From positions 992,001-1,056,000 of the forward strand of contig CAJYDM010000001.1 in NCBI GenBank assembly GCA_913757435.1: DNA of 64,000 bases. Direction: 5' to 3'. The first letter of the stretch is position 1; each line of letters starts with the position of its first letter. A program made the translations under genes and the position numbers. This document shows, one piece after another, positions 1 through 64,000 of this stretch. This DNA comes from Syntrophomonas sp. DTU019 (GTDB taxonomy: Bacteria; Bacillota; Syntrophomonadia; Syntrophomonadales; Syntrophomonadaceae). A model generated the notes under the pieces. It saw only the letters and a program-made list of their open reading frames with translations, did no database searches and was not told the origin of the DNA.

Positions 1-1372
1 GCCAGCGCCTCCTATTTACCGCAAGGATAGCAGCGGCGTCGCCGTCAAGGTTAGTGCAAACCGCGTAGAAACCATCAAAAGCCTCCTCTTTCTGGATGAC
101 AGAGTTATCGATTTCATATACCGCCTTGCTGGCAACCTCACCCTCAGGGGTAATGCTGGTTTTCTTGATAAAACGTTTGTAGTCGTTTTGGTTCACCTTC
201 GTAAGTTTCCCCAAATTCGTGTTAAGGACTTTGCGAGCACGCTCAATTTGGGCGTTCCTGACCTTGCGTTGATAATCTTGGTACTTGAGCGAAAAAGACA
301 CAATAAGCTTCTGCTCCAGCCCATCCTCCACAATCCAACGCTCCTTGTAAAAAGTCTTTTCCATGTCTTTGTTTTCATCAAGCTTGTCCAGACTGTATAC
401 GGAGGTATCGCCCGGGAGGCGCCAGCCCTCAGGGCTTAATGCCCATTCTCTTAGGTGTTTCTTCAGCTTCTTGACCGACTGCGTAGTGATGAAAGCTCGC
501 TCGCCCTGGTTGTTGAATTGACGGTTACTATTGGAAGCGAGCCCTGCATCGGTGCAGACGATGAACTTGGAGCAGTTAAAGTCAGACAGTATTTTCTTCT
601 CCAGCGGTTTTAGCGTCAGTTGCTCGTTAGTATTGCCTTTGCCAATATATACGGCTAAAGGCACCCCATCCCCATCCATGAAAAGCCCCATCTGGACAAT
701 GGGGTTAGGGCGGTGCTCTTTGGAGTAGCCGTATTGCTTGATGCCTGACTCCTGCTCAATTTCGAAGAAGTAATTGGTGCAGTCATAGTACAGCACCCGC
801 GTGTTCCGCTCTGACACAGCCAGGCTGTTGGAATAAAGAGACGCCTGGATAGAGTCAGCCTCTTTGGCAATTATCTCCAACGCACGGTAGATTTGGTGGA
901 GATCAAACGATGGCTGTTCTATGAACCTTGAGGAAAGTTGGAATGTAGAAAGCTTAGAGGAAGGGTAGATAATCCTGGCGTAGATAAGTCTGGATAGGAT
1001 GGAGTCCAGGTCGTAAGAAAACTTGTACTTCTTAGAGATAGCTCTGCACATTTTATCAAGCTTCAGTTCGTGATATATCTTCTGCAAAAAGAGGTATCCG
1101 CCGTTGAATAAGCGCTGCTGGCCTTTATCAATAGTCTTGATCGGGGAATACTTAACTAGGACATCGCGTTTGTTAAGCTTTTCCTCCTCGTTAAGCTTGG
1201 CAATATACTCCTTGGCCCACTCGATCGGGTCTTGCCCGCCCAATTTTTTCTTAAGTTCATCATATGTACCAAGCTTTTCAACAATCTTGGAAGAATGAAC
1301 GCCATTGACATAGGTGGACTTTATGACATAAAGCGAAGCAGCATTTTTTGACCTAGAGATTTTTAGCCGCAT
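1..1372 (-). CDS. IS1634-type DDE transposase, 5' part (runs off the left edge)
   Basis: 457 codons are open from an ATG and continue past base 1, so the C-terminus is missing. The protein would cut and paste the insertion sequence it belongs to. It starts MRLKISRSKNAASLYVIKS and carries two acidic-motif regions typical of the IS1634/IS1182-like DDE family: YYDCTNYFFEIEQ near residue 195 (first Asp) and FIVCTDAGLASN near residue 275 (second Asp). Between them is the conserved KEHRPNPIVQMGLFMDG block. The third acidic residue would lie outside the window. No frameshift or internal stop is seen in the visible part, so the copy may be intact. The family assignment is from recalled similarity; the exact IS name is not known. 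Confidence 0.85.
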   Translation of the reverse strand, partial: MRLKISRSKNAASLYVIKSTYVNGVHSSKIVEKLGTYDELKKKLGGQDPIEWAKEYIAKLNEEEKLNKRDVLVKYSPIKTIDKGQQRLFNGGYLFLQKIYHELKLDKMCRAISKKYKFSYDLDSILSRLIYARIIYPSSKLSTFQLSSRFIEQPSFDLHQIYRALEIIAKEADSIQASLYSNSLAVSERNTRVLYYDCTNYFFEIEQESGIKQYGYSKEHRPNPIVQMGLFMDGDGVPLAVYIGKGNTNEQLTLKPLEKKILSDFNCSKFIVCTDAGLASNSNRQFNNQGERAFITTQSVKKLKKHLREWALSPEGWRLPGDTSVYSLDKLDENKDMEKTFYKERWIVEDGLEQKLIVSFSLKYQDYQRKVRNAQIERARKVLNTNLGKLTKVNQNDYKRFIKKTSITPEGEVASKAVYEIDNSVIQKEEAFDGFYAVCTNLDGDAAAILAVNRRRW

Positions 1373-1713
1373 AGAAAACACCTCCCATCCCCTATATTAT
1401 GACACATTACTCAAAAGTACTCAACACAAAAGTGTAACAATTGACAAAAAATTTAGCCCTTTTCGGGCTTCTCTAACCTTTTTCTACTATTCAACTGTCA
1501 AAGACCCGATACAGCGCGGCAATCAACTCCATAAGCCAGGCCAAGTTAACCGGCAAAGCACATGATCGGTAAATCAATTAAATTACTCAAAACGATTCGG
1601 GTTTGGACTGAGTTGTGGAAGATGGTTTTAATCCCTTTAGATCGTTGTAATTTTTGTAACCCAATGGCTAGATGGTAACCATCTCGGCATAGTGATACCG
1701 AAATGAATTAGAA
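1373..1713. other. Non-coding: outer end of the IS and spacer
   Basis: No convincing gene. The first ~130 bases after the transposase start presumably contain its promoter and the terminal inverted repeat of the element. A short inverted repeat (AGCCC...GGGCT, around 1455-1470) is visible, but the IS boundary cannot be fixed without the other end. The rest (about 1500-1713) is plain spacer up to the first palindromic repeat. Confidence 0.5.
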
Positions 1714-1746
1714 AATGACACAACGAAAGCGTCCCCCTGTGTCATT
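1714..1746. repeat. Palindromic repeat copy 1 (REP-like, 33 bp)
   Basis: AATGACACA at the left end pairs with TGTGTCATT at the right end, around a core reading AAAGCGTCCCC on the plus strand (GGGGACGCTTT on the minus strand). It lies 6 bp upstream of the -35 box of the corrinoid operon. It is one of about ten related copies in the window. Confidence 0.9.
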
Positions 1747-1752
1747 ATTGTG

Positions 1753-1781
1753 TTGGCATTTCTGTTCGCTTGTATTATAAT
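1753..1781 (+). promoter_or_regulatory. Sigma-A-type promoter of the corrinoid operon
   Basis: TTGGCA (1753-1758) and a perfect TATAAT (1776-1781) are separated by exactly 17 bp. Transcription would begin near 1788, at the beginning of the cobalamin riboswitch, which supports the assignment. Confidence 0.8.
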
Positions 1782-1784
1782 GAT

Positions 1785-2001
1785 TGCAACTCAAAAGTTG
1801 AAGCTACTGGTCCCGCAAGGGATAAAGGGAATCAGGTTAAAGGCCTGAGCGGTCCCGCCACTGTAACCAGTACGAACCACACATTAGCCACTGAGCAATC
1901 GGGAAGGGGTGTGGGGAGGATGACCTGGGAGCCAGTAAACCTGCCAATAGCTTGCGCAACAGAACCCCGAGGAAGGGTCGGTTTGCACAGTGTGGTTAGC
2001 C
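1785..2001 (+). promoter_or_regulatory. Cobalamin (B12) riboswitch
   Basis: The leader contains the conserved cobalamin aptamer elements in order: GGGAATCAGGT, then the B12 box AGCGGTCCCGCCACTGT (1848-1864), then AGCCAGTAAACCTGCC. It sits between a consensus promoter and an intrinsic terminator, ahead of the corrinoid genes. The expected behaviour of this class is that adenosylcobalamin binding favours the downstream terminator and shuts the operon when B12 is plentiful. A short ORF that can be drawn through this region is an artefact. Confidence 0.95.
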
Positions 2002-2003
2002 GT

Positions 2004-2038
2004 AGGCTTCTACTTTCGAGAAAGTAGAAGCCTTTTTT
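2004..2038 (+). terminator. Intrinsic terminator = expression platform of the riboswitch
   Basis: A perfect 13-bp stem (AGGCTTCTACTTT / AAAGTAGAAGCCT) closed by a CGAG tetraloop is followed directly by a run of six T. It lies 33 bp before the cbiA start, so it controls read-through into the whole operon. Confidence 0.93.
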
Positions 2039-2070
2039 GATGGGAAAATTAGGAAGGCTGGAGAAAGAAA

Positions 2071-3459
2071 ATGCATTATCCCCGTCTGATGATAGCCGGT
2101 GTACACAGTGGCAGCGGCAAAACCACTATATCCCTGGGCCTAATGACAGCCCTGCGCCGGCGCGGTGTGAAAGTGCAGCCCTTCAAGGTGGGGCCGGATT
2201 ACATAGATTCAGGCCTGCACACCCATGCCAGCGGGCGCAGTTCGCACAACCTGGACAGTTGGATGATGTCTCCCGAGGTGGTGAACACGGTCTTTGCGAA
2301 AAACGCGGCTCAGGCCGAGGTCTCTATTATAGAAGGTGTTATGGGCCTTTTTGACGGCTTCCGCGGTGAACGCATCGCCGGCAGCAGCGCCCAGGTGGCA
2401 TTAATGCTCAAAACCCCGGTAGTTCTGGTAGTGAATGTAAACAGCATGTCGCAGAGCTGCGTGGCTCTGGTCAAAGGCTTCATGGATTATGAGCCCGGGG
2501 TGGAGATCAAGGGGGTAGTCCTTAACCATGCCTCAGCTTTCCATAAAGAATGGGTGGTCCCCAACCTGGAAGCAGAGCTGGGGGTAAAGGTCTTGGGGTG
2601 TGTGCCCCGACAGGAAGCCATATCGATTCCCGAGCGTCATCTGGGGCTCCTTCCTGCCGACGAACACGGGGAATTAGCCCCACATCTAGATAAAATGGCC
2701 GACCTGGTCGAAGCCCACCTGGATATTGAAGCGGTACTCACCCTGGCCGGGGAAACCGCGCCACTCGAGATAAACTGGCAAGAGCCGCAGGTTGAGACAG
2801 TAACTACCATCGGGGTGGCCCGGGATGCTGCCTTCAGTTTTTATTATCAGGACAGTCTGGACTACCTGACGGAACTGGGAGCGGAAATTAAGTTCTTCAG
2901 CCCTCTGTTTGACACGAGCCTGCCCGAAGTGGATGGAATCTATATCGGGGGCGGATTTCCGGAGATGTTTCTGCCCCAATTGAGCCAGAATAAGCGCATG
3001 AAAGCGGCCTTGCAGCAGGCCCATCGGGCAGGCCTGCCTATACTCGCCGAATGCGGTGGGCTGATGTACCTGACTAATACCCTCAAGGACTGGGAAGGCT
3101 GTTCCTGGCCGGGGGTGGGGATAGTGCCAGCCGACATAATAATGACTCGCAAATTGCAGGAACTCGGTTACATTGAGGCTACCGCCCTGAAGGACACCGT
3201 CATCGCGGTGCAGGGCGAGGTGGTCCGCGGCCATGAGTTCCATTATTCCACCCTGGAGGGCCTGGATCCGGAAAAAAAGGCTTTTAGCCTGGAAGGCGGC
3301 ATGACCCGGGGAACGCGCCAGGATGGCTATGCAGAGGGCTCACTCCTGGCTTCGTATCTGCACCTGCAGCTGCGCGCCAATCCAGTTGCGGCCCGGCGGT
3401 TTGTGGAGGCCTGCATCTGTTTCCGCAGCCGGATCCAGGAAAGCAGGAATAACTATTAG
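2071..3459 (+). CDS. cbiA: Cobyrinate a,c-diamide synthase
   Basis: ATP- and glutamine-dependent amidation of the a and c acetate side chains of (cobalt-)cobyrinic acid, in the cytoplasm. The N-terminal half has a dethiobiotin-synthetase-like P-loop (GVHSGSGKTT, residues 10-19) followed by PFKVGPDYID. The C-terminal half is a class-I glutamine amidotransferase with the nucleophile in AECGG (Cys ~328) and a histidine in the YLHL motif (~431). Length (462 aa) is normal. The ATG is preceded by a GGAG at suitable distance. It is the first gene after the riboswitch, although it acts late in the pathway. The next gene starts 38 bp downstream. Confidence 0.95.
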   Translation: MHYPRLMIAGVHSGSGKTTISLGLMTALRRRGVKVQPFKVGPDYIDSGLHTHASGRSSHNLDSWMMSPEVVNTVFAKNAAQAEVSIIEGVMGLFDGFRGERIAGSSAQVALMLKTPVVLVVNVNSMSQSCVALVKGFMDYEPGVEIKGVVLNHASAFHKEWVVPNLEAELGVKVLGCVPRQEAISIPERHLGLLPADEHGELAPHLDKMADLVEAHLDIEAVLTLAGETAPLEINWQEPQVETVTTIGVARDAAFSFYYQDSLDYLTELGAEIKFFSPLFDTSLPEVDGIYIGGGFPEMFLPQLSQNKRMKAALQQAHRAGLPILAECGGLMYLTNTLKDWEGCSWPGVGIVPADIIMTRKLQELGYIEATALKDTVIAVQGEVVRGHEFHYSTLEGLDPEKKAFSLEGGMTRGTRQDGYAEGSLLASYLHLQLRANPVAARRFVEACICFRSRIQESRNNY

Positions 3460-3497
3460 TTAGCAAACGATGTTTTTGTTATCGGGAGGTGAAGGCC

Positions 3498-4601
3498 ATG
3501 AAGGCCTTGCGATGGGGTTACTCAACCGGCACCTGTGCGGCTGCGGCCAGCAAAGCGGCATTGATACAGCTGCTGCAGAACCGTTCGGTTGAATCAGTTT
3601 TAATGGAGCTGCCCGACGGCCATCCCGTAGAAATACCGATAGCCAAAGCCTGGCGTACCGAGCGGGGGGCCATCGCCCGGGTGGTCAAAGACGCCGGCGA
3701 TGACCCAGATGTTACCAATGGCATCAGCGTTTTAGCAGAGGTAGACCTGCTGCCAGCCAAAGGGATAGTAATACAAGGCGGTGCCGGGGTGGGCACGGTG
3801 ACCAAGCCGGGCCTGGCCGTGGCGGTAGGAGAACCGGCCATCAATCCGGTTCCGCGCAGTATGATCGAGCGTGCCTTAATGCCCTTGCTGCCTCCGGGCC
3901 AAGGGCTGCTGGTGACCATTTCCGCCCCGGGCGGTCAGCGACTGGCCGCAAAAACTCTGAATCCCCGGCTGGGCATCGAGGGGGGCATATCCATTCTGGG
4001 CACCTCGGGACTGGTCCGCCCCATGTCTGATCAGGCTTATTTGGATTCCCTGGTCCCGCAGATCGATCAGGCCATCGCCCTGGGATACCGCACCCTGGTG
4101 TTTACCCCCGGGGGCATGGGCTCCAAACAGATAGTCAATCTGGGCGCCCCGCCCGATGCGGTGGTGCAGACCAGCAATTACGTGGGACAGATGCTGGATG
4201 CAGCCCTGAAACGCCGCGTCAAGAGGATACTGTTGTTCGGCCACATCGGCAAACTGATCAAGGTGTCAGCCGGGGTTTTTCAAACCCACAGCAAAGTGGC
4301 TGATGCCCGCCGCGAGACCATGGCGGCCCACCTGGCCCTGTTGGGCGCGAAGCCGGAATTGATTGCCGAGGTCATGCAGGCTACTACTATCGATGCGGTC
4401 ATACCGCTGATAAAAGAACACGGTCTGGAGATGGTGTACCAGTATCTGACTGCGGCCGCCAGCCGCAATTGCCAGCAGCGCTGTGAGGATAAGGTCTTGG
4501 TGGGAACAGCCATGTACCGTCTGGACGGCACCATTTTGGGCTATGACCTCACCGCTATCAGCCTGGGGCGGAGACTGGGATTGAAATGGCAGTTGAATTG
4601 A
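3498..4601 (+). CDS. cbiD: Cobalt-precorrin-5B C1-methyltransferase
   Basis: Methylates C1 of the contracted corrin ring (cobalt-precorrin-5B to 6A) with S-adenosylmethionine, a step specific to the anaerobic route. The protein begins MKALRWGYSTGTCAAAASKA, the hallmark N-terminus of CbiD, and has the family's VTKPGL block and a glycine-rich TPGGMGSKQ region in the second half. 367 aa is typical. The ATG was chosen because GGGAGGT lies 7 nt upstream; the GTG nine bases earlier overlaps that ribosome site. It is followed by a 117-bp gap before cbiE, the largest gap within the early part of the operon. Confidence 0.95.
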   Translation: MKALRWGYSTGTCAAAASKAALIQLLQNRSVESVLMELPDGHPVEIPIAKAWRTERGAIARVVKDAGDDPDVTNGISVLAEVDLLPAKGIVIQGGAGVGTVTKPGLAVAVGEPAINPVPRSMIERALMPLLPPGQGLLVTISAPGGQRLAAKTLNPRLGIEGGISILGTSGLVRPMSDQAYLDSLVPQIDQAIALGYRTLVFTPGGMGSKQIVNLGAPPDAVVQTSNYVGQMLDAALKRRVKRILLFGHIGKLIKVSAGVFQTHSKVADARRETMAAHLALLGAKPELIAEVMQATTIDAVIPLIKEHGLEMVYQYLTAAASRNCQQRCEDKVLVGTAMYRLDGTILGYDLTAISLGRRLGLKWQLN

Positions 4602-4718
4602 AATGGCAGTTGATATAAAAGTAGCATTCTGCCGGTATATGGTGTACGGGCAGGGGACAGAGATAGAAACACCCCGGCCTTGGATATAGAATCTCAATAC
4701 AGACAGAGGGTGCTGATA

Positions 4719-5348
4719 ATGAGTAAGGCAATAAAAATAGTGGGCACAGGCCCCGGACATCCACAGTACACTACCCCGGCAGCCTGGCAGGCCATTCGTC
4801 AAGCTCAGGTCCTGATAGGCGGCAGAAGGCTTTTGGAAGACTTTGCCCAGCCCCACCAGCAGTGCTGTGTTATTGATAAAGACCTCCCCGCAGTACTGCA
4901 ATTCATCCTCAATCAACCCCCGGATCAAGACATTGCGGTGCTGGTTTCAGGAGATCCCGGATTCTTCAGTATGGGCCGCTTTTTGAAAAAGCGCCTGCAT
5001 TGGCTGGAGTTTGAATTTATTCCCGGTATCAGTTCACTGCAATATATGTTCGCCCGTTTGCAGGAACCGTGGCAGGAGGTCCGATTTTTCAGCCTGCACG
5101 GCCGGGAGGCCCATCAACTCTCCGACTGGGTGAGCTCTGCTGCGGTGGTAGCCCTGTTGACCGGCGGGGAATGGACGCCCCAGGCCATCGCCCGCCGCCT
5201 GGCAGAGCGCATGGGGGGGGCGCGCACGGCCCTGGGGGTGAATCTGTCCTACCCCGATGAACGGTTATTTTTTACCACTCTTGGAGCCCTGGCCGAGGAT
5301 GATGAAGATTACAGCAACAGTGTGATGGTGATTTTCAATGAAAAATGA
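4719..5348 (+). CDS. cbiE: Cobalt-precorrin-7 C5-methyltransferase
   Basis: SAM-dependent tetrapyrrole methylase that methylates C5; in other bacteria it is fused to CbiT as CobL, but here the two are separate. The N-terminal motif VGTGPGHPQ and the SGDPGFFSMG loop are the SAM-binding signatures of this fold. The start is the ATG with AGAGGG 8 nt upstream, giving 209 aa. A longer reading from an upstream TTG has no ribosome site. The end overlaps the start of cbiT by 11 bases, so translation is probably coupled. Confidence 0.93.
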   Translation: MSKAIKIVGTGPGHPQYTTPAAWQAIRQAQVLIGGRRLLEDFAQPHQQCCVIDKDLPAVLQFILNQPPDQDIAVLVSGDPGFFSMGRFLKKRLHWLEFEFIPGISSLQYMFARLQEPWQEVRFFSLHGREAHQLSDWVSSAAVVALLTGGEWTPQAIARRLAERMGGARTALGVNLSYPDERLFFTTLGALAEDDEDYSNSVMVIFNEK

Positions 5349-5937
5349 TTATACCTCCCCGGGAATTGCAGATCGATACTTTCAAAGGCAACCGGGTGTC
5401 CCCATGACCAAACAGGAGGTTCGGGTGATATCGCTGGCCAAGCTGCAGTTGTTTCCCGGTGCACTGGTCTACGATATCGGCGCCGGCACCGGTTCAGTGG
5501 CTATCGAATGCCGCCTGCTGGGAGCAGGCCGGGTTTTTGCCATAGAATCCAACCCGGTGGCAGTTGAACTGATAAAAATGAACATGGCATCTTTCAAGGT
5601 GGTCCTGGACCTGATTGAAGGCGCCGCCCCGGGAGTTCTCCAGGACTTGCCGGAGGCTGACCGTATCTTCATCGGGGGCAGCGGCGGAGATGTGGAGGCC
5701 ATGATAATGACCTGTGACCGTAAATTGAAACCGGGCGGGATCATGGTTTTAAACAGTGTCACTCTTTATTCCGGGCCAGCCGCCTGCAAGACTATGGAAG
5801 GTCTCGGTTATGAGGTGGAAGTGGTGCAGGTAAGCATCGCCGTCAACGAGAAAAAGGGCCAGACCCGGATTTGGCAGGCCCGCAATCCGGTGACCATCGT
5901 GACGGGAAGAAAGGGGGCAGGGCATGAGTTGGGGTAA
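5338..5937 (+). CDS. cbiT: Cobalt-precorrin-6B C15-methyltransferase (decarboxylating)
   Basis: Methylates C15 and removes the C12 acetate carboxyl group. It is a Rossmann-type class-I methyltransferase, unlike the other Cbi methylases: motif I reads DIGAGTGSVAIE near residues 43-54, and GGSGGD follows at ~105-110. 199 aa is normal for the stand-alone protein. Overlaps cbiE at its start and cbiL at its end, as expected for partners acting in sequence. Confidence 0.93.
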   Translation: MKNDYTSPGIADRYFQRQPGVPMTKQEVRVISLAKLQLFPGALVYDIGAGTGSVAIECRLLGAGRVFAIESNPVAVELIKMNMASFKVVLDLIEGAAPGVLQDLPEADRIFIGGSGGDVEAMIMTCDRKLKPGGIMVLNSVTLYSGPAACKTMEGLGYEVEVVQVSIAVNEKKGQTRIWQARNPVTIVTGRKGAGHELG

Positions 5938-6649
5938 GTTTTACGGTATCGGAGTAGGTCCGGGTGATCCGGAACTCCTGACATTGAAGGCCAAACGTAT
6001 TCTGGAACAGACCACTCTGTTGTTTGTTCCCAAATCCCGCCTGGAGAAGCGCAGTGTGGCTTATTCAATCGTAAGCCAGGCCATAGATAAAACCTGGGAC
6101 GTCATCGAACTGCTGCTCCCTATGACGGCAGATGAGGACACGCTCAGCCGGCATTGGCAGGAGGCCGCCGGGGTGGTCGTCGAGCAGCTCTCCCGGAGCC
6201 GGGATGGGGCTTTTATCACTCTGGGGGATCCTACCTTATACAGTACCTTCACCTATCTGCTCAAATATGTAAAATCTGCTGAGCCGGCTGTGGAAGTGGA
6301 GATAGTGCCAGGCATCAGCGCAGTTAATTCCATCTCCGCCGCCTTGCAGCAGCCCCTGGCGGAAGGGGAGGAGAATCTGATCATAATACCAGCTTTTCAG
6401 GATAAAGAAAAGCTGGCCATACTTGCCAGGCAATTCGACAATATGGTGCTGATGAAGGCGGGACGGCAGATCGACAAAATCTGTGCGCTCCTGCAAGAGA
6501 ATGGATTTAGCAGGCAAGCCCGACTGGTAAGCCGCTGCGGGTTTGCAGACATGACCATTTGTGATGATATTTCCACTTTAGAGGGACAGGAACTGGATTA
6601 CCTGTCAACGGTGATAATTAAGAAGCAAACAGGAGGTGCCAGGCGGTGA
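5924..6649 (+). CDS. cbiL: Cobalt-precorrin-2 C20-methyltransferase
   Basis: First methylation after cobalt insertion: SAM-dependent transfer to C20 of cobalt-precorrin-2 (cobalt-factor II). The N-terminus GIGVGPGDPELLTLKA is characteristic of CbiL/CobI, and GDPTLYSTFTYLL is the second SAM-loop signature. 241 aa is the usual length. Overlaps cbiT by 14 and cbiF by 4 bases. A GGGGGCAGGG stretch gives a usable ribosome site before the ATG. Confidence 0.95.
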   Translation: MSWGKFYGIGVGPGDPELLTLKAKRILEQTTLLFVPKSRLEKRSVAYSIVSQAIDKTWDVIELLLPMTADEDTLSRHWQEAAGVVVEQLSRSRDGAFITLGDPTLYSTFTYLLKYVKSAEPAVEVEIVPGISAVNSISAALQQPLAEGEENLIIIPAFQDKEKLAILARQFDNMVLMKAGRQIDKICALLQENGFSRQARLVSRCGFADMTICDDISTLEGQELDYLSTVIIKKQTGGARR

Positions 6650-7383
6650 TCTGGTTTGTGGGAGCGGGGTCCGGTGATCCCGAATTGATTACCTTAAAGG
6701 GATACAGACTGCTACAGGAGGCCGACCTGGTAGTGTATGCCGGGTCGCTGGTCAATGAGGCTTTGCTGAAATACACCCGCCCCGGAGCCCGGCTGATCAA
6801 CAGCGCCCCCCTAAATCTGGAGGAGATCGTTACTGAGATGACCCGGGCTTACCATCAAGGGGAGAAAGTGGTGCGGCTGCATACCGGCGACCCCAGCTTA
6901 TACGGAGCTATCGGGGAGCAGATGGAACTGTTGGATCAGGCCGATATCCCTTACGGCGTGGTTCCCGGGGTGAGCTCCTTCCTGGCTGCAGCCGCCAGCC
7001 TGAAAAAGGAATACACCGTTCCTGACGGCACACAGACAGTGATTATAACCCGTATGGAAGGCCGCACCCCGGTGCCCGAATTGGAGCAGATGCGCCTTCT
7101 GGCACAGCATCGATCCTCTATGGCCATATTTCTCTCGGTCGGTCTGATCGATGCGGTGGTCGCAGAACTACTTGAGCATTATCCGCCCCACACCCCGGCA
7201 GCAGTCGTGGAGAAGGCTTCCTGGCCGGAAGAGCGCATTCTGCAGGGCGAGCTGCACGAAGTGGCCGGGATGACAGCTGCAGCGGGGATTAAGAAGACCG
7301 CTTTGATTCTGGTGGGAGACTTCCTGCGTCAGAGCGGCAAATCCAAATTGTATGACCGGGATTTCAGCCATGAATACCGGTGA
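6646..7383 (+). CDS. cbiF: Cobalt-precorrin-4 C11-methyltransferase
   Basis: Methylates C11 to give cobalt-precorrin-5A. Contains GAGSGDPELITLKG at the N-terminus, VVYAGSLVNEALL typical of CbiF/CobM, and HTGDPSLYGAIGEQ. Starts with GTG overlapping the cbiL stop by 4 bases, with AGGAGG just upstream. 245 aa, full length. The C-terminus overlaps the beginning of cbiG. Confidence 0.95.
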   Translation: MIWFVGAGSGDPELITLKGYRLLQEADLVVYAGSLVNEALLKYTRPGARLINSAPLNLEEIVTEMTRAYHQGEKVVRLHTGDPSLYGAIGEQMELLDQADIPYGVVPGVSSFLAAAASLKKEYTVPDGTQTVIITRMEGRTPVPELEQMRLLAQHRSSMAIFLSVGLIDAVVAELLEHYPPHTPAAVVEKASWPEERILQGELHEVAGMTAAAGIKKTALILVGDFLRQSGKSKLYDRDFSHEYR

Positions 7384-8491
7384 AGCGCAAGCGAAGCTGG
7401 CCATAATCTGTCTGACTCGCAACGGCGCTAAGATGGGTGCCCGTCTGGCTGAAAAAATGCCGGGTTGCCATCTCTACCTCCCGGAAAGGCTGCGCGGCTA
7501 TATGGCCCGGGAAGATGGGAATTACTATTTTTCCGAATTCGCCGCTGCATTTGGTCAAATATTTAAAAATTATAGCGGTTTGATATGCATTATGGCCACC
7601 GGCATAGTGGTTCGCAGCCTGGGACCGGTGATGGCCTCCAAACACACTGACCCGGCGGTGGTGGTGGTGGACGAAAGCGGACAATTTGCCATCAGCCTGT
7701 TATCCGGGCACCGGGGCGGGGCCAATGCTCTGGCGGCCACGGTAGCCGAACTCTTGGAGGGTCAGGCAGTTATAACCACCGCTACCGATGTCAACGCCAG
7801 GCCGGCAGTAGATGTCATGGCCGCACAGATTGATGCCGTCATCCGACCGCAGCACAATGTCAAACTCATTAATCGCTTGCTGGCGGAGGGGGAAACGGTT
7901 CACCTCTACAGCCCCTGGCCGTTGCATGCCGAGTGGTCCCGGGGATTTGCTGTCCACCCCTGGCCGATCCCGGAGACGGAGGCCCTGCCGGTGGAGAAAA
8001 TGAGACTCCCGGCGGTGATTGTTGATTGGCGCTGCCAATCTGCGCAGCCCGGAGATAATCTGATCTTTCTCCTGCCCCGCAATCTCCACCTAGGAATAGG
8101 CTGCCGTAAGGGAGTGGACTGTGAACAGCTCACCCTGGCCGTAAATACGGTATTAAACAGTTTTTACATAGAGAAGAGCTGCATCCTGGGCATGGCCAGC
8201 CTGGACATCAAAGCTCAGGAACCGGCTTTGCTGAAGCTGGCCGGGGATATGCAGCTTCCCCTTAAGTATTACGATCGAGAGTCCCTGGCAGCCCTGGAAG
8301 GCAGCTTCGAGGGTTCAGAATGGGTCAAGCAAAATGTGGGAGTTGATGGTGTATGCGAACCGGCGGCGCGATTGGCGGCCAAATCCGGTATAACCCTGGT
8401 GCCCAAGCAGAAAATCGGCCCGGTGACAGTAAGTGTGGCTATGGAAAAATCCTGGTGGTGGGATTGGGACCAGGCGGAGCAGAGTATATAA
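7370..8491 (+). CDS. cbiG: Cobalt-precorrin-5A hydrolase
   Basis: Opens the delta-lactone of cobalt-precorrin-5A and releases the C20/C2 unit as acetaldehyde; only the anaerobic pathway needs it. The N-terminal domain has IMATGIVVRSLGP and the LLSGHRGGANALA motif of CbiG; the C-terminal domain has LGIGCRKGV, typical of the CobE/GbiG fold. About 373 aa. Two ATGs (7352 and 7370) are possible and neither has a clear ribosome site, so translation is probably coupled to cbiF, whose end it overlaps. The 3' part overlaps the probable 5' end of cbiH in another frame. Confidence 0.93.
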   Translation: MNTGEAQAKLAIICLTRNGAKMGARLAEKMPGCHLYLPERLRGYMAREDGNYYFSEFAAAFGQIFKNYSGLICIMATGIVVRSLGPVMASKHTDPAVVVVDESGQFAISLLSGHRGGANALAATVAELLEGQAVITTATDVNARPAVDVMAAQIDAVIRPQHNVKLINRLLAEGETVHLYSPWPLHAEWSRGFAVHPWPIPETEALPVEKMRLPAVIVDWRCQSAQPGDNLIFLLPRNLHLGIGCRKGVDCEQLTLAVNTVLNSFYIEKSCILGMASLDIKAQEPALLKLAGDMQLPLKYYDRESLAALEGSFEGSEWVKQNVGVDGVCEPAARLAAKSGITLVPKQKIGPVTVSVAMEKSWWWDWDQAEQSI

Positions 8492-9162
8492 CCCCGCGCG
8501 CCCAGGCCGCCCTGGAAGAGGCCGAGGTTGTCATCGGTTATAAGACCTACCTGGGTTTTATCAAAGAAAACCTGGCCGATAAACAGGTGATCGGCTCAGG
8601 TATGCGCAAGGAGATCGACCGCGCCCGCCAAGCTGTGGAAATAGCCAGACAGGGACAGGTGGTAGCGGTAGTCAGCAGCGGCGATCCCGGGATTTACGGC
8701 ATGGCAGGCATTATCCTGGAGTTGGCCCCAAAAGACCTGCAGGTGGAAGTCATTCCAGGCGTCACCGCCGCCACCTCGGCTGCCGCAGTGTTGGGGGCAC
8801 CTCTGATGCATGATTTTGCGGTGATCAGCTTAAGTGATCTGCTCACCCCCTGGGATACCATTGCCCGGCGCATAGAGGCGGCGGCTCATGCAGACTTCAT
8901 TATCGTGTTATACAATCCCAGAAGCCGCGGGCGTGAGACTCAGATCATCCAGGCTCGCAACTTGATCCTGACGCACCGCCGACCTGAAACCCCGGTGGGC
9001 ATAGTACGCAACGCCAAACGCAGCGGCGAGCAAAAGGTGATTACCACTCTACAAGGAATGCTTGAGGAGGAGATCGACATGTTCTCCACCGTGGTCATCG
9101 GCAATTCCCAAACCCGGGTTCTCCATAACCTTATGGTGACCCCCAGGGGGTATAGCATATGA
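8353..9162 (+). CDS. cbiH: Cobalt-precorrin-3 C17-methyltransferase (ring contraction)
   Basis: Methylates C17 and contracts the porphyrin-type ring to a corrin. The conserved start of the fold (ILVVGLGPGGAEYITPRAQ) lies about 33 residues into this reading frame; SSGDPGIYGMAG and VIPGVTAATSAAA follow. The only in-frame ATG before the domain is at 8353 (GGGAG 10 nt upstream), which makes a 139-base overlap with cbiG. A GTG inside the first strand (near 8453) would remove the extension but cut into the domain. The true start is therefore uncertain; the assignment of the enzyme is not. Confidence 0.9.
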   Translation: MRTGGAIGGQIRYNPGAQAENRPGDSKCGYGKILVVGLGPGGAEYITPRAQAALEEAEVVIGYKTYLGFIKENLADKQVIGSGMRKEIDRARQAVEIARQGQVVAVVSSGDPGIYGMAGIILELAPKDLQVEVIPGVTAATSAAAVLGAPLMHDFAVISLSDLLTPWDTIARRIEAAAHADFIIVLYNPRSRGRETQIIQARNLILTHRRPETPVGIVRNAKRSGEQKVITTLQGMLEEEIDMFSTVVIGNSQTRVLHNLMVTPRGYSI

Positions 9163-9923
9163 TACTGGTTTTGGCCGGCACCAGCGAGGGTCGTCAGGCA
9201 GCTCTGGAATTGCAAAAAAGTGGCTGCCCGGTTCTGGCCTCGGTCACCAGTCCATATGGAAAGCAACTGATGAACGCCAGCGGGGTGACAGCAGTTCGCC
9301 AGGGAGCCCTGCAGCTGCAGGATTTGATGGCTTTGTTGCAGGACCAGGGCTGCAGACTGATCGTGGATGCCACCCACCCGTATGCAGTAGTGATCAGCAC
9401 CTACGCCATAAAAGCGGCCGAGATACTGGGTCTGGAGTATGTGCGCCTGGAAAGGCCGGCCGAAGATCTGCCTGAGGATGTTAAGACCATTTCCGACCTG
9501 GAGGAATTGTCCCGCTGCCTGTATCCCGGATGCCGCCTCATGTCAACCATCGGCAGCAAATATCTGCCCCGGATACTGGAAATCAGCCGGGCCAGCCAGG
9601 CTGATTTGATTGCCAGATTCCTGCCCTCCAGCCAGGTCCTGGCGAGTTGCGAATCCTTAGGCTTGTCGCCCGGGCAGGTGGTTGCCATGAAAGGGCCTTT
9701 CAGTCTGGAGATGAATCAGGCTCTATTTCGCCACTACAGCATCGATATGGTCTTGAGCAAAGAGAGCGGCAGTGAGGGCGGGTTTAGAGAAAAATATGAG
9801 GCAGCCAGGGGAATGTCCATTCCGATGGTGGTGTGGACCCGGCCCCGGCTTGAATACCCTCGGGTAGTGAACAGCCTGACAGAGCTTAATGACTTTATAA
9901 AAAGCAGGAAAGGGTGCTTATGA
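9159..9923 (+). CDS. cbiJ: Cobalt-precorrin-6A reductase
   Basis: Reduces the C18-C19 double bond of the macrocycle using a nicotinamide cofactor. N-terminus ILVLAGTSEGRQ is the typical dinucleotide-binding start of CbiJ/CobK, followed by VDATHPYAVVIS and the C-terminal MVLSKESGSEGGF motif. 254 aa. The start overlaps the cbiH stop (ATGA), and the end overlaps cbiX by 4 bases. Confidence 0.93.
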   Translation: MILVLAGTSEGRQAALELQKSGCPVLASVTSPYGKQLMNASGVTAVRQGALQLQDLMALLQDQGCRLIVDATHPYAVVISTYAIKAAEILGLEYVRLERPAEDLPEDVKTISDLEELSRCLYPGCRLMSTIGSKYLPRILEISRASQADLIARFLPSSQVLASCESLGLSPGQVVAMKGPFSLEMNQALFRHYSIDMVLSKESGSEGGFREKYEAARGMSIPMVVWTRPRLEYPRVVNSLTELNDFIKSRKGCL

Positions 9924-10312
9924 TGAAAAGTGGTGTGGTATTGATCGCACACGGCAGCCGCCGCGAGGAGGCCAACACCGAGATCCGCAATCTGGTGCAC
10001 CAGGTTCAGGAGGCCAACCCGCACGGGATTTACGAAGTGGCTTTCATGCAATTCGGCAGTCCCGATCTTAAATCCGCAGCAGCTCGAATGGCCGCTAAAG
10101 GGGTAAAACGTATTGTAGTGGTGCCCTTGTTCCTGATTACCGGCAACCATGTCACCCAGGACATACCCCAGGAACTGGTCAACCTGAAATCCGATTACCC
10201 CGACCTAGAAGTCATCCTGGCGCGCCACCTGGCCGGACACCCGGCCCTGGTGACTATCATCCAGGACCGTATCGTCGAGGCCTTCATGGAAGGCGAGGTG
10301 GTGGGGGAATGA
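9920..10312 (+). CDS. cbiX: Sirohydrochlorin cobaltochelatase, short form
   Basis: Inserts Co2+ into sirohydrochlorin, the entry step of the cobalt-early pathway. 130 aa is the size of the small single-domain CbiX. The two metal-site histidines are in LIAHGSRREEA (near residue 13) and LITGNHVTQDIP (near 78). AGGAAAGGG precedes the ATG; the ATG three bases later is equally possible. There is no poly-histidine tail or Fe-S insertion. Overlaps cbiJ and cbiC by 4 bases each. Confidence 0.92.
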   Translation: MMKSGVVLIAHGSRREEANTEIRNLVHQVQEANPHGIYEVAFMQFGSPDLKSAAARMAAKGVKRIVVVPLFLITGNHVTQDIPQELVNLKSDYPDLEVILARHLAGHPALVTIIQDRIVEAFMEGEVVGE

Positions 10313-10935
10313 ATATCATCTGGAACCCCAGGGAGATAGAGACCCGCAGCATGGAGATAATCGAAGGGTATCTGGCCGGCTGGGATTTCTCACCTCTGGA
10401 AAAGCAGGTGGTTAAAAGGGTGATACACACCAGCGGCGACCCTGATATAGTCAAGTATCTGCGCTTTCACCCCCAGGCGGCACAATCCGGCTGGAAGGCT
10501 TTGAGGAACGGGGCTTCGGTTTTCACTGATGTCAACATGCTCAAAGCAGGGATCAATGCAGTTCGCCTGGGAACCTTCGGGGGACAGGTAGGCTGCGCTA
10601 TAAATGAGCCGCAGACCATCGACAATGCCCGCAGATGGCAAATCACTCGGGCTGCGGCAGCTATGCGCCAGTATGGCAGCCGCCTTACTGGAGCGGTGGT
10701 AGCCATCGGCAATGCTCCCACCGCCCTTTTCGAGGTCCTGGAGATGAGCCGGCGGGGCATTTGCCGCCCCGCCCTGGTGGTGGGCACCCCGGTAGGCTTT
10801 GTGGGCGCCGCCGAATCCAAGGACCTGCTGGTCAGTCAGAATGAACTGCCGTATATCAGTCTGGTGGGCACCCGGGGGGGCAGCCCCATAGCAGTGAGCG
10901 TGATCAATGCCCTGCTGTACAGCGAGGAGGCTTAA
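10309..10935 (+). CDS. cbiC: Cobalt-precorrin-8 methylmutase
   Basis: Moves the methyl group from C11 to C12 to give cobyrinic acid. Recognised by HTSGDPDIVKYLRFHP (catalytic histidine in HTSGD, near residue 43), FTDVNMLKAGI and the C-terminal VGTPVGFVGAAESK block. 208 aa, full length. Start overlaps the cbiX stop. Confidence 0.95.
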   Translation: MNIIWNPREIETRSMEIIEGYLAGWDFSPLEKQVVKRVIHTSGDPDIVKYLRFHPQAAQSGWKALRNGASVFTDVNMLKAGINAVRLGTFGGQVGCAINEPQTIDNARRWQITRAAAAMRQYGSRLTGAVVAIGNAPTALFEVLEMSRRGICRPALVVGTPVGFVGAAESKDLLVSQNELPYISLVGTRGGSPIAVSVINALLYSEEA

Positions 10936-10936
10936 C

Positions 10937-11512
10937 ATGCTGGAAACCATCATGGTCATAGGGGGAAGCAGCAGCGGCAAGAGCGCTTTTGCCGAAGAGC
11001 TGGCCAGGGAGCTGGAGTCATTTTACAACTGCGATGTTTTCTATTTGGCCACCGGCATAAGCTGTGACCCGGAATTTGCACAGCGCATCCAGAAACACCA
11101 GGAACGGAGGCCTAATCACTGGCACACCGTGGAAGAGCCCCGCTGCCTGGATGAGGTATTACAAAACTGGAGCCATCAGCCCAGTGTCATTCTGGTGGAT
11201 GGCATCGGCACCTGGGTGACCAACCTTATCTATGATGAGGATTGGCAGCCAGGGTCAACCTGGTCGCAAGGCCGCGAACAAGCCTGCCTGGACCGGGCTA
11301 AAGACTTCATCGCCTGCTGGCAAAAGCTCAGCGGAGCATTGATAATGGTTGCCGATGAGGTGGGTATGGGCATTGTGCCCGAATACCCCGATGCGCGCGT
11401 TTTTAGGGACTTGAACGGCAGGTTCAACCAGATGCTGGCGGCAGCAGCGGATCAGGTCTATTTTGTGGTCGCGGGGATAGCCTGGCCTATCAAAGGAGGG
11501 GAAGCAAGGTGA
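10937..11512 (+). CDS. cobU: Adenosylcobinamide kinase / adenosylcobinamide-phosphate guanylyltransferase
   Basis: Phosphorylates adenosylcobinamide and then transfers GMP, preparing it for attachment of the lower ligand. P-loop IGGSSSGKSAF at residues 8-18. The HQERRPNHWHTVEEP segment contains the histidine that carries GMP in this family. ILVDGIGTWVTNLI is the Walker-B region. The ATG has GAGGAGG 6 nt upstream, giving 191 aa; an upstream in-frame start overlaps cbiC and lacks a ribosome site. The expected partners cobS, cobT and cobC are absent from this window. Confidence 0.92.
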   Translation: MLETIMVIGGSSSGKSAFAEELARELESFYNCDVFYLATGISCDPEFAQRIQKHQERRPNHWHTVEEPRCLDEVLQNWSHQPSVILVDGIGTWVTNLIYDEDWQPGSTWSQGREQACLDRAKDFIACWQKLSGALIMVADEVGMGIVPEYPDARVFRDLNGRFNQMLAAAADQVYFVVAGIAWPIKGGEAR

Positions 11513-13047
11513 GAACGCATCGGACCATAATGGTGCAGGGGACTTCATCAAATGTGGGCAAAAGCCTTTTGTGCACTGCTTTGTGTCGCATCCTGATCCA
11601 GGATGGGTATCGCACCGCGCCTTTCAAGGCGCAGAATATGGCCTTGAATTCCACCGTTACCCCTGAGGGCGGTGAAATCGGACGGGCTCAGGGAGTTCAG
11701 GCGGAGGCTGCCGGAATTGCTCCCAGTGTGCTTATGAATCCTATTCTTATGAAGCCCAAGCAGGACAGCCAGGCCCAGATCATTGTCCTGGGGAAGCCTT
11801 ACGCCGATATGTCCGCCACCGCCTACCGTCGCGATTTCCTGCCCGGAGCGGTTTCGATAGTTAAGGATTGCCTGGATCAATTGCTGGCTCAATATGAAGT
11901 GCTGGTTATCGAAGGCGCTGGCAGCCCGGCGGAGATCAACCTCAAGGACCGGGACATAGTCAATATGAAAACAGCCGAACTGGCCGACGCTCCGGTGCTG
12001 CTGGCCGCGGATATCGACCGCGGCGGGGTGTTCGCCTCTTTGATCGGCACTCTGGAACTGTTGGAACCCCATGAGAGACAGCGGGTCAAAGGCTTTATCA
12101 TCAACAAATTCCGCGGCGACATCAGCCTGCTGCAGTCAGGGCTGGATTTCCTGTCACAACGCACCGGCATCCCGGTATTGGGGGTGGTGCCCTATCTGCA
12201 TGAACACGGCATCGATGAAGAAGATTCGGTGTGCCTTGCTGAGAACTATGGCTGGGGAGAAGAAAATGCCGCAGTGCAGGTAGCGGTGATACAGCTGCCA
12301 CGCATTTCCAATTTTACCGACATCAATGCTTTTATCGGCTTGTCCGACTGCCGGGTGCGCTACGTTCGTCCCGGGGAGCCCATCGGCAAGGCCGATCTGC
12401 TCATTATCCCCGGCACCAAGAATTCCATGTTAGATATGCTTTATCTGCAAGAACAGGGCTATGCCGATGAGATTCGCCGATTGGCGGAACAGGGCGTTTT
12501 TATAGCTGGCATCTGCGGAGGTTTCCAGATGATGGGTCAGGAACTACTTGATCCACAGGGGACTGAAGCCGGCATAGGCTCTCTGCCGGGGCTGGGTTTA
12601 TTGCCGGTCAGCACACTGTTCGGAGCCCACAAGACCACCCACCAGGCCAAGGCCGAGATCACCTCTGACCGGGGCATTTGGCGGCCATTACAGGGGCAGC
12701 GGGTGACCGGCTATGAAATCCATATGGGACAGACTATGCTTACCGCAGAGGGACGGAGTCTGACCCACATCTTTTCCCGATCGGGGGAGGAATGCAGTGT
12801 GCTTGACGGGGCGTGCAGTGACAGCGGGCGCGTATTCGGCACCTATTTGCACGGGATTTTTGACAACCCGGAAGTGATGTTGGGGATTATGAATCAGATC
12901 CGCCGCAGCAAAGGTCTGCCTGAACTGAACAGTGACGATCTGCCGGTGCAGCAGCGGCAGCGTAAATACGATGAATGGGCCGAGCTGGTAAGGGCTTCGC
13001 TGGATATGGATGAACTGTATCGCATAATGGGATTGAGAGAGGCTTAA
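11509..13047 (+). CDS. cbiP: Adenosylcobyric acid synthase (glutamine-hydrolysing)
   Basis: Adds four amides (b, d, e, g) to adenosylcobyrinate a,c-diamide. N-terminal synthetase domain begins MVQGTSSNVGKSLL (P-loop) followed by PFKAQNMALNS; the C-terminal amidotransferase has AGICGGFQMMG (Cys ~336) and GTYLHGIFDN (His ~448). 512 aa, normal. The GTG start overlaps the cobU stop and has AAAGGAGGGG just upstream. The gene is the CobQ-type homologue of cbiA in the same operon. Confidence 0.95.
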   Translation: MRTHRTIMVQGTSSNVGKSLLCTALCRILIQDGYRTAPFKAQNMALNSTVTPEGGEIGRAQGVQAEAAGIAPSVLMNPILMKPKQDSQAQIIVLGKPYADMSATAYRRDFLPGAVSIVKDCLDQLLAQYEVLVIEGAGSPAEINLKDRDIVNMKTAELADAPVLLAADIDRGGVFASLIGTLELLEPHERQRVKGFIINKFRGDISLLQSGLDFLSQRTGIPVLGVVPYLHEHGIDEEDSVCLAENYGWGEENAAVQVAVIQLPRISNFTDINAFIGLSDCRVRYVRPGEPIGKADLLIIPGTKNSMLDMLYLQEQGYADEIRRLAEQGVFIAGICGGFQMMGQELLDPQGTEAGIGSLPGLGLLPVSTLFGAHKTTHQAKAEITSDRGIWRPLQGQRVTGYEIHMGQTMLTAEGRSLTHIFSRSGEECSVLDGACSDSGRVFGTYLHGIFDNPEVMLGIMNQIRRSKGLPELNSDDLPVQQRQRKYDEWAELVRASLDMDELYRIMGLREA

Positions 13048-13048
13048 C

Positions 13049-13996
13049 ATGGAATGGATCATTGTGACCGCATTGATATTGGACTTGCTGATAGGGGATC
13101 CGCGCTGGCTGCCTCATCCGGTGGTTATGATCGGACGGGTTATCAGCGGCTGTGAAGCCCTGATGCGCAGATTCGCCATAAGTCCTGGTCTGCTAAAACT
13201 GGGAGGCAGTCTTATGGTCCTTGTAGTCGTGACCGGGACCTATCTGATCACCTGGGGCATCATGGCTCTGGCTTATCGGGTGCATGCCTATCTGGGCATC
13301 GCGGTCAGTGTGGTGATCATGAGCCAGACCCTGGCGGTCAACAGTCTGTATCGCCATGCGGAGGAGGTCTTGCGCCCGCTTAAAGCGGGAGACCTGCCAG
13401 CAGCGCGGCAGGCTCTGGCCATGATCGTAGGCCGCGACACCGCGGAGCTGGATGAGTCCCAACTGGTGCGCGGGGTGGTGGAAACGGTTTCCGAAAATAC
13501 CGTCGATGGCATCACGGCGCCGCTGTTCTATGGCTTCCTGGGCGGACCGGCCCTGGCTATGGCCTATAAGGCGGTAAATACCCTGGACTCTATGGTGGGG
13601 TACAAAAACGAACGCTACCAGCATCTGGGCTGGGCCGGGGCGCGCCTGGATGATGCGGCCAACTACATCCCCGCCCGGTTGACCGGTTTGTTATACCTGC
13701 TGCTGGCACCATTTACTGTGGGCGGATTTGGTGGGGTGGCCAAGACGATGTGGCGTGATGCGCCCCGCCATCCCAGTCCTAACAGCGGCATCCCTGAATC
13801 AGCGGTTGCCGGGGCACTGGGAGTGCAGTTGGGCGGTCTCAACTACTACAATGGAGTAGCTTCTCACCGGGCGGTCATGGGTGAGCCGATCAATCAGCTG
13901 CACACCGGTCACATCAGGCAGAGTCTCAACATTATGCTGATAGTCAGTTGCGAAGCTTTAATTCTGGGGATCTTGATATCCTGGTGGTGGAGATAG
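13049..13996 (+). CDS. cbiB: Adenosylcobinamide-phosphate synthase (membrane)
   Basis: Condenses adenosylcobyric acid with (R)-1-amino-2-propanol phosphate in the cytoplasmic membrane. The N-terminus ALILDLLIGDPRWLPHPVV and the VSENTVDGITAPLFYGFLGGP motif identify the family; several hydrophobic segments are seen, including one at the extreme C-terminus. 315 aa. It starts 1 bp after the cbiP stop and is followed by cobD, which makes its co-substrate. Confidence 0.95.
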   Translation: MEWIIVTALILDLLIGDPRWLPHPVVMIGRVISGCEALMRRFAISPGLLKLGGSLMVLVVVTGTYLITWGIMALAYRVHAYLGIAVSVVIMSQTLAVNSLYRHAEEVLRPLKAGDLPAARQALAMIVGRDTAELDESQLVRGVVETVSENTVDGITAPLFYGFLGGPALAMAYKAVNTLDSMVGYKNERYQHLGWAGARLDDAANYIPARLTGLLYLLLAPFTVGGFGGVAKTMWRDAPRHPSPNSGIPESAVAGALGVQLGGLNYYNGVASHRAVMGEPINQLHTGHIRQSLNIMLIVSCEALILGILISWWWR

Positions 13997-14020
13997 CTAA
14001 TAAATAGGGGGTGAGGATCG

Positions 14021-15127
14021 ATGAATGATGAGAATACCAATAAACCGACTCACGGTGGAAATGTGTGGACCGAGGCAGGCAGGTGGGGAGTACCGTTGGA
14101 GAATATCCTGGATTTCAGCGCCAATATCAACCCCCTGGGGCCTTCACCACTGGCCTTAGAGGCTATTGGCGACAATCTGGGCCAGCTCATCCATTACCCG
14201 GAGCCAACCGGGGATTCCTGTAAAATCGCCCTGGCTGAATACTTGGGCGTAGAAGGCTCCAACTTGGTGCTGGGCAACGGCGGTTCAGAGCTTATTTACC
14301 TTTTGGGACGCATGTTTTATAAAGGCCGCTTGGTGCTGCTGGCCCCGTGTTTCTCCGAATACGGCGAAGGTTTGGAAAATCCGCAGGTGGTGAGGATAAA
14401 CCTCCAGCCTCAGGAGCATTTCCGCCTGCCCCTGGAGCAAATCAGAGCAATTTTACGGCCCGGGGACCTGCTGTTCATCGGCAATCCCAACAACCCTACC
14501 GGCAACCTGTTTGGCAAAGACAATTTGCTGCAACTGGCCCACCTGGCCGGCACTGTGGGAGCGGTAGTGGTGGTGGATGAGGCTTTTCTGGATTTCACCG
14601 GTGACGACTCGCTGTCCCTGCGCTATGAGGCGGTGCAGCATCCACATATTATCGTAGTCGGCTCCCTGACCAAGTTTTTCGCCATACCCGGCTTGCGTTT
14701 AGGATACGCTGCCGCCCATGCGGAGCATATCAAACGAATGGAGTTCTTGCTTCCCACCTGGCGAATCAACACCCTGGCCTTATCGGCAGGGCAGGCCTCG
14801 CTGAGAGACCGTGAATACATACAGAGAACTATCGCCGTGGTAGCCGAGGAGAGAAAGTTCCTGACCGCACAGCTTCAGGACCTGCCGTTTTTAACGGTGT
14901 TTCCGGGAGTGAGCAATTTCCTGCTCATCGATGCAGAGCAGAGCGGGCTTACAGCGGCTCAGTGGCAGCAGAGGCTGGGACCTGAGGGGATTCTGATCAG
15001 GAATTGCTCCAATTTTGCCAACCTGTCACCGTACTATTTCCGCGTCGCAGTCAAACAGAGAGAGCACAATCTGCGCCTGCTGCAGGCCTTGCAGGGGAAT
15101 TATTATCGACTAACTGCTGAGCTTTGA
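14021..15127 (+). CDS. cobD: Threonine-phosphate decarboxylase
   Basis: PLP enzyme that decarboxylates L-threonine O-3-phosphate to aminopropanol phosphate, the linker used by CbiB. It is a fold-type I (histidinol-phosphate aminotransferase-like) protein: THGGNVW near the N-terminus, FSANINPLGPS, IGNPNNPTGN, and the cofactor lysine in GSLTKFFAIPGLRLGY (Lys ~218). 368 aa. GGGGGTGAGG precedes the ATG. Immediate linkage to cbiB separates this from the similar HisC family. Confidence 0.92.
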   Translation: MNDENTNKPTHGGNVWTEAGRWGVPLENILDFSANINPLGPSPLALEAIGDNLGQLIHYPEPTGDSCKIALAEYLGVEGSNLVLGNGGSELIYLLGRMFYKGRLVLLAPCFSEYGEGLENPQVVRINLQPQEHFRLPLEQIRAILRPGDLLFIGNPNNPTGNLFGKDNLLQLAHLAGTVGAVVVVDEAFLDFTGDDSLSLRYEAVQHPHIIVVGSLTKFFAIPGLRLGYAAAHAEHIKRMEFLLPTWRINTLALSAGQASLRDREYIQRTIAVVAEERKFLTAQLQDLPFLTVFPGVSNFLLIDAEQSGLTAAQWQQRLGPEGILIRNCSNFANLSPYYFRVAVKQREHNLRLLQALQGNYYRLTAEL

Positions 15128-15190
15128 TGAACCAGCCATGCCTGGTTGGTCGCCGAATAGATATGGAGTAAGAGTAAGGAGGCAAGTGCC

Positions 15191-15886
15191 GTGACGTTGT
15201 CTTTTGGAATGCATATAATGGAAGGTTTTCTTCCCCTGGGGTGGGCTGTGGCCTGGTTTGGGCTGATGCTTCCTTTCCTATACCTCAGTATTGTCAGAGC
15301 CCGCAGACTGATAGCCGATAATCCCCGGGCCCTGCTTTTGCTGGCCTTTGCGGGAGCGTTTACCTTTGTGCTTTCGGCTCTAAAACTGCCCTCGGTTACA
15401 GGGAGTTGTTCCCACCCTACCGGAATGGCTTTGGGGGCTATACTTTTCGGGCCGACTGCTATGGTGCTGATCGGATTGATTGTCCTGTTTTTTCAGGCCT
15501 TGCTCCTGGCCCACGGCGGACTGACTACTATAGGAGCAAATGTTGTATCTATGGCAGTGGTAGGACCTTTCGTAGCTTACGGGTTGTACGCCCTCCTCAA
15601 AAAAACCCGCCTGCCCCACTGGGTTGCAGTGCTCAGTGGGGCTGCGGTGGGTAGCCTGGCTACTTATGTAGTCACTGCCCTGCAGTTGGCACTGGCTTTT
15701 TCCGGGGGGGCAGAGGGCTTTTATGCGGCATTTATCAAGTTTTCCGGTATTTTTGCGGTGACCCAGGTGCCCATCGCCATTGTCGAAGGAATTTTGACGG
15801 TTTTGGTACTGGATTTATTATGGGCTTACAATCGTAATGAAGTGGAAAGCCTCAAAGACTTGAGAACAGGGGGTGAACAGGCATGA
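15191..15886 (+). CDS. cbiM: Cobalt ECF transporter substrate-binding membrane protein CbiM
   Basis: Binds Co2+ and passes it through the membrane with CbiNQO. Several transmembrane segments are visible. The metal-site N-terminus MHIMEGFLPLGWAV and the GSCSHPTGMALGA motif with the second histidine are present. The GTG start has AAGGAGG 8 nt upstream but would leave six residues in front of MHIMEG. In this family the free N-terminal Met and His2 bind the metal, so ATG 15209 or N-terminal trimming must be considered. 231 aa from the GTG, 225 from the ATG. Confidence 0.92.
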   Translation: MTLSFGMHIMEGFLPLGWAVAWFGLMLPFLYLSIVRARRLIADNPRALLLLAFAGAFTFVLSALKLPSVTGSCSHPTGMALGAILFGPTAMVLIGLIVLFFQALLLAHGGLTTIGANVVSMAVVGPFVAYGLYALLKKTRLPHWVAVLSGAAVGSLATYVVTALQLALAFSGGAEGFYAAFIKFSGIFAVTQVPIAIVEGILTVLVLDLLWAYNRNEVESLKDLRTGGEQA

Positions 15887-16167
15887 AGCGCAATATCGCC
15901 TTGATGGGCATTGTTTTGCTGCTGATGGTCTATGCCTTTTTAAGCAATCGCGGGGCTGAATTCGAGGGAGCCGATGCACAGGCCGAAACCGTTATCGAGG
16001 AAATCAGACCAGATTATCAGCCCTGGTTTGAACCGCTGTGGGAACCTCCCAGCTCTGAAATCGAATCTTTATTGTTTGCCCTGCAGGCAGCTCTGGGTTC
16101 GGGATTTATCTGTTACTACCTGGGGTACACCATAGGCCGCAAAAAGGCAGTGGAGCAATCGCGATGA
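15883..16167 (+). CDS. cbiN: Cobalt ECF transporter small subunit CbiN
   Basis: Small auxiliary membrane protein needed with CbiM for cobalt translocation. 94 aa with one hydrophobic helix at each end (residues ~5-20 and ~67-85), and the family motif FEGADAQAE between them, on the outside. The 4-base overlaps with cbiM and cbiQ show a single translational unit. ACAGGGGG precedes the ATG. Confidence 0.92.
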   Translation: MKRNIALMGIVLLLMVYAFLSNRGAEFEGADAQAETVIEEIRPDYQPWFEPLWEPPSSEIESLLFALQAALGSGFICYYLGYTIGRKKAVEQSR

Positions 16168-16946
16168 TACGTATTGACCAAGCCGCCTACAGTTCACCCT
16201 GGTATTCATTTCACCCGGCTGTCAAATTGGGATTGGTAGCAGCCTCTTTACTGCTGGTTTTGGCTCTTGACACCGAGATCATTTCCATATCGGTCCTGCT
16301 ATCCATGTCGCTCCTGGTGATTTTGGCAGCTCGGGTCTCTTGGCGCTTCTACCTGAATTTAATGTTGATCCCGCTGTGCTTCCTAGTGGCCGGCTGTGCT
16401 GCTGTGGCTGTCACCAACAGTATTCAACCTCATGGTCTCTGGCCAGCTGTATATGCCGGAGGACTATGGTGGGGTATTTCAGACGGATCCTGGCACCAGG
16501 CCCAAGCACTAATGCTGCGTTGCCTGGCCTGTGTCAGTGCGATGTACCTCTTGGCGTTAACCACCCCGGTGGTTCAACTGGTGTATGTGATGCGGATGCT
16601 CAAGATTCCCGATGTAATTACCGATCTTACCGGGCTTATATACATAAACATATTCACCTTTTTACAGACTGCGCAGGATATATATATCGCCCAACAGTCC
16701 CGCTGCGGGTATCGGGGTTTTAAAGGTCAGTTTTCTTCCCTGTCAGCTTTGGTCAGCAACCTTTTCTTAAAAAATCTGCATAGGACCAGCGCTTGTTATG
16801 ATGGTTTGCTGGCTCGCGGATTTAACGGCAGCCTGGAGGTGCTTGAAGAACCTTATATCTTCAAACCTGTACATCTGGCTGCGGTAAGCATATTTATCAG
16901 CAGCCTGCTTATGATCTATTTCTATGGGGGACGCTATGCAGCCTGA
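16164..16946 (+). CDS. cbiQ: Cobalt ECF transporter transmembrane coupling protein CbiQ
   Basis: T component that couples the CbiO ATPase to CbiMN. 260 aa with about five to six hydrophobic segments and the two short charged coupling motifs typical of EcfT proteins: QQSRCGYRGF near residue 176 and LLARGFNG near residue 215. Begins SPWYSFHPAVKLG, a standard EcfT N-terminus. The end overlaps the beginning of cbiO. Confidence 0.92.
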   Translation: MIRIDQAAYSSPWYSFHPAVKLGLVAASLLLVLALDTEIISISVLLSMSLLVILAARVSWRFYLNLMLIPLCFLVAGCAAVAVTNSIQPHGLWPAVYAGGLWWGISDGSWHQAQALMLRCLACVSAMYLLALTTPVVQLVYVMRMLKIPDVITDLTGLIYINIFTFLQTAQDIYIAQQSRCGYRGFKGQFSSLSALVSNLFLKNLHRTSACYDGLLARGFNGSLEVLEEPYIFKPVHLAAVSIFISSLLMIYFYGGRYAA

Positions 16947-17766
16947 TTTACTGACGGTCAGGGACTTATATTATCGATATCAGGACGGCACCAACGCCTT
17001 AAACGGCCTCAATATATCCGTGCCCGTCAATTGCCGGGCTGCCATCCTGGGAGCGAATGGCGCAGGCAAATCCACCTTGTTCCTGCATTTTAACGGCTTG
17101 CTGCGCCCATTGGCCGGTTCCGTTTATTACCGCGGGCGGGAGGTCCAGTATAACAAAAAGGCTTTAATGAACCTTCGCCAGCGGGTGGGTATCGTTTTTC
17201 AAAATCCTGACCATCAACTGTTTTCTGCCAGTGTGTGGCAGGACATCTCCTTTGGCCTGATGAATCAGGGTTGTGGAAAGGCGGAGGCCCGCATGAGGGT
17301 GGAAGCGGTTGGAGAGCAATTAGGTATTAGTGAACTCTTTTTCCGCCCTACCCATTTTTTGAGCGTGGGTCAGAAGAAGATGGTGTCTCTGGCTGGAGTA
17401 CTGGCAATGGAACCGGAACTGATAATCTGTGATGAGCCTACCGCCGGACTGGATCCTGAGAATGCCCAACTGTTTATGCATGTGCTGAATCAATTGCAAC
17501 AACAGGGCAAGACCATCGTGATTTCGACCCATGATGTGAATCTGGCCTATCAGTGGGCCGATCTGGTGTGGCTGCTGCATAGAGGGCAGGTCTTGGCAGA
17601 GGGCTCTCCACTTGAGGTCTTTGATCAGGACGAGTTGTTGAAGCAGGCCCACCTGGAGACCCCCTGGTTGTTGGAAATCTGGCGGGTTATGGAGGCGCAG
17701 GGGCTGGTTTCGGCTGATATGCCCCCGCGCAGCAAAGCTCAGCTGCGGCAAGCCTTGCACGAATGA
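16936..17766 (+). CDS. cbiO: Cobalt ECF transporter ATPase CbiO
   Basis: ATP-binding subunit driving cobalt uptake. Walker A GANGAGKSTLF near residue 40, Q-loop FQNPDHQLF, Walker B LIICDEPTAGLDPE, H-loop STHDVNLAYQWAD. The signature reads LSVGQKK where most members have LSGGQ, so one glycine is replaced by valine. ATG 16936 was chosen for the GGGGG 5 nt upstream; ATG 16924 is the alternative. The stop codon TGA is the TGA inside the left arm of a palindromic repeat that starts at 17762, so the last codons abut a mobile element. Confidence 0.92.
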   Translation: MQPDLLTVRDLYYRYQDGTNALNGLNISVPVNCRAAILGANGAGKSTLFLHFNGLLRPLAGSVYYRGREVQYNKKALMNLRQRVGIVFQNPDHQLFSASVWQDISFGLMNQGCGKAEARMRVEAVGEQLGISELFFRPTHFLSVGQKKMVSLAGVLAMEPELIICDEPTAGLDPENAQLFMHVLNQLQQQGKTIVISTHDVNLAYQWADLVWLLHRGQVLAEGSPLEVFDQDELLKQAHLETPWLLEIWRVMEAQGLVSADMPPRSKAQLRQALHE

Positions 17767-17794
17767 CACAGGGGGACGCTTTCACTGTGTCATT
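17762..17794 (+). repeat. Palindromic repeat copy 2, containing the cbiO stop codon
   Basis: AATGACACAG / CTGTGTCATT arms around GGGGACGCTTTCA. The cbiO stop (TGA, 17764-17766) is inside the left arm. The hairpin is followed by a T-tract (CATTTTT), so the copy also looks like a rho-independent terminator for the operon. The core GGGGACG is on the same strand as the gene. Confidence 0.9.
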
Positions 17795-17859
17795 TTTAAT
17801 TCATATATGAATCGCTGACCGCCGACAAAGAAAAGTGCGAAGGCTCAGCAGCGTCGGCT

Positions 17860-19236
17860 TCAAGGCATTTCGCCTGCAGTGATATTGCTGGTAGCTGCGC
17901 CTAAGCCGGGGTAGAAGTTCTTCTGCAAGGATTTGCGCAGCTCGCCGCGCAAGTCGGGATGAGCTATCTCTATCAGAGCTTGGGCCCGCTGGCGGCGGCT
18001 TTTATATTTCAGGTCAGCCACCCCGTATTTCGTGACTACATAGTGGGCATAGGCGCGGGGAACTGTTATTGGCGTACCAATCGGCATCTCAGGCATAATC
18101 GAGGATGACAGGCTGCCGTCAGGCTGCTGGCGGGCCGCCGATAACAGGGTTATGCCTTTGCCTCCCTCTGACCAGTAAGCACCCAGCATAAAATCGAGTT
18201 GTCCGCCACTGCCGCTGATCATGCGGTGTCCCCAACCCTCGGAGCAGATTTGTCCGCTCAAGTCGACCATGACGGCCATGTTGATGGCTGTCAAGTTAGG
18301 GTACTGGGCCAGCATGATGGGACTGTTGGTATATGATGAGGGATAGAACTCGCAGGAAGGATTTTCGCTGATGTAATCGTACAGATCCTGGTCGCCAAGG
18401 CACATAGTGGCCAAAGTAACGCCGCGATGCCGGGGTTTGCAGGCATTGGTCACAATGCCTTGTTCCACCAGCTTGGGCAGTCCGATGGGGAACATCTCCG
18501 TGGTCACGCCCAAATCGTGTTTGCCCTGCAGACCGCAAACCACCGCTTCGGGGATGCCGCCGATTCCCATCTGAATGGTATCCCCGTCGTTGATCAAATC
18601 GAGCACATGAGCAGCGATGGCTTTCTCAATCTCGGTAGGCTTGCTGCGGGAAAAGGTAGGTATAGGGCTGTTATGCTCAATAAAGCAGTCAAATTCCGAT
18701 ACATGCATCCAGTTGTCTCCCAGGACTATAGGCATAAATTCATTTACCTCGGCAATGACGACCCGCAGTTTTCCCTTAGCCCGGCCTTTGCGGATCGTAT
18801 CCATGGTATAAAAATTGGTGAGCCCCAGATTAACATAACCTTTACTATTGGGCGGAGTGACCATAGCGATAAAAACGTCCGCATTGGCTGCCATTTTATC
18901 ACCCAGATCCTGGGCGGTGATGGGCAGGAAATCAGGTATGCGGGTGGAGTTGATATTGCGGATGGTGGAGAGGCCAAAGGCGGGGCAATATTCGATGCGT
19001 CCCAGCAGATTACCCATGAATTCCGGGTCGTACAGCCGGGTGGGCCGAAGCTGCACGGTGTCTGAGATTACCACCCCGGTAAGCTCTTCATGGCGGTCCA
19101 GGATAGCTTCATACATAGGCGGGGTGCAAGCTCCCACTCCCAGGGCTATGCCCACAAAATCACCGGATTTGACCAGACTCGCAGCTTCCTTAAATGAAAC
19201 CTGATTATTGCGATAGTGCTCCTTCCAATTCGACAC
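17860..19236 (-). CDS. Acetyl-CoA hydrolase/transferase family: probable 4-hydroxybutyrate (butyrate:acetate-type) CoA-transferase
   Basis: Family I CoA-transferase that would move CoA between acetyl-CoA and a short-chain acid, by way of a glutamyl-CoA intermediate. The catalytic glutamate is in TTEMFPIG (Glu ~247). GIGGIPEAV and GSGGQLDFMLGAYWSEGG are family signatures. 458 aa, full length. The start is a GTG with GAGGGGG 7 nt upstream. Isolated on the minus strand between the cobalt operon and the UroD-fold gene. In a syntrophic butyrate oxidiser such an enzyme could activate butyrate; the substrate cannot be decided from sequence. Confidence 0.88.
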   Translation of the reverse strand: MSNWKEHYRNNQVSFKEAASLVKSGDFVGIALGVGACTPPMYEAILDRHEELTGVVISDTVQLRPTRLYDPEFMGNLLGRIEYCPAFGLSTIRNINSTRIPDFLPITAQDLGDKMAANADVFIAMVTPPNSKGYVNLGLTNFYTMDTIRKGRAKGKLRVVIAEVNEFMPIVLGDNWMHVSEFDCFIEHNSPIPTFSRSKPTEIEKAIAAHVLDLINDGDTIQMGIGGIPEAVVCGLQGKHDLGVTTEMFPIGLPKLVEQGIVTNACKPRHRGVTLATMCLGDQDLYDYISENPSCEFYPSSYTNSPIMLAQYPNLTAINMAVMVDLSGQICSEGWGHRMISGSGGQLDFMLGAYWSEGGKGITLLSAARQQPDGSLSSSIMPEMPIGTPITVPRAYAHYVVTKYGVADLKYKSRRQRAQALIEIAHPDLRGELRKSLQKNFYPGLGAATSNITAGEMP

Positions 19237-19490
19237 TACTATACCCCCTCTTCCTTATATAACCAGCCTGCCTATGCCCAAAATGTATTCTATACGGGCT
19301 TAAACGGCAGTCTCCTCAAGAATATATTCCTGTTTTGGGCGTTTTTTCCTTCTTTACTAGAAAATAATATTGGGACGCTAACTAACAGCATTTGCCATCT
19401 GCTATAATGATTCTGTCGGGAATCAATAATGGTAATTGCGGTCTGTCTCCCCCGCTCATAACTTATTTTTCAAAGAAAGCGATTGGTAAA

Positions 19491-20315
19491 ATGGGCCGTT
19501 TACGCGTGTGGAACGCACTACGCAAAATCAAACCCGAACGTACCCCGCGGGGTGAAATCCTCATCGCAGAGGCATTTCTAAAAGAGGCCAACACCAACCT
19601 GGAAGCGTTTTTGGAGGAGATTGAGGCCGATCTGCTCACACTCCCTGTCAATTACCGCTCCCAAGTGGACTGGCAATACTGGTGCCGCAAGGGGTATTTC
19701 ACCTTTGCCCTGATTGATGGTCCATTCAATACTCTGATACAGTCGCTAGGATGGGCGCGGGCCGCAGAATGGATCGTAAAAAAACCTGCCACTGTGCGCA
19801 GCTTCATGGGCAAGTATTTGAAAGCCGCCTGGGAAGTGGCCGCCGGCGCACTGGATGGAGGCTGTGAAGGGCTTATATTGGGGGATGATCTGGCTGGACA
19901 AAACGACTTGCTGGTTGATCCGGTTTTCCTGCGTAAATACTATTTCCCCGAATTGCGCTGCTGGCTGAAAAAAATACCGGTGGTGAGCACGCCGGTGCTA
20001 TTTCACTCCGACGGCAATGTGGCAGAGTTGATACCGGATTTGAGGGGCGTTGGCTTCTGGGGCCTGCAGGGCCTGCAGCCTGATGCGGGGATGAGTAAAG
20101 CAATCCTACCGGAAGAATTGGTGGATGATTGGGTGTGGTGGGGCAGCCTGCAGTTTGAGGGCCGACTCGGTCTCAAAGGCCCTGCGCAGCTCAGCTCCGA
20201 GGCTGTGCAATTGTGCCGGCAATGGCAAGGAGTCCCCGGATACATCTTCGGTTCCTGCGGCGGCCTCTATTCCGGCCTACCTCTGGAGCTGGTAAAAGCT
20301 GCCTACCTAAAATGA
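19491..20315 (+). CDS. UroD-fold protein, probable corrinoid-related methyltransferase (not HemE)
   Basis: About 274 aa of the uroporphyrinogen-decarboxylase/MtaA superfamily: typical N-terminus WNALRKIKPERTPRGE, ILGDDLAGQNDLLVDP in the middle, LFHSDGNV (residues ~170-177), and the C-terminal FGSCGGLYSGLPLE. The RQAGRY motif of true uroporphyrinogen decarboxylase is absent. MtaA/MtbA zinc-site proteins usually have His-x-Cys where this has His-x-Asp, so the reaction is unknown. The ATG at 19491 fits the family start; an upstream in-frame ATG (19392) adds 33 unrelated residues. The stop codon TGA lies in the arm of a palindromic repeat. Confidence 0.75.
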   Translation: MGRLRVWNALRKIKPERTPRGEILIAEAFLKEANTNLEAFLEEIEADLLTLPVNYRSQVDWQYWCRKGYFTFALIDGPFNTLIQSLGWARAAEWIVKKPATVRSFMGKYLKAAWEVAAGALDGGCEGLILGDDLAGQNDLLVDPVFLRKYYFPELRCWLKKIPVVSTPVLFHSDGNVAELIPDLRGVGFWGLQGLQPDAGMSKAILPEELVDDWVWWGSLQFEGRLGLKGPAQLSSEAVQLCRQWQGVPGYIFGSCGGLYSGLPLELVKAAYLK

Positions 20316-20353
20316 CACACGGGGACGGGCCTCTACTCCTTATCTGTGTCATT
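20311..20353 (+). repeat. Palindromic repeat copy 3 (43 bp), containing the stop of the UroD-fold gene
   Basis: AATGACACA at the left and TGTGTCATT at the right flank a longer loop beginning CGGGGACGGG. The TGA at 20313-20315 is the stop codon of the preceding gene. No T-tract follows, so this copy is a poorer terminator than copy 2. Confidence 0.88.
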
Positions 20354-20436
20354 GAGTCGTAATTGAATCATTTATCAGGAGACAGAGTTGTGACAAGAAC
20401 TTGATATGCTAGAACCTGCCTCCTCGATAGAGGAAT

Positions 20437-21189
20437 TTACTCAACAGGCCACAGGTTTTTCTCCCACTTTTCGGCATAAGGGGCTGGTTCACCACGGAGC
20501 AATGCCGCAAAGGCTTCCACGGCCTGCAAAGCATCTCCGATTGGGTAGTAAAAGGCATTCCAATTATCGCTGTCCTCACCGTCATGATTGGGTATGACCC
20601 AATCGAACTGCCACGCCAAATCAAGCTCCATTGGGGCGCTATTGCATCGTTTCTCAATATTCTCCAGGTCTTTCAGCGAGAGGATGCCCTTCTGTTTCTG
20701 AGTGCGGCGTAGCAGTTTGCGGCGCATCACATCCACCAGCATCTCCCGCACGTTGGCTCCCTGCTCACGCAGCCAGATGATTTCGGCTCTGCACAGGGGA
20801 GCTAGGAACACCCGCTGTATATCCACTTCCGCCATCTCAGGCAGATTCCAGATGGCCTGGGGAACGTAAGGATTCCCTTCAAAAAGCACGTCCTGACCGC
20901 TGTCCAGAATGCTGAATAGCTCCGCGGTGTCCAGACCTTGCAAGTCACCGCGAACTTCCAGGAGGATGAAATCTTCGCGCTCATTGAGTCTGTGCATCTG
21001 GTCAGGGCTGCGGAAATAATAGTCCACCCCTTCACTCTCGCCCGGTCGCGGAGCGCGCGTATTGTACATGACCAATTTGCGAAGTTTAGACTCCAGCTGA
21101 GGATATAGCGCCTTCAAGGCATTACACAGCGGCCCTTTACCCACGCAGGAAGGTCCGCCCAGAAGCACCAACCGGCCGCGTTTGGACAT
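20437..21189 (-). CDS. Guanylate-kinase-like P-loop protein
   Basis: 250 aa. Starts MSKRGRLVLLGGPSCVGKGP, a guanylate-kinase-type P-loop (GGPSCVGKGP), then VMYNTRAPRPGESEGVDYYF, which matches the TTRxxRxGExxGxDYxF nucleotide-binding motif. It is ~45 residues longer than housekeeping Gmk. The C-terminal part (DLAWQFDWVIPNHDGEDSDNW) carries the VIPND-like motif of the kinase. A Thr in the usual K-T/S position of the P-loop is replaced by Pro, so activity on GMP is uncertain. AGGGGG lies 7 nt before the chosen ATG. It stands alone, with no obvious operon partner. Confidence 0.7.
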   Translation of the reverse strand: MSKRGRLVLLGGPSCVGKGPLCNALKALYPQLESKLRKLVMYNTRAPRPGESEGVDYYFRSPDQMHRLNEREDFILLEVRGDLQGLDTAELFSILDSGQDVLFEGNPYVPQAIWNLPEMAEVDIQRVFLAPLCRAEIIWLREQGANVREMLVDVMRRKLLRRTQKQKGILSLKDLENIEKRCNSAPMELDLAWQFDWVIPNHDGEDSDNWNAFYYPIGDALQAVEAFAALLRGEPAPYAEKWEKNLWPVE

Positions 21190-21450
21190 ACTAACGCCCC
21201 CTATAAACATTCTTTCCTTGCCAATTCGGCACCCTACACACTTTATCCTGCATACCTAAATACCTATATACCTGTAGTACGATACCCTCTATCTGTGTTA
21301 TTCCCACGAGTGGCATGATAAGCGCAGTATGATGAAAGTTAAGTCAATATCTTGCGCTATGGTTACTCTGCAAAGAATGGAGACAACGTACAGTGTCCCT
21401 GTGTTTCACTCAGTTAATGCCAGCCAAAATGATTCCACTGTGAATTAAAA

Positions 21451-21483
21451 AATGACACAGATAAAACGTCCCCCTGTGTCATT
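21451..21483. repeat. Palindromic repeat copy 4
   Basis: AATGACACA / TGTGTCATT arms; plus-strand core ATAAAACGTCCCC. Followed directly by a 17-bp half copy (21484-21500), suggesting a partial tandem amplification. Confidence 0.9.
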
Positions 21484-21594
21484 CGTCCCCCTGTGTCATT
21501 TGCTTACTTCCGCAAAGAATGGGGACAAAGAGTTCCCGTGTTTTCGTGTTTCATTCCGCAATAGCCATCATAATGATTCCATTGTGAATTAAAA

Positions 21595-21627
21595 AATGAC
21601 ACAAATAAAACGTCCCCCTGTGTCATC
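21595..21627. repeat. Palindromic repeat copy 5
   Basis: AATGACACA / TGTGTCATC arms with core ATAAAACGTCCCC. It is the second member of the 143-bp tandem duplication and differs from copy 4 at only a few positions. Confidence 0.9.
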
Positions 21628-21853
21628 TTGGTATCTTGTGGGGAAATATTTTACTGCAATGACTTCATATTACGCCCTTGTTTTTGTTCTCCTGTAGTGC
21701 AATAATTAAATTCAACAAAATTTCTCCAAAAATCGCCCCACATCGGAGTTCTTGCGCATTGTATGTTGTATACAGAAAAACCATAAACAGCGGACCAGAA
21801 ATAAACCTTGATAAAGGAAATTATATAAATCGGAGGATTGAGGTGATTTATTT

Positions 21854-22924
21854 ATGTCCATGGAGATCAAAGTTACCAGGACAAACTCTCCCAAGGTGAA
21901 ACCGGATCAAAATAATCTTCCTTTCGGAGAGTACTTTACCGACCATATGTTTGTGATGGATTACACCGAAGGGCAGGGCTGGCACGACCCCCGGATTGTA
22001 CCCTACGGCCCCTTGGAGCTTGATCCCTCCACTATGGTCTTCCACTACGGGCAGGCGATTTTTGAAGGAATGAAAGCGTACAAGTGCAAAGACGGCAGTA
22101 TCAACCTGTTCCGCCCCTACGCCAATATGGAGCGCGCCAACATCTCTAATGAAAGAGTGGTCATACCTCCTCTGGATGTGGATTTCGCCGTAGAGGCCAT
22201 AAGGGCTGCAGTGGATATAGACAGTGACTGGGTGCCGGATGCGGAAGGCACCTCCTTATATATACGTCCATTCATCATTTCCACCGACCCTTACCTGGGG
22301 GTGCGACCCTCGCATACATATAAATTTATGGTGATCATGTGCCCGGTAGGGGCTTACTACCCTGAAGGTCTGGACCCGGTCAAGATCTATGTTGAAAGCA
22401 ACTATGTCCGTGCAGTCAAGGGCGGCACCGGCTATATCAAGACTCCGGGCAATTATGCTGCCAGCCTGAAAGCCCAAATAGAGGCCAAAGAGAAGAATTA
22501 CACCCAGGTGTTGTGGCTGGATGGAGTAGAGAAGAAATATATAGAAGAAGTTGGCACCATGAACGTGATGTTTAAAATAGACGGTACGGTGGTGACTCCA
22601 GCCCTGGAAGGCAGCATTCTGGGCGGCATCACCCGCGATTCCGCTTTGGCCTTGTTAAGGCATTGGGGCGTTCCGGTTGAAGAAAGGCGCATCAGCATAC
22701 AGGAGTTGTTCGAGGCCTATGAAAAAGGCCGACTGGAAGAGGCCTTCGGCACCGGCACCGCTGCGGTCATCTCTCCCATAGGCGAGCTGTCCTGGGACGG
22801 CAAGGTGATGAACATCAACAACGGACAGATCGGAGAGATCTCCCAGAAGCTGTATGACACCATGACAGGTATACAGTACGGCGAGGTGGAAGATCCTTTC
22901 AACTGGGTGGTCAAAGTCAGATAA
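21854..22924 (+). CDS. ilvE: Branched-chain amino acid aminotransferase
   Basis: Fold-type IV PLP enzyme that transfers the amino group between glutamate and the 2-oxo acids of Leu, Ile and Val. 356 aa of the long (BCAT-II / eukaryotic-like) form: FHYGQAIFEGMKAY near residues 63-76, RPFIISTDPYLGV near 138-150, cofactor lysine in GGTGYIKTPGNYA (Lys ~196), and EEVGTMNVMF. A GGAGG followed by a GAGGTGA lies upstream of the ATG. It is transcribed alone; a strong hairpin follows about 60 bp downstream. Confidence 0.95.
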   Translation: MSMEIKVTRTNSPKVKPDQNNLPFGEYFTDHMFVMDYTEGQGWHDPRIVPYGPLELDPSTMVFHYGQAIFEGMKAYKCKDGSINLFRPYANMERANISNERVVIPPLDVDFAVEAIRAAVDIDSDWVPDAEGTSLYIRPFIISTDPYLGVRPSHTYKFMVIMCPVGAYYPEGLDPVKIYVESNYVRAVKGGTGYIKTPGNYAASLKAQIEAKEKNYTQVLWLDGVEKKYIEEVGTMNVMFKIDGTVVTPALEGSILGGITRDSALALLRHWGVPVEERRISIQELFEAYEKGRLEEAFGTGTAAVISPIGELSWDGKVMNINNGQIGEISQKLYDTMTGIQYGEVEDPFNWVVKVR

Positions 22925-22983
22925 TTCATGGCCATTGGTCAGACCCGAAGAGCCCCCAACTAAAAATAATCTCTGAGCAACCT

Positions 22984-23034
22984 GGGACGTTTTCGGCCGT
23001 GTTGTATACTACGGATAACACGGCCAGACGTCCC
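22984..23034. repeat. Strong interrupted inverted repeat downstream of ilvE
   Basis: GGGACGT (22984-22990) and GGCCGTGTT (22995-23003) pair with AACACGGCC (23017-23025) and ACGTCCC (23028-23034). That is 16 base pairs with one small internal loop and a 13-base apical loop. A weak T-rich stretch follows (CTTTCGTTTTCT). It may terminate ilvE transcription. Its GGGACG/CGTCCC ends recall the core of the dispersed palindromes, but the rest is different. Confidence 0.7.
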
Positions 23035-23142
23035 CTTTCGTTTTCTCCGACCGTTTTTAATTTCCAAGTTTATACATCTGACCTTTTGGTTTAAACTATC
23101 GATATAATATTAATAAGCAGTGGAGAGGGGGGAGCCTGCCGA

Positions 23143-24126
23143 ATGGTAGTGGTCTTATGGTTTTCCTGGCAACAGAAACTGAATACGCTGCGCCACAATC
23201 TCGACTATCATGCCGGGGAACTGTATTGCGCGCCGCTGATTCCCGACCTCTTGCTGGATTACAGCCGTAAATTGTGCCCGACCATAGACCCTGGGGAGAA
23301 GCCCTATTGCCTCTATTTCACCTATAAAGACAGCGGCAGACTGCCGGTCTTGATTCTGCTTACCGATCAGCGACTGCACTATTTCAATCCCTTCCGGCCC
23401 CACACCATGGCCTGGGGAGAGGTCCGCGAAGTGGGTTCCATCCCCCTGCAGGCTATCGCCCAATTCGAGGTACAGGCCAGACCTTTCCGCACCTTGCTCA
23501 CCGTCAATGAGCAGGAATTCCTGACCCTGCCTTATCGCATCGAGCCGGTCATACGGCATCGGCTTAAGACGGCCGTGGATTTGAAAAAAGGCCCAGAAGC
23601 ATTTAAAACCAATATTCAGGACACCTATCTGAATCCCGAAAACTCCATTGACGGATACGATCTGGCCGAAGTGACCCACCATTTCCTCAACCAGTTCGTG
23701 CCCTTGTTCAATTTTTACACCTGTCCCTTCAACGCTGAACACCTGCAAGAGCTGCGCCTGATTTGCGGCTGCAGCTTGGAAGATGAGGCCCCATTGATTT
23801 ACCTGCCTCTGGAGCAACCAGGCAGCCAGCATTGCGGGGTGTTAATCACCACCGTTAATATGTATGTGCTGCGCCAGCAGGTCGAAGTCATCCCGCTGTC
23901 CAGTATATATCAGGCCGGCCTGGCAACGGTCAACGGTCGGGTTTATCTGCATGTGAACGGCCAGAGCCGGGGCATACTGTATGAAGAACGGAGTGCATTT
24001 GACAAGCGCAATACCCGCGTCTTGCAGACCTTATTCCGGCTCTACCGGCGCACCTTGAACCGCTACCAACCGGTTCCGGCCAGAGGCTTTCCCGCTTTTT
24101 ATCCGCATCCCGACCATAACCACTGA
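23143..24126 (+). CDS. Unknown protein with two probable PH-like domains
   Basis: 327 aa, not recognised as a named family. Two segments have the strand pattern of bacterial PH-like (YokE/bPH) domains. Residues ~65-145 contain VLILLTDQRLHYF, IPLQAIAQFEV and a C-terminal helix. Residues ~225-310 contain GVLITTVNMYVLRQQ, IPLSSIYQAGL and a closing helix ending RLYRRTLNRY. A Cys-containing linker (ICGCSLEDE) separates them. There is no signal peptide or transmembrane segment, so it is probably cytoplasmic. The ATG follows GAGAGGGGGGAG. A terminator lies about 40 bp after the stop. The domain reading is inference from the pattern of hydrophobic strands. Confidence 0.6.
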   Translation: MVVVLWFSWQQKLNTLRHNLDYHAGELYCAPLIPDLLLDYSRKLCPTIDPGEKPYCLYFTYKDSGRLPVLILLTDQRLHYFNPFRPHTMAWGEVREVGSIPLQAIAQFEVQARPFRTLLTVNEQEFLTLPYRIEPVIRHRLKTAVDLKKGPEAFKTNIQDTYLNPENSIDGYDLAEVTHHFLNQFVPLFNFYTCPFNAEHLQELRLICGCSLEDEAPLIYLPLEQPGSQHCGVLITTVNMYVLRQQVEVIPLSSIYQAGLATVNGRVYLHVNGQSRGILYEERSAFDKRNTRVLQTLFRLYRRTLNRYQPVPARGFPAFYPHPDHNH

Positions 24127-24162
24127 AACATCGGAATAATTAAAATGCTGCCAGCAGATGCT

Positions 24163-24197
24163 AAGACTGCCTCCAGATGGTGAGGGGCAGTCTTTTT
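24163..24197 (+). terminator. Rho-independent terminator
   Basis: AAGACTGCC...GGGCAGTCTT stem followed by TTTTT. It separates the PH-like gene from the DsrE-like gene and overlaps the leader of the latter. Confidence 0.85.
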
Positions 24198-24212
24198 ATA
24201 AGGAGAGATGAT

Positions 24213-24692
24213 ATGGAAAAGAGTGGTTTCAGTCTTCTATTATTCAGTGGTGACTATGATAAATGCCTGGCGGCAATGATCCTGGCCAATGGAGCGCGCG
24301 ATTTGGAGATGGAGGTAGATGTATTCTGCGCCTTCTGGGGGCTTTTACTGCTGCGCGACCCAGAAAAACTCAGTATGGAAGACAAGGATGTATACGAAAA
24401 AATGTTTACTCTGGCCACCCCGGCGGGGGCAGAAGCGCTCCCTCTGTCGAAGATGAACATGGCCGGAATGGGCAAACAGATGCTGCTCAATATGATGGCT
24501 TCTCAAGAATCCCCCGATCTGGTGTCATTTCTGCACGGAGCTTTTAAAAAAGGGGTGCGTTTCCATGCCTGCGAACTCTCCATGAAGATTATGGGCTTTG
24601 AGAGCGAAGAACTGCTGCCTGAGGTAACAGTTAAAACTGTACATGACTATTTGCAGCAAGCCAGAAAAGCAGAAATTCAGTTATTCATCTGA
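24213..24692 (+). CDS. DsrE/DsrF/DrsH-like family protein
   Basis: 159 aa; resembles the small DsrE/F-like sulfur-carrier or peroxiredoxin-like family: SLLLFSGDYDKCLAAMILANGARDLEMEVDVFCAFWGLLLL, with cysteines near residues 17 and 39, and FHACELSMKIMGF near 121-133. The cysteine in HACELSM corresponds to the active-site cysteine seen in many DsrE-fold proteins. AGGAGA precedes the ATG. It lies 90 bp upstream of a cysteine-desulfurase-like gene on the same strand, which suggests a shared role in sulfur handling; this is inference. Confidence 0.72.
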   Translation: MEKSGFSLLLFSGDYDKCLAAMILANGARDLEMEVDVFCAFWGLLLLRDPEKLSMEDKDVYEKMFTLATPAGAEALPLSKMNMAGMGKQMLLNMMASQESPDLVSFLHGAFKKGVRFHACELSMKIMGFESEELLPEVTVKTVHDYLQQARKAEIQLFI

Positions 24693-24782
24693 TCGCCGCC
24701 CGCACCATGAAAATGTTCATACTGTGTTCCCAAATCTAGCCCCGGTTCATAACATATAGGAAAACATTGTGTGACAGGATGA

Positions 24783-26201
24783 GTGCATTTGTTTCCTTTA
24801 CAGGTTGTGAACCGCCCCAATGCTGCGCTGCGCAGCAACATACACGGCATAGATCTCAAAGTGCCGGTATTAGGGGGGAAAAAGAAGCCCTTTATTTTTT
24901 TCGATAACGCCGCCAGCACCCCGCCCTTGAAAACAGTGCTCCAACAGATGGATGAATTCATGAAGTGGTATTCTGGGGTCCACCGCGGCACCGGGTACAA
25001 ATCGCTGGTATCGTCTCGGGTGTATGACCACAGCCATGATGTGATAGCTGAATTCGTCGGCGCCGATCCGGTTCTGGATACAGTGGTGCTGGTCAAGAAC
25101 ACCACCGAAGCTATCAATAAACTGTCCTATCGTCTAGGCTTAAAGCCCGGAGATATAGTCTTGACCACGGAAATGGAGCACCATTCCAATGATCTGCCCT
25201 GGCGGCAGCAGGCCCGGGTGGAGTACGTTCAGGTCGATGCCCACGGCCGACTGAATATGGAGCAGCTGCAGAACCTGTTGAAGAAGAACTATCCTCGGGT
25301 CAAACTGGTGGCAGTATGCGGAGCCTCCAATGTGACCGGACATATCAACGACGTACACCGCATCGCCGAGCTGGCTCATGGTTTTGGTGCCCGCATACTA
25401 GTGGACGGAGCCCAATTGATCCCCCATCACTGCTTCAATATGAAGCCCCATAGCCATCCCCAGCACATTGATTTTCTGGCCTTCTCCGGGCATAAAATCT
25501 TCGCGCCATACGGCTGCGGGGCCTTGATCGGGCCGCGCTGGCTGTTTGAACAGGGTGCCCCGGAATACAGCGGGGGTGGCACAGTCAATATGGTGTTTAG
25601 AGACACTGTCTACTGGGGATCACCGCCCGACCGGGATGAAGCCGGTTCACCCAATGTGCCCGGGGCCTATGCGCTGGCGGCTACCTTGCAGTATTTAAAA
25701 AGCCTGGGCATGTTGCAACTCAGCCGTAACGAGCAGCGTCTCACTTCATATTTAATGGAAGGATTGGGCCGCAACCGCGAAGTTATTCTGTATGGCAGCA
25801 CCCCCCGGGTAGGGGTGGTCACATTCAACATAAAGGGTCTGTCACATGCACTGGTCGGAGCCATACTGTGCTTCGAGGCCGGCATCGGGGTGCGTACCGG
25901 GTGTTTTTGCGCCCAGGGTTATGTAAGGCGCCTTTTAGAGGAGACGGAGAACCCTGATCACCTGCAATACTATATGAAACGGGAACTGCACAAGCTCCCG
26001 GGAATGGTGCGCGTCAGTCTGGCAGCTTATAACACCGAGCGGGAGATAGATATTTTTTTGCAGCTGGTGGAGCAAATCTGCCAGAACAAAAAGGCCTACC
26101 GGGACAGTTACCAGTGGTCTGAGCAATTGGGGACCTATGTGCCCAAAGATCTGGGAGTGGAATCCCTGTTGGAGGAGATTTACCAGCGGGTTGGTTTTTA
26201 G
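24783..26201 (+). CDS. Class-V aminotransferase, cysteine desulfurase-like
   Basis: About 472 aa PLP enzyme of the SufS/CsdA-like group. FFDNAASTPPLK near residue 40, TTEMEHHSNDLPW with the active-site histidine, SGHKIFAPYGCGAL with the cofactor lysine (~238), and GVRTGCFCAQG with a cysteine at the catalytic position (~376). SufS normally reads RTGHHCAQP, so the loop differs, with Cys-Phe replacing His-His. The C-terminus is ~50 residues longer than SufS. The start is uncertain: a GTG with AGGA close upstream, or the TTG two codons later. Function may be sulfur release from cysteine or another beta-elimination. Confidence 0.75.
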   Translation: MHLFPLQVVNRPNAALRSNIHGIDLKVPVLGGKKKPFIFFDNAASTPPLKTVLQQMDEFMKWYSGVHRGTGYKSLVSSRVYDHSHDVIAEFVGADPVLDTVVLVKNTTEAINKLSYRLGLKPGDIVLTTEMEHHSNDLPWRQQARVEYVQVDAHGRLNMEQLQNLLKKNYPRVKLVAVCGASNVTGHINDVHRIAELAHGFGARILVDGAQLIPHHCFNMKPHSHPQHIDFLAFSGHKIFAPYGCGALIGPRWLFEQGAPEYSGGGTVNMVFRDTVYWGSPPDRDEAGSPNVPGAYALAATLQYLKSLGMLQLSRNEQRLTSYLMEGLGRNREVILYGSTPRVGVVTFNIKGLSHALVGAILCFEAGIGVRTGCFCAQGYVRRLLEETENPDHLQYYMKRELHKLPGMVRVSLAAYNTEREIDIFLQLVEQICQNKKAYRDSYQWSEQLGTYVPKDLGVESLLEEIYQRVGF

Positions 26202-26224
26202 CAAGCCAGGTTTTGCGCGAGACT

Positions 26225-26341
26225 ATGCACATCGACCTGCCCACCGAGGCCGAAATATACTGCCTGGAGGGTGACCGTCATCCCCACGGCTGCCGCGAGG
26301 AGCGCTGCCGCTACTATTGGAAACACGCCCCCATGGGCTAA
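26225..26341 (+). CDS. Putative 38-residue Cys/His-rich microprotein
   Basis: Begins MHIDLPTEAEIYCLEGDRH and continues with HGCREERCRYYWKHAPMG. Three cysteines (residues 13, 23, 28) and four histidines suggest a metal-binding or redox peptide. It lies 23 bp after the desulfurase-like gene in the same direction and ends 5 bp before the convergent sspH-like stop. No strong ribosome site is seen, so expression would rely on coupling. Too short to be sure; it could be chance. Confidence 0.4.
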   Translation: MHIDLPTEAEIYCLEGDRHPHGCREERCRYYWKHAPMG

Positions 26342-26346
26342 GGCGG

Positions 26347-26520
26347 TTATTCACTCTCCATCAGATCCTGCACCGGCACCTCGGTTCTTTTGCGCTGGTG
26401 CAGCAATTCGATCTTGGCCTGGTCCCCGTAAATATCCTCGATCCAGATCGGCTCCCCCTGATACAGCACCTCTATAACCCCGAGCGAATTGAAAATATCA
26501 TGAGCCCTTTTCACATCCAT
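26347..26520 (-). CDS. sspH: H-type small acid-soluble spore protein
   Basis: 57 aa with the SspH pattern: MDVKRAHDIFNSLGVIEVLYQGEPIWIEDI, i.e. an N-terminal R-A helix, then xVxYxGxPIxIxxI, then a charged tail ending DLMESE. An AGGAGG lies 8 nt upstream of the ATG. SspH is a minor protein of the dormant spore core, made in the forespore. This is direct evidence for sporulation capacity in the organism. The gene is monocistronic and convergent with the microprotein gene. Confidence 0.85.
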   Translation of the reverse strand: MDVKRAHDIFNSLGVIEVLYQGEPIWIEDIYGDQAKIELLHQRKRTEVPVQDLMESE

Positions 26521-26873
26521 CTGACTGCCTCCTAGAATTCAAATACTACTGTTAGTTTCCCAGAATGGTCTATAGATCACGGTTATTTATTGTGTACACT
26601 AGAATTATGCTATTGTTAGTTTCCCTGCAGCAAATAAATATATGATTGCCGATTATTGGTTGATATACTAATAGCACAACTGACGGATGGCCCTAACCAT
26701 CCTACGGCCCTTTCAGAACTACCTGCTTATTGGCCTTTTGCATCAAAAAACCCCCCGGGCAAATACATATATACCAGAGGGGATGAACCATCGAAATTTA
26801 CTTAATTCATGACATAGATCCCCGGGGGAAGCCATTCAATGTTTAGGGGCGAGCCATTTAGATTTGGCCAAAA
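26521..26873. other. Non-coding stretch between sspH and a repeat cluster
   Basis: No gene. It should hold the forespore-type promoter of the minus-strand sspH-like gene, which I could not identify with confidence. An imperfect C/G-rich inverted repeat (CCCCCCGGG near 26751, CCCCGGGGG near 26821) flanks an AT-rich centre. The palindromic repeat cluster begins at 26874. Confidence 0.4.
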
Positions 26874-26906
26874 AATGACTCAGTTAATACGTCCCCGCGT
26901 GTCATC
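26874..26906. repeat. Palindromic repeat copy 6 (diverged)
   Basis: AATGACTCA / CGTGTCATC arms around GTTAATACGTCCCCG. The left arm has a mismatch relative to the consensus AATGACACA. Six bases separate it from the next, compound copy. Confidence 0.8.
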
Positions 26907-26912
26907 ATCAAA

Positions 26913-26969
26913 AATGACACAGATAAAGCGTCCCTGTGTGTCACAGATAAAGCGTCCCTGTGTGACATT
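26913..26969. repeat. Palindromic repeat copy 7, compound, overlapping the decarboxylase 3' end
   Basis: AATGACACAG, then two tandem copies of CACAGATAAAGCGTCCCTGTGTG at a 25-bp period (26918- and 26943-), then ACATTC. On the minus strand it reads GAATGTCACACAGGGACG directly after the last family-like codons of the decarboxylase. In other gene-end copies the same position reads AATGACAC and supplies the stop. Here that TGA is changed to TGT and the gene runs on into the repeat. Confidence 0.85.
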
Positions 26970-28419
26970 CGGAGCCGAGGACGCGGATGCAGTTGACCTG
27001 GGGGTCGGCGGTGCCTTGCAGGGTGCAGCCCTGTGCTTTGAGGAAATTTATATAATCGATCAGATCAGAAGTGATGCGTTCACCCGGAAGTATCACTGGT
27101 ATGCCGGGCGGGTACGCCATCAGCATCTCGGCGGCGATCTCCCCGGCAGCGGACTTCAAGGATATCGATTTAGTGGGGCTGTAAAAAGCATCCCGGGGAG
27201 ATACGATCATCTCCGGCGAGGGCGGTATTTCGAAATAGAACGGGGTGTTTTTATGCTGTGTTTCAGCGGCCAGTTGCGACAGGGCACCGACCAATTGCTG
27301 TAACTGGGCTTCATCGTCCCCGATAGTGATTATGGCCAGTATATTGTGCAGATCCGACATCTCCACCTGTATATTAAAGCGCTGGCGCAAGATTTCTTCC
27401 ACCTGATAACCGATCAGCCCCAGACCGGCAACATGGATGCCCAATTTAGTCTCGTCAAAACCATAGCAGCCCGGTCTGCCTGGCATATCCGGCCCAAAGG
27501 CGTATAGCCCCGGAATGCGGTTTATCTCCTCACGGGCCCACCTGGCCAGGCGCAGAGTCTTGCTGAGCAGTTTGCGGCCGTTGAGGGCCATCTGTCGGCG
27601 GGCCAAATCCAGGGAGGTCATCAGCAGATAGGAAGCGCTGGAGGTATAGGTCAATTCCAGCACCTTTTTCACCCGTTCCACTGCAATTAAATTACTCTGG
27701 TACAGCAGTACTGAGGACTGGGTCAACGAACCCGAAGTCTTATGCATGCTGGCCGCGCTCATATCGGCTCCGGCTTCCATGGCGGTGGTCGGGAAACCGG
27801 GATGGAAATAGGCATGGGCTCCATGAGCCTCATCCACCAAAACCGCCATATCGTAGCTGTGAGCCAGGTTCACAATAGCCTTCAGATCAGCGACGATCCC
27901 GTAATAACTGGGATTAATCACCAATACCGCCCGGGCATGGGGATGAGCCTTGATAACTGCTTCCAAATCAGATAGGGTGACCGCGGTGGCTATGCCCAGG
28001 TTGCGGTCGCATTGAGGCTGCACGTAAACCGGCAGGGCACCGCTGAGGATGACGCCGCCGAAGGTGGATTTGTGCGCGTTGCGGGGAATGATGATCTCAC
28101 TTCCCGGTTCACAGGCCGACATGATCATGGCCTGCACCCCGGAAGTGGTGCCGTTGACCAAAAAATAGGCGCGCCAGGCGTGAAAAGCCCTGGCCATGAG
28201 GATCTGCGCTTCCCGGATCACCCCTTGAGGGTTGCCGATGAAATCCAGGTCTTTCATGCCGTTGACATCCATCTTTAAGATCAATTCTCCAACCATGTCC
28301 GCCAGTTCTGGAAGTCCGCGGCCCTGCTTGTGGCCGGGCACATGGAACGGGACTACCCCATCATTTACGTATCGCAACACCGCCTCATAGAGAGGGGCAG
28401 AACATTGTTCATTTGGCAA
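26941..28419 (-). CDS. Orn/Lys/Arg decarboxylase-fold PLP enzyme (SpeA-like)
   Basis: 492 aa. Aspartate-aminotransferase-fold decarboxylase of the Gram-positive SpeA/YaaO type: VPFHVPGHKQGRG near residues 23-35, GDLIP-like region replaced by MDVNGMKDLD, VNGTTSGVQAMI, VDEAHGAH with the PLP-ring Asp, and the cofactor lysine in SMHKTSGSLTQSS (~227). The substrate (arginine, lysine or ornithine) cannot be chosen. The last eight residues, CHTGTLYL, are encoded by a palindromic repeat that also supplies the stop codon, so the natural C-terminus was probably at ...LGSE. Transcribed alone. Confidence 0.85.
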   Translation of the reverse strand: MPNEQCSAPLYEAVLRYVNDGVVPFHVPGHKQGRGLPELADMVGELILKMDVNGMKDLDFIGNPQGVIREAQILMARAFHAWRAYFLVNGTTSGVQAMIMSACEPGSEIIIPRNAHKSTFGGVILSGALPVYVQPQCDRNLGIATAVTLSDLEAVIKAHPHARAVLVINPSYYGIVADLKAIVNLAHSYDMAVLVDEAHGAHAYFHPGFPTTAMEAGADMSAASMHKTSGSLTQSSVLLYQSNLIAVERVKKVLELTYTSSASYLLMTSLDLARRQMALNGRKLLSKTLRLARWAREEINRIPGLYAFGPDMPGRPGCYGFDETKLGIHVAGLGLIGYQVEEILRQRFNIQVEMSDLHNILAIITIGDDEAQLQQLVGALSQLAAETQHKNTPFYFEIPPSPEMIVSPRDAFYSPTKSISLKSAAGEIAAEMLMAYPPGIPVILPGERITSDLIDYINFLKAQGCTLQGTADPQVNCIRVLGSECHTGTLYL

Positions 28420-28512
28420 ATCATGATACCCTCACTTTAATCATCTGTTTATCAACCGATGCTATTTAATGGATAGCCCACACATACTCCTACCATATGC
28501 AGGACAGGTAAA

Positions 28513-28592
28513 GGTTGGTGCCAACGCCAGGTATATGAATTGCGCTGCCGGGGGTAAGATGGCGGCATTATGCCGAGCCCTGGCACCCAACC
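28513..28592. repeat. Long-range inverted repeat, possible structured RNA
   Basis: GGTTGGTGCCA (28513-28523) pairs with TGGCACCCAACC (28581-28592) with one bulged base. The 57-base interior contains GCC/GGC complementary segments that could form internal hairpins. Neither strand has a T-tract immediately after it, so a simple terminator is unlikely. Confidence 0.5.
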
Positions 28593-28712
28593 TCAGTATT
28601 TTGTATTAATCGATCGGATCGAGTGGTAGGTGATTTTGACTGATGACTGAACCTGCGCTCGGGCATCAAGCCTGCTTAGAACCCAGTTGTGATGGAATTT
28701 GGTATGATTTCG

Positions 28713-28755
28713 AGCTGGATACAATAGGATGGTAACAGACTCCATCTATCCAGCT
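28713..28755. repeat. Two-stem hairpin
   Basis: AGCTGGATA (28713-28721) pairs perfectly with TATCCAGCT (28747-28755). Inside, GATGG (28728-28732) pairs with CCATC (28742-28746). Total 14 bp with an asymmetric internal loop. No T-tract. It looks tRNA-arm-like at first sight but lacks any tRNA conserved bases. Confidence 0.55.
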
Positions 28756-28913
28756 GAGCCATTGCGATTGAGTATCATAGTATAAGCAGTGGGTGGCCAT
28801 TGATGTTCCTTCCCTGCCTGCAGCGATTGTACGCAAAAGGATATTTTAATGTGAAGCTAAATTGGTATGACCAGGCCAGGTTCTTCCTGGTAGATGCTTT
28901 GAGGAGAAACCGC

Positions 28914-29333
28914 ATGATGGTTATCTGGATTGCCATATTCGGCATGATCTGCTGGGGTATTGCGCCGATTTTCGCCAAGGTTGGCCTGCGCGGGGTCAAT
29001 CCAGCCGCGGCCCTTATCGTCCGTACCATGTTTGCGGCCATAATCGTGACCACCTGGGTGGCCATGAGCGGTTCATTCGGGGAACTTTTAAAAGGCTTCA
29101 CCTGGCAGGTCGGATTGCTGCTGGGTATGGAGGCCGTACTGGCTACAGTGATAGGCGATCTGGCCTATTACACCGCCATCAAATACGGGGATGTCAGCGT
29201 GGTCTCACTGATCATGGCCAGCGCCCCCCTGGTCACCGTAATCTGCGCGGTGCTGCTATTAGGAGAAAGCATCACCATTTGGAAAGTCTTAGGAGCCTGT
29301 TACGTAATGCTGGGTATCCTCTTATTGCTATAG
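28914..29333 (+). CDS. Half-size EamA-family (DMT) membrane protein
   Basis: 139 aa with about five hydrophobic segments, i.e. one EamA repeat instead of the usual two. It starts MMVIWIAIFGMICWGIAPIFAKVGL and ends with the EamA motif SLIMASAPLVTVICAVLLLGESITIWKVLGACYVMLGI. Single-domain members are thought to act as homo- or heterodimers moving small metabolites or cations across the membrane. GAGGAG lies 7 nt before the chosen ATG. Upstream in-frame codons from 28800 give unrelated, polar sequence. The substrate is unknown. Confidence 0.85.
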   Translation: MMVIWIAIFGMICWGIAPIFAKVGLRGVNPAAALIVRTMFAAIIVTTWVAMSGSFGELLKGFTWQVGLLLGMEAVLATVIGDLAYYTAIKYGDVSVVSLIMASAPLVTVICAVLLLGESITIWKVLGACYVMLGILLLL

Positions 29334-29338
29334 CCCTG

Positions 29339-29377
29339 TGTGACCGGGTGTGACACATCCCGTCATACCCCGTCACA
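29339..29377. repeat. GTCAC-rich imperfect palindrome after the EamA gene
   Basis: TGTGACCGGG at the left is complementary, with one mismatch, to CCCCGTCACA at the right. It begins 6 bp after the stop codon. Further GTCACA/TGTCAC words follow up to about 29450. This is a different sequence from the 33-bp family but has the same flavour (TGTGAC ends, G-rich core), so it may be a second repeat type at a gene end. Confidence 0.5.
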
Positions 29378-29636
29378 AACCCGTTGAAACTTCCTTGTCT
29401 GCTTTAGCTTATTAAGGCAAACTGTCACATCCCCTGTCACATTATTACGGCATCATATCACTGTCGTCTTTCTCCGGAATCATGTCAACCAGAGAACTTG
29501 GAGGGTAATGGTCAACTGTATGCCTATGCAGGAGATGCCTGAACTCGAGTAGAAGAAGGCGCAGGTGACCAGGCAACCATTTTGGCTGAGGCTATGCTAC
29601 CATATAGAAAAGAATGGTTGTACGGGATGAGTTTAC

Positions 29637-30389
29637 ATGACTTGGATGTATTACACCATAGTTGCGATACTCGGTCTGATCTTTGGCTCTTTTGCCAATG
29701 TGGTGATTCACCGCCTTCCCAGAGGGGAGTCGGTGGTTTTTCCTGCCTCTCACTGCCCGTCCTGCGGACAAATTCTCTCGACTGGGGACTTGATCCCGGT
29801 AATTAGCTACCTTTTGCTGCGGGGCCACTGCCGCTATTGCGCAGCCGAAATAAGCCCGCGCTATCCTCTGGTGGAAGCTCTGATGGCCTTATTGTTCTTA
29901 CTGGTCTTTCTGCAGTGGAGATTGTCACTCACCACCCTAACCGGAATGGCCTTGAGTTTCGCACTGCTTTGCGCCGCCTTAATTGATGTGGACTGCGGCC
30001 TTATTCCCAACCGCCTGACCATGCCGGCCTTGGGCGCCGCTCTCATCCTGGCCACTCTATCCGGGAGTTTGCTATCAGCGCTCTTAGGGGGACTGGTTCT
30101 GGGTGGCCTTTTTCTTGCCTTAGCCCTTTTGTCCAACGGGGGCTTAGGCGGGGGTGATATCAAGCTGGCTGCAGTTATCGGGGCCTTTTGCGGCTGGCCG
30201 GGGGCATTGACAGCCTTGGTCTTGGTTTCTTTGATTGGAGGGGTTTATGCCCTTTACCTGTTGATATTCAAAGGGGCAGGCCGCAAGACTGCAGTGCGTT
30301 TTGGTCCCATACTGGCCCTGGGGGCTTTTTTGGCCTTTAATTACGGAGCACAGTGGGCGGCATGGTATTTTTCCTGGTTAAGTCGCTGA
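29637..30389 (+). CDS. Prepilin leader peptidase / N-methyltransferase
   Basis: 250-aa membrane aspartic protease that cleaves and methylates type IV prepilins and competence pseudopilins. It has the N-terminal GSFANVVIHRLPRGES motif, a zinc site of two CxxC pairs (CPSC at 40-43, CRYC at 65-68), and catalytic aspartates in LIDVDCGLIPN (~117) and GLGGGDIKL (~174). About seven to eight transmembrane segments. No pilin or secretion ATPase genes are in the window, so its substrates are elsewhere. The ribosome site before the ATG is weak. Confidence 0.92.
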   Translation: MTWMYYTIVAILGLIFGSFANVVIHRLPRGESVVFPASHCPSCGQILSTGDLIPVISYLLLRGHCRYCAAEISPRYPLVEALMALLFLLVFLQWRLSLTTLTGMALSFALLCAALIDVDCGLIPNRLTMPALGAALILATLSGSLLSALLGGLVLGGLFLALALLSNGGLGGGDIKLAAVIGAFCGWPGALTALVLVSLIGGVYALYLLIFKGAGRKTAVRFGPILALGAFLAFNYGAQWAAWYFSWLSR

Positions 30390-30565
30390 TAATAGCTGAC
30401 CTCCCAGGGGAGAGTCAAGTAAAAGGTTTGCATAAGGTTAACCTCCAGACGGGCTACAAAGTGAAATTAATTAAACTGAAGATTCAGTCTAGTTTTAACG
30501 AAATATGTATATGAAAGCCTGGCGATAATGGCTTAGTGACCATGAAGGTCCGGAGGTGGATATCG

Positions 30566-30904
30566 ATGCTGATAAATAAGGATACCAATCAGTGCTTATG
30601 CAGTCATATCTTGCACGCTAACACCTTCTGGAAGCGCCTTTGCGGCCTCTTGCCATATAAGTCATTGCCAGAGGGCGTGGGCATGCTGATCACCCCGTGC
30701 AAGAGTGTGCATACCTTTTTTATGCGCTTCCCAATTGATGTGGTTTATCTAGACCGGGAGATGCGGGTGGTTGCTCTATATGAGAATGTGCCTAAAGGTA
30801 AAACCCTGCCTTATCATAAAACGGCCTATTCTGTATTGGAACTCCCGGCCGGTACTATAAATGTCACTGGGACTGAAGCGGGACACCTAATCAAGCTTTA
30901 TTAA
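30566..30904 (+). CDS. DUF192 family protein
   Basis: 112 aa. Contains the DUF192 core: FWKRLCGLLPYKSLPEGVGMLI, CKSVHTFFMRFPIDVVYLD and ENVPKGKTLP...YSVLELPAGT. Homologues occur in many bacteria and archaea, often beside type IV pilus or secretion genes, consistent with the prepilin peptidase gene 176 bp upstream. GGAGG lies 9 nt before the chosen ATG; longer starts at 30536 or 30542 are possible. The biochemical role is not established. Confidence 0.85.
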   Translation: MLINKDTNQCLCSHILHANTFWKRLCGLLPYKSLPEGVGMLITPCKSVHTFFMRFPIDVVYLDREMRVVALYENVPKGKTLPYHKTAYSVLELPAGTINVTGTEAGHLIKLY

Positions 30905-31077
30905 TTCGTTTACTATATACAATGATAAACAATGGCTAAATGGGGAAGAGTACCCCAGTGCATTTTTATATTGAGGCTTCTTAAAAGAAGTATGTGGTTC
31001 TACTTTGACCTAGTAATAATCCATTATTGTTTCGAGCAAACCAGCCTATGGTTCAATATTTGGACCAGGAGCAACAT

Positions 31078-32010
31078 ATGATTTTTCGTAAGAATTTTGA
31101 ATTTATTCTATTAATTATCTTTGTATGTATATGGGGCTTTTATACATATTTTAAAGGGTTGCCCATTAACATGCCCAATAAAGCCAGTTTTTTATCAATT
31201 TGGCTGCACTATGTCCATCCTTTAGCAGTTGCAGTAATAGTACAAATTGTATATGTATTAGTTTTTAAGAAAAAGGCTATTAACTCATGGATTCCATATT
31301 TTTATATACCGTATATTTTGGTGGTGGTATTTCTGCACTTCAATTTTAAAGCATGGACACCCCTCATCAACCCTATATCGTATGATGCGATGTATTTTCA
31401 TATAGACAATTTTCTATTTCCATTGAAACAAGTTTTTATTTGTGCTGCTGACTTTATCACCTGGGGAGGAAAAGTCAACTTAAGTTCGTTTTATAATCAA
31501 ATGTTCGTCTTAATGTTTTTCTTGTCATTCACCTTTCACCTCATTTATGATAACTTAAATAATTTTAGAAAAATTGTAATTGGGGTATGCCTTATATTAT
31601 TAGTAGGAGGCGTGTCATACTGGATATGCCCAGCTGTCGGCCCATTTATATTTGATACAAGCACTACGGTATTTACTCCTATTCAACAAGGAATGTACTC
31701 TCACTACTTAATTGTATCTCAACAACATTATATCCCGGATGGATACTTCACAGCAGCCCCTGCTGCTATGCCCAGCCTTCATATAGCACACAGCTTCTTT
31801 CTAATGATAATGGCTTTGCGAAAAATAAGACCTTTAGGTTATTTCTATATTGCCGTGTTTTTGGGAATCTTGTTTATTTCCGTAGCCTCAAAATGGCATT
31901 ATCTTATTGATATTCCATTTGGGCTTTTGATAAGTGTAGGCACAATTTGGATTGTAGACAGGATTTATAGCAACGAAATAACATTTAAGGGGAATTATTG
32001 CACACCATGA
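31078..32010 (+). CDS. PAP2-type membrane phosphatase/phosphotransferase
   Basis: 310 aa with many hydrophobic segments. The C-terminal third has the acid-phosphatase superfamily motifs PSLHIAHSFF (near 236-245) and SVASKWHYLIDIPFG (near 272-286), with the catalytic histidines. The N-terminal extension resembles inositolphosphorylceramide synthase-like members. It probably acts on a lipid phosphate or polyprenyl-linked donor at the membrane. AGGAG lies 6 nt before the ATG. The coding sequence is distinctly richer in A+T than the corrinoid and beta-oxidation genes, suggesting acquisition by transfer. It begins the 31-37 kb surface locus. Confidence 0.8.
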   Translation: MIFRKNFEFILLIIFVCIWGFYTYFKGLPINMPNKASFLSIWLHYVHPLAVAVIVQIVYVLVFKKKAINSWIPYFYIPYILVVVFLHFNFKAWTPLINPISYDAMYFHIDNFLFPLKQVFICAADFITWGGKVNLSSFYNQMFVLMFFLSFTFHLIYDNLNNFRKIVIGVCLILLVGGVSYWICPAVGPFIFDTSTTVFTPIQQGMYSHYLIVSQQHYIPDGYFTAAPAAMPSLHIAHSFFLMIMALRKIRPLGYFYIAVFLGILFISVASKWHYLIDIPFGLLISVGTIWIVDRIYSNEITFKGNYCTP

Positions 32011-32045
32011 TAAGTTGGAATACGAGGGAGACAATATATTAGCTA

Positions 32046-33678
32046 ATGACAAAACAGAACCGCTCTCTAGAGTTTTTCACTCTAATCCTGTATGCTTCTG
32101 CTTTGCTGACCATCATGTATTTCCATGAACCATGGTTTGATGAAGCCCAGGCATGGTTGATTGCTCAGGATGCATCCATACTTGAGTTAATTACAAGTAT
32201 AACTCATTATGAAGGGCATCCACCGATATGGTTCCTAGTACTAATGCCTTTTGCCAAGCTGGGCCTGCCTTTTGAGATAGGCCTGAAAACAGTTAATTTC
32301 GTTATTGCCACTACCGCGATGGGCCTGCTGATATTCAAAGCCCCTTTCCCCAGAATCATTCGCTGTACGATTCCCTTCACCTATTTTTTCTTTTATCAGT
32401 ATGGGGTGATCAGCAGAACCTACAGCATGATGATGCTGGGTTTTGTGCTGAGTGCCCTATTTTATAAAGACCGCAATACCAAACCCTATCACTTTACAGC
32501 GTCCTTGGCGATTGTCTGCGGCTCCAGCGTGTATGGCATGGTTATCTGTGCGGGGATCGCTTTGGTTTGGTTGGCGGAGGTGGCGGAATTACAATCTACT
32601 GCTTGGCATAAGGCGGTTTGTCAGCAGCAAATCATTTTACGCTCTCTTATCGCTGCTGGTATTTAATATTCTGTTGGCCGTAAGTGCCTATCCGCCTGCT
32701 GATACCTATGCGATAAATGCGGTGGTAGCCAAATCAGCTGATATGTCCTTGTTGTTCTATATGTTGTTGATAGCCCCGGCTGATGCATTTTTCACCTCAT
32801 TTTTCTCGGCCTCTGCCGCCAATGGTGCTGTTCAATATTTAGTATGTGGCCTTATCAGCGCGGTGATCATCATCCTGCTGTTGGAGGTGGCCAAGGCAGC
32901 ACGAATGCTGGCTTTGTTGCTGGTGCCGTACCTGTTCTTCATCCTGTTTGGAGGGCTAGTCTATTTTTGGGACCATCATATCGGCATATTCTCCATGTTC
33001 TATGTTTTTGTGCTTTGGTGTTTTTGGGACCAGCTTCAACTCCGCCGCGAGACCTTATTTACAAACAATAAGCCTTTCAGGTATTTGGGCCTGTTCGTGC
33101 TCGCTTTGGCTTTGCTCAGCACCCTACGCTGGTCGGTGGTTGCCGCCAGGAATGACATCGATCTGAATTATGGAACCGGCCGGGAAGCGGCAGCCTTTAT
33201 TATGGAAAATAAACTGGATCAATTAAATATTTGGGTTGCCTGGCGTATTATCGAGAATGAAAAAGCAGGAGAAAAATATTATGATTATGCATCTACAGAA
33301 GGAGTACCCACAATAGCTTATTTTGATAACAACATCTTCTCCAATTTTAATTACCAAAATAACAATAGACGATATCTTACCCATAAAATCAATTGTGAAG
33401 ATAAATGCGTGAACGAATTAGATGCGAAAGATAATCCAGATGTTTTATTTACGAATTTGAGCCTCTATTACACGTTAGGAGAACAGATATCGGTTAATGA
33501 TTATGCGCTGGTTAAATCAATAAGTGGTCGCAAAATCTGGAAAGACGAAGTCGATGAATACAAGGTTTTGATCTTTCTTAATAAAGACCTACTGAACAAT
33601 TATCCGCAACTCGATATATTAAATTGGGAAGATGAGTTATTGCCGAATGAAGAAATATCACCATGGTTTACAAAGTAA
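32046..33678 (+). pseudogene. GT-C-like membrane glycosyltransferase, interrupted by a frameshift
   Basis: Two overlapping frames together make one ~540-residue membrane protein. The first frame (32046-32666) starts MTKQNRSLEFFTLILYASA and carries EPWFDEAQAWLIAQD, a GT-C-type acidic motif in the first loop, then HYEGHPPIWFLVL. From about 32620-32640 the membrane-protein pattern continues in another frame (SSKSFYALLSLLVFNILL) and runs to 33678. The change is equivalent to one inserted base (or two lost). It may be a real mutation, a sequencing error or, less likely, programmed shifting. The product would transfer sugars from a polyprenyl phosphate donor on the outer face of the membrane. Confidence 0.7.
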
Positions 33679-34060
33679 ATACCTGACCATATTTTTCGAA
33701 ATGGTCAAATACGGACTGGTCAGCGTGTCTGCCCTGGCAGTGGACGTCGGGCTCTTATATGCCCTGGTAGAATACTACGATTTCCACCATATCCACGCTG
33801 CCACGATTTCCTTCATCTGCGGACTGGTTGTCAATTACAGTCTGGCCAGGGTATTCGTATTCAAGGAGAGCAAGTATCCGCTCTGGCAGGAGTTTATATG
33901 GTATGCTTCTATCGGGGTAGTAGGATTATTGCTGAATGACTTTATAATCTATTTGTTGGTATGGTTCGGGACCTGGTATCTATACGCCAAGGCGGTGTCG
34001 GTGGCGGTGGTTTTCTTTTTTAATTTCTTTGGCCGACGCCGGTTGTTTTCTGATCAGTAA
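33632..34060 (+). CDS. GtrA-family membrane protein
   Basis: About 142 aa with four transmembrane segments. GtrA motifs: FEMVKYGLVSVSALAVDVGLLYAL, FICGLVVNYSLARVFVF and VVFFFNFFGRRRLF. GtrA proteins are proposed to flip polyprenyl-phosphate-linked sugars. The start overlaps the previous gene; ATG 33632 or 33647 are both possible. The context (PAP2, GT-C-like proteins, FAD oxidoreductase) fits a lipid-linked sugar pathway for surface glycans. Confidence 0.88.
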   Translation: MSYCRMKKYHHGLQSKYLTIFFEMVKYGLVSVSALAVDVGLLYALVEYYDFHHIHAATISFICGLVVNYSLARVFVFKESKYPLWQEFIWYASIGVVGLLLNDFIIYLLVWFGTWYLYAKAVSVAVVFFFNFFGRRRLFSDQ

Positions 34061-34079
34061 TTTGGGGAGAGGTTCAATT

Positions 34080-35498
34080 ATGTCGCAAAGCGTTGTGATA
34101 ATGGGAGGTGGACCGGCCGGATTAGCGGCTGGATATGAGCTTGCCAAAAAGGGATATAAGGTAATTTTGTTGGAAAAGGAGAAACAGGTCGGGGGAATTA
34201 GCAAAACCGTTGAAAAAGATGGCTATCGATTTGATCAAGGCGGGCATCGCTTTTTCACCAAAATCGATGAGGTGGAAAGGTTGTGGAAAGAGGTCCTGGA
34301 GGAGGAATTCTTGCTTAGGCCCAGACTTTCCAGGATATTTTACCGGGGCAAGTTCTTTGATTATCCTATCAAGCCATTTAATGCCCTGTCCAGACTGGGA
34401 TTTATAGAAGCGGTAAAGATAATGGGCAGTTATGTAAAAGTCAAAATAAAGCCCATAAGTCCGGAAGAAAGCTTCGAAGACTGGGTTACCAATCGCTTCG
34501 GCTATCGCCTGTTTAAACATTTCTTCAAATCCTACACTGAAAAAGTATGGGGCATGTCCACCAAACAACTCAAGGCCGAGTGGGCGGCTCAGCGCATTCA
34601 GGGCTTAAATCTGGTAACCGCAGTCACTAATGCGCTTTTCAAGCAGTTTAAAAAAAACAGCATTAAAACGCTTATTGAAGAATTCCATTATCCCCGCCTG
34701 GGGCCGGGGCAGATGTATGAATCCATGGCCCGGGCGATAGAAAAGTGCGACGGCAGGGTATTACTGAATGCCCGGGTCAGTGGGATAAATATGCAGGGAA
34801 AGCGGGTCTTATCGGTGGACTATGTGAATGGAGACGGGCAGGAGAAAAGCATCGCGGCTGATTATGCCATCAGTAGCCTGCCCTTGAAGGATATGTTCAA
34901 TCTGATTGCCCCGAAGCTCGACAGCGGACTTGATCATGCCGGCAATTTGCTTAAATACCGCGATTTTATCTCAGTCAACCTGGCACTTAATCAGGAATTC
35001 CTTTTCCCGGACAATTGGATCTATGTGCATTCCCCGGAGGTCAATCTGGGCCGTATTCAGAATTTCAAGCAATGGAGCCCGGCTATGGTGCCGGAAGAAG
35101 GCTGCAGTTCATTGGGCCTGGAGTATTTCTGCAATGAGGGAGATAAATTGTGGAATTCTCCGGATGAGGATTTGATAACCATGGCCATCGATGAGATCAG
35201 CCGGATGGGACTGATTGATAAGGATGCCGTCAAATGGGGCTGGGTGGTGCGGGTGCCCAAGGCTTATCCGGTTTATGATGACGATTACCAGCAGGCTATG
35301 CCGGTAATAAAACAGTATCTTAACAGCCTGGAGAATCTACAATCCATTGGCCGCAATGGCCTGCACCGCTACAATAACATGGACCACTCCATACTCACCG
35401 GGCTTATGGCCGCCCAGAATATTCAAGGGGCCGCTCACGACCTGTGGAGTGTCAACACCGATGATGAGTACCATGAAACCATGGAAGCGAAACACTGA
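34080..35498 (+). CDS. FAD-dependent oxidoreductase, UDP-galactopyranose mutase / protoporphyrinogen oxidase-like
   Basis: 472 aa. N-terminal FAD site VVIMGGGPAGLAAGYELAKKG (GxGxxG, residues ~9-14) and the second motif EKEKQVGGISKTV. FDQGGHRFFTK is characteristic of the amine-oxidase-like group often annotated as UDP-galactopyranose mutase-like. It ends with an FAD-closing motif region LQSIGRNGLHRYNNMDHSI. The ATG follows GGGGAGAGG. It lies between GtrA and an STT3-like gene (start overlapping by one base), so it probably modifies a nucleotide- or lipid-linked sugar; the substrate is unknown. Confidence 0.78.
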   Translation: MSQSVVIMGGGPAGLAAGYELAKKGYKVILLEKEKQVGGISKTVEKDGYRFDQGGHRFFTKIDEVERLWKEVLEEEFLLRPRLSRIFYRGKFFDYPIKPFNALSRLGFIEAVKIMGSYVKVKIKPISPEESFEDWVTNRFGYRLFKHFFKSYTEKVWGMSTKQLKAEWAAQRIQGLNLVTAVTNALFKQFKKNSIKTLIEEFHYPRLGPGQMYESMARAIEKCDGRVLLNARVSGINMQGKRVLSVDYVNGDGQEKSIAADYAISSLPLKDMFNLIAPKLDSGLDHAGNLLKYRDFISVNLALNQEFLFPDNWIYVHSPEVNLGRIQNFKQWSPAMVPEEGCSSLGLEYFCNEGDKLWNSPDEDLITMAIDEISRMGLIDKDAVKWGWVVRVPKAYPVYDDDYQQAMPVIKQYLNSLENLQSIGRNGLHRYNNMDHSILTGLMAAQNIQGAAHDLWSVNTDDEYHETMEAKH

Positions 35499-37303
35499 TG
35501 AACAACAACTTGAAACAAGGGTATGGCGATTCCAACCGGTCCATTTTTGCGGTCACAATCGTGGCCTGGTTCATCATTTTGCTGGTCTATTACTATGTTC
35601 AGGGCTATCCAGAAAAGGATTTGTTGGATACAGATGCCTTTACCCGCCTGGTCAGGGTGGAGCAACTAGCAACAGATCACGACTGGTATAACTCGGTTAT
35701 CCCCCGTAGCAATGCCCCTCACGGTGAAACCTTGCACTGGACTCGGCCGCTGGACATACTGCTGTTGTTAGGTGCTGGTGCACTGACTCCGTTGTTCGGC
35801 TTTCATAAAGCCTTATACTGGTGGGGGGTTGTTATTAGCCCCATTCTGGGGGTAATTAGCCTGGCAGCAATGGCCTGGGCTGCCCAACCGGTCTTGGACC
35901 GTGAAAACCGTCGGTGGGTATGGATACTATTCTTGGGCCAGTTTCTGCTGGTGTCTGTATACCATTTTGGTCGCCCCGATCACCACAGCCTGTTATCTTT
36001 GCTCTTTATCGGGCTAATTGGCTGTCTACTACGTCTCGCTGAACCTGAACCTAACCGGAAAATGGCCCTTTGGGTGGGTTTACTGGCTGGTGTGGCAATG
36101 TGGGTAAGCGTAGAGGCTTTGGCCGGTGTGGTGCTGGTTTTTATTGCTCTGGCAATTCTGTGGGTTTTACACGGTGGGGGCTACCTCGATAAACTGCATG
36201 TTTTTGCAGGAACCTTACTGGTCTGCTCGGCTGTGTTCCTATTATCAGAGTACCCGTTGAGAGCATTGCTCAGTTTTGAATATGACCGCATTTCAGCGGT
36301 GCACATAATCATATTTGCCCTGGCAGCTGTTTCGGTCTTCATATTGAGGGCTTTTACCTCCAAGGGCAGGACCTATCGTTTATCAGCGGCCCTTGTCATA
36401 GCTGCAGCTGATTTTGCGCTGTTATGGTTCACCATACCGGCGTTTTTTAAAGGCCCTTTCAGCCAGGTTAACTCGGAGATAATACCTATCTGGTTGGATT
36501 GGGTGATAGAAGTACAACCATTGCTGGCAGACTCAACTATTACTATAGTGACTGTTATTGGATCTATAACAGTAGCCAGTGGCTTTGTCATATATCGGTT
36601 GATTTTAAAGAAATGCGATCGCCAGACAGAATACCTTCTCACCTTTCTGATAGGCCTGCTTGTCTTCATACCCCTGACATTCTATCAAATTCGCTGGGTA
36701 TATTACTGTTCAGCCCTGCTGGTTATTCCCCTGGCTATGGCGTTAAGCCAAATAATGAATAGATTATCCAGCATCAAAAAAGATGGCCTACGGGCTCTGG
36801 CACGAGCCGGGACTATCGTTTTGTTCTTATTCGGATTCCTGCTGCTAGGTGTCATTCTGGATACACCAGAAAACCCGGCGGATGCCGCTGACAGCAAGCC
36901 CCCAACCCGGGTCTTATGCAACTGGCTCAATGACCCCGGCAGCAATCTTCCTGCCAGTGCAGTCATAATGATCGACATAGATTACGGGCCTGAAATTCTA
37001 TACCGCACTCCCCATCAGGTCATTGCAACTCCTTATCATCGCAATGACGCCGGTATTCTCTTCAACCACCGGGTGATGACCTCTGCCAATGCCGAAGCGG
37101 CCCGTGTTGTGATCAGTGAACGACCCGTGGATCTGCTCATACTGACCCCTGAATCATCAGAAAAGGTCATATATAAGGCTGCAGAAAACCCCAATATTTT
37201 CTACAACCAACTGCTCGCCGGGCAGGTGCCAGAATGGCTTATTCCTGTGCCGACCCCACCCGGGGTGAGCGAATGGTTTCTGGTATTTAAGGTGATAGAT
37301 TAA
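35498..37303 (+). CDS. STT3-like GT-C membrane glycosyltransferase
   Basis: 601 aa with a dozen or so hydrophobic segments and a soluble C-terminal part (after ~residue 450). The first external loop has LLDTDAFTRLVRVEQLATDHDWYNSV and HWTRPLDILLLL, similar to the acidic-motif loop of oligosaccharyltransferase STT3/AglB-like proteins. FGRPDHHSLLSLLF is a second conserved-looking motif in the membrane part. No WWDYG motif was found, so transfer to protein Asn is not implied. The start overlaps the preceding stop by one base, hence the same operon. A polyprenyl-phosphosugar-dependent transferase is the best guess. Confidence 0.65.
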   Translation: MNNNLKQGYGDSNRSIFAVTIVAWFIILLVYYYVQGYPEKDLLDTDAFTRLVRVEQLATDHDWYNSVIPRSNAPHGETLHWTRPLDILLLLGAGALTPLFGFHKALYWWGVVISPILGVISLAAMAWAAQPVLDRENRRWVWILFLGQFLLVSVYHFGRPDHHSLLSLLFIGLIGCLLRLAEPEPNRKMALWVGLLAGVAMWVSVEALAGVVLVFIALAILWVLHGGGYLDKLHVFAGTLLVCSAVFLLSEYPLRALLSFEYDRISAVHIIIFALAAVSVFILRAFTSKGRTYRLSAALVIAAADFALLWFTIPAFFKGPFSQVNSEIIPIWLDWVIEVQPLLADSTITIVTVIGSITVASGFVIYRLILKKCDRQTEYLLTFLIGLLVFIPLTFYQIRWVYYCSALLVIPLAMALSQIMNRLSSIKKDGLRALARAGTIVLFLFGFLLLGVILDTPENPADAADSKPPTRVLCNWLNDPGSNLPASAVIMIDIDYGPEILYRTPHQVIATPYHRNDAGILFNHRVMTSANAEAARVVISERPVDLLILTPESSEKVIYKAAENPNIFYNQLLAGQVPEWLIPVPTPPGVSEWFLVFKVID

Positions 37304-37540
37304 CCACATTGTGGCATGGACATTAATAGACTGAGGTGCCGTATACATATAATCCAGAACCGGGTTTAAGCAGGAGGGCCTCCAGGGGAGGGTGGTCATG
37401 CTGGGCGTTCTCACCTAAACTATCGGGCTTCAACGGCAACTGTCAGAAGCCCCGAGTAGTCCCTCGTCTTCCCACCTCTTCAATACTCCAGTTGATGTAT
37501 AATCTTTATAGAGTTACTGTTAAGGACAGGAGGCTAAGCT
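37304..37540. other. Intergenic region with a small hairpin
   Basis: GGGCTTC and GAAGCCC (about 37425-37452) form a 7-bp stem around ~12 bases. A TATAAT (37498-37503) ahead of the YedK gene may be its -10 box, but no fitting -35 was seen, nor an obvious LexA site. Confidence 0.4.
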
Positions 37541-38212
37541 ATGTGCGGGCGTTATTCCATACTGGATGATATCGATGAGCTATGTGAGCGCTTTGCCTGC
37601 CCAATCCCGGGTTTTACCGTGCAACCCCGCTATAATGCAGCCCCGACGCAATACTTGCCGATTGTCGTCTCAGGTGATACCGGAAATGAGCTAAGAATCA
37701 TGCGCTGGGGCTTGATCCCGCATTGGGCTAAGGAGGCCAAGATCGGCAGCCGCCTCATTAACGCCCGCATCGAAACCCTGGCGGAAAAACCCGCCTTTCG
37801 TGCTGCGCTGCGCTACCGGCGCTGCCTGGTGCCTGCTGACGGGTACTATGAATGGTTCCCCGGCGAAAAAGGCAAAGTGCCTCACCGGGTAATAGGAAAG
37901 GACGCAAAAGTGTTTGCTTTTGCAGGTTTGTGGGAGAAATGGTCTGATCCTGAAGGGGACGAAATACAGTCCTTTACCATAGTGACTACCGAGCCGGTGC
38001 CTAATTTGGCCTGGCTGCACAACCGCATGCCTCTGATACTTCCAGACCACCTGGAAAAGACCTGGCTGCAGGGGATGCAAGATTTCAGCCCCAAAACGAT
38101 GGTGGCATTTCTGCACCAAATGCGTCCGGTCGATGAGCTGCAGGCCTTCCCGGTTTCAACTCGGGTCAATTCGCCCCGCAATGATGATCCCTCGGTTATG
38201 CAACCGGCCTAG
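37541..38212 (+). CDS. SOS response-associated protein, YedK/HMCES family
   Basis: 223 aa. Caps abasic sites in single-stranded DNA by forming a covalent bond through Cys2. MCGRYSI gives Cys2 directly after the initiator Met; YNAAPTQYLPIV, NARIETLAEKPAF, LVPADGYYEWF (with the conserved Glu) and LHNRMPLIL (with the conserved His) are all present, so the active site is intact. GGACAGGAGG precedes the ATG. Monocistronic and convergent with the following minus-strand genes. Confidence 0.95.
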   Translation: MCGRYSILDDIDELCERFACPIPGFTVQPRYNAAPTQYLPIVVSGDTGNELRIMRWGLIPHWAKEAKIGSRLINARIETLAEKPAFRAALRYRRCLVPADGYYEWFPGEKGKVPHRVIGKDAKVFAFAGLWEKWSDPEGDEIQSFTIVTTEPVPNLAWLHNRMPLILPDHLEKTWLQGMQDFSPKTMVAFLHQMRPVDELQAFPVSTRVNSPRNDDPSVMQPA

Positions 38213-38274
38213 CAATCAGACCGATTGCAGCCCCCCAAAGCCTTTCTGATACCGACTAAAACCAATTAATCGGG

Positions 38275-39318
38275 TTAATACTTCAGAGCCCGCCTAGCAG
38301 CTTGGTACAAATCTATGTGTTGCTCGATTTCACGGCAGTAGTCAAACCTCTGCCTGACCAGCTCAGCGGCTGCCTGCCCCATGACCTGGCGCAGTGCGGG
38401 GTCGGCGTGCAAGGTGAGGGCAGCCTGGCATAATTCCCGGGAACCGGAGAAATAAAAACCCTCCCGGCCGTCTTCCATAATGCCGCGGTTCCCCGGCACA
38501 GCGCTCATAATGGCAGGAAGGCCCAGACTCATCGCCTCCAAAGTGGCCTGGGGCTGCCCTTCGGCATGAGAACAATTTATCACCACATCCCCCAGCGCGT
38601 AAATCCCGCTGATCTGCTGGTGAGGTATTTCCCCTATGTATTTAGCCCAGGGAAGGGCTTCAATGCGCTGAATGATCCGCTTTCCATAAACCGCATCGAT
38701 CACTGGGCCCATTATCAATAAACGCACCCGGTCGTCTTTCCCGGCCAGCATTTCCAGGCCATCCAGGGCCAGCTCCACATTTTTTACCGGGCGCAAGCCG
38801 GTGGGGAGCAAAAAAACGGTGCATTCGTCCGGTATCCCGAAGTCTTGCCGTTGACGGGGTGGAGACGGGGGCAAGTGGATGCCCTGAGGGATGAGTACGA
38901 TTTTATCCTCCATAGCCGGGCTGCATCTGATGAGCCTGGCCTTGAATTCCTCATGAAAAACCACCACCTGCCTGACTACTGCAAACACTGCCTGCAGGGC
39001 TTGGCGTTCTTCACTATCTGCCTGGTTTAGGTCAGTCCCGGTCAAAGTCACGATCAGCGGGTGATCTAGCAATTGCGGATGGCTCGTCAACAGCCGGGCC
39101 AGATACAAGCCATTGAAGGCGTGTATGATGTCGAAGTAACCGTTTGCCAGATGCTCATGAAGTTGCTCACTGAAACCCTCATTTTCCAGGGAAAGCAACT
39201 CGGCCTTGATGCCGTGGGCTATCAACCCGTCACGGATTCGCCGGGTGGTCAGGGTGTTGCCGCGCTGGCTTTTGTGGAAAGGGGTTATTAAAAGGACTGC
39301 GGGGTTGGCATTATTCAT
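38275..39318 (-). CDS. GT4-family glycosyltransferase
   Basis: 347 aa, GT-B fold. N-terminal half has ITPFHKSQRGNTLTTRRI and IIHAFNGLYLA. The C-terminal half has LPTGLRPVKNVELAL, HAEGQPQATLEAMSLGLPAIMS and GNRGIMEDGREGF, matching the E-x7-E-type donor site of GT4 enzymes. It is cytoplasmic, with no membrane segment. The start overlaps the end of the upstream PIG-L deacetylase gene by 8 bases. The pair resembles the glycosyltransferase + deacetylase logic of BshA/BshB (bacillithiol) or GPI/mycothiol synthesis, but the sequence is not a clear BshA. Confidence 0.82.
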   Translation of the reverse strand: MNNANPAVLLITPFHKSQRGNTLTTRRIRDGLIAHGIKAELLSLENEGFSEQLHEHLANGYFDIIHAFNGLYLARLLTSHPQLLDHPLIVTLTGTDLNQADSEERQALQAVFAVVRQVVVFHEEFKARLIRCSPAMEDKIVLIPQGIHLPPSPPRQRQDFGIPDECTVFLLPTGLRPVKNVELALDGLEMLAGKDDRVRLLIMGPVIDAVYGKRIIQRIEALPWAKYIGEIPHQQISGIYALGDVVINCSHAEGQPQATLEAMSLGLPAIMSAVPGNRGIMEDGREGFYFSGSRELCQAALTLHADPALRQVMGQAAAELVRQRFDYCREIEQHIDLYQAARRALKY

Positions 39319-40015
39319 AGGCAGGCTTATCCATCAGTGACGTAATCTTCAACAATTGAAAACACTCGCAATACTGACAGCGGCTATTCATCACTGCGCG
39401 GTAGCGATTCAGGCCTTTAATGGCATCATCATAGGCATAGCCCTGAAGTTGGGAGCGGTGCTGACGCAGCGCGGCCAGCTTTTTATCCATAAAAGCCGAA
39501 ATGTCAACAGCTATTCCTGGTGCTGCGATTGGAGTCCAGATTTCATAACCGAGTACGGTGGCGACCGCCCAGGGTTCCCCAGGACTATCCTGGTGCCAGG
39601 GACCGGCAGCCCGGCGTATAGCCTCCATTCCCAGTTGGTGGGTGACGAGATGGTCTCTGACCCCATCCTGACTGTGGGGCAGGTAGACGCGGTGCGGTCT
39701 TTCTCTCCTGATCAGACTGGTCAATTGCTGCAGATATTCCCGCTGCACGTTGAGATAACTGTCAGGCCAGCCTAAGAACTCGGTTTCCCCAACGCCTAGA
39801 ACCCGGGCTGCGGCCTGGGCCTCGCTTTTCCTCATATCACCCAGCTCAGCTTTGTCGATGTCCAGACTGCCAGATTCCCCGGAGGTCAGATATACTATTT
39901 TTACCGTATCGCCCTTTTCAACATGAAGGGCTATGCTGCCCCCGCAACCCAGGATATCGTCATCAGGATGAGGGGCGAATACCAGTATGCGGTTGGCGTT
40001 AAGTTTAAGATTCAT
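39311..40015 (-). CDS. PIG-L/LmbE-family N-deacetylase
   Basis: 234 aa zinc-dependent deacetylase. VFAPHPDDDILGCGG (residues ~13-27) supplies the zinc and catalytic residues, followed by LTSGESGSLD and LPHSQDGVRDHLVTHQLG with the third zinc histidine region. Members remove acetyl from GlcNAc-linked small molecules or lipids. Translationally coupled to the GT4 gene. The C-terminus has a CxxC (CQYCECF). The ATG lacks a strong ribosome site. There is no BshC-like ligase nearby, so assignment to bacillithiol synthesis is not made. Confidence 0.85.
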   Translation of the reverse strand: MNLKLNANRILVFAPHPDDDILGCGGSIALHVEKGDTVKIVYLTSGESGSLDIDKAELGDMRKSEAQAAARVLGVGETEFLGWPDSYLNVQREYLQQLTSLIRRERPHRVYLPHSQDGVRDHLVTHQLGMEAIRRAAGPWHQDSPGEPWAVATVLGYEIWTPIAAPGIAVDISAFMDKKLAALRQHRSQLQGYAYDDAIKGLNRYRAVMNSRCQYCECFQLLKITSLMDKPAYE

Positions 40016-40221
40016 ATGGTTATTTTATAGGATTTGCCCCACTTTTGCCACTGCTGTGGTTGATCAGGCCATAAGCGCCAGCTGGTTGAGCTCAGGGCCT
40101 GGCCCGCGCTGATATCAGGCAGTGATGACGAAAACCACTGAGCATAGTTAGGTGCAAAGGTGTGGTTGGTCTTAAAAGGAATAGGCCGAAGGAAAGCCTT
40201 CTTCCGGGATAGAAAAGGTAA

Positions 40222-40242
40222 GGGCCACCGCCAGGGTGGCCC
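40222..40242. terminator. GC-rich hairpin downstream of the beta-propeller gene
   Basis: GGGCCACC pairs with GGTGGCCC around a five-base loop. It lies 16 bp beyond the stop of the minus-strand gene. On that strand it is followed by TTACCTTTTCT, an imperfect T-rich tail, so it is a plausible but not ideal terminator. Confidence 0.55.
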
Positions 40243-40257
40243 AGGAAAGGAGGACTA

Positions 40258-42513
40258 TTAATCGGTTATAATGCGATTTAATTCTGTCAGGGTGCCATTC
40301 TGGTTGGCTTTGATCATACCCTCTGATAAGGTGTAGAGATTGCCCCCCAGGTAGACTACGCGCTGGATCTCGCGGTTGCTGCCGCCCCAGTAGTCCCCGG
40401 CCTTGAGGTAATCCTGCTGGTCCAGGTGGGTTATGCGCCCCTGCAGATTGAAGCCCTGAGCTGAGACATTGTAGACATAGGCTCCCTGGAAGGCGAAGGA
40501 GCCATAACCACCGCTGCCTTCATAGACAGTCACCGGGAAGGCCAGGATGTTGTCATACATCATAAAAGCCTTGTGGTTATTGGTGGCTTCTGAACGGGTT
40601 CCCGAAGTGCCGATCACCGTCTTGCAGACTTCGACAGGATGATTGACATCGGCCACATCAAACAGACTCAGTTTCAGGCCTGTGGTCTGAGTAGCCTTGC
40701 CCACTTCTTCGACTTCACTGCCCAGGCCGATAAGGTAATGGTCACCATAGGGGTGCAGGTAATTGCTGAATCCGGGGATCTTGAGTTTGCCCAGGATTTT
40801 GGGTTCAGTGGGATTCATATCGATGACAAACAGGGGGTCTATCTGTCTGAAGGTGACCAGATAAGCCCGTGGCCCCATGAAGCGGGCTGAATAGATTCTC
40901 TCGCCGGGGGCGATGTCCTGGATAGCCCCGGTCTGTCTCATATTGGCGTTGAGGATGTAGATCGCATTGGCTGACCGGATCGTATCCCATTGCTGGCTGG
41001 TGGTGGCGATGCGAAAATGGCCTTCATATTCGTCCATGGAAAACTGGTTCAAGACCGTACCCGGGACCAGCCCGCGGTTAACATAGCGTACCCCGTCCCC
41101 CAGGCCGAATTTGTAGACCACGGTGCTCTCGGTGTCCCGCATGCTGCCTTCCCGATAGTAGCTGGGGTGGTAATGTGATGCCGCTATATAGAGATTGTTG
41201 GGTGAGCAGAACACATTGCCGCTGGAACCGAGGAAGGTTTCCAGGTCAAATTTGTTGCCAGCGGTGCTCATCTGTATCTGGGCGATGTTTACATATGAGT
41301 TGAGCTGCATATCGGGGAAATAACGGATCTGATCGTAGTGCTTGGTCTTTTCCTGGCCATTGATGGTATACACTGGCTCGAAAGGCTGGTATACGTATTC
41401 ATTGGTGATCACATAGATGCTGCTGCCAATTTTTCGCGATGACAGGTAGGTTCCGGGAGTTCCGAATTCATCGGCCTTGGTCGGGTTGGCCTTGTTGCTG
41501 GTATCGAACACCGTCACCAGGGTGCGGTTTTGATTCACTGGATAAACAGGCGGCATGATTCTTTTGGCGCTGCTCTCCATTGGCACCGGGTAGGGATAAT
41601 CATAACGGGCTGTGCCATCCTGTATCAATATAAGGCGATTGTGGTCTATATACATCTCCCGGGGATGCTGCAAGAGCGGTATGCGTGCGCTCACCTGCAA
41701 CTGGCTTGCTGGGTAGGCTTTGACAATGATAACTTCATGATCTTTCACTTGATAAAGGTATTCCCCGTCGGTTTTGACGATGTCGGACTCATCTACCCCC
41801 TGCACCTGCACATTGGTTCCTGAATAATCATTTGCGCCGCTGAGCTGGTTGGGGGCTGAATCCGCAACCTGTTCCTGTGCGGGCCTGGCGGACTTCATGC
41901 TCTCAAGGCGTACGCTATAGCCGCTGTTGCCATATTCATCAATTAGGCGCTGCAAATTCTGGGCTGAATTGACCCGGGGAAGATCAGCCCCGGCTGCGGA
42001 GGCGGCCTGAATGATCGCGGCTTGCTCTTCAGGGGTCTGCCCCAGAGTAAATACATGAACCGCCCGGCTGGTATCGTTCCAAACCACTTGGGCGGCAAAG
42101 AATTCCGATATAAAGCGCAAGGGCACCATGGTGCGCCCATTTTTAAGCACTGCTGCGGTGTCCATCTGCCTGGGGCTCTCGCCGCTGATCAGCATCTCGG
42201 TGCTGTTAATGACCAGTGCTGCCTGACGGGCCGGTGTCTCACCGTCAGCAGGGCGTGTAATGGTGACCTGCGAATTATGTGCATCCCAATCCACACTGGC
42301 GCCCAAAGCCAGCGAACAGAACCTGACCGGCACCATGGTGCGATCGTTCTCGTCGATATAGGGAAGCTGGTCCGGGAACAGGGTTTGCACCCCGTTGATA
42401 TAGACATTGACATCCTGGGCCTGAACGGTTGAAGCCGTTAACAGTCCTGCAGCAACAAACACTGACAGCAGCAAACATAAGATTATTGCAACTCCTTTGT
42501 ACCTGGCCGACAT
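40258..42513 (-). CDS. Secreted beta-propeller protein with copper-amine-oxidase-type N-terminal domain
   Basis: 751 aa. A signal peptide (KGVAIILCLLLSVFVAAGLLT, cleavage after VQA-QD) is followed by two stalk repeats of the CuAO-N type: VYINGV...TMVPVRF and LVINST...TMVPLRFISE (residues ~30-155), each with the xxVPLRF signature. The rest (~residues 220-750) is the 'beta propeller domain' family: GVDESDIVKTDGEYLYQV, VFDTSN, IPGFSNYLHPYG, LFDVADV. The protein is probably exported and cell-wall associated; binding partners are unknown. ATG was chosen for the AAGGCGGGG just upstream; a TTG eight codons earlier is an alternative. Confidence 0.85.
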   Translation of the reverse strand: MSARYKGVAIILCLLLSVFVAAGLLTASTVQAQDVNVYINGVQTLFPDQLPYIDENDRTMVPVRFCSLALGASVDWDAHNSQVTITRPADGETPARQAALVINSTEMLISGESPRQMDTAAVLKNGRTMVPLRFISEFFAAQVVWNDTSRAVHVFTLGQTPEEQAAIIQAASAAGADLPRVNSAQNLQRLIDEYGNSGYSVRLESMKSARPAQEQVADSAPNQLSGANDYSGTNVQVQGVDESDIVKTDGEYLYQVKDHEVIIVKAYPASQLQVSARIPLLQHPREMYIDHNRLILIQDGTARYDYPYPVPMESSAKRIMPPVYPVNQNRTLVTVFDTSNKANPTKADEFGTPGTYLSSRKIGSSIYVITNEYVYQPFEPVYTINGQEKTKHYDQIRYFPDMQLNSYVNIAQIQMSTAGNKFDLETFLGSSGNVFCSPNNLYIAASHYHPSYYREGSMRDTESTVVYKFGLGDGVRYVNRGLVPGTVLNQFSMDEYEGHFRIATTSQQWDTIRSANAIYILNANMRQTGAIQDIAPGERIYSARFMGPRAYLVTFRQIDPLFVIDMNPTEPKILGKLKIPGFSNYLHPYGDHYLIGLGSEVEEVGKATQTTGLKLSLFDVADVNHPVEVCKTVIGTSGTRSEATNNHKAFMMYDNILAFPVTVYEGSGGYGSFAFQGAYVYNVSAQGFNLQGRITHLDQQDYLKAGDYWGGSNREIQRVVYLGGNLYTLSEGMIKANQNGTLTELNRIITD

Positions 42514-43032
42514 GGCATCCCCGCCTTTCTGCTTCAAAATTTCCCTTGTATATACCTAATACATATCAGGGCTAAAAATCTTACATCTGGTGGGTACCAT
42601 TTCCACAGCATAAGATTGTGCCGATGTGCTCAGATAAATGCCACTTTTAAAGAGGATTCGACATATTTAACATCATCAAAATATGCCGGTGTGATAACGG
42701 AAAGCATAGTGCAACCAATTAGCCTGAACCAAGAGCTATGAGACTGGACCAGAAATGAAAAACTACCCCTGCGGCGGGGTAGTTTTTCAAGGGCAAACAA
42801 GAGTACTATGAGACTGGTTTTTGGAACGAATCGGAAGATGTTGCTCCTGTTGAGCGTCAAGAGCGTCTGAACCATCTTCTTGTTATGAATGCGTTTATCA
42901 GATTTAAATTTGGGGGTAGGTCCACGCAAAATGAAAAAATTTTTACCTTTTGAAAATGTCCGCTTATTCGCGCGATTGCCCAGCTTAGATATGCTAACAT
43001 GAAATAACGGACAAGCAAGGAGGTCTTTTGGC
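42514..43032. other. Non-coding stretch with terminator-like hairpin between 12-bp direct repeats
   Basis: About 500 bp between divergent genes. It contains a perfect hairpin flanked by direct repeats (listed separately), followed by sequence (about 42818-42995) with broken short reading frames on both strands that may be a decayed insertion element. A 164-codon minus-strand frame across it has unconvincing composition and no recognised motif. Confidence 0.5.
42736..42817. repeat. 12-bp direct repeats flanking a perfect hairpin
   Basis: CTATGAGACTGG occurs at 42736-42747 and 42806-42817. Between them, GAAAAACTACCCC (42757-42769) pairs with GGGGTAGTTTTTC (42776-42788): 13 bp, loop TGCGGC, with A/T tracts on both sides, i.e. 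a bidirectional terminator shape. It is odd to find this between two divergent genes. Confidence 0.75.
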
Positions 43033-44196
43033 ATGAGGAATTTCAGCTTTGTCAATCCCACCCGGATCATTTTTGGGCGCGACACCATCAAGCGCTTAGG
43101 CCAGGAAGCTTCTGCTGACGGCATAAAGCGGGCTCTGTTGGTTTATGGACAGGGTTCGGTGTTTCGCAACGGGGTATATGAACAAGTGGTGGCGTCACTC
43201 TCCGCTTCAGGGGTCGAATTCGTGGAACTGCCAGGGGTGCAGCCCAATCCGGTACTCTCCAAAGTTCATGATGGGATAGCGCTGGCTCGGGAACACCACG
43301 CTCAGGCTATCATTGCCGTCGGTGGGGGCAGTGTGTTTGACAGCTCTAAGATTATAGCCGCAGGGTACCATCATTCCGGTGACGTATGGGATTTCTTTTC
43401 CGGGGCGGCCCGAATCAAACAAGCTCTACCCGTTTACGGGGTCCTGACCATTTCCGGGACCGGTTCGGAAATGAACCTGAACGCAGTCCTGACCAGGGAA
43501 GAAGACCGGACCAAGTGGGGTATAGGCTCAAAATACCTGTATCCCCGGCTGTCCATCATCGACCCCGCTGTGCAGGCCACCCTGCCTGCCCGCAACACCG
43601 CTGAAGGTGCGGCGGATATGATCACTCATATCCTCGAGGTCTATTGCGATGGCAGTACCGGGGTGGAGGTGATGAGAGAATATATGGAGGGGCTTATCCG
43701 GGCTATCATTGCCCAGACGGCGCTCGTTCTCCAGAATGCGGATGATTACCAAGCCCGGTCCCAATTGGCCTGGGCTGGCACCCTGGCTTTTAATGGCAGC
43801 ACCTCACCAGGCACAAAAGGAGGGGATTGGGCCACTCACGGCATGGAACACAGTCTGAGCGCCTTTTACCCGGTGGCTCATGGTGCCGGATTGGCGGTGC
43901 TGTTGCCGGTGTGGATGCGCTATGTTTGTGCTCAAGATCCCGCTTCCTTCAGCCGGTTGGCCGAAAAGGTTTTCGCCATAGCGGAAGGGCAGGACGAGCA
44001 GCGGAGTCTGGCCGGTATCGAGTCACTGCAGGCCTGTTTCGCTTCCTGGGGGCTGCCGGTGCGCCTGCGCGATCTGGGGGTGACTGAGCGGGATCTCCCC
44101 CGCATGGCCGAGAATGCGGTCATCAAAGGCCCTCTGGGGGTGTTGCAGAAGCTGGGGTTTGAAGATGTCCTGAAAATCTACCGCCAGGCCTGGTAG
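43033..44196 (+). CDS. Iron-containing alcohol dehydrogenase (YqhD/BdhA-like)
   Basis: 387 aa class III alcohol dehydrogenase, reducing aldehydes to alcohols with NAD(P)H. NPTRIIFGRDTIKRLG at the N-terminus, coenzyme loop GGGSVFDSSK (~96-105), metal ligands in EGAADMITHILE and THGMEHSLSAFYPVAHGAGLA. ISGTGSEMN and the overall pattern fit the butanol dehydrogenase/YqhD branch. AAGGAGG precedes the ATG. Monocistronic. Confidence 0.92.
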   Translation: MRNFSFVNPTRIIFGRDTIKRLGQEASADGIKRALLVYGQGSVFRNGVYEQVVASLSASGVEFVELPGVQPNPVLSKVHDGIALAREHHAQAIIAVGGGSVFDSSKIIAAGYHHSGDVWDFFSGAARIKQALPVYGVLTISGTGSEMNLNAVLTREEDRTKWGIGSKYLYPRLSIIDPAVQATLPARNTAEGAADMITHILEVYCDGSTGVEVMREYMEGLIRAIIAQTALVLQNADDYQARSQLAWAGTLAFNGSTSPGTKGGDWATHGMEHSLSAFYPVAHGAGLAVLLPVWMRYVCAQDPASFSRLAEKVFAIAEGQDEQRSLAGIESLQACFASWGLPVRLRDLGVTERDLPRMAENAVIKGPLGVLQKLGFEDVLKIYRQAW

Positions 44197-44333
44197 GCTG
44201 GACACGACCAATATTATTGGCATGGCCTGGTCCATTTTTAGAAGTGGCTTATGGCAGGACCCTTCTGGGAGGAAAACCGCCCCGGGTTGCGAATTAATAT
44301 CATGGGTAACTATCTGCATCAGGGGGTATTCAG

Positions 44334-44591
44334 ATGTATAAATATGAATTCGTCGTCCTCAGTGTCAACCAGTTAAAGGGCAAACGCATCGAAGGCACCC
44401 GCGATTATGACCTCAAGGTGCGGGTGAGCAAGGCTGAAGAGGTGGTTTTCGAGGAAACCATCCGGGTGAGGAAGACCAGCAACGGTGTATTCCCCGAAGA
44501 AGAATTGATTACAAAGAAAATCAAGTCACCCAGTTTGAAGAAGGAACTGATTCAGGAAATAAAAGCCTTTGTGAAAAAACACAAAAAATAA
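44334..44591 (+). CDS. Small basic hypothetical protein
   Basis: 85 aa, not recognised. Starts MYKYEFVVLSVNQLKGKRIEG; strongly charged, with a lysine-rich C-terminus (KKELIQEIKAFVKKHKK). No membrane segment, cysteine or signal peptide. AGGGGG precedes the ATG at good spacing and codon use looks normal, so it is probably real. It lies 27 bp upstream of the TlpA-like gene and may be cotranscribed with the redox module. Confidence 0.6.
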   Translation: MYKYEFVVLSVNQLKGKRIEGTRDYDLKVRVSKAEEVVFEETIRVRKTSNGVFPEEELITKKIKSPSLKKELIQEIKAFVKKHKK

Positions 44592-44618
44592 GGAATCAAG
44601 TACAGCCAGGAGGTATGT

Positions 44619-45164
44619 ATGAAGAAAGCCATAGCTATGGCGTTGATACTGGTCGTATGGCTTGCCGGAGGATGTGCCGCCCCTGAGTCGCCTGGACCGT
44701 CAGGGAGCAGCACGGCCAGCTCTAAGACGAATCCGCTGGCTGGGCAAGTGATTCCAGCCTTTCAAGCCGTCGACCTGAACGGTCAGGTGGTGACTGAACA
44801 GGTATTCAGGCAGCATACCCTAACCATGGTCAACCTGTGGGGCACCTTCTGCCAGCCCTGTATAAGGGAAATGCCGGATCTGCAAAAGCTGCAGGATAAG
44901 CATCAAGGCTCCGGGGTCAAGATCCTGGGGGTAGTGGTTGACAAAGACGCTGCTGCTGCCAAAAGAATAACTGCTTCGGCCGGAGCAGTGTTCCAGAGTG
45001 TGATTCCCGATGACTCCCTGGAAAAAAACCTCTGCCGGGCCTTTGACTATGTGCCGGCCACCGTATTTGTAGATTCCAATGGCCGGGTCTTGGAGGAACT
45101 GGTCAGCGGCAGCAGCAATTTGGAGGGTTACAGCCGGGTAATCGACCGGCTGCTGAAAAAATAG
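44619..45164 (+). CDS. TlpA-like thioredoxin-fold lipoprotein
   Basis: 181 aa. Lipoprotein signal with lipobox LAGGC (Cys19), a Ser/Pro-rich linker, then a thioredoxin-fold domain with the active site WGTFCQPCIREMP (Cys78, Cys81) and the cis-proline region DYVPATVFVD. It is anchored outside the cytoplasmic membrane and probably reduces (or oxidises) thiols of exported proteins. CAGGAGG precedes the ATG. The CXXC peptide and the Fe-S membrane protein follow, and together they could pass electrons outward to it. Confidence 0.9.
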   Translation: MKKAIAMALILVVWLAGGCAAPESPGPSGSSTASSKTNPLAGQVIPAFQAVDLNGQVVTEQVFRQHTLTMVNLWGTFCQPCIREMPDLQKLQDKHQGSGVKILGVVVDKDAAAAKRITASAGAVFQSVIPDDSLEKNLCRAFDYVPATVFVDSNGRVLEELVSGSSNLEGYSRVIDRLLKK

Positions 45165-45293
45165 ATCTTAGACTCGCGCCAATTGCTTTGATGAATTAGG
45201 CTGATTGTATGACTATATACTAGGGCATGAGCACAACCCGGTGCAGCGATATTTATGATGTCTTATTAAGAGCCATTTTTATGAGGTGAGAAT

Positions 45294-45425
45294 ATGAAAT
45301 TTATCAGGGTCTTGCTCCCACTGGCCGGGGTGGGCATGCTTCTATTCGGGGTAATGCGTCAGGAGCATCTCATAGTATTGACCAAGGCCATAAATATCTG
45401 CCTGGAGTGTGTGGGCATTGGTTAA
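45294..45425 (+). CDS. CD1871A-type CXXC membrane peptide
   Basis: 43 aa: one hydrophobic helix (FIRVLLPLAGVGMLLFGVM), then HLIVLTKAINICLECVGIG. The KAINICLECxGIG end is characteristic of the small 'CD1871A family CXXC motif-containing' proteins. GAGGTGAG lies just before the ATG. The end overlaps the probable start of the Fe-S membrane protein, so they are translated together. The two cysteines at the membrane surface could be a redox relay; this is inference. Confidence 0.8.
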   Translation: MKFIRVLLPLAGVGMLLFGVMRQEHLIVLTKAINICLECVGIG

Positions 45426-46269
45426 ACTGAGGGGCTGGGTGCAGCTGTTCAGTGCGGTCGTGTGGAACCCCATGCTGGGCAATTTTATCAGCGGTCATAT
45501 TTACCGGGGTAAACTCAAACAGATCTGCATCCCCGCCCTGAACTGTTATTCCTGTCCAGGGGCGATAGGGTCATGTCCCTTAGGTTCATTGCAGACTGTT
45601 TTAGCCGACCCCTTTTATAACTTTTCGTTTTATGTAATCGGCTATTTGCTTGTGTTCGGTTCCATTCTAGGGCGCTGGATATGCGGCTGGGTATGCCCTT
45701 TCGGCATGATCCAGGAATGGCTGCACCGGGTGCCGTTCCCCAAAATGTTGTTGCCACGCTGGATGGGGGGAGTAAAATACGGCATACTGGCGGTTTTTGT
45801 GCTTTATCTGCCCATGGCCGGGGCAAAATCTCTGGGATTGGGTGAGCCGGCCTTCTGTAAATACATCTGCCCGGCCGGAACTCTGGAAGCTGGTCTGCCG
45901 CTGCTAGGATTGGTTCCGGGCTTGCGCTCTGCGCTGGGCAGTCTGTTCGCTCTGAAATTGTTCATATTGTTGTTAGTGGTGGTTGTAAGCTTTATGATAT
46001 TCCGCCCCTTTTGCCGGGTGCTGTGCCCGCTGGGAGCTATTTACGGTTTGTTTAACCCGGTGAGTTGGTATCGCTACCAATGCGCACGCGAAGCGTGTAC
46101 CGGTTGCGGTTCCTGTGCGGCAGTGTGCAAGATGGGGGTCAATCCGGCCATAAGACCCAACAGTCCGGAGTGTATTCGTTGCGGGGATTGTTTGCGCAGC
46201 TGCCCTCAGGGTGCTTTGAGTTCTAAATACGGCATCAACTCTACTACTGAAGCTGCCGCTGCCGAATAG
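45418..46269 (+). CDS. NapH/YccM-like membrane 4Fe-4S protein
   Basis: About 283 aa. Membrane helices alternate with cysteine motifs: CIPALNCYSCPGAIGSCPLGS, RWICGWVCPFGMIQEW, FCKYICPAGT, FCRVLCPLGAIYG (the paired CxxxCP loops of the NapH/RdxA/YccM family). At the C-terminus are two ferredoxin-type clusters, CTGCGSCAAVC and CIRCGDCLRSCP. Such proteins move electrons between cytoplasmic ferredoxin or quinol and outside partners. The start may be TTG 45418, coupled to the CXXC peptide, or GTG 45409. It forms a unit with the TlpA-like lipoprotein. Confidence 0.9.
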   Translation: MVKLRGWVQLFSAVVWNPMLGNFISGHIYRGKLKQICIPALNCYSCPGAIGSCPLGSLQTVLADPFYNFSFYVIGYLLVFGSILGRWICGWVCPFGMIQEWLHRVPFPKMLLPRWMGGVKYGILAVFVLYLPMAGAKSLGLGEPAFCKYICPAGTLEAGLPLLGLVPGLRSALGSLFALKLFILLLVVVVSFMIFRPFCRVLCPLGAIYGLFNPVSWYRYQCAREACTGCGSCAAVCKMGVNPAIRPNSPECIRCGDCLRSCPQGALSSKYGINSTTEAAAAE

Positions 46270-46362
46270 ATAAATGGGGATATGATCAGTAGGGTGCGAA
46301 ATTGAATACCTGAAAAAAGGGCTCGGGAATAGCGAAGGTTCGCTGGAAAGGGGTTGCTTGGT

Positions 46363-47064
46363 GTGAAGAACAGACAGCGCTGGATGGTGATAAGCATTTT
46401 AATGCTGATAATTGTGGTTGCAGCCGGATGCAGCCGGACGAATCCCTCCCCACTGAATGATTCCGCCTCTAAGGAGAACGTGTCGGTACAGGGCAGCGGA
46501 ACCGCTAAGGCTAAAACCCTGGCTGAGGTCCTGGCCCAGGGTAAGAACCAGCCCGGGGTTTATTGCGAATATGTAGTCCGGCCTGATCAAGGCAGTCTGC
46601 TTCGGGGAAAACTCTGGATCGCCGGGGACAACCTGCGCGCGGAGAGTATGGAGGAAGGACAGAGCACCGCCATTTTTATACGCAACGGCGCCAAAGGCTA
46701 CAATTACATGTTCACCTCCAGCGATACACAGGCCATAAAAGTGACTGATACCCATCCAGCCGAGGAGATCGATCCCGTAAAAACCCTTCAGGATGTCAGC
46801 GATAAAACCCAGCCCCTGGGCAAAGAGGTCAAAGACGGCAAGAACTGTGTGGTGATTAAATTGGAAGAGGATGAGGTAGTGAACCGCATATGGATCTGGG
46901 AAGAGCAGGGGGTGCCGGTGCGTATCGAGAGCACTTATAATGAGAGCACCACGGTGATGGAATACAGCAATTACAAATTTGAAGCGATACCCGAGGCCAG
47001 GTTTGAACTGCCCGCAGGCATGACGGTAGTGGAGCTTCCCGGAATAGGATCAGGGAATCCGTAA
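46363..47064 (+). CDS. Lipoprotein with LolA/outer-membrane-sorting-like fold
   Basis: 233 aa. Signal with lipobox VVAAGC (Cys ~22), then a domain of beta-strand pattern: GVYCEYVVRP, GKLWIAGDNLRAES, YMFTSSDTQAIKV, RIWIWEEQGVPVRIES and FELPAGMTVVELP. The order (probe strand, W-x-GDxLRxE, W-x-EQGxPVRxE) fits the LolA/LppX-like sorting-protein superfamily (DUF4412-type). Start: GTG with AAAGGGG 9 nt upstream. It follows the Fe-S membrane protein by 93 bp on the same strand. A short hairpin with T-tract lies after the stop. Confidence 0.7.
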   Translation: MKNRQRWMVISILMLIIVVAAGCSRTNPSPLNDSASKENVSVQGSGTAKAKTLAEVLAQGKNQPGVYCEYVVRPDQGSLLRGKLWIAGDNLRAESMEEGQSTAIFIRNGAKGYNYMFTSSDTQAIKVTDTHPAEEIDPVKTLQDVSDKTQPLGKEVKDGKNCVVIKLEEDEVVNRIWIWEEQGVPVRIESTYNESTTVMEYSNYKFEAIPEARFELPAGMTVVELPGIGSGNP

Positions 47065-47067
47065 CTA

Positions 47068-47088
47068 CGGCCCTTATGGGCTTTTTCC
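47068..47088 (+). terminator. Weak terminator after the lipoprotein gene
   Basis: GGCCC-TTAT-GGGCT stem of about five bp followed by TTTTCC. Short but correctly placed just behind the stop codon. Confidence 0.5.
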
Positions 47089-47136
47089 TAAACATATGTT
47101 GGGTGAACTGAGCATATGTCAAAATGCGGAATAAAG

Positions 47137-47826
47137 TTAATCACCGCAGACCAGTTTCAGTAGTTCACCTTCCAGGCGCATCAATTCCGGCGAGGCAAAA
47201 GACCTTGCTTCATTTAGGGTCACCGGGAATTCATGGATGATGCGGGAGGGAAGGCTGGATATCAGAAGGATACGGTCAGCCAGGTACAAGGCCTCTTTTA
47301 AATCATGGGTGACCGTAAGCATGGTAAAACGGTGCTGCTCCCACAGCTTGAGCACATCGTCCATGATGTTGACTTTGACCTTCAGGTCCAGGGAAGCGAA
47401 GGCCTCGTCCAACATCAGCAGCTGGGGTGAGACTGCCAGAGCCCGGGCCAGGTTGACCCTTTGCTTCATGCCTCCGCTGAGCTGGGTCGGATAATAATCG
47501 GCAAAGCCTTGCAACTGCAGGTTGTTCAGTAATTCATCGATATTAGCCTGCTCGTTTACAAAGCGCAGATTTTGCCTCACGGTTCGCCAGGGGATCAGGC
47601 GAGGCTCCTGGAATACGAAACCGATGTGATTAGTGCTGACTTCCAGACTGCCCCCTGTAGGGGTTTCCATGCCAGCCAGCAGCCGCAATAAGGTAGTTTT
47701 GCCGGAGCCTGATATACCTAATAACGCTATTCTCTCCGAAGGCCGGATCAGCAGTTCCCAATCCTCCAGCACCTTCAGATCACCATATTGCTTATACACT
47801 CCCTGCAGCTTTATGCTGGCCCCCAT
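47137..47826 (-). CDS. ABC transporter ATPase, nitrate/sulfonate/taurine type
   Basis: 229 aa. Walker A GISGSGKTTLLRLLAG (~residues 37-52), Q-loop FVFQEPRLIPWRTV, signature LSGGMKQRVNLARA, Walker B LLMLDEAFASLD, H-loop LTVTHDLKEAL. The LIPWRTV after the Q-loop is typical of SsuB/TauB-type importers. It is the last gene of a three-gene importer; its start overlaps the permease gene by 16 bases. Confidence 0.92.
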   Translation of the reverse strand: MGASIKLQGVYKQYGDLKVLEDWELLIRPSERIALLGISGSGKTTLLRLLAGMETPTGGSLEVSTNHIGFVFQEPRLIPWRTVRQNLRFVNEQANIDELLNNLQLQGFADYYPTQLSGGMKQRVNLARALAVSPQLLMLDEAFASLDLKVKVNIMDDVLKLWEQHRFTMLTVTHDLKEALYLADRILLISSLPSRIIHEFPVTLNEARSFASPELMRLEGELLKLVCGD

Positions 47827-48554
47827 CGGTCCAGTATCCTCCTTAAAAAGAATTTCACCATCCGTTCAGTGGCTATACCCAGAATACATGCCATAAGTGT
47901 GACTGACCAGGCCCCTGCCGAATCAACTACCAGCCGGGCATTGAAAATCTCTACCCCTAAACCGCTGCCACCGGCCAGGTATTCGGCGACCAGCACCACC
48001 TTCCAGGCTTGCCCGATGGTCACATCGATTATGGCGGCGATAAATGGCAGCAGCGAACCCCAATAGATGTTGTAAAAAACCTTTTTGAACGGCACCCGGT
48101 AAACCCGGGCCATCTCCAGGAGATCCTTATCCAGGCTGCGTATCCCGGATACGGTGGTGAGAATAGCGGTGGGCAAAAGGGACATAAAGGCTATGAAGAC
48201 CGGCCCCCTCCAGCCAATGCCCCAGGCGAAGATCACCAGGGTGAGCCAGGAAACCACGGGCACAGCCTGAATGAACATGATAATGGGACGGAACATATCG
48301 TAGCAAGCTTCAGATAGACCTAAAAAGAGCCCTGCGATGATGCCCAGCAATAACACCAACCCCAGGGCCAGGCCGACTTTCCAGGCGGTCTGCAGGGCAG
48401 CTTCCAGCATTCCGGGATCGATCAAATGTTGAGCCAACAATCCCAGGGTCTCTCTTGGGACCGGTATTATCACCTTGCTGACTATAAATGATAGGATCTG
48501 CCAGCATACCAGGAATATGATGATGCCGGCCAGTGCTCTGCTCAAACCTTTCAT
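47811..48554 (-). CDS. ABC transporter permease, SsuC/TauC type
   Basis: 247 aa with about six membrane segments. It contains the coupling motif LLEMARVYRVPFKKVFYNIYWGSLLPFI and GQAWKVVLVAEYLAGGSGLG, standard for the nitrate/sulfonate/taurine/hydroxymethylpyrimidine group. The start overlaps the binding-protein gene by 4 bases. Confidence 0.9.
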   Translation of the reverse strand: MKGLSRALAGIIIFLVCWQILSFIVSKVIIPVPRETLGLLAQHLIDPGMLEAALQTAWKVGLALGLVLLLGIIAGLFLGLSEACYDMFRPIIMFIQAVPVVSWLTLVIFAWGIGWRGPVFIAFMSLLPTAILTTVSGIRSLDKDLLEMARVYRVPFKKVFYNIYWGSLLPFIAAIIDVTIGQAWKVVLVAEYLAGGSGLGVEIFNARLVVDSAGAWSVTLMACILGIATERMVKFFLRRILDRWGPA

Positions 48555-49546
48555 TCACCGTAGAATCCTTCATCGGGCAGTTGTTTTATAGCATTGCGGT
48601 CGATCTGTTGAATGGTCTCCAGGTATTTTTTTACCTCCTCGCGGCATTCCGCAGTCGGCACATATTTAAACTCGGTGCGCTGCAGTGAGGCCTTCATGAC
48701 CGCCGCTGGCAGGGGCAGGGTAGTCTTGGCCTGCTCGATGGCGGCATCGGGATTGCTATTGCACCAATTGGTAGCGTCGGTTAGGAGCTGGGCTACATCC
48801 TTCACCGCTTGCGGATTCTTGGCTGCATAATCCTTTTTCACAAAAAGGCCTGCAATAGGCACGCGGGGTTCGACCCCGGCTGCCTGGCCCCAATATTCCT
48901 GGTAGTCGAGCACGATAGAGCCGGCATTGTCTTTCATGGCCAGGGTTACATACGGTTCGGGCAAGGCTGCGTAATCAATCTTTCCAGCCTGGAAGAGGCT
49001 GACCACTTCCTGCGGCGGAGCATAGACGAACTTGATGTCCTGATCCGGGGTGAGGCCTGCCTTAATAAGCCCTAAGCGGGAGAGAATATCCACGGTCTGG
49101 CCCTTGCCCACCGGCATATATAGAGATCTATCCTTTAAAGAGGTCCAGTCGGTAAATGCCACCCCTTTGCGGGCCAGTAGATAGAACACTTTCCATTCAT
49201 GAACACCTAGCATCACCAGGTCTTTCTGATTGGCATACAAGTTGGCCGCCATAGTAACCGGCAAAACCGCAAAATCGGTCTGGTTGCCGGCTATCAGCCC
49301 GATGGCCTCATCATTGCTTTTCCAGTAAGACACTTTAACTGTGACCGGTCCTTTGACAGCGCCGTTCTCAATTCCAGCCACTGGCAAAACCAGAGGGCCG
49401 AGCGGATTTATCAATTTAGCTTCGGTCGGCTGGGCAGGCTGAACCGGCTGCGGAGCACCCTGCTGGCACCCGCCCAGGGCGGATGTCAATAATAGTATCA
49501 AAGCCGCCAGAAGAAGGCGGCGTACTAAACAGCGTCTTTTTCCCAT
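48551..49546 (-). CDS. ABC substrate-binding lipoprotein, SsuA/NMT1-like
   Basis: 331 aa. Lipoprotein signal with lipobox SALGGC, then the periplasmic-binding-protein fold: AGNQTDFAVLPVTMAANLYA, KDRSLYMPVGKGQTVDILS and FQAGKIDYAALPEPYVTLAM, as in NMT1/SsuA-like receptors. The ligand is not evident. ATG was chosen for the GGGGGG 7 nt upstream; an open extension of 78 codons upstream has no family features. It heads the three-gene importer that converges on the redox module. Confidence 0.88.
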   Translation of the reverse strand: MGKRRCLVRRLLLAALILLLTSALGGCQQGAPQPVQPAQPTEAKLINPLGPLVLPVAGIENGAVKGPVTVKVSYWKSNDEAIGLIAGNQTDFAVLPVTMAANLYANQKDLVMLGVHEWKVFYLLARKGVAFTDWTSLKDRSLYMPVGKGQTVDILSRLGLIKAGLTPDQDIKFVYAPPQEVVSLFQAGKIDYAALPEPYVTLAMKDNAGSIVLDYQEYWGQAAGVEPRVPIAGLFVKKDYAAKNPQAVKDVAQLLTDATNWCNSNPDAAIEQAKTTLPLPAAVMKASLQRTEFKYVPTAECREEVKKYLETIQQIDRNAIKQLPDEGFYGE

Positions 49547-49614
49547 GTGATCGCCCCCCAGATGTGAATTTATGTTAAATATATCACAAAACAATCTCAG
49601 GCTATACAATTGCA

Positions 49615-49645
49615 TAAAAAAAGGAGCGTCCCAAGAACGCTCCTT
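49615..49645 (-). terminator. Rho-independent terminator behind the coat-protein genes
   Basis: On the minus strand AAGGAGCGT pairs with ACGCTCCTT around TTCTTGGG, followed by a T-tract (TTTTTTT). It separates the coat genes from the downstream importer operon. Confidence 0.9.
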
Positions 49646-49661
49646 CTGGTTTATTACACAA

Positions 49662-49919
49662 TTAGGAGGAAATTTGGGACTTAACGGTCTGGATGTCCTG
49701 GGAGTCGGCTTGAGCGGCAGGTTTATAGAAACCCTTCTGTTCAGCCAGCTGAAACAGTTGATACTGGAATTGCTCGTCACTGTTACGAATCTGCTGAATG
49801 GTGGAACGAAGCTGTTGATTGGCGGTTTCGCTGATTACACTGGCATACGTGGTCAAGCTGGCGTTGGTCATGGACAGGATGTCATTGACCATTTCTTTGT
49901 CAGTCATGTGTTTGTTCAT
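49662..49919 (-). CDS. CotF-type spore coat protein
   Basis: 85 aa of the CotF/ferritin-like coat family. It has the pattern KEMVNDILSMTNASLTTYASVISETANQQLRSTI...DEQFQYQLFQLAEQKGFYKPA, with two amphipathic helices and the GFYKPA-type end. It is a structural protein of the spore coat. AAGGAGA before the ATG. It is second in a two-gene unit that ends in a good terminator. Confidence 0.88.
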   Translation of the reverse strand: MNKHMTDKEMVNDILSMTNASLTTYASVISETANQQLRSTIQQIRNSDEQFQYQLFQLAEQKGFYKPAAQADSQDIQTVKSQISS

Positions 49920-49931
49920 TGTAACTCTCCT

Positions 49932-50114
49932 TTAACCCAAAAATGACATCAGCTTCTGAGCAGTCTGGCTGCAGGATTTGGCAGCCTGCTGAAACATCTG
50001 TTTGCATTGCGGATCCTGGCATTGTTCCGCATAGAAATTCAATTTCTTTTCCCCATTTTTGTGCGCCCCGATAAGGTGCCGCAGGTTCTGCAACTCCATC
50101 TGATTTAGATTCAT
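49932..50114 (-). CDS. Small CotF-associated spore coat protein
   Basis: 60 aa, helical: MNLNQMELQNLRHLIGAH then EQCQDPQCKQMFQQAAKSCSQTAQKLMSFL. Its composition and position directly upstream (12 bp) of the CotF gene match the short partner commonly found with clostridial CotF-like proteins. Three cysteines in the second helix could cross-link in the coat. AAAGGAGT precedes the ATG. Confidence 0.8.
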   Translation of the reverse strand: MNLNQMELQNLRHLIGAHKNGEKKLNFYAEQCQDPQCKQMFQQAAKSCSQTAQKLMSFLG

Positions 50115-50336
50115 CTGGTGACTCCTTTCTAAGTGTTATTGGTGAACACAGTACCATTTTGTGCAGGCTGGACAACAATTATTCTCGACCAAGTTATAGT
50201 AAAAGGCCGCGATTTACGATAATTAATTTATACCAAGAAAAAAGACCTAAAAATTCAGCAATAAATTAACTATTAGGAAAAAAGGCCGTTAGTATTTGGG
50301 AAATTTTCGAGGTTATCGATACAGGGAGAATGTAAA

Positions 50337-51389
50337 GTGATTAAGCTGAGCCTCAGTAATCTTCCAGTTAATCAGAAGTTAGCTCGCAATATTTATGATC
50401 AGGATGGGAAATTATTACTAGCCAAAGGCATACTGCTCGAACCGCGGCATATCCAGCAATTGCTCAAAAAAGGCCTGGAAGAGGTGTTTTTGTGGGATGA
50501 GATCCCGGCCCAACCGTTGGCTCAATATGAAAGCCGAGCGGTACGACGTCCCGCCGAGTTGCCAGCAGGGATGGGAACTGCGGTTGAGGCCTTCCGGGAG
50601 TTCATGTACAGCCTGTCTCGGGGCCATATCATAACCTGTAATCAGGTGGAAGAGACTGTAGACCTGATATACCCTGAAATAATGGAATCAAACAATATTC
50701 TCAACCAGATCAGACTGTTGCGGCAAAAAGATGAGTACACCATGAAACATTCAGTATCAGTGAGCGTGATCGCCGTGAAGCTGGGTGAGCACATGGGGCT
50801 AAAGGAGAAGTCTCTGCGGAATCTGGCCAAAGCAGCCTTACTGCACGACATAGGCAAAGCCAGGGTATCCTTGGAATTGATAAACAAACCGGCTAAGCTC
50901 ACCGATCAGGAATTTAAGGAGATGCAGCAGCATCCTGTGCATGGCTTCAAAATAGCCCAGGAGATGAAGCTTCCGAATCTGGAGGTATTCACCGCCATAC
51001 TGCAGCACCATGAAAGATTCGACGGCAACGGTTATCCTTTCCGGGTCCTGGGGCGTAAGCTGCACATTTTCTCGCGTATTATCGCCGTCGCAGATGTATT
51101 TGACGCTTTGACTTCAGACCGCCTCTACCGCAAGGCTATGCCTTTGTTTGACGCCCTGGATGAGGTGATCAACAACAGCATCGGTCATCTGGACCCGGCC
51201 ATAACCAGGCGGCTGGGTGCCTATGTACTGAATGTCATCCCCGGCGAATTGGTGAGATTGAACGACGGCTCAACCGCCTCCATTGTCATGGTAAACCGGG
51301 ATGAACCTCAGCGTCCCATGGTACGCAAAGACAATCGGTTCATCAACCTGAAGGAAGAACGCGAATTGCATATCATCGACCTGCTATAA
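50337..51389 (+). CDS. HD-GYP domain protein (probable cyclic-di-GMP phosphodiesterase)
   Basis: 350 aa. N-terminal ~110 residues of unknown fold, a central HD-GYP domain with LLHDIGKARVS (His170-Asp171) and LQHHERFDGNGYP (His224 and the GYP), and a C-terminal ~55-residue tail resembling the DUF3391/strand region seen in other HD-GYP proteins. All metal ligands appear intact, so hydrolysis of c-di-GMP (or another cyclic dinucleotide) is likely. Starts with GTG behind CAGGGAG. Monocistronic. Confidence 0.92.
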   Translation: MIKLSLSNLPVNQKLARNIYDQDGKLLLAKGILLEPRHIQQLLKKGLEEVFLWDEIPAQPLAQYESRAVRRPAELPAGMGTAVEAFREFMYSLSRGHIITCNQVEETVDLIYPEIMESNNILNQIRLLRQKDEYTMKHSVSVSVIAVKLGEHMGLKEKSLRNLAKAALLHDIGKARVSLELINKPAKLTDQEFKEMQQHPVHGFKIAQEMKLPNLEVFTAILQHHERFDGNGYPFRVLGRKLHIFSRIIAVADVFDALTSDRLYRKAMPLFDALDEVINNSIGHLDPAITRRLGAYVLNVIPGELVRLNDGSTASIVMVNRDEPQRPMVRKDNRFINLKEERELHIIDLL

Positions 51390-51397
51390 CGACACGT

Positions 51398-51468
51398 AGT
51401 GGGGGGCTAACCAAACCTCCATGAACATACAGTTCACAAGCGTGAATGAAAACTTCCTGCCCCCCACT
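51398..51468. repeat. Perfect 10-bp inverted repeat with inner hairpin
   Basis: AGTGGGGGGC (51398-51407) pairs with GCCCCCCACT (51459-51468). Inside, TTCAC / GTGAA forms a second stem. It begins 9 bp after the HD-GYP stop. There is no T-tract, so it may be a structured 3' end or a small mobile palindrome rather than a classical terminator. Confidence 0.65.
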
Positions 51469-51589
51469 TGCCCATCCGCTTGCCCCCAATGTTCCGTTCC
51501 TTGGCCTGTCCTGTGCCTAACTATCGCCGTGGCTGTTCGTAATTTTTTGTGTCAGTACGGTTACAATAAGACTAAGGAGGATTGATAGT

Positions 51590-51991
51590 ATGACTGAGAA
51601 GAAGGGCAGATCGGAGGAAGAATGGAAAAAGATTTTGTCTCCTGAGTCCTACCGCATTTTGCGACAAAAAGGCACTGAGGCACCATTCCATAATAAATAC
51701 TACAACCACCATGAAAATGGGGTTTATTACTGTGCCGGCTGCGGTCAGCCCCTGTTCAGCTCCGAAGTAAAATACGAGTCCGGATCGGGTTGGCCCAGCT
51801 TCTACCAGCCCATCGAGAAAGAGGCCTTGGACCAGGCCCGGGATGTAAGCCACGGGATGATGCGCACTGAAGTGATGTGCAAGGCCTGCGGTGGTCATCT
51901 GGGGCACGTGTTCCCTGACGGGCCCAGGCCTACCGGTATGCGCTACTGCATTAATTCTGGAGCGCTGGATTTCAAGCCCAAAGACGAATAG
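51590..51991 (+). CDS. msrB: Peptide-methionine (R)-S-oxide reductase
   Basis: 133 aa. Repairs methionine-R-sulfoxide in proteins. The zinc site is two CxxC pairs (CAGC, CKAC); the catalytic cysteine is in RYCINSGAL (Cys120). [10 protein letters not shown] and GHVFPDGP are standard. It is the Cys, not the selenocysteine, form. AAGGAGG precedes the ATG. Stands alone, with no msrA fusion. Confidence 0.96.
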
Positions 51992-52029
51992 AATCATGAA
52001 GAGGGAGAACTTAGCGAAAACATGGGGAC

Positions 52030-52060
52030 TGACAGATGGACAGACCGCCCCTATCTGTCA
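52030..52060. repeat. Variant palindrome TGACAGAT / ATCTGTCA
   Basis: Perfect 8-bp arms (52030-52037 and 52053-52060) around GGACAGACCGCCCCT. It is preceded by GGGGAC and followed by further ATCTGTCA-like words (to about 52083). It shares the TGACA ends and CCCC core with the main repeat family, but the arms end in GAT rather than CA. Confidence 0.75.
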
Positions 52061-52096
52061 ATGCATCTGTCACATCTGTCAACTCATTTCAAAACG

Positions 52097-52120
52097 CCAC
52101 AAGAGTCCCCGTTTGTCATT
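52097..52120 (-). repeat. Degenerate palindromic repeat copy 8, containing the adaptor stop codon
   Basis: On the minus strand: AATGACAAACGGGGACTCTTGTGG. The TGA (complement of 52116-52118) is the stop codon of the HlyD-type gene. The core GGGGAC has the same orientation relative to the gene as in copies 2 and 3. The right arm is decayed. Confidence 0.75.
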
Positions 52121-53282
52121 TTACAATGGGGTTGACACGGCTGCCGGCAGGTATATCCTTGCTGGCATCTTTGACTATAATATCGCCTGCGGAAAGGCCT
52201 GAAAGTATGGCTACATGAGAACTGTCACTCAAACCTGTCTCCACCGGCTGTATGACGACCCGATTTTTCTGTATCAACAAAACCTCTTTGCTGCCGCCGG
52301 AGGTGGTGCGCACGCTCTGCCGGGGCACAGTCAACACATCAGACTCCTGTTTGGTCTGTATGGCGATGCGCACCTCGAAGCCGGGCTTCAGGTTGCCGGT
52401 CGTATCCAGACTGATGATCACCGGAACACGGCGCTGTATAACCCCCAACGCAGATTGCCTTTCCTCAGCGCGGGGATAGATCTGGGTCACAGTGCCATTT
52501 AAAACCTGAGACCCCAGCACCGGCGCACTGATCTCCACCGCCTGGCCTACTGCTACTTCGGCCAAATCATCGCTTAAAATGTGGGCTTTTAGTTCCAGCT
52601 TATGACTGGAGGCAATGCTGGCCAGAAGCTGCCCGGGCATCACATTCTGACCCTGCTTGACGTCTAAACTCAGTATTTTTCCGGAACTGGGCGCGATAAT
52701 GGTCAATTGCGCTTTTTTCTTCTGCACTTCTGACTGGGTGCTTTTAAGCCCGCTGAGTTGAAGCTGTGCGGCTTGCTGTGCAGACAAAAGCTCTTTTTCG
52801 GTAGTCTCCAATACCTGTACCGAGGCTAGGGCTTGTTCGTATTCACTCTGGCTGGCAGCCCCGCTTTGCAAGAGTGATTGCACCCGTTCCAGGCTGCGAC
52901 GGGCTTCGCCCAACTGTATGCTAATGCGCCCGAGGGCTGCAGAAGCAGCATCAAATCCGGCCTGAGTCTGGCCTATCTGCGATTCGGTCTGCGTGGCCTG
53001 TATTTCAAGATCCTGATTCTGAAGGCGAATTATAATTTGTCCGGCTTTGACATCCTGACCGACCTGTGCCTCCACAGCCGCTACGCTGCCATTTTGCTGT
53101 GCATACAGCAAAGCTTCGTTTTCGGCCTGAACTACAGCGGTATCCTCCACGGTGCGGGTAATCGCTCCCGGGGAAACCGCCGCCGCATCCACAGCAATCA
53201 CTCCGCCTTGATAAATCGCAGCCCCAGCCAGAACAACCAGCACCATGGCTATGCCCCCATACAACCAGCGTTTCCTTTTCAT
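52116..53282 (-). CDS. HlyD/MacA-type periplasmic adaptor protein
   Basis: 388 aa. N-terminal membrane anchor (WLYGGIAMVLVVLAGAAIY), barrel-sandwich halves around a long alpha-hairpin (residues ~95-200: Gln/Ala-rich coiled coil), then SGKILSLDVKQGQNVMPGQLL and VLTVPRQSVRTTSGG, typical of RND/ABC adaptors. It would link the FtsX-type permease to cell-envelope export. Last gene of the ABC-FtsX-adaptor unit, 20 bp after the permease. The stop codon lies in a degenerate palindromic repeat. Confidence 0.88.
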   Translation of the reverse strand: MKRKRWLYGGIAMVLVVLAGAAIYQGGVIAVDAAAVSPGAITRTVEDTAVVQAENEALLYAQQNGSVAAVEAQVGQDVKAGQIIIRLQNQDLEIQATQTESQIGQTQAGFDAASAALGRISIQLGEARRSLERVQSLLQSGAASQSEYEQALASVQVLETTEKELLSAQQAAQLQLSGLKSTQSEVQKKKAQLTIIAPSSGKILSLDVKQGQNVMPGQLLASIASSHKLELKAHILSDDLAEVAVGQAVEISAPVLGSQVLNGTVTQIYPRAEERQSALGVIQRRVPVIISLDTTGNLKPGFEVRIAIQTKQESDVLTVPRQSVRTTSGGSKEVLLIQKNRVVIQPVETGLSDSSHVAILSGLSAGDIIVKDASKDIPAGSRVNPIVK

Positions 53283-53302
53283 TTCTCACCCTCGCCTCCC
53301 GT

Positions 53303-55678
53303 TTAATCCACATATTTTGACATTTCGATCATATCCAGAGATGAAAGCCCGCGGGTAGCCAACCAGTACCCTGCTAAAACAAATCCCAAGCCCACCAGCA
53401 GGCTGAGCACATAACTGACCGGGGAGATGATCACCGGAAAGGTGAACATATCTGTGCTCACGCTGGAAATATAGACGACTGCCAGCCAACGCCCGGTGGG
53501 AAGCCCGATGATGAGCCCCGGCACCGCCTGAATCAATGTGTCTTTCAACATCAAGCCGGATACCTCGGTATGGGTGAACCCCATAGTCAGCAGCGAAGCC
53601 AATTCTTTTTTGCGTTCATTATAGCTCATCACAATGGAGTTATATATTATGGCCAGCCCCAGGATTAGAGAGAAAAAGATCATGATGCCGACAAACAGCA
53701 TTGAACTATCCAACAGGCTGGTGATATTGTCGATCTCCTTCTGGCGGCTGGCAATGGAGTTTATCCCGGTTATGTCGCTCAGTTGAGCCTCGATGGTGGA
53801 CGAATGCCCGGGGTCTACCAGGAGCATGCAGCCTGAAACGACGTCCGCTTCATGAAGCAGGCGGTTGGCCTGGGCCAAGGAGGTATAGCAGACGCTGCCC
53901 AGGAGCTGGCGGTTGATCGACACCACCGTCAGTTCAGTAATTATTGGTTCACCGCGGTTTAAGGTTGTTTCGACCGTGATCAGATCGCCGGGTTCAGCAC
54001 CCAGCTTGCGGGCAGTGATTTCTCCCAGTATTATGCCCTGCTCTGGAATTGCCATAGGATTGCCCTCACTATCAAACGGCGTCTTGAGCCGGTTGCCCTC
54101 AGCCTGGCCGTTTACCGCATCCTCGACAGTCCGACCGTTATAGTGGATTTTCACCGGGATTTCGATAAAGGCTTCGACCTGGTTGACGCCGTCCATGCGG
54201 GAGATAGCCAGCAACTCACTGCTGCGCACCGGCTGATCAAAACGCACCATGTAGTCGTAAAGCATCTCTTTCTGATAGTATTGTTTCATCATGTAATCAA
54301 TAGCGTCATTCATAAAGAAGGATATCAATAGCAGGGACACCGCAGCCACTACCCCGCCCACCGTTACCAGGGTGCGCATGCGGTTGCGGGCCACGGAACG
54401 GAAGCTCATCTTCCACAGCGGGCTAAGGCTTTGCCACAAAGAGGGCAGGCGTTCCAGTATATTGTGGGCGCTTTTGCTGGGGGGCTGGGAGCGCATAGAT
54501 TCTGCCGGGTTGATGTTGACGATGGGGGCGGAGCCGCTCAAACCAGCTACCATACCTACCGCAGCGGCAAGCAAGAAGCTGTATGTTATGACCTGATAGT
54601 GATAGCCCTCTACATTGGGGAGGTTGAAATAAGTAGCGTACAACTGATTGAGAGACTGAGAAAACAGCAGCCCCAGGACGCTCCCGCACAATGCTCCGAT
54701 CATACAGACTGCCAGGGCGTAACTGCTGTAATGGAACAACACTGCAGCATTGCTGAATCCCAGGCCTTTCATGATGCCAATCTGCAAACGCTGCATACGC
54801 ACCATACGGCGCAGCAGGACGATCTGAATTCCGGCCGCAATGGCAAGAAAAATAATAGGGAAGAATCTGGCCATAATGCGACCGCTGGTCAACTCCGCAT
54901 CCAGCAAAGAGTGGCTGAGCTGGTCCTTGCGAGGATAACTGGCCAGGTTGCCGTAGGGAGAGAGCAGGTCTTGGATATGTGATATTATTGCTTCGGTGTC
55001 TGCTCCGGGGGTAAACACCACCAGTATCTGATTGATCTGACCAGGCAGGTTGAAGGCTTCCTGGGCCTGATTGAGCGGGATCATAAATATGCCGAAGGTC
55101 TTGGGGTCAGGGACCATGCTGGACAGATCTTTGATAGCATATACGAACTCAGGGCCTATGGCGGTACCCACCACGGTGAGGGGGATTTGCCGACCCTCAG
55201 CGATTATCTCCACATTTTCACCGAGATTGAGGCCATTGGCCTGCAGGTAGGAGGGGTCAACCAGGGCTTCGGCACCGCCATTAGCCGGATAGGCCTCAAA
55301 GAGGCGGCCTTGTTTCAAGGCTACACTGTTGACTTGCTCCGCCAGCGGAAGGGGATAGGAAGTAAGACGAGCTGAGGCTCGGGTGCCATCAGCCTTTATT
55401 ACCGCCACATCCTGCTGGATGCGGGCGGTCACTTTTTCCACCCCGGGAATACTGGCTATCTGTTTGGCGACCGCTTCAGGGGCATGCACCACGTGAAAGT
55501 AGTGATCGGCAAAGTTGTTATCATTATAAAAGCTCTCCTGGGCATAGCCCAGATTGGAGAAGGTGTTTGACATGGCCACATACAGGGAGATGCCAATGGT
55601 AATGACCAGGGCCATGGCAAAGAATTGCCCTCTATTGCTCCAAATTCCGCGCCGTAATTTTCGATACAGTACCTTCAT
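53303..55678 (-). CDS. FtsX-like ABC permease
   Basis: 791 aa with two FtsX-type halves: N-terminal helix (FFAMALVITIGISLYVAMS), a large external domain (~residues 45-250), three central helices, a second N-terminal-like helix (LVTVGGVVAAVSLLLISFF, ~440), a second external domain, and three C-terminal helices (GIMIFFSLILGLAIIYNSIVM...). This is the architecture of 'FtsX-like permease family' exporters such as those of antibiotic or lipoprotein efflux. The ATG overlaps the ATPase stop by one base (TAATG), indicating coupled translation. Confidence 0.9.
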   Translation of the reverse strand: MKVLYRKLRRGIWSNRGQFFAMALVITIGISLYVAMSNTFSNLGYAQESFYNDNNFADHYFHVVHAPEAVAKQIASIPGVEKVTARIQQDVAVIKADGTRASARLTSYPLPLAEQVNSVALKQGRLFEAYPANGGAEALVDPSYLQANGLNLGENVEIIAEGRQIPLTVVGTAIGPEFVYAIKDLSSMVPDPKTFGIFMIPLNQAQEAFNLPGQINQILVVFTPGADTEAIISHIQDLLSPYGNLASYPRKDQLSHSLLDAELTSGRIMARFFPIIFLAIAAGIQIVLLRRMVRMQRLQIGIMKGLGFSNAAVLFHYSSYALAVCMIGALCGSVLGLLFSQSLNQLYATYFNLPNVEGYHYQVITYSFLLAAAVGMVAGLSGSAPIVNINPAESMRSQPPSKSAHNILERLPSLWQSLSPLWKMSFRSVARNRMRTLVTVGGVVAAVSLLLISFFMNDAIDYMMKQYYQKEMLYDYMVRFDQPVRSSELLAISRMDGVNQVEAFIEIPVKIHYNGRTVEDAVNGQAEGNRLKTPFDSEGNPMAIPEQGIILGEITARKLGAEPGDLITVETTLNRGEPIITELTVVSINRQLLGSVCYTSLAQANRLLHEADVVSGCMLLVDPGHSSTIEAQLSDITGINSIASRQKEIDNITSLLDSSMLFVGIMIFFSLILGLAIIYNSIVMSYNERKKELASLLTMGFTHTEVSGLMLKDTLIQAVPGLIIGLPTGRWLAVVYISSVSTDMFTFPVIISPVSYVLSLLVGLGFVLAGYWLATRGLSSLDMIEMSKYVD

Positions 55679-56388
55679 TACCACTCGATCCCTTCGGGGG
55701 TGGCCCGGCTGGCATTGATTTGAATCTCTGCAATGCGGCCGCTGCTCATACGTATCACGCGGTCGCCTATGGCCCCAATGGCGGCATTATGAGTGACTAT
55801 CACCACCGTACTGCCATGCCGAAGGTTTACCTCCAGGAGTAGTTCCAATATGGTCTTGCCGGTCTGGTAGTCCAGTGCGCCGGTCGGCTCGTCGCACAGT
55901 AAAATCAAAGGCCGCTTGACGATAGCCCTGGCAATGGAAATACGCTGCTGTTCACCGCCGCTGAGCTGCGCCGGGAAATGATCCAGCCGTTCCTGTAGCC
56001 CTACCTGCTCTAAGACCTCGGCAGAGGATAGCGGGTCGTCGACTAGAGAAGCGGCCAGTTCGACATTCTCATAGGAGGTCAGGTCGGATATCAGATTATA
56101 GAACTGGAAAACGAATCCGATATGGTCGCGGCGATACTGGGTAAGCTCAGAGTTGCTGGCTGAATGCAAGGCCTGTTGGCGGAAGAACAACTCTCCACTC
56201 GTCAGCCGATCCATGCCGCCGATGAGGTTTAAAAGGGTGCTCTTCCCGGAGCCGCTGGGTCCCAGAATGACCAGCACCTCTCCGGCCAAAATATCGAGGC
56301 TGGTCGCTTTCAAGGCTTCCACGGACACCTCGCCCATGATGTAGGTCTTGGTAACATCCTGCAGGTGAACCAGAATTTCTTTAGCCAT
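55678..56388 (-). CDS. ABC transporter ATPase, LolD/MacB type
   Basis: 236 aa. Walker [18 protein letters not shown]-loop [20 protein letters not shown], signature [14 protein letters not shown], Walker [15 protein letters not shown]-loop [10 protein letters not shown]: the standard partner of FtsX-type permeases. ATG was chosen for GGGGGAGGA 7 nt upstream. First gene of a three-gene unit (ATPase, permease, adaptor) whose cargo is unknown. Confidence 0.92.
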
Positions 56389-56524
56389 GAGCTGATCCTC
56401 CCCCTCAATGACAGTTGCATTCAAGTTGAATTTAACCCTTTCACAATAGTAGTGTCAATGGTAAATGGTCGGCGACAGCTGATAATGTTGAGCCAGGGGG
56501 CATGTATTGAGATGGCGGAAATGT

Positions 56525-57745
56525 TCAGACGGATTGGGTTTCGGTCGGAGAGGAAGCGTCCATTTCAGGGATTTTGAGTGCGGCCAGAAGGTTCAATACA
56601 GCAATCACGGCGGCGCCGATGAAAACCCACTGGTAGCCGGAATGTGCCCATAATAAGCCTCCAACCAAAGGCACCGTCATGGAGACAGTGTGATCCAGGG
56701 TAACCCCCATGGATAGGGTGGGAGCAAGGTCATCCGGGGACTCCGCAATGCGATTTAAATAGGTGGCACGGGCCATATTGACCGCAAACAGAACCTGATC
56801 GGTGATGAAACAGCCCATTATCACCATCAGAGCGATATGGTGAGGGAACCAGACAGGGGAATAGGCGTATAGCACGCATATTATCATCAGTCCCAGCGAC
56901 TCGGCTACGATGATGCGCTTTTCGCCAATCTGGTCGATAGCTCGGCCTAAAAGTGGTCTGAAGAAAAGGCCGATCCCGGTGCCGATCAGGCTCAAGATAG
57001 CAAAAATCTCTACTCCCTGGCCGAAGAGGCGTATCAACACCCAGGGAGCGAAGGTTAGAAAAATCTGTTTTCTCGCCCCGAAGAGGATATTCAATATGTA
57101 GAAAAGGCCGTATTTTTTCCTGAATAGCAGATAACGCTCCGGCTTTTTAATGGGTTCACCCTTGATTAGGAACATGCAAATGGCTGCCAACAGGGCACAG
57201 GCCCCGGCAACACCGAATATGACCGCGAAGGAAAAGTTGAATTTGCTGACTCCTACATAGACCAGCAAGGACCCGATTAAAATCCCGGCGGCTTCCAGGC
57301 CCCCGATTTGACCCAGCAGTTTGCCGGCTTGCGCCTTTTCCGCCAGACGCAAAGCCAGTGAGGAACGCATCACCATAAAGAGATGAGCTCCAGTGCTCCA
57401 TAACAGCATCCACAATACCACCATGGTCATGCTGGGTGCTAAAAAGCCTTGCCCCCACAATGAAACCGCCACCATCAGGGCCGCCACCATGGTCACCCGG
57501 GTGTCCTTGAGGAAGAGCAGAATAGTAAAAACCACCACAACCAGAAAACCTGGCAATTCCCGTGGAAACTCCAAAGCGCCCCGCGCCACCTCACTGAGAT
57601 GATGGACCTGGGCCAGGTAGTTGTTGAAGGAGGGGTCGTACAGGCCGCTGTATATCCCCATCATCAAGCTGGCCAGGGAAAACAGCAAGAGGGACATATC
57701 GTAAGCCCGCAATTTCGTTGGGATCACCCCTCCTCTTACATCCAT
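56525..57745 (-). CDS. Major facilitator superfamily transporter
   Basis: About 406 aa with twelve hydrophobic segments. Features: MMGIYSGLYDPSFNNYLAQVHHLSE at the N-terminus, the loop motif GRAIDQIGEKRIIVAES between helices (MFS motif A-like) and a C-terminal ALKIPEMD tail. It resembles uncharacterised Gram-positive MFS exporters; the substrate is unknown. The start is uncertain: ATG at 57745 was chosen as it precedes the hydrophobic core directly, while a GTG or TTG a few codons later would use the AGAGGAGGGG. Confidence 0.8.
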   Translation of the reverse strand: MDVRGGVIPTKLRAYDMSLLLFSLASLMMGIYSGLYDPSFNNYLAQVHHLSEVARGALEFPRELPGFLVVVVFTILLFLKDTRVTMVAALMVAVSLWGQGFLAPSMTMVVLWMLLWSTGAHLFMVMRSSLALRLAEKAQAGKLLGQIGGLEAAGILIGSLLVYVGVSKFNFSFAVIFGVAGACALLAAICMFLIKGEPIKKPERYLLFRKKYGLFYILNILFGARKQIFLTFAPWVLIRLFGQGVEIFAILSLIGTGIGLFFRPLLGRAIDQIGEKRIIVAESLGLMIICVLYAYSPVWFPHHIALMVIMGCFITDQVLFAVNMARATYLNRIAESPDDLAPTLSMGVTLDHTVSMTVPLVGGLLWAHSGYQWVFIGAAVIAVLNLLAALKIPEMDASSPTETQSV

Positions 57746-57944
57746 CCAGCCTATTGTAACTCCTGGAGGGCTGTTCAACAAGGGAGAATGGGCAAAGGGC
57801 AGGGCAAATCCGCAAGCACTAAAACACGCCAACAGGGGCTAATACGGGCGGCCCTGGCGTTTGAATTGAGTAATTCTTCAATCCCGTGTTGGTGAGATCT
57901 TGTTTGAGTCAATATCAAACGTCAGAACTGGTCCCATGTTTGAG

Positions 57945-59006
57945 CTAATTCAGCAAGGCTTGCGCTTCCACAGAGGATTTCTCCAGGGATAAGGTCTTAC
58001 CGGCCAAAATTTCCTGGTATACAGACTGGTAATCGCGGGCCATGCGATCCCGGGAGAAGTGGGATTCCACCCATTGACGGCATTGCAGGCGCGGCAGCGA
58101 GGCCACATGGGGCATAATTTCGCAAGCTTCAGCGACGTTTTGTACCAAAAATCCACTCACCCCGTGTTTGATTACTTCGGGCATGGAGCCCTTATTAAAC
58201 GCGATCACAGGGGTACCGCAGGCCATTGATTCGACCACGGTTAGGCCAAACATCTCATTATATGATATAGGGTGCAGTACCGCATAGGCGTTACGCAAGA
58301 GTTCATCCCGTTTGGCGGGTCCTACCGAGCCAATATAAAACACCTGCTGGTTGTCTACATGCGGAGCGATCCGTTCGTTAAAATACTCCTTGTCCTGGAT
58401 AATGCCGGCGATAAACAACTTCATCCCTGACTGGCGGGCTATCTCTACAGCCTGTTCGGTCCCTTTGTCAGGATGTATGCGGCCCAGAAACACCAGGTAT
58501 TCGCCAGGCTTGTCATTAAATGTGAATTCATCCAGGTTAATGCCGTGATATATCGTCCTTATATAATCCAAATCTTTGTGCCGGTCCGAATCGCTTATGG
58601 AAACATAGTAATTGTCGCGATTGTATTCCCGGAAGATAGGCAATATCTTGGGCGAGGAAAATCCGTGGATGGTAGTTACCATTGGTGTTTGTACCAGCCG
58701 GCTGAAGGCCAGGGGGATGAAGTCGTAATGGTTGTGGATGATGTCATACCGATGTGCATTCTCAAACAGGTGCGCGATATGCATAGCTTCCCATACTTTA
58801 GGATCGATGTCTGGGTTCTCCTCATAAGGATAGGGACAGATATATTCCAGGTTGGCGGCGGTTTTGGAATCCCCGGTGGCATAGAGGGTAACCTCATGTC
58901 CTAGTTTGACCAGTTCTTCGGTGAGATTGGAGACTACCAACTCCCAGGGGCCATAGTGGCGGGGCGGTGTCCTCCAGGCAATGGGTGACAGCATGGCTAT
59001 CTTCAT
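57945..59006 (-). CDS. GT4-family glycosyltransferase
   Basis: 353 aa, GT-B fold. N-terminal MLSPIAWRTPPRHYGPWELVVSNLTEELVKLGHEVTLYATG, then IIHNHYDFIPLA, C-terminal FLGRIHPDKGTEQAVEIA and the donor site YNEMFGLTVVESMACGTPVIAF...GSMPEVI. The RxPPxxYGxxExV start is typical of a large bacterial GT4 subgroup acting on trehalose/mannosyl-glycerate-like or lipid sugars. The ATG has GGAGG six bases upstream. It lies 64 bp downstream of the GH5-like gene on the same strand, so the two probably share a pathway. Confidence 0.88.
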   Translation of the reverse strand: MKIAMLSPIAWRTPPRHYGPWELVVSNLTEELVKLGHEVTLYATGDSKTAANLEYICPYPYEENPDIDPKVWEAMHIAHLFENAHRYDIIHNHYDFIPLAFSRLVQTPMVTTIHGFSSPKILPIFREYNRDNYYVSISDSDRHKDLDYIRTIYHGINLDEFTFNDKPGEYLVFLGRIHPDKGTEQAVEIARQSGMKLFIAGIIQDKEYFNERIAPHVDNQQVFYIGSVGPAKRDELLRNAYAVLHPISYNEMFGLTVVESMACGTPVIAFNKGSMPEVIKHGVSGFLVQNVAEACEIMPHVASLPRLQCRQWVESHFSRDRMARDYQSVYQEILAGKTLSLEKSSVEAQALLN

Positions 59007-59070
59007 AATCAACCTCCGTGTTATTTTGCCTGCAGCAAGGTATTCTTGAAACCGGATGCAGGCTTGATGT

Positions 59071-60309
59071 TTATTTTTTAAAAAGCTGCGGTTTTAAGCC
59101 TTTATGCAGTCGGTACCGATCATACATGGCGGACAGATGTCCTATAGGGTCAGTGTAATAATTATCCCTGTCGAAATCTTTGAGCCAGGGATGACGAAGC
59201 TCAATCGTGGTCTGGGCCGGGATGTATGGCCGCCTGGCATGAAAAGCTTCAATGGCCGGTTTGGCAGAATGGTCCGATCTGAACAGACCGAAATAACGTT
59301 CGTGAACCCGGCGATCCAATGGGGGCCGGTCCCAGAGGTGAGGGTGATAATCGGCAAAACACCAGGCCAGAGCGCCGAGGCAATGCTCTTGCTGCAGTAA
59401 TTCAATTGCCTGAAAATAAAAGTTACGGACAGGCTCTTCATCAAAAAGCGGGTACAGACTTAAAATCGAAGCTTCTTCTCGCTCACGGCTGCTGCGGCAG
59501 GTAGGCGCGCCGAATTCCTGCAGAAGCACAGGCTTACCTCCCAACCACTCAGTTACTGTGGCTAAAAAGGGAAGTGTGTGGGCATCGAACGGATCCTTGA
59601 CCCAAGCCAGATAGGAGGGATAGCCGTGCATACACAAATAGTCACAGTATCGGGCGGCATCCTGCGGCCACATCTGTCGGTTCTGCTCCAGATCTTCGCT
59701 GTGCATGCCTATAGTGACAGATTTCCCAGGACTGTGCTGGCGTATTGCCGATGTCATGATATCGAGCCAGCGGCAAGCGTGGTCACGATCGGGAGGAATG
59801 GTAAAATTGGAATTCTCATTGCCCAGATCGTACCCGTACAGGGCCTCATGCGCGTGGATGTGGTCGCACACTGAGGTGATTTGAAAGGCCTGTGCCTGAA
59901 TAACTTCCTCATCACTGTAACAGTCTCGCAAAGCCCTGTCGGAGTAAATCACCCCGCCGGCATAGACATCAAAAGGCTGCGACTCGGTATGGTTAGCCAG
60001 CATCCAGGCCGGCATCCAGTTAACTCCGCTCATATGACCACAGAAGAAGGTGGGCATAACCTGCAGACCGTGCACCGCAGCTATGTCCATGACCTCCGTC
60101 AGATGCTGCAGGGCAGTGTCAGATATTCGGTCCGGCCGGGGCTGAAAATCCTCCCAGGTCAAAAAAATGCGCACCAGGCCGAATCCGTGCTCCTGTAACA
60201 GTCTGAAATCATGGTCCACCTCATTGGGGTTGAAATTCTTCCACCAGTACATGGCCTTATGTATAGGCCAGTAATTAATACCTTGCAGAAAAGTGGCGTG
60301 ATCAGTCAC
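59071..60309 (-). CDS. GH5-like glycoside hydrolase, cytoplasmic
   Basis: 412 aa (beta/alpha)8-barrel hydrolase of the endo-mannanase/cellulase (GH5-like) type: GINYWPIHKAMYWW at the N-terminus, LVRIFLTWEDFQP, YGYDLGNENSNF (acid/base Glu in the NE pair) and PVLLQEFGAPT (nucleophile Glu). There is no signal peptide or membrane segment, so it acts inside the cell. Start: GTG with GGAGG 7 nt upstream. Together with the downstream GT4 gene it may make and trim an intracellular glycoside or compatible-solute polymer. Confidence 0.8.
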   Translation of the reverse strand: MTDHATFLQGINYWPIHKAMYWWKNFNPNEVDHDFRLLQEHGFGLVRIFLTWEDFQPRPDRISDTALQHLTEVMDIAAVHGLQVMPTFFCGHMSGVNWMPAWMLANHTESQPFDVYAGGVIYSDRALRDCYSDEEVIQAQAFQITSVCDHIHAHEALYGYDLGNENSNFTIPPDRDHACRWLDIMTSAIRQHSPGKSVTIGMHSEDLEQNRQMWPQDAARYCDYLCMHGYPSYLAWVKDPFDAHTLPFLATVTEWLGGKPVLLQEFGAPTCRSSREREEASILSLYPLFDEEPVRNFYFQAIELLQQEHCLGALAWCFADYHPHLWDRPPLDRRVHERYFGLFRSDHSAKPAIEAFHARRPYIPAQTTIELRHPWLKDFDRDNYYTDPIGHLSAMYDRYRLHKGLKPQLFKK

Positions 60310-60512
60310 ATTATCACCTCCAGCATAAGGTTACAATTGCTATCCTTCCTCAGTATTTAAGCTTTTATTCCCTATGTTATGCAGGCCTGGAAGATGAATG
60401 GTGCTCTGGCAGGTACCGAACTAAACGGGCGATGTCCGTATAAGCGTCTAAATATGGGTTATAGTGGGGCGTTAATAGTATATTTACAGAATATCTGCTG
60501 TCACCGTGCTAT

Positions 60513-60626
60513 AAGTAATTCTTCTCTGAATCAAAAAATGACACAAAGAAAGCGTCCCCTTGTGTCATTAAGTAATTCTATACTGGATCAAAAAATGACA
60601 CAAGGAAAGCGTCCCCGTGTGTCATA
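60513..60626. repeat. 57-bp tandem duplication with palindromic repeat copies 9 and 10
   Basis: Two units, each AAGTAATTCT, ~10 variable bases, ATCAAAAAATGACACAA, then GAAAGCGTCCCC and TGTGTCAT. Palindromes are at 60537-60569 and 60594-60626. On the minus strand, downstream of the acyl-CoA dehydrogenase gene, both read GGGGACGCTTTC. Confidence 0.9.
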
Positions 60627-60630
60627 AAAG

Positions 60631-60657
60631 GAGCGGAGCTCGAATGAGCTCCGCTTT
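60631..60657 (-). terminator. Terminator of the acyl-CoA dehydrogenase gene
   Basis: Minus strand: AAAGCGGAGCTC / GAGCTCCGCTC stem with loop ATTC, followed by CTTTTATG. The stem is strong and the T-tract short; it is about 45 bp after the stop. Confidence 0.8.
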
Positions 60658-60703
60658 GATGTTTGCGATATAGTTTCGTCTAAGGTCGCACGATGTATAC
60701 GGC

Positions 60704-62536
60704 TTATAGGAAAGCTTCTTCCGGAATGTTAATAGCGCTTCTGTCGCCGATCTTCATGGCCTTCTCAAATGCAAATACATCGGTTACATGGTTCATGACA
60801 TAGAACCTGGCGCTGGCGATTTTGCCTTTGTAGAAGTTGGCATCGAAGTGATCATCACCCAGTTCGGCCAGCTTCTTGGCTGCCAGTAAGGCCTGAGACA
60901 GCATGAGCATGCCACAGTAGACCCTGGCGCCGGAATGCATGGTACGAGTGGCGAAGAGCTGTCTCATCTGCTTGTCGCCTGCGTTCCAGGCAGCATTCAT
61001 ATCTACAATGTTCTGGAAGGCTGCAACCGCTTCACCCAGCACGTCGAATTCAGCTGCTAATTCATCAGTCTTCTCATTGACTGCGAAGTCGACGATCTCC
61101 TTTACCCATTTCTTGAAAGGCTCGCCGCCGTTCATGGTGAACTTACGGCCGATGTAGTCCTGGGCTTGAATAAAGTTGGTGCCTTCCCAGATGCCATGGA
61201 TAACGCAGTCGCGATACAGCTGAGCTCCGGCATACTCTTCCATGAAGCCGTAGCCGCCATGGCACTGAATGGCTTCACCGGTGAGGATCCTGGCCATGTC
61301 AGAGGCGTAGGCTTTACACAGCGGGTTGTTGATGGCGAACATGTCACCATAGTATTTTCTCTCTTCTTCAGTAGCTGCATCGACTTCCAGGTCGCGATAC
61401 AGGTAAGAAGTATAAATCAAAGCACGGATGGCTTCCATGCAGGATTTTTGGAACAGCAGCATGCGGCGCACGTCTTCATGCTCGATGATCCGTACGCTAG
61501 GTCCCTTGGGATTGGTGGAATGTTTGCTCTGTACGCGGACTTTGGTGTATTCAAGAGCTGCATAATAAGCAGAGGTGATGCAGCCCAGAGTGAACAGACC
61601 GGTGTTCAGGCGTTCTTCGTTCATGTAGGCGAACATCTGTGACATACCTACACCGCGGCCGTCAACCACTTCTTTTTCGCCGACCATCCAGCCGTAGCAG
61701 TTGTCGTTTTCACCCATGGCTAAGGTCAGGGTGGAAGAACCGTGAATACCCATCTTGTGTTCGATACCGACTGAGGTGACATCGTTCCAGGCGCCCAGGG
61801 AGCCGTCTTCGTTTACCCAGAATTTGGGCACGATGAACAGGGAGATGCCGGCGGTGCCTTCTTTGGCTCCGGGGGTCTTGGCCAGCATCAGGTGGATGAT
61901 GTTTTCCGCCAGGTCATGGTCACCGGAGGTGATGAAGCACTTCTGACCTTTCAGCTTGTACAAGCCGGGGGTCTCAGTGGGGAACGCTTTGCTCTGAACG
62001 GCGCCTACTTCAGAACCTGCCCCTGGTTCGGTCAGGCCCATGGTGCCGCCCCATTCGCCGGTGAACATTTTGGGCAGAAACATATCTTTCTGTTTCTGAG
62101 TGCCATAGTCCTGAAGCACAGTGGTAGCGCCCTGGGTCAGACACCAGAACATTACGATGGCTGCGGAGGCAGCAGACTGCATCTCCAGAATGGGTGCATA
62201 CCAGGACAGGGGTATCTTACCGTCGCCGCGGAATCCAAACTGGGGTCCCAATTCAGCTTCCATAACGGTTTTATAAACTGTCTTGAATACGTCGGGGGTT
62301 ACAACGGCATGCTCGTTGCCACCCACAAAAGTAGCGCCGATTTCATCAGCTTCTTTGTTGGCCGGGCACATAACATCGCGGCACACTTTGAAGTTGACAT
62401 CCAGGAAGCTGTCGATGTCATCGATCCCATAGTATTCATTGTAAGCGGGCAGGGATAAAAGCTTATCCATAGGCAGCCATTCTTTGATGACAAACTTAAT
62501 GTCACGCATGTTCATTAAAAATTGATTGTGTGGCAA
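60704..62536 (-). CDS. Acyl-CoA dehydrogenase, long (~610 aa) type
   Basis: FAD enzyme that oxidises acyl-CoA to enoyl-CoA. GGTMGLTEPGAGSEVGAV and FITSGDHD form the flavin/substrate region; QCHGGYGFMEEY and IHGIWEGTNFIQAQD contain the catalytic-base glutamate. The extra ~200 C-terminal residues mark the FadE5/AidB-like long branch found in many syntrophs. The TTG at 62536 has AAGGAGGG 7 nt upstream, while the first ATG (62515) is 28 nt from that site, so TTG is preferred. It lies downstream of a thiolase gene and a crotonase gene on the same strand, i.e. a beta-oxidation cluster; in butyrate-degrading syntrophs these steps feed electrons to electron-transfer flavoprotein. Confidence 0.93.
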   Translation of the reverse strand: MPHNQFLMNMRDIKFVIKEWLPMDKLLSLPAYNEYYGIDDIDSFLDVNFKVCRDVMCPANKEADEIGATFVGGNEHAVVTPDVFKTVYKTVMEAELGPQFGFRGDGKIPLSWYAPILEMQSAASAAIVMFWCLTQGATTVLQDYGTQKQKDMFLPKMFTGEWGGTMGLTEPGAGSEVGAVQSKAFPTETPGLYKLKGQKCFITSGDHDLAENIIHLMLAKTPGAKEGTAGISLFIVPKFWVNEDGSLGAWNDVTSVGIEHKMGIHGSSTLTLAMGENDNCYGWMVGEKEVVDGRGVGMSQMFAYMNEERLNTGLFTLGCITSAYYAALEYTKVRVQSKHSTNPKGPSVRIIEHEDVRRMLLFQKSCMEAIRALIYTSYLYRDLEVDAATEEERKYYGDMFAINNPLCKAYASDMARILTGEAIQCHGGYGFMEEYAGAQLYRDCVIHGIWEGTNFIQAQDYIGRKFTMNGGEPFKKWVKEIVDFAVNEKTDELAAEFDVLGEAVAAFQNIVDMNAAWNAGDKQMRQLFATRTMHSGARVYCGMLMLSQALLAAKKLAELGDDHFDANFYKGKIASARFYVMNHVTDVFAFEKAMKIGDRSAINIPEEAFL

Positions 62537-62647
62537 TACAATTCCCTCCTTCTAGTTGTCTGGTTACTATTTGTAGAAACACCTGTTTTGGCCGTAGCCA
62601 AATCTGATATGTATCTGCCCGGCAGAGCCGGGCAGGCACAATTTCGA

Positions 62648-63832
62648 TTACATTTCCACGATCAGAGCAGTACCCATGCCGCCGCCGATGCACAGGGTGG
62701 CCAGACCTTTCTTGGAGCCGCGTCTCTTCATCTCATAGAGCAGGGTGCAGAGAATACGGGCACCGGAAGAGCCGATCGGATGGCCGATGGCGATGGCGCC
62801 GCCGTTGACATTGACTTTGTCCATCTTGTCGGCCCAGCCCAGGTCACGGCCTACAGCGATGGACTGAGCAGCAAACGCCTCGTTGGCTTCAATCAGATCG
62901 ATGTCGTCGATGGTCAGGCCTGCTTTAGCCAGAGCTTTTTTAACCGCCGGTACCGGGCCTACGCCCATGATCTTCGGATCTACGCCGCCGGATGCATAGC
63001 TTACGATTTTGGCCATGGGGGTGATTCCCAGTTCAGCAGCTTTTTCAGCGGACATAACCACAACCGCTGCGGCTGCGTCATTGATACCGGAAGCATTGCC
63101 AGCGGTTACACTGCCGTCTTTCTTAAAGGCGGGTTTCAGTTTGGCCATTCCTTCTAGGGTGACGTTTTCTTTGATGAATTCGTCATTATCAAACACGGTG
63201 TCGCCCTTTTTGCCGGGGATAACTACCGGTACGATCTCATCTTTGAACTTGCCGGCTGCTCTAGCGGCGGCGGCGCGCTGCTGGCTGCGGAAGCCGAATT
63301 CATCCTGTTCTTCTCTGGTGATCCCATATAGTTCGTTGACGTTTTCAGCGGTGATACCCATGTGGTAGCCGTTGAATATGTCGGTCAAGCCGCCAAATAC
63401 CATTTCGTCGACCATCTGTCCGGGGCCCATTCTGTATCCCCAGCGGGCTTTGGGAAGCAGGTAGGGAGCGGCACTCATGTTCTCAACGCCACCAGCCAGA
63501 ACTATATCCACGTCGCCAGACTTGATCAACTGGGCAGCCAGGCTGACTGCTCTTAAGCCAGATCCGCAAACTTTGTTGATGGTGAAAGCGGTTACTTCTT
63601 TGGGGATTCCAGCGGCGATCATGCTCTGACGGGCGACGTTCTGGCCCAGACCGGCCTGCAGGACGCAGCCGAAAACGACTTCATCAACTTGCTCACCAGT
63701 GATGCCGGCTCTCTTCAGAGCTTCGGCCATGGCAATGGCGCCCAATTTAGCAGAACCTACATCTTTTAGGCTACCGCCAAAAGAACCTACGGGTGTACGG
63801 CATGCGCTTACGATTACGACTTCTTTAGACAT
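62648..63832 (-). CDS. Acetyl-CoA acetyltransferase (thiolase)
   Basis: 394 aa. Cleaves acetoacetyl-CoA to two acetyl-CoA (or the reverse). Active-site Cys89 in [29 protein letters not shown], the [10 protein letters not shown] histidine, and the C-terminal [10 protein letters not shown] cysteine are all intact. AGGAGAGGTGG lies before the ATG. Upstream is the crotonase gene (58 bp), downstream the acyl-CoA dehydrogenase gene. Confidence 0.96.
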
Positions 63833-63889
63833 TAAACAATTCCACCTCTCCTGTAAATTTTTAAGTAAAACAAAAAAGCCAACCTCACC

Positions 63890-64000
63890 CTATTTACCGG
63901 TGAAATTGGCGGCTCTTTTCTCTACAAATGCATTCATGCCTTCTTTTTGGTCTGCAGTGGCGAAGCACAGCCCAAATATGTCAGCTTCGAAAGCAATGGC
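63890..64000 (-). CDS. Enoyl-CoA hydratase/isomerase (crotonase), C-terminal end only
   Basis: The last 36 codons of a gene entering from the right edge: AIAFEADIFGLCFATADQKEG followed by MNAFVEKRAANFTGK. The ATxDQxEGMxAFxEKRxxxFxGK ending is the standard crotonase C-terminus. Its product step sits between the acyl-CoA dehydrogenase and the thiolase in beta-oxidation. Confidence 0.9.
   Translation of the reverse strand, partial: AIAFEADIFGLCFATADQKEGMNAFVEKRAANFTGK

Follow-up and report, generated by a model that had tools for sequence, protein, structure and literature searches.

A candidate Fe-S-based transmembrane thiol reductase in Syntrophomonas and other anaerobes, built from a CXXC micropeptide and a NapH-like protein beside an exported TlpA

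A module of three genes, encoding a TlpA/ResA-type thioredoxin-like lipoprotein, a CXXC micropeptide and a NapH-like membrane Fe-S protein, is found in a 64,000 nt stretch of DNA from Syntrophomonas sp. DTU019 (the window; GCA_913757435.1, CAJYDM010000001.1, positions 992,001-1,056,000, forward strand). Peptide and NapH-like gene form an obligate pair and are almost inseparable. The pair quite probably acts as a transmembrane reductase that feeds the exported TlpA/ResA-type thioredoxin, performing the job of CcdA/DsbD via Fe-S clusters. On balance, we also favour the broader reading that this is a new class of transmembrane thiol reductase, in which an Fe-S wire with an extra outer Cys site, together with a CxxC micropeptide, would bring low-potential electrons to exported thioredoxins (Cys or Sec) and replace CcdA/DsbD in numerous anaerobes, treponemes and bacteria of the human gut among them.

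The module genes and their products

Five same-strand open reading frames occupy window 44334-47064, with the positions and order given in an earlier note on this DNA, and the core module spans 44619-46269 (Table 1). The note had considered that the 85-aa basic protein and the LolA-like second lipoprotein might belong to the module as well, which is ruled out by the rarity of their homologues beside the module (Table 1), those of the 85-aa protein all coming from the window's own family. No family matched the 85-aa protein in NCBIfam and Pfam profile searches, while the second lipoprotein, which probably starts at GTG 46363, fell below every Pfam cut-off. Other genes near the module in the window include those of an NMT1/SsuA-type ABC transporter recognised by eye (47137-49780, minus strand; ATPase, permease and substrate-binding lipoprotein), a large exported protein that begins like copper-amine-oxidase-N and otherwise resembles a beta-propeller, also by eye (40258-42537, minus strand), and, about 5 kb from the module, an MsrB methionine sulfoxide reductase with no obvious export signal (51590-51991, plus strand).

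Table 1. Features of the module and its flanking genes (window coordinates)
Feature	Position	Strand	Remarks
85-aa basic protein	44334..44591	+	outside module; no family matches, homologue in 4/54 loci
TlpA/ResA-type thioredoxin-like lipoprotein, 181 aa	44619..45164	+	lipobox, Redoxin domain
CD1871A-family CXXC micropeptide, 43 aa	45294..45425	+	NF040920
NapH-like membrane Fe-S protein, 283-286 aa	45418..46269	+	Fer4_5, Fer4; likely start
8-nt overlap, peptide stop / NapH-like start (translational coupling)	45418..45425	+	spacing statistics, named loci
Second lipoprotein, weakly DUF4412/LolA-like	46363..47064	+	outside module; homologue in 2/54 loci; probable start

The TlpA-type lipoprotein has a lipobox (..VWLAGGC, by eye) and the active site WGTFCQPC. 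The Pfam domain Redoxin was matched at 55.0 bits (cut-off 26.6), AhpC-TSA was also above its cut-off, and ResA and TlpA were the closest solved structures in the PDB; the threshold of the ResA subfamily NF002854 was missed (64.1 bits vs a cut-off of 170). We propose that this protein is an extracytoplasmic thiol carrier. It is the one exported TlpA of its genome, where the only other AhpC/TSA match is a probable selenocysteine peroxiredoxin with a TGA active-site codon (PGDFTFVUATE; L187:1285-2133, minus strand, G000:C2 near 119.2-119.6 kb), and where SelB is matched at 408 bits. At 18 Bacillota module loci, a TGA stands exactly at the codon of TlpA's first active-site Cys (in motifs e.g. FFSPGUxxC). 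SelB was above cut-off in 17/18 of these genomes vs 18/36 of the other module genomes (p=0.002), the one UGA-TlpA genome without it being 90% complete. Given the position of the UGA at the active-site Cys and this distribution of SelB, the codon is best read as selenocysteine.

The micropeptide matches NF040920 ('CD1871A family CXXC motif-containing protein') at 60.6 bits against a cut-off of 32, and a profile search gave it no Pfam family. The match provides a name only, in line with the earlier note's remark that the family is described by name and not by function. Its motif is CLEC (residues 36-39), and C36, C39 and G41 are invariant among the homologues, all of which place the CxxC near the C-terminus. 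The peptide had been taken for a single helix; the structure prediction instead gives two, at residues 2-21 and 24-40 (pLDDT 89.7), of which the N-terminal one is a hydrophobic membrane helix and the second amphipathic with the CxxC at its end. The charge distribution of the peptide favours neither membrane orientation.

The NapH-like protein contains Fer4_5 and Fer4 domains (Pfam), and misses the NapH cut-off widely (TIGR02163; 59.6 bits vs 213.05 bits). Its reading frame is open from GTG 45409, while a start at TTG 45418 would give an 8-nt overlap with the peptide stop. The latter is the likely start and GTG 45409 less likely, since this overlap is the commonest spacing elsewhere: a NapH-like start at -7 relative to the peptide end is possible in 44/77 named loci, the runner-up spacing in 13/77. 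The overlap of the peptide with the start of its neighbour, as originally described, is thus upheld, at 8 nt with this start. The AlphaFold model of the protein is confident (pLDDT 91.2), and a search with its membrane part returned no solved structural relative, the matches being to ferredoxin-like domains only.

Cysteine conservation in the NapH-like protein was examined in sets of 54 and 75 homologues, with residues numbered here in the GTG 45409 frame. Invariant cysteines among the 54 homologues fall into four membrane-associated motifs and two 4Fe-4S motifs. In an alignment, E. coli NapH has counterparts of the two CX3CP motifs (C92/C96 and C202/C206) and of the two C-terminal 4Fe-4S motifs (C230-C240 and C255-C265), but it lacks C40, C46, C49, C56, C150 and C154. 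Among these extra residues, C46, C49, C56 and C154 are invariant in the 54 homologues, a Cys near position 40 is present in all but shifted in 17 sequences, and position 150 is Cys in 45/54 and Ser in 9/54. The N- and C-termini of E. coli NapH are cytosolic, which by homology would place the extra cysteines in two loops on the outer face of the membrane, although the proposed outer loop 1 has a net positive charge, contrary to the positive-inside rule. As these putatively extracytoplasmic residues are missing from E. coli NapH, their conservation suggests that the subfamily may be an Fe-S wire that reaches the outer face, and is suggestive of a putative outer cluster and neighbouring thiol pair beside the CxxC peptide.

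Conservation of the module and its distribution relative to CcdA

The peptide was present in 54 of 398 genomes from the same phylum (Bacillota), and at all 54 loci the NapH-like gene is the next module gene 3' of it. This adjacency confirms that the pairing is not due to chance. The same holds directly after the peptide at 18/18 loci in Spirochaetota. When the 398 genomes were searched at the DNA level for the NapH-like Fe-S signature P-x-L-N-C-Y-[SA]-C-P, 53 matched, 50 of which were already listed; the three remaining genomes have a divergent peptide just upstream (CLSCIGVQ, CLSCIGIE and CFSCIGLE), such that none of the 53 lacks the peptide. At named loci from Bacillota, Spirochaetota, Synergistota and Coriobacteriia, the peptide is present in 77/80. 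No natural fusion of peptide and NapH-like protein was seen among the Bacillota and named loci. Angelakisella massiliensis (L085, L101) and Treponema berlinense (G414) each carry the module or peptide twice, the copies of A. massiliensis having different TlpA types on opposite sides.

A TlpA homologue adjoins the pair, upstream or downstream, in 46/54 Bacillota loci, in 66/80 named loci (plus L112) and in 17/18 Spirochaetota loci. When the neighbours of 133 loci were clustered, TlpA was the only recurrent dedicated third partner, other recurrent neighbours being only generic regulators (two-component) and transporters, with no conserved substrate gene beside the module. The earlier note had called for a survey of co-occurrence, and had regarded genes scattered across genomes as evidence against a module; the three core genes in fact occur together, adjacent to one another, across all four of these groups. 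The remaining 8/54 loci have the pair with no adjacent TlpA, and all eight are among the nine loci with Ser in place of C150 (L038, L040, L041, L043, L044, L048, L051 and L053, all Bacillota). The ninth, L054, has Ser-150 with TlpA adjacent. Ser-150 proteins possibly belong to a clade that has another partner.

The CcdA/DsbD family (PF02683) is strongly depleted from genomes that carry the module, as the earlier note had anticipated. It was found in 15/54 module genomes vs 252/344 others in Bacillota (p=2.6e-10, or p=3.4e-9 with the three rescued divergent-peptide genomes counted) and in 2/28 vs 128/169 in Spirochaetota (p=3.0e-12), but these Fisher tests treat genomes as independent, which they are not, so the p-values overstate certainty, and the stronger points are that the two phyla agree and that the contrast recurs within the window's own family. 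In that family, CcdA is present in 7/8 genomes without the module and in 2/6 with it; four of the six have none, and a fifth has a marginal match only (E 9e-4). Among 19 genomes with named loci, including Angelakisella massiliensis, Coprococcus catus, Agathobaculum desmolans, Treponema berlinense and a Collinsella, there was a single borderline match to PF02683, in a Synergistaceae genome.

The window's own genome gave no PF02683 match in a profile search, nor was PF02683 or DsbD_TM found among the module proteins, so that the functional CcdA partner for this TlpA which would have spoken against the original proposal was not found. The only piece of the CcdA superfamily found in this genome is a half-length DsbD_2/TauE-SafE-like reading frame (MPCGP) with a cupredoxin-like domain, which is situated away from TlpA beside a copper P-type ATPase (L186:6019-6699, G000:C3 near 258 kb), and is judged to be a copper protein. 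Among 20 CcdA loci examined in other genomes, a gene matching the TlpA profile adjoined CcdA in 19 (E 1e-4 to 1e-40); hence either CcdA or the peptide and NapH-like pair occupies the same slot at the side of TlpA. As the module is mostly found in genomes without CcdA/DsbD, it is probably a previously undescribed replacement for them.

Proposed electron route and rival explanations

In the route that we propose, reduced ferredoxin (or quinol, in species having it) would donate electrons to the two cytosolic 4Fe-4S clusters of the NapH-like protein, from which they would pass to an inner site that the two CX3CP motifs would form, then to an outer site of extracytoplasmic-loop cysteines (C40, C46, C49 and C56; C150 and C154), and finally through the CxxC of the micropeptide, which would connect the Fe-S protein to TlpA. 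Fe-S clusters would therefore take the place of the membrane thiol relay of CcdA/DsbD, and TlpA would keep extracytoplasmic thiols reduced, with a selenol at TlpA in many species. The route presumes that clusters occupy these sites, that the predicted topology holds, with the CxxC on the outer side, and that the peptide and TlpA exchange thiols, while we infer its direction, toward TlpA, from the swap with CcdA. No match to UbiA prenyltransferase was found in 17/54 module genomes, where quinones are thus probably missing, making quinol unlikely as a general donor; ferredoxin is probably the electron source. Points that weigh against the proposal are the PF02683 matches in 15/54 module genomes, the 8/54 loci with no TlpA beside the pair, the half-length DsbD_2-type frame of the window's own genome and the positive charge of outer loop 1.

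The micropeptide could instead be a structural subunit, whose CxxC ligates an extracytoplasmic cluster that reduces TlpA directly, as in ferredoxin:thioredoxin reductase, with no separate thiol relay. A stoichiometric subunit would agree with the invariance of the CxxC and its constant spacing from the C-terminus, as well as with the fixed overlap between the peptide and NapH-like genes, and the CxxC is kept where TlpA is not adjacent. We nevertheless think this somewhat unlikely, in that the NapH-like protein would have four ligands of its own in C46, C49, C56 and C154, and the CxxC is also kept where C150 is Ser. Another explanation is that the pair serves some other extracytoplasmic acceptor, such as a metal, a flavin or a respiratory enzyme, with TlpA only maturing or protecting that acceptor. 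NapH-like proteins are modular electron conduits to many acceptors, including FMN-linked or flavinylated partners (PMC8238504), and the loci at which the pair lacks TlpA (8/54) all have Ser at C150. Against this, no other dedicated gene recurs in the 133 loci and the depletion of CcdA would stay unexplained, which makes such an acceptor quite unlikely.

Electrons might also flow in reverse, with TlpA taking them from extracytoplasmic thiols inward, as in an anaerobic disulfide-forming system. VKOR is missing from 53/54 module genomes, so an oxidant could be lacking. However, CcdA, the gene that is anticorrelated with the module and takes the equivalent position beside TlpA, donates reductant, and TlpA/ResA-type CxPC proteins and their UxxC variants are typically reductants; reverse flow thus appears very unlikely.

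Relation to known systems and implications

CcdA, DsbD and ScsB (PF02683) pass electrons across the membrane to TlpA/ResA-like proteins, in the case of CcdA from cytosolic thioredoxin by a relay through two membrane Cys. The pair described here resembles them in its place beside a TlpA/ResA-like gene and differs in fold and chemistry, comprising a NapH-like Fe-S protein and a CxxC peptide, and the two systems are anticorrelated across genomes. With NapH, NosR, PceC and FMN-linked conduits the NapH-like protein shares the inner CX3CP pair, the two 4Fe-4S motifs and the membrane helices. Unlike these conduits, it has the extra outer-loop Cys, and its partners are a thioredoxin and a CxxC peptide as opposed to a cytochrome, NapG or a flavinylated domain. 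Periplasmic nitrate reductase genes, the context of NapH, do not lie beside the module, the recurrent neighbour in the 133 loci being TlpA; no FMN-binding domain was found in the module proteins by Pfam, nor as a recurrent neighbour cluster in these loci, for which clustering was used and not a Pfam scan. Ferredoxin:thioredoxin reductase also reduces a thioredoxin disulfide with a 4Fe-4S cluster, but is soluble and has no homology seen here, whereas the pair described here would bridge the membrane and act on a thioredoxin that is exported.

The window micropeptide is a member of CD1871A (NF040920), and no description was found of an obligate Fe-S partner or of anticorrelation with CcdA for this family. 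A full-text search, to which subscription journals were largely external, found no literature on CD1871A or on a TlpA and NapH module, the nearest being the study of NapH-like conduits (PMC8238504). The module is probably a NapH-type conduit that serves an exported thioredoxin in the place of CcdA, for which we found no earlier description.

Among the carriers of the module are treponemes and genera of the gut such as Coprococcus, Agathobaculum and Collinsella. To our knowledge, the known systems do not explain how exported thiols are reduced in anaerobes that lack CcdA/DsbD, and the module offers a specific three-gene candidate for this. CD1871A, a family named but without an assigned function, gains a likely role, and, if the proposal is true, pools of ferredoxin would be linked directly to extracytoplasmic thiols.
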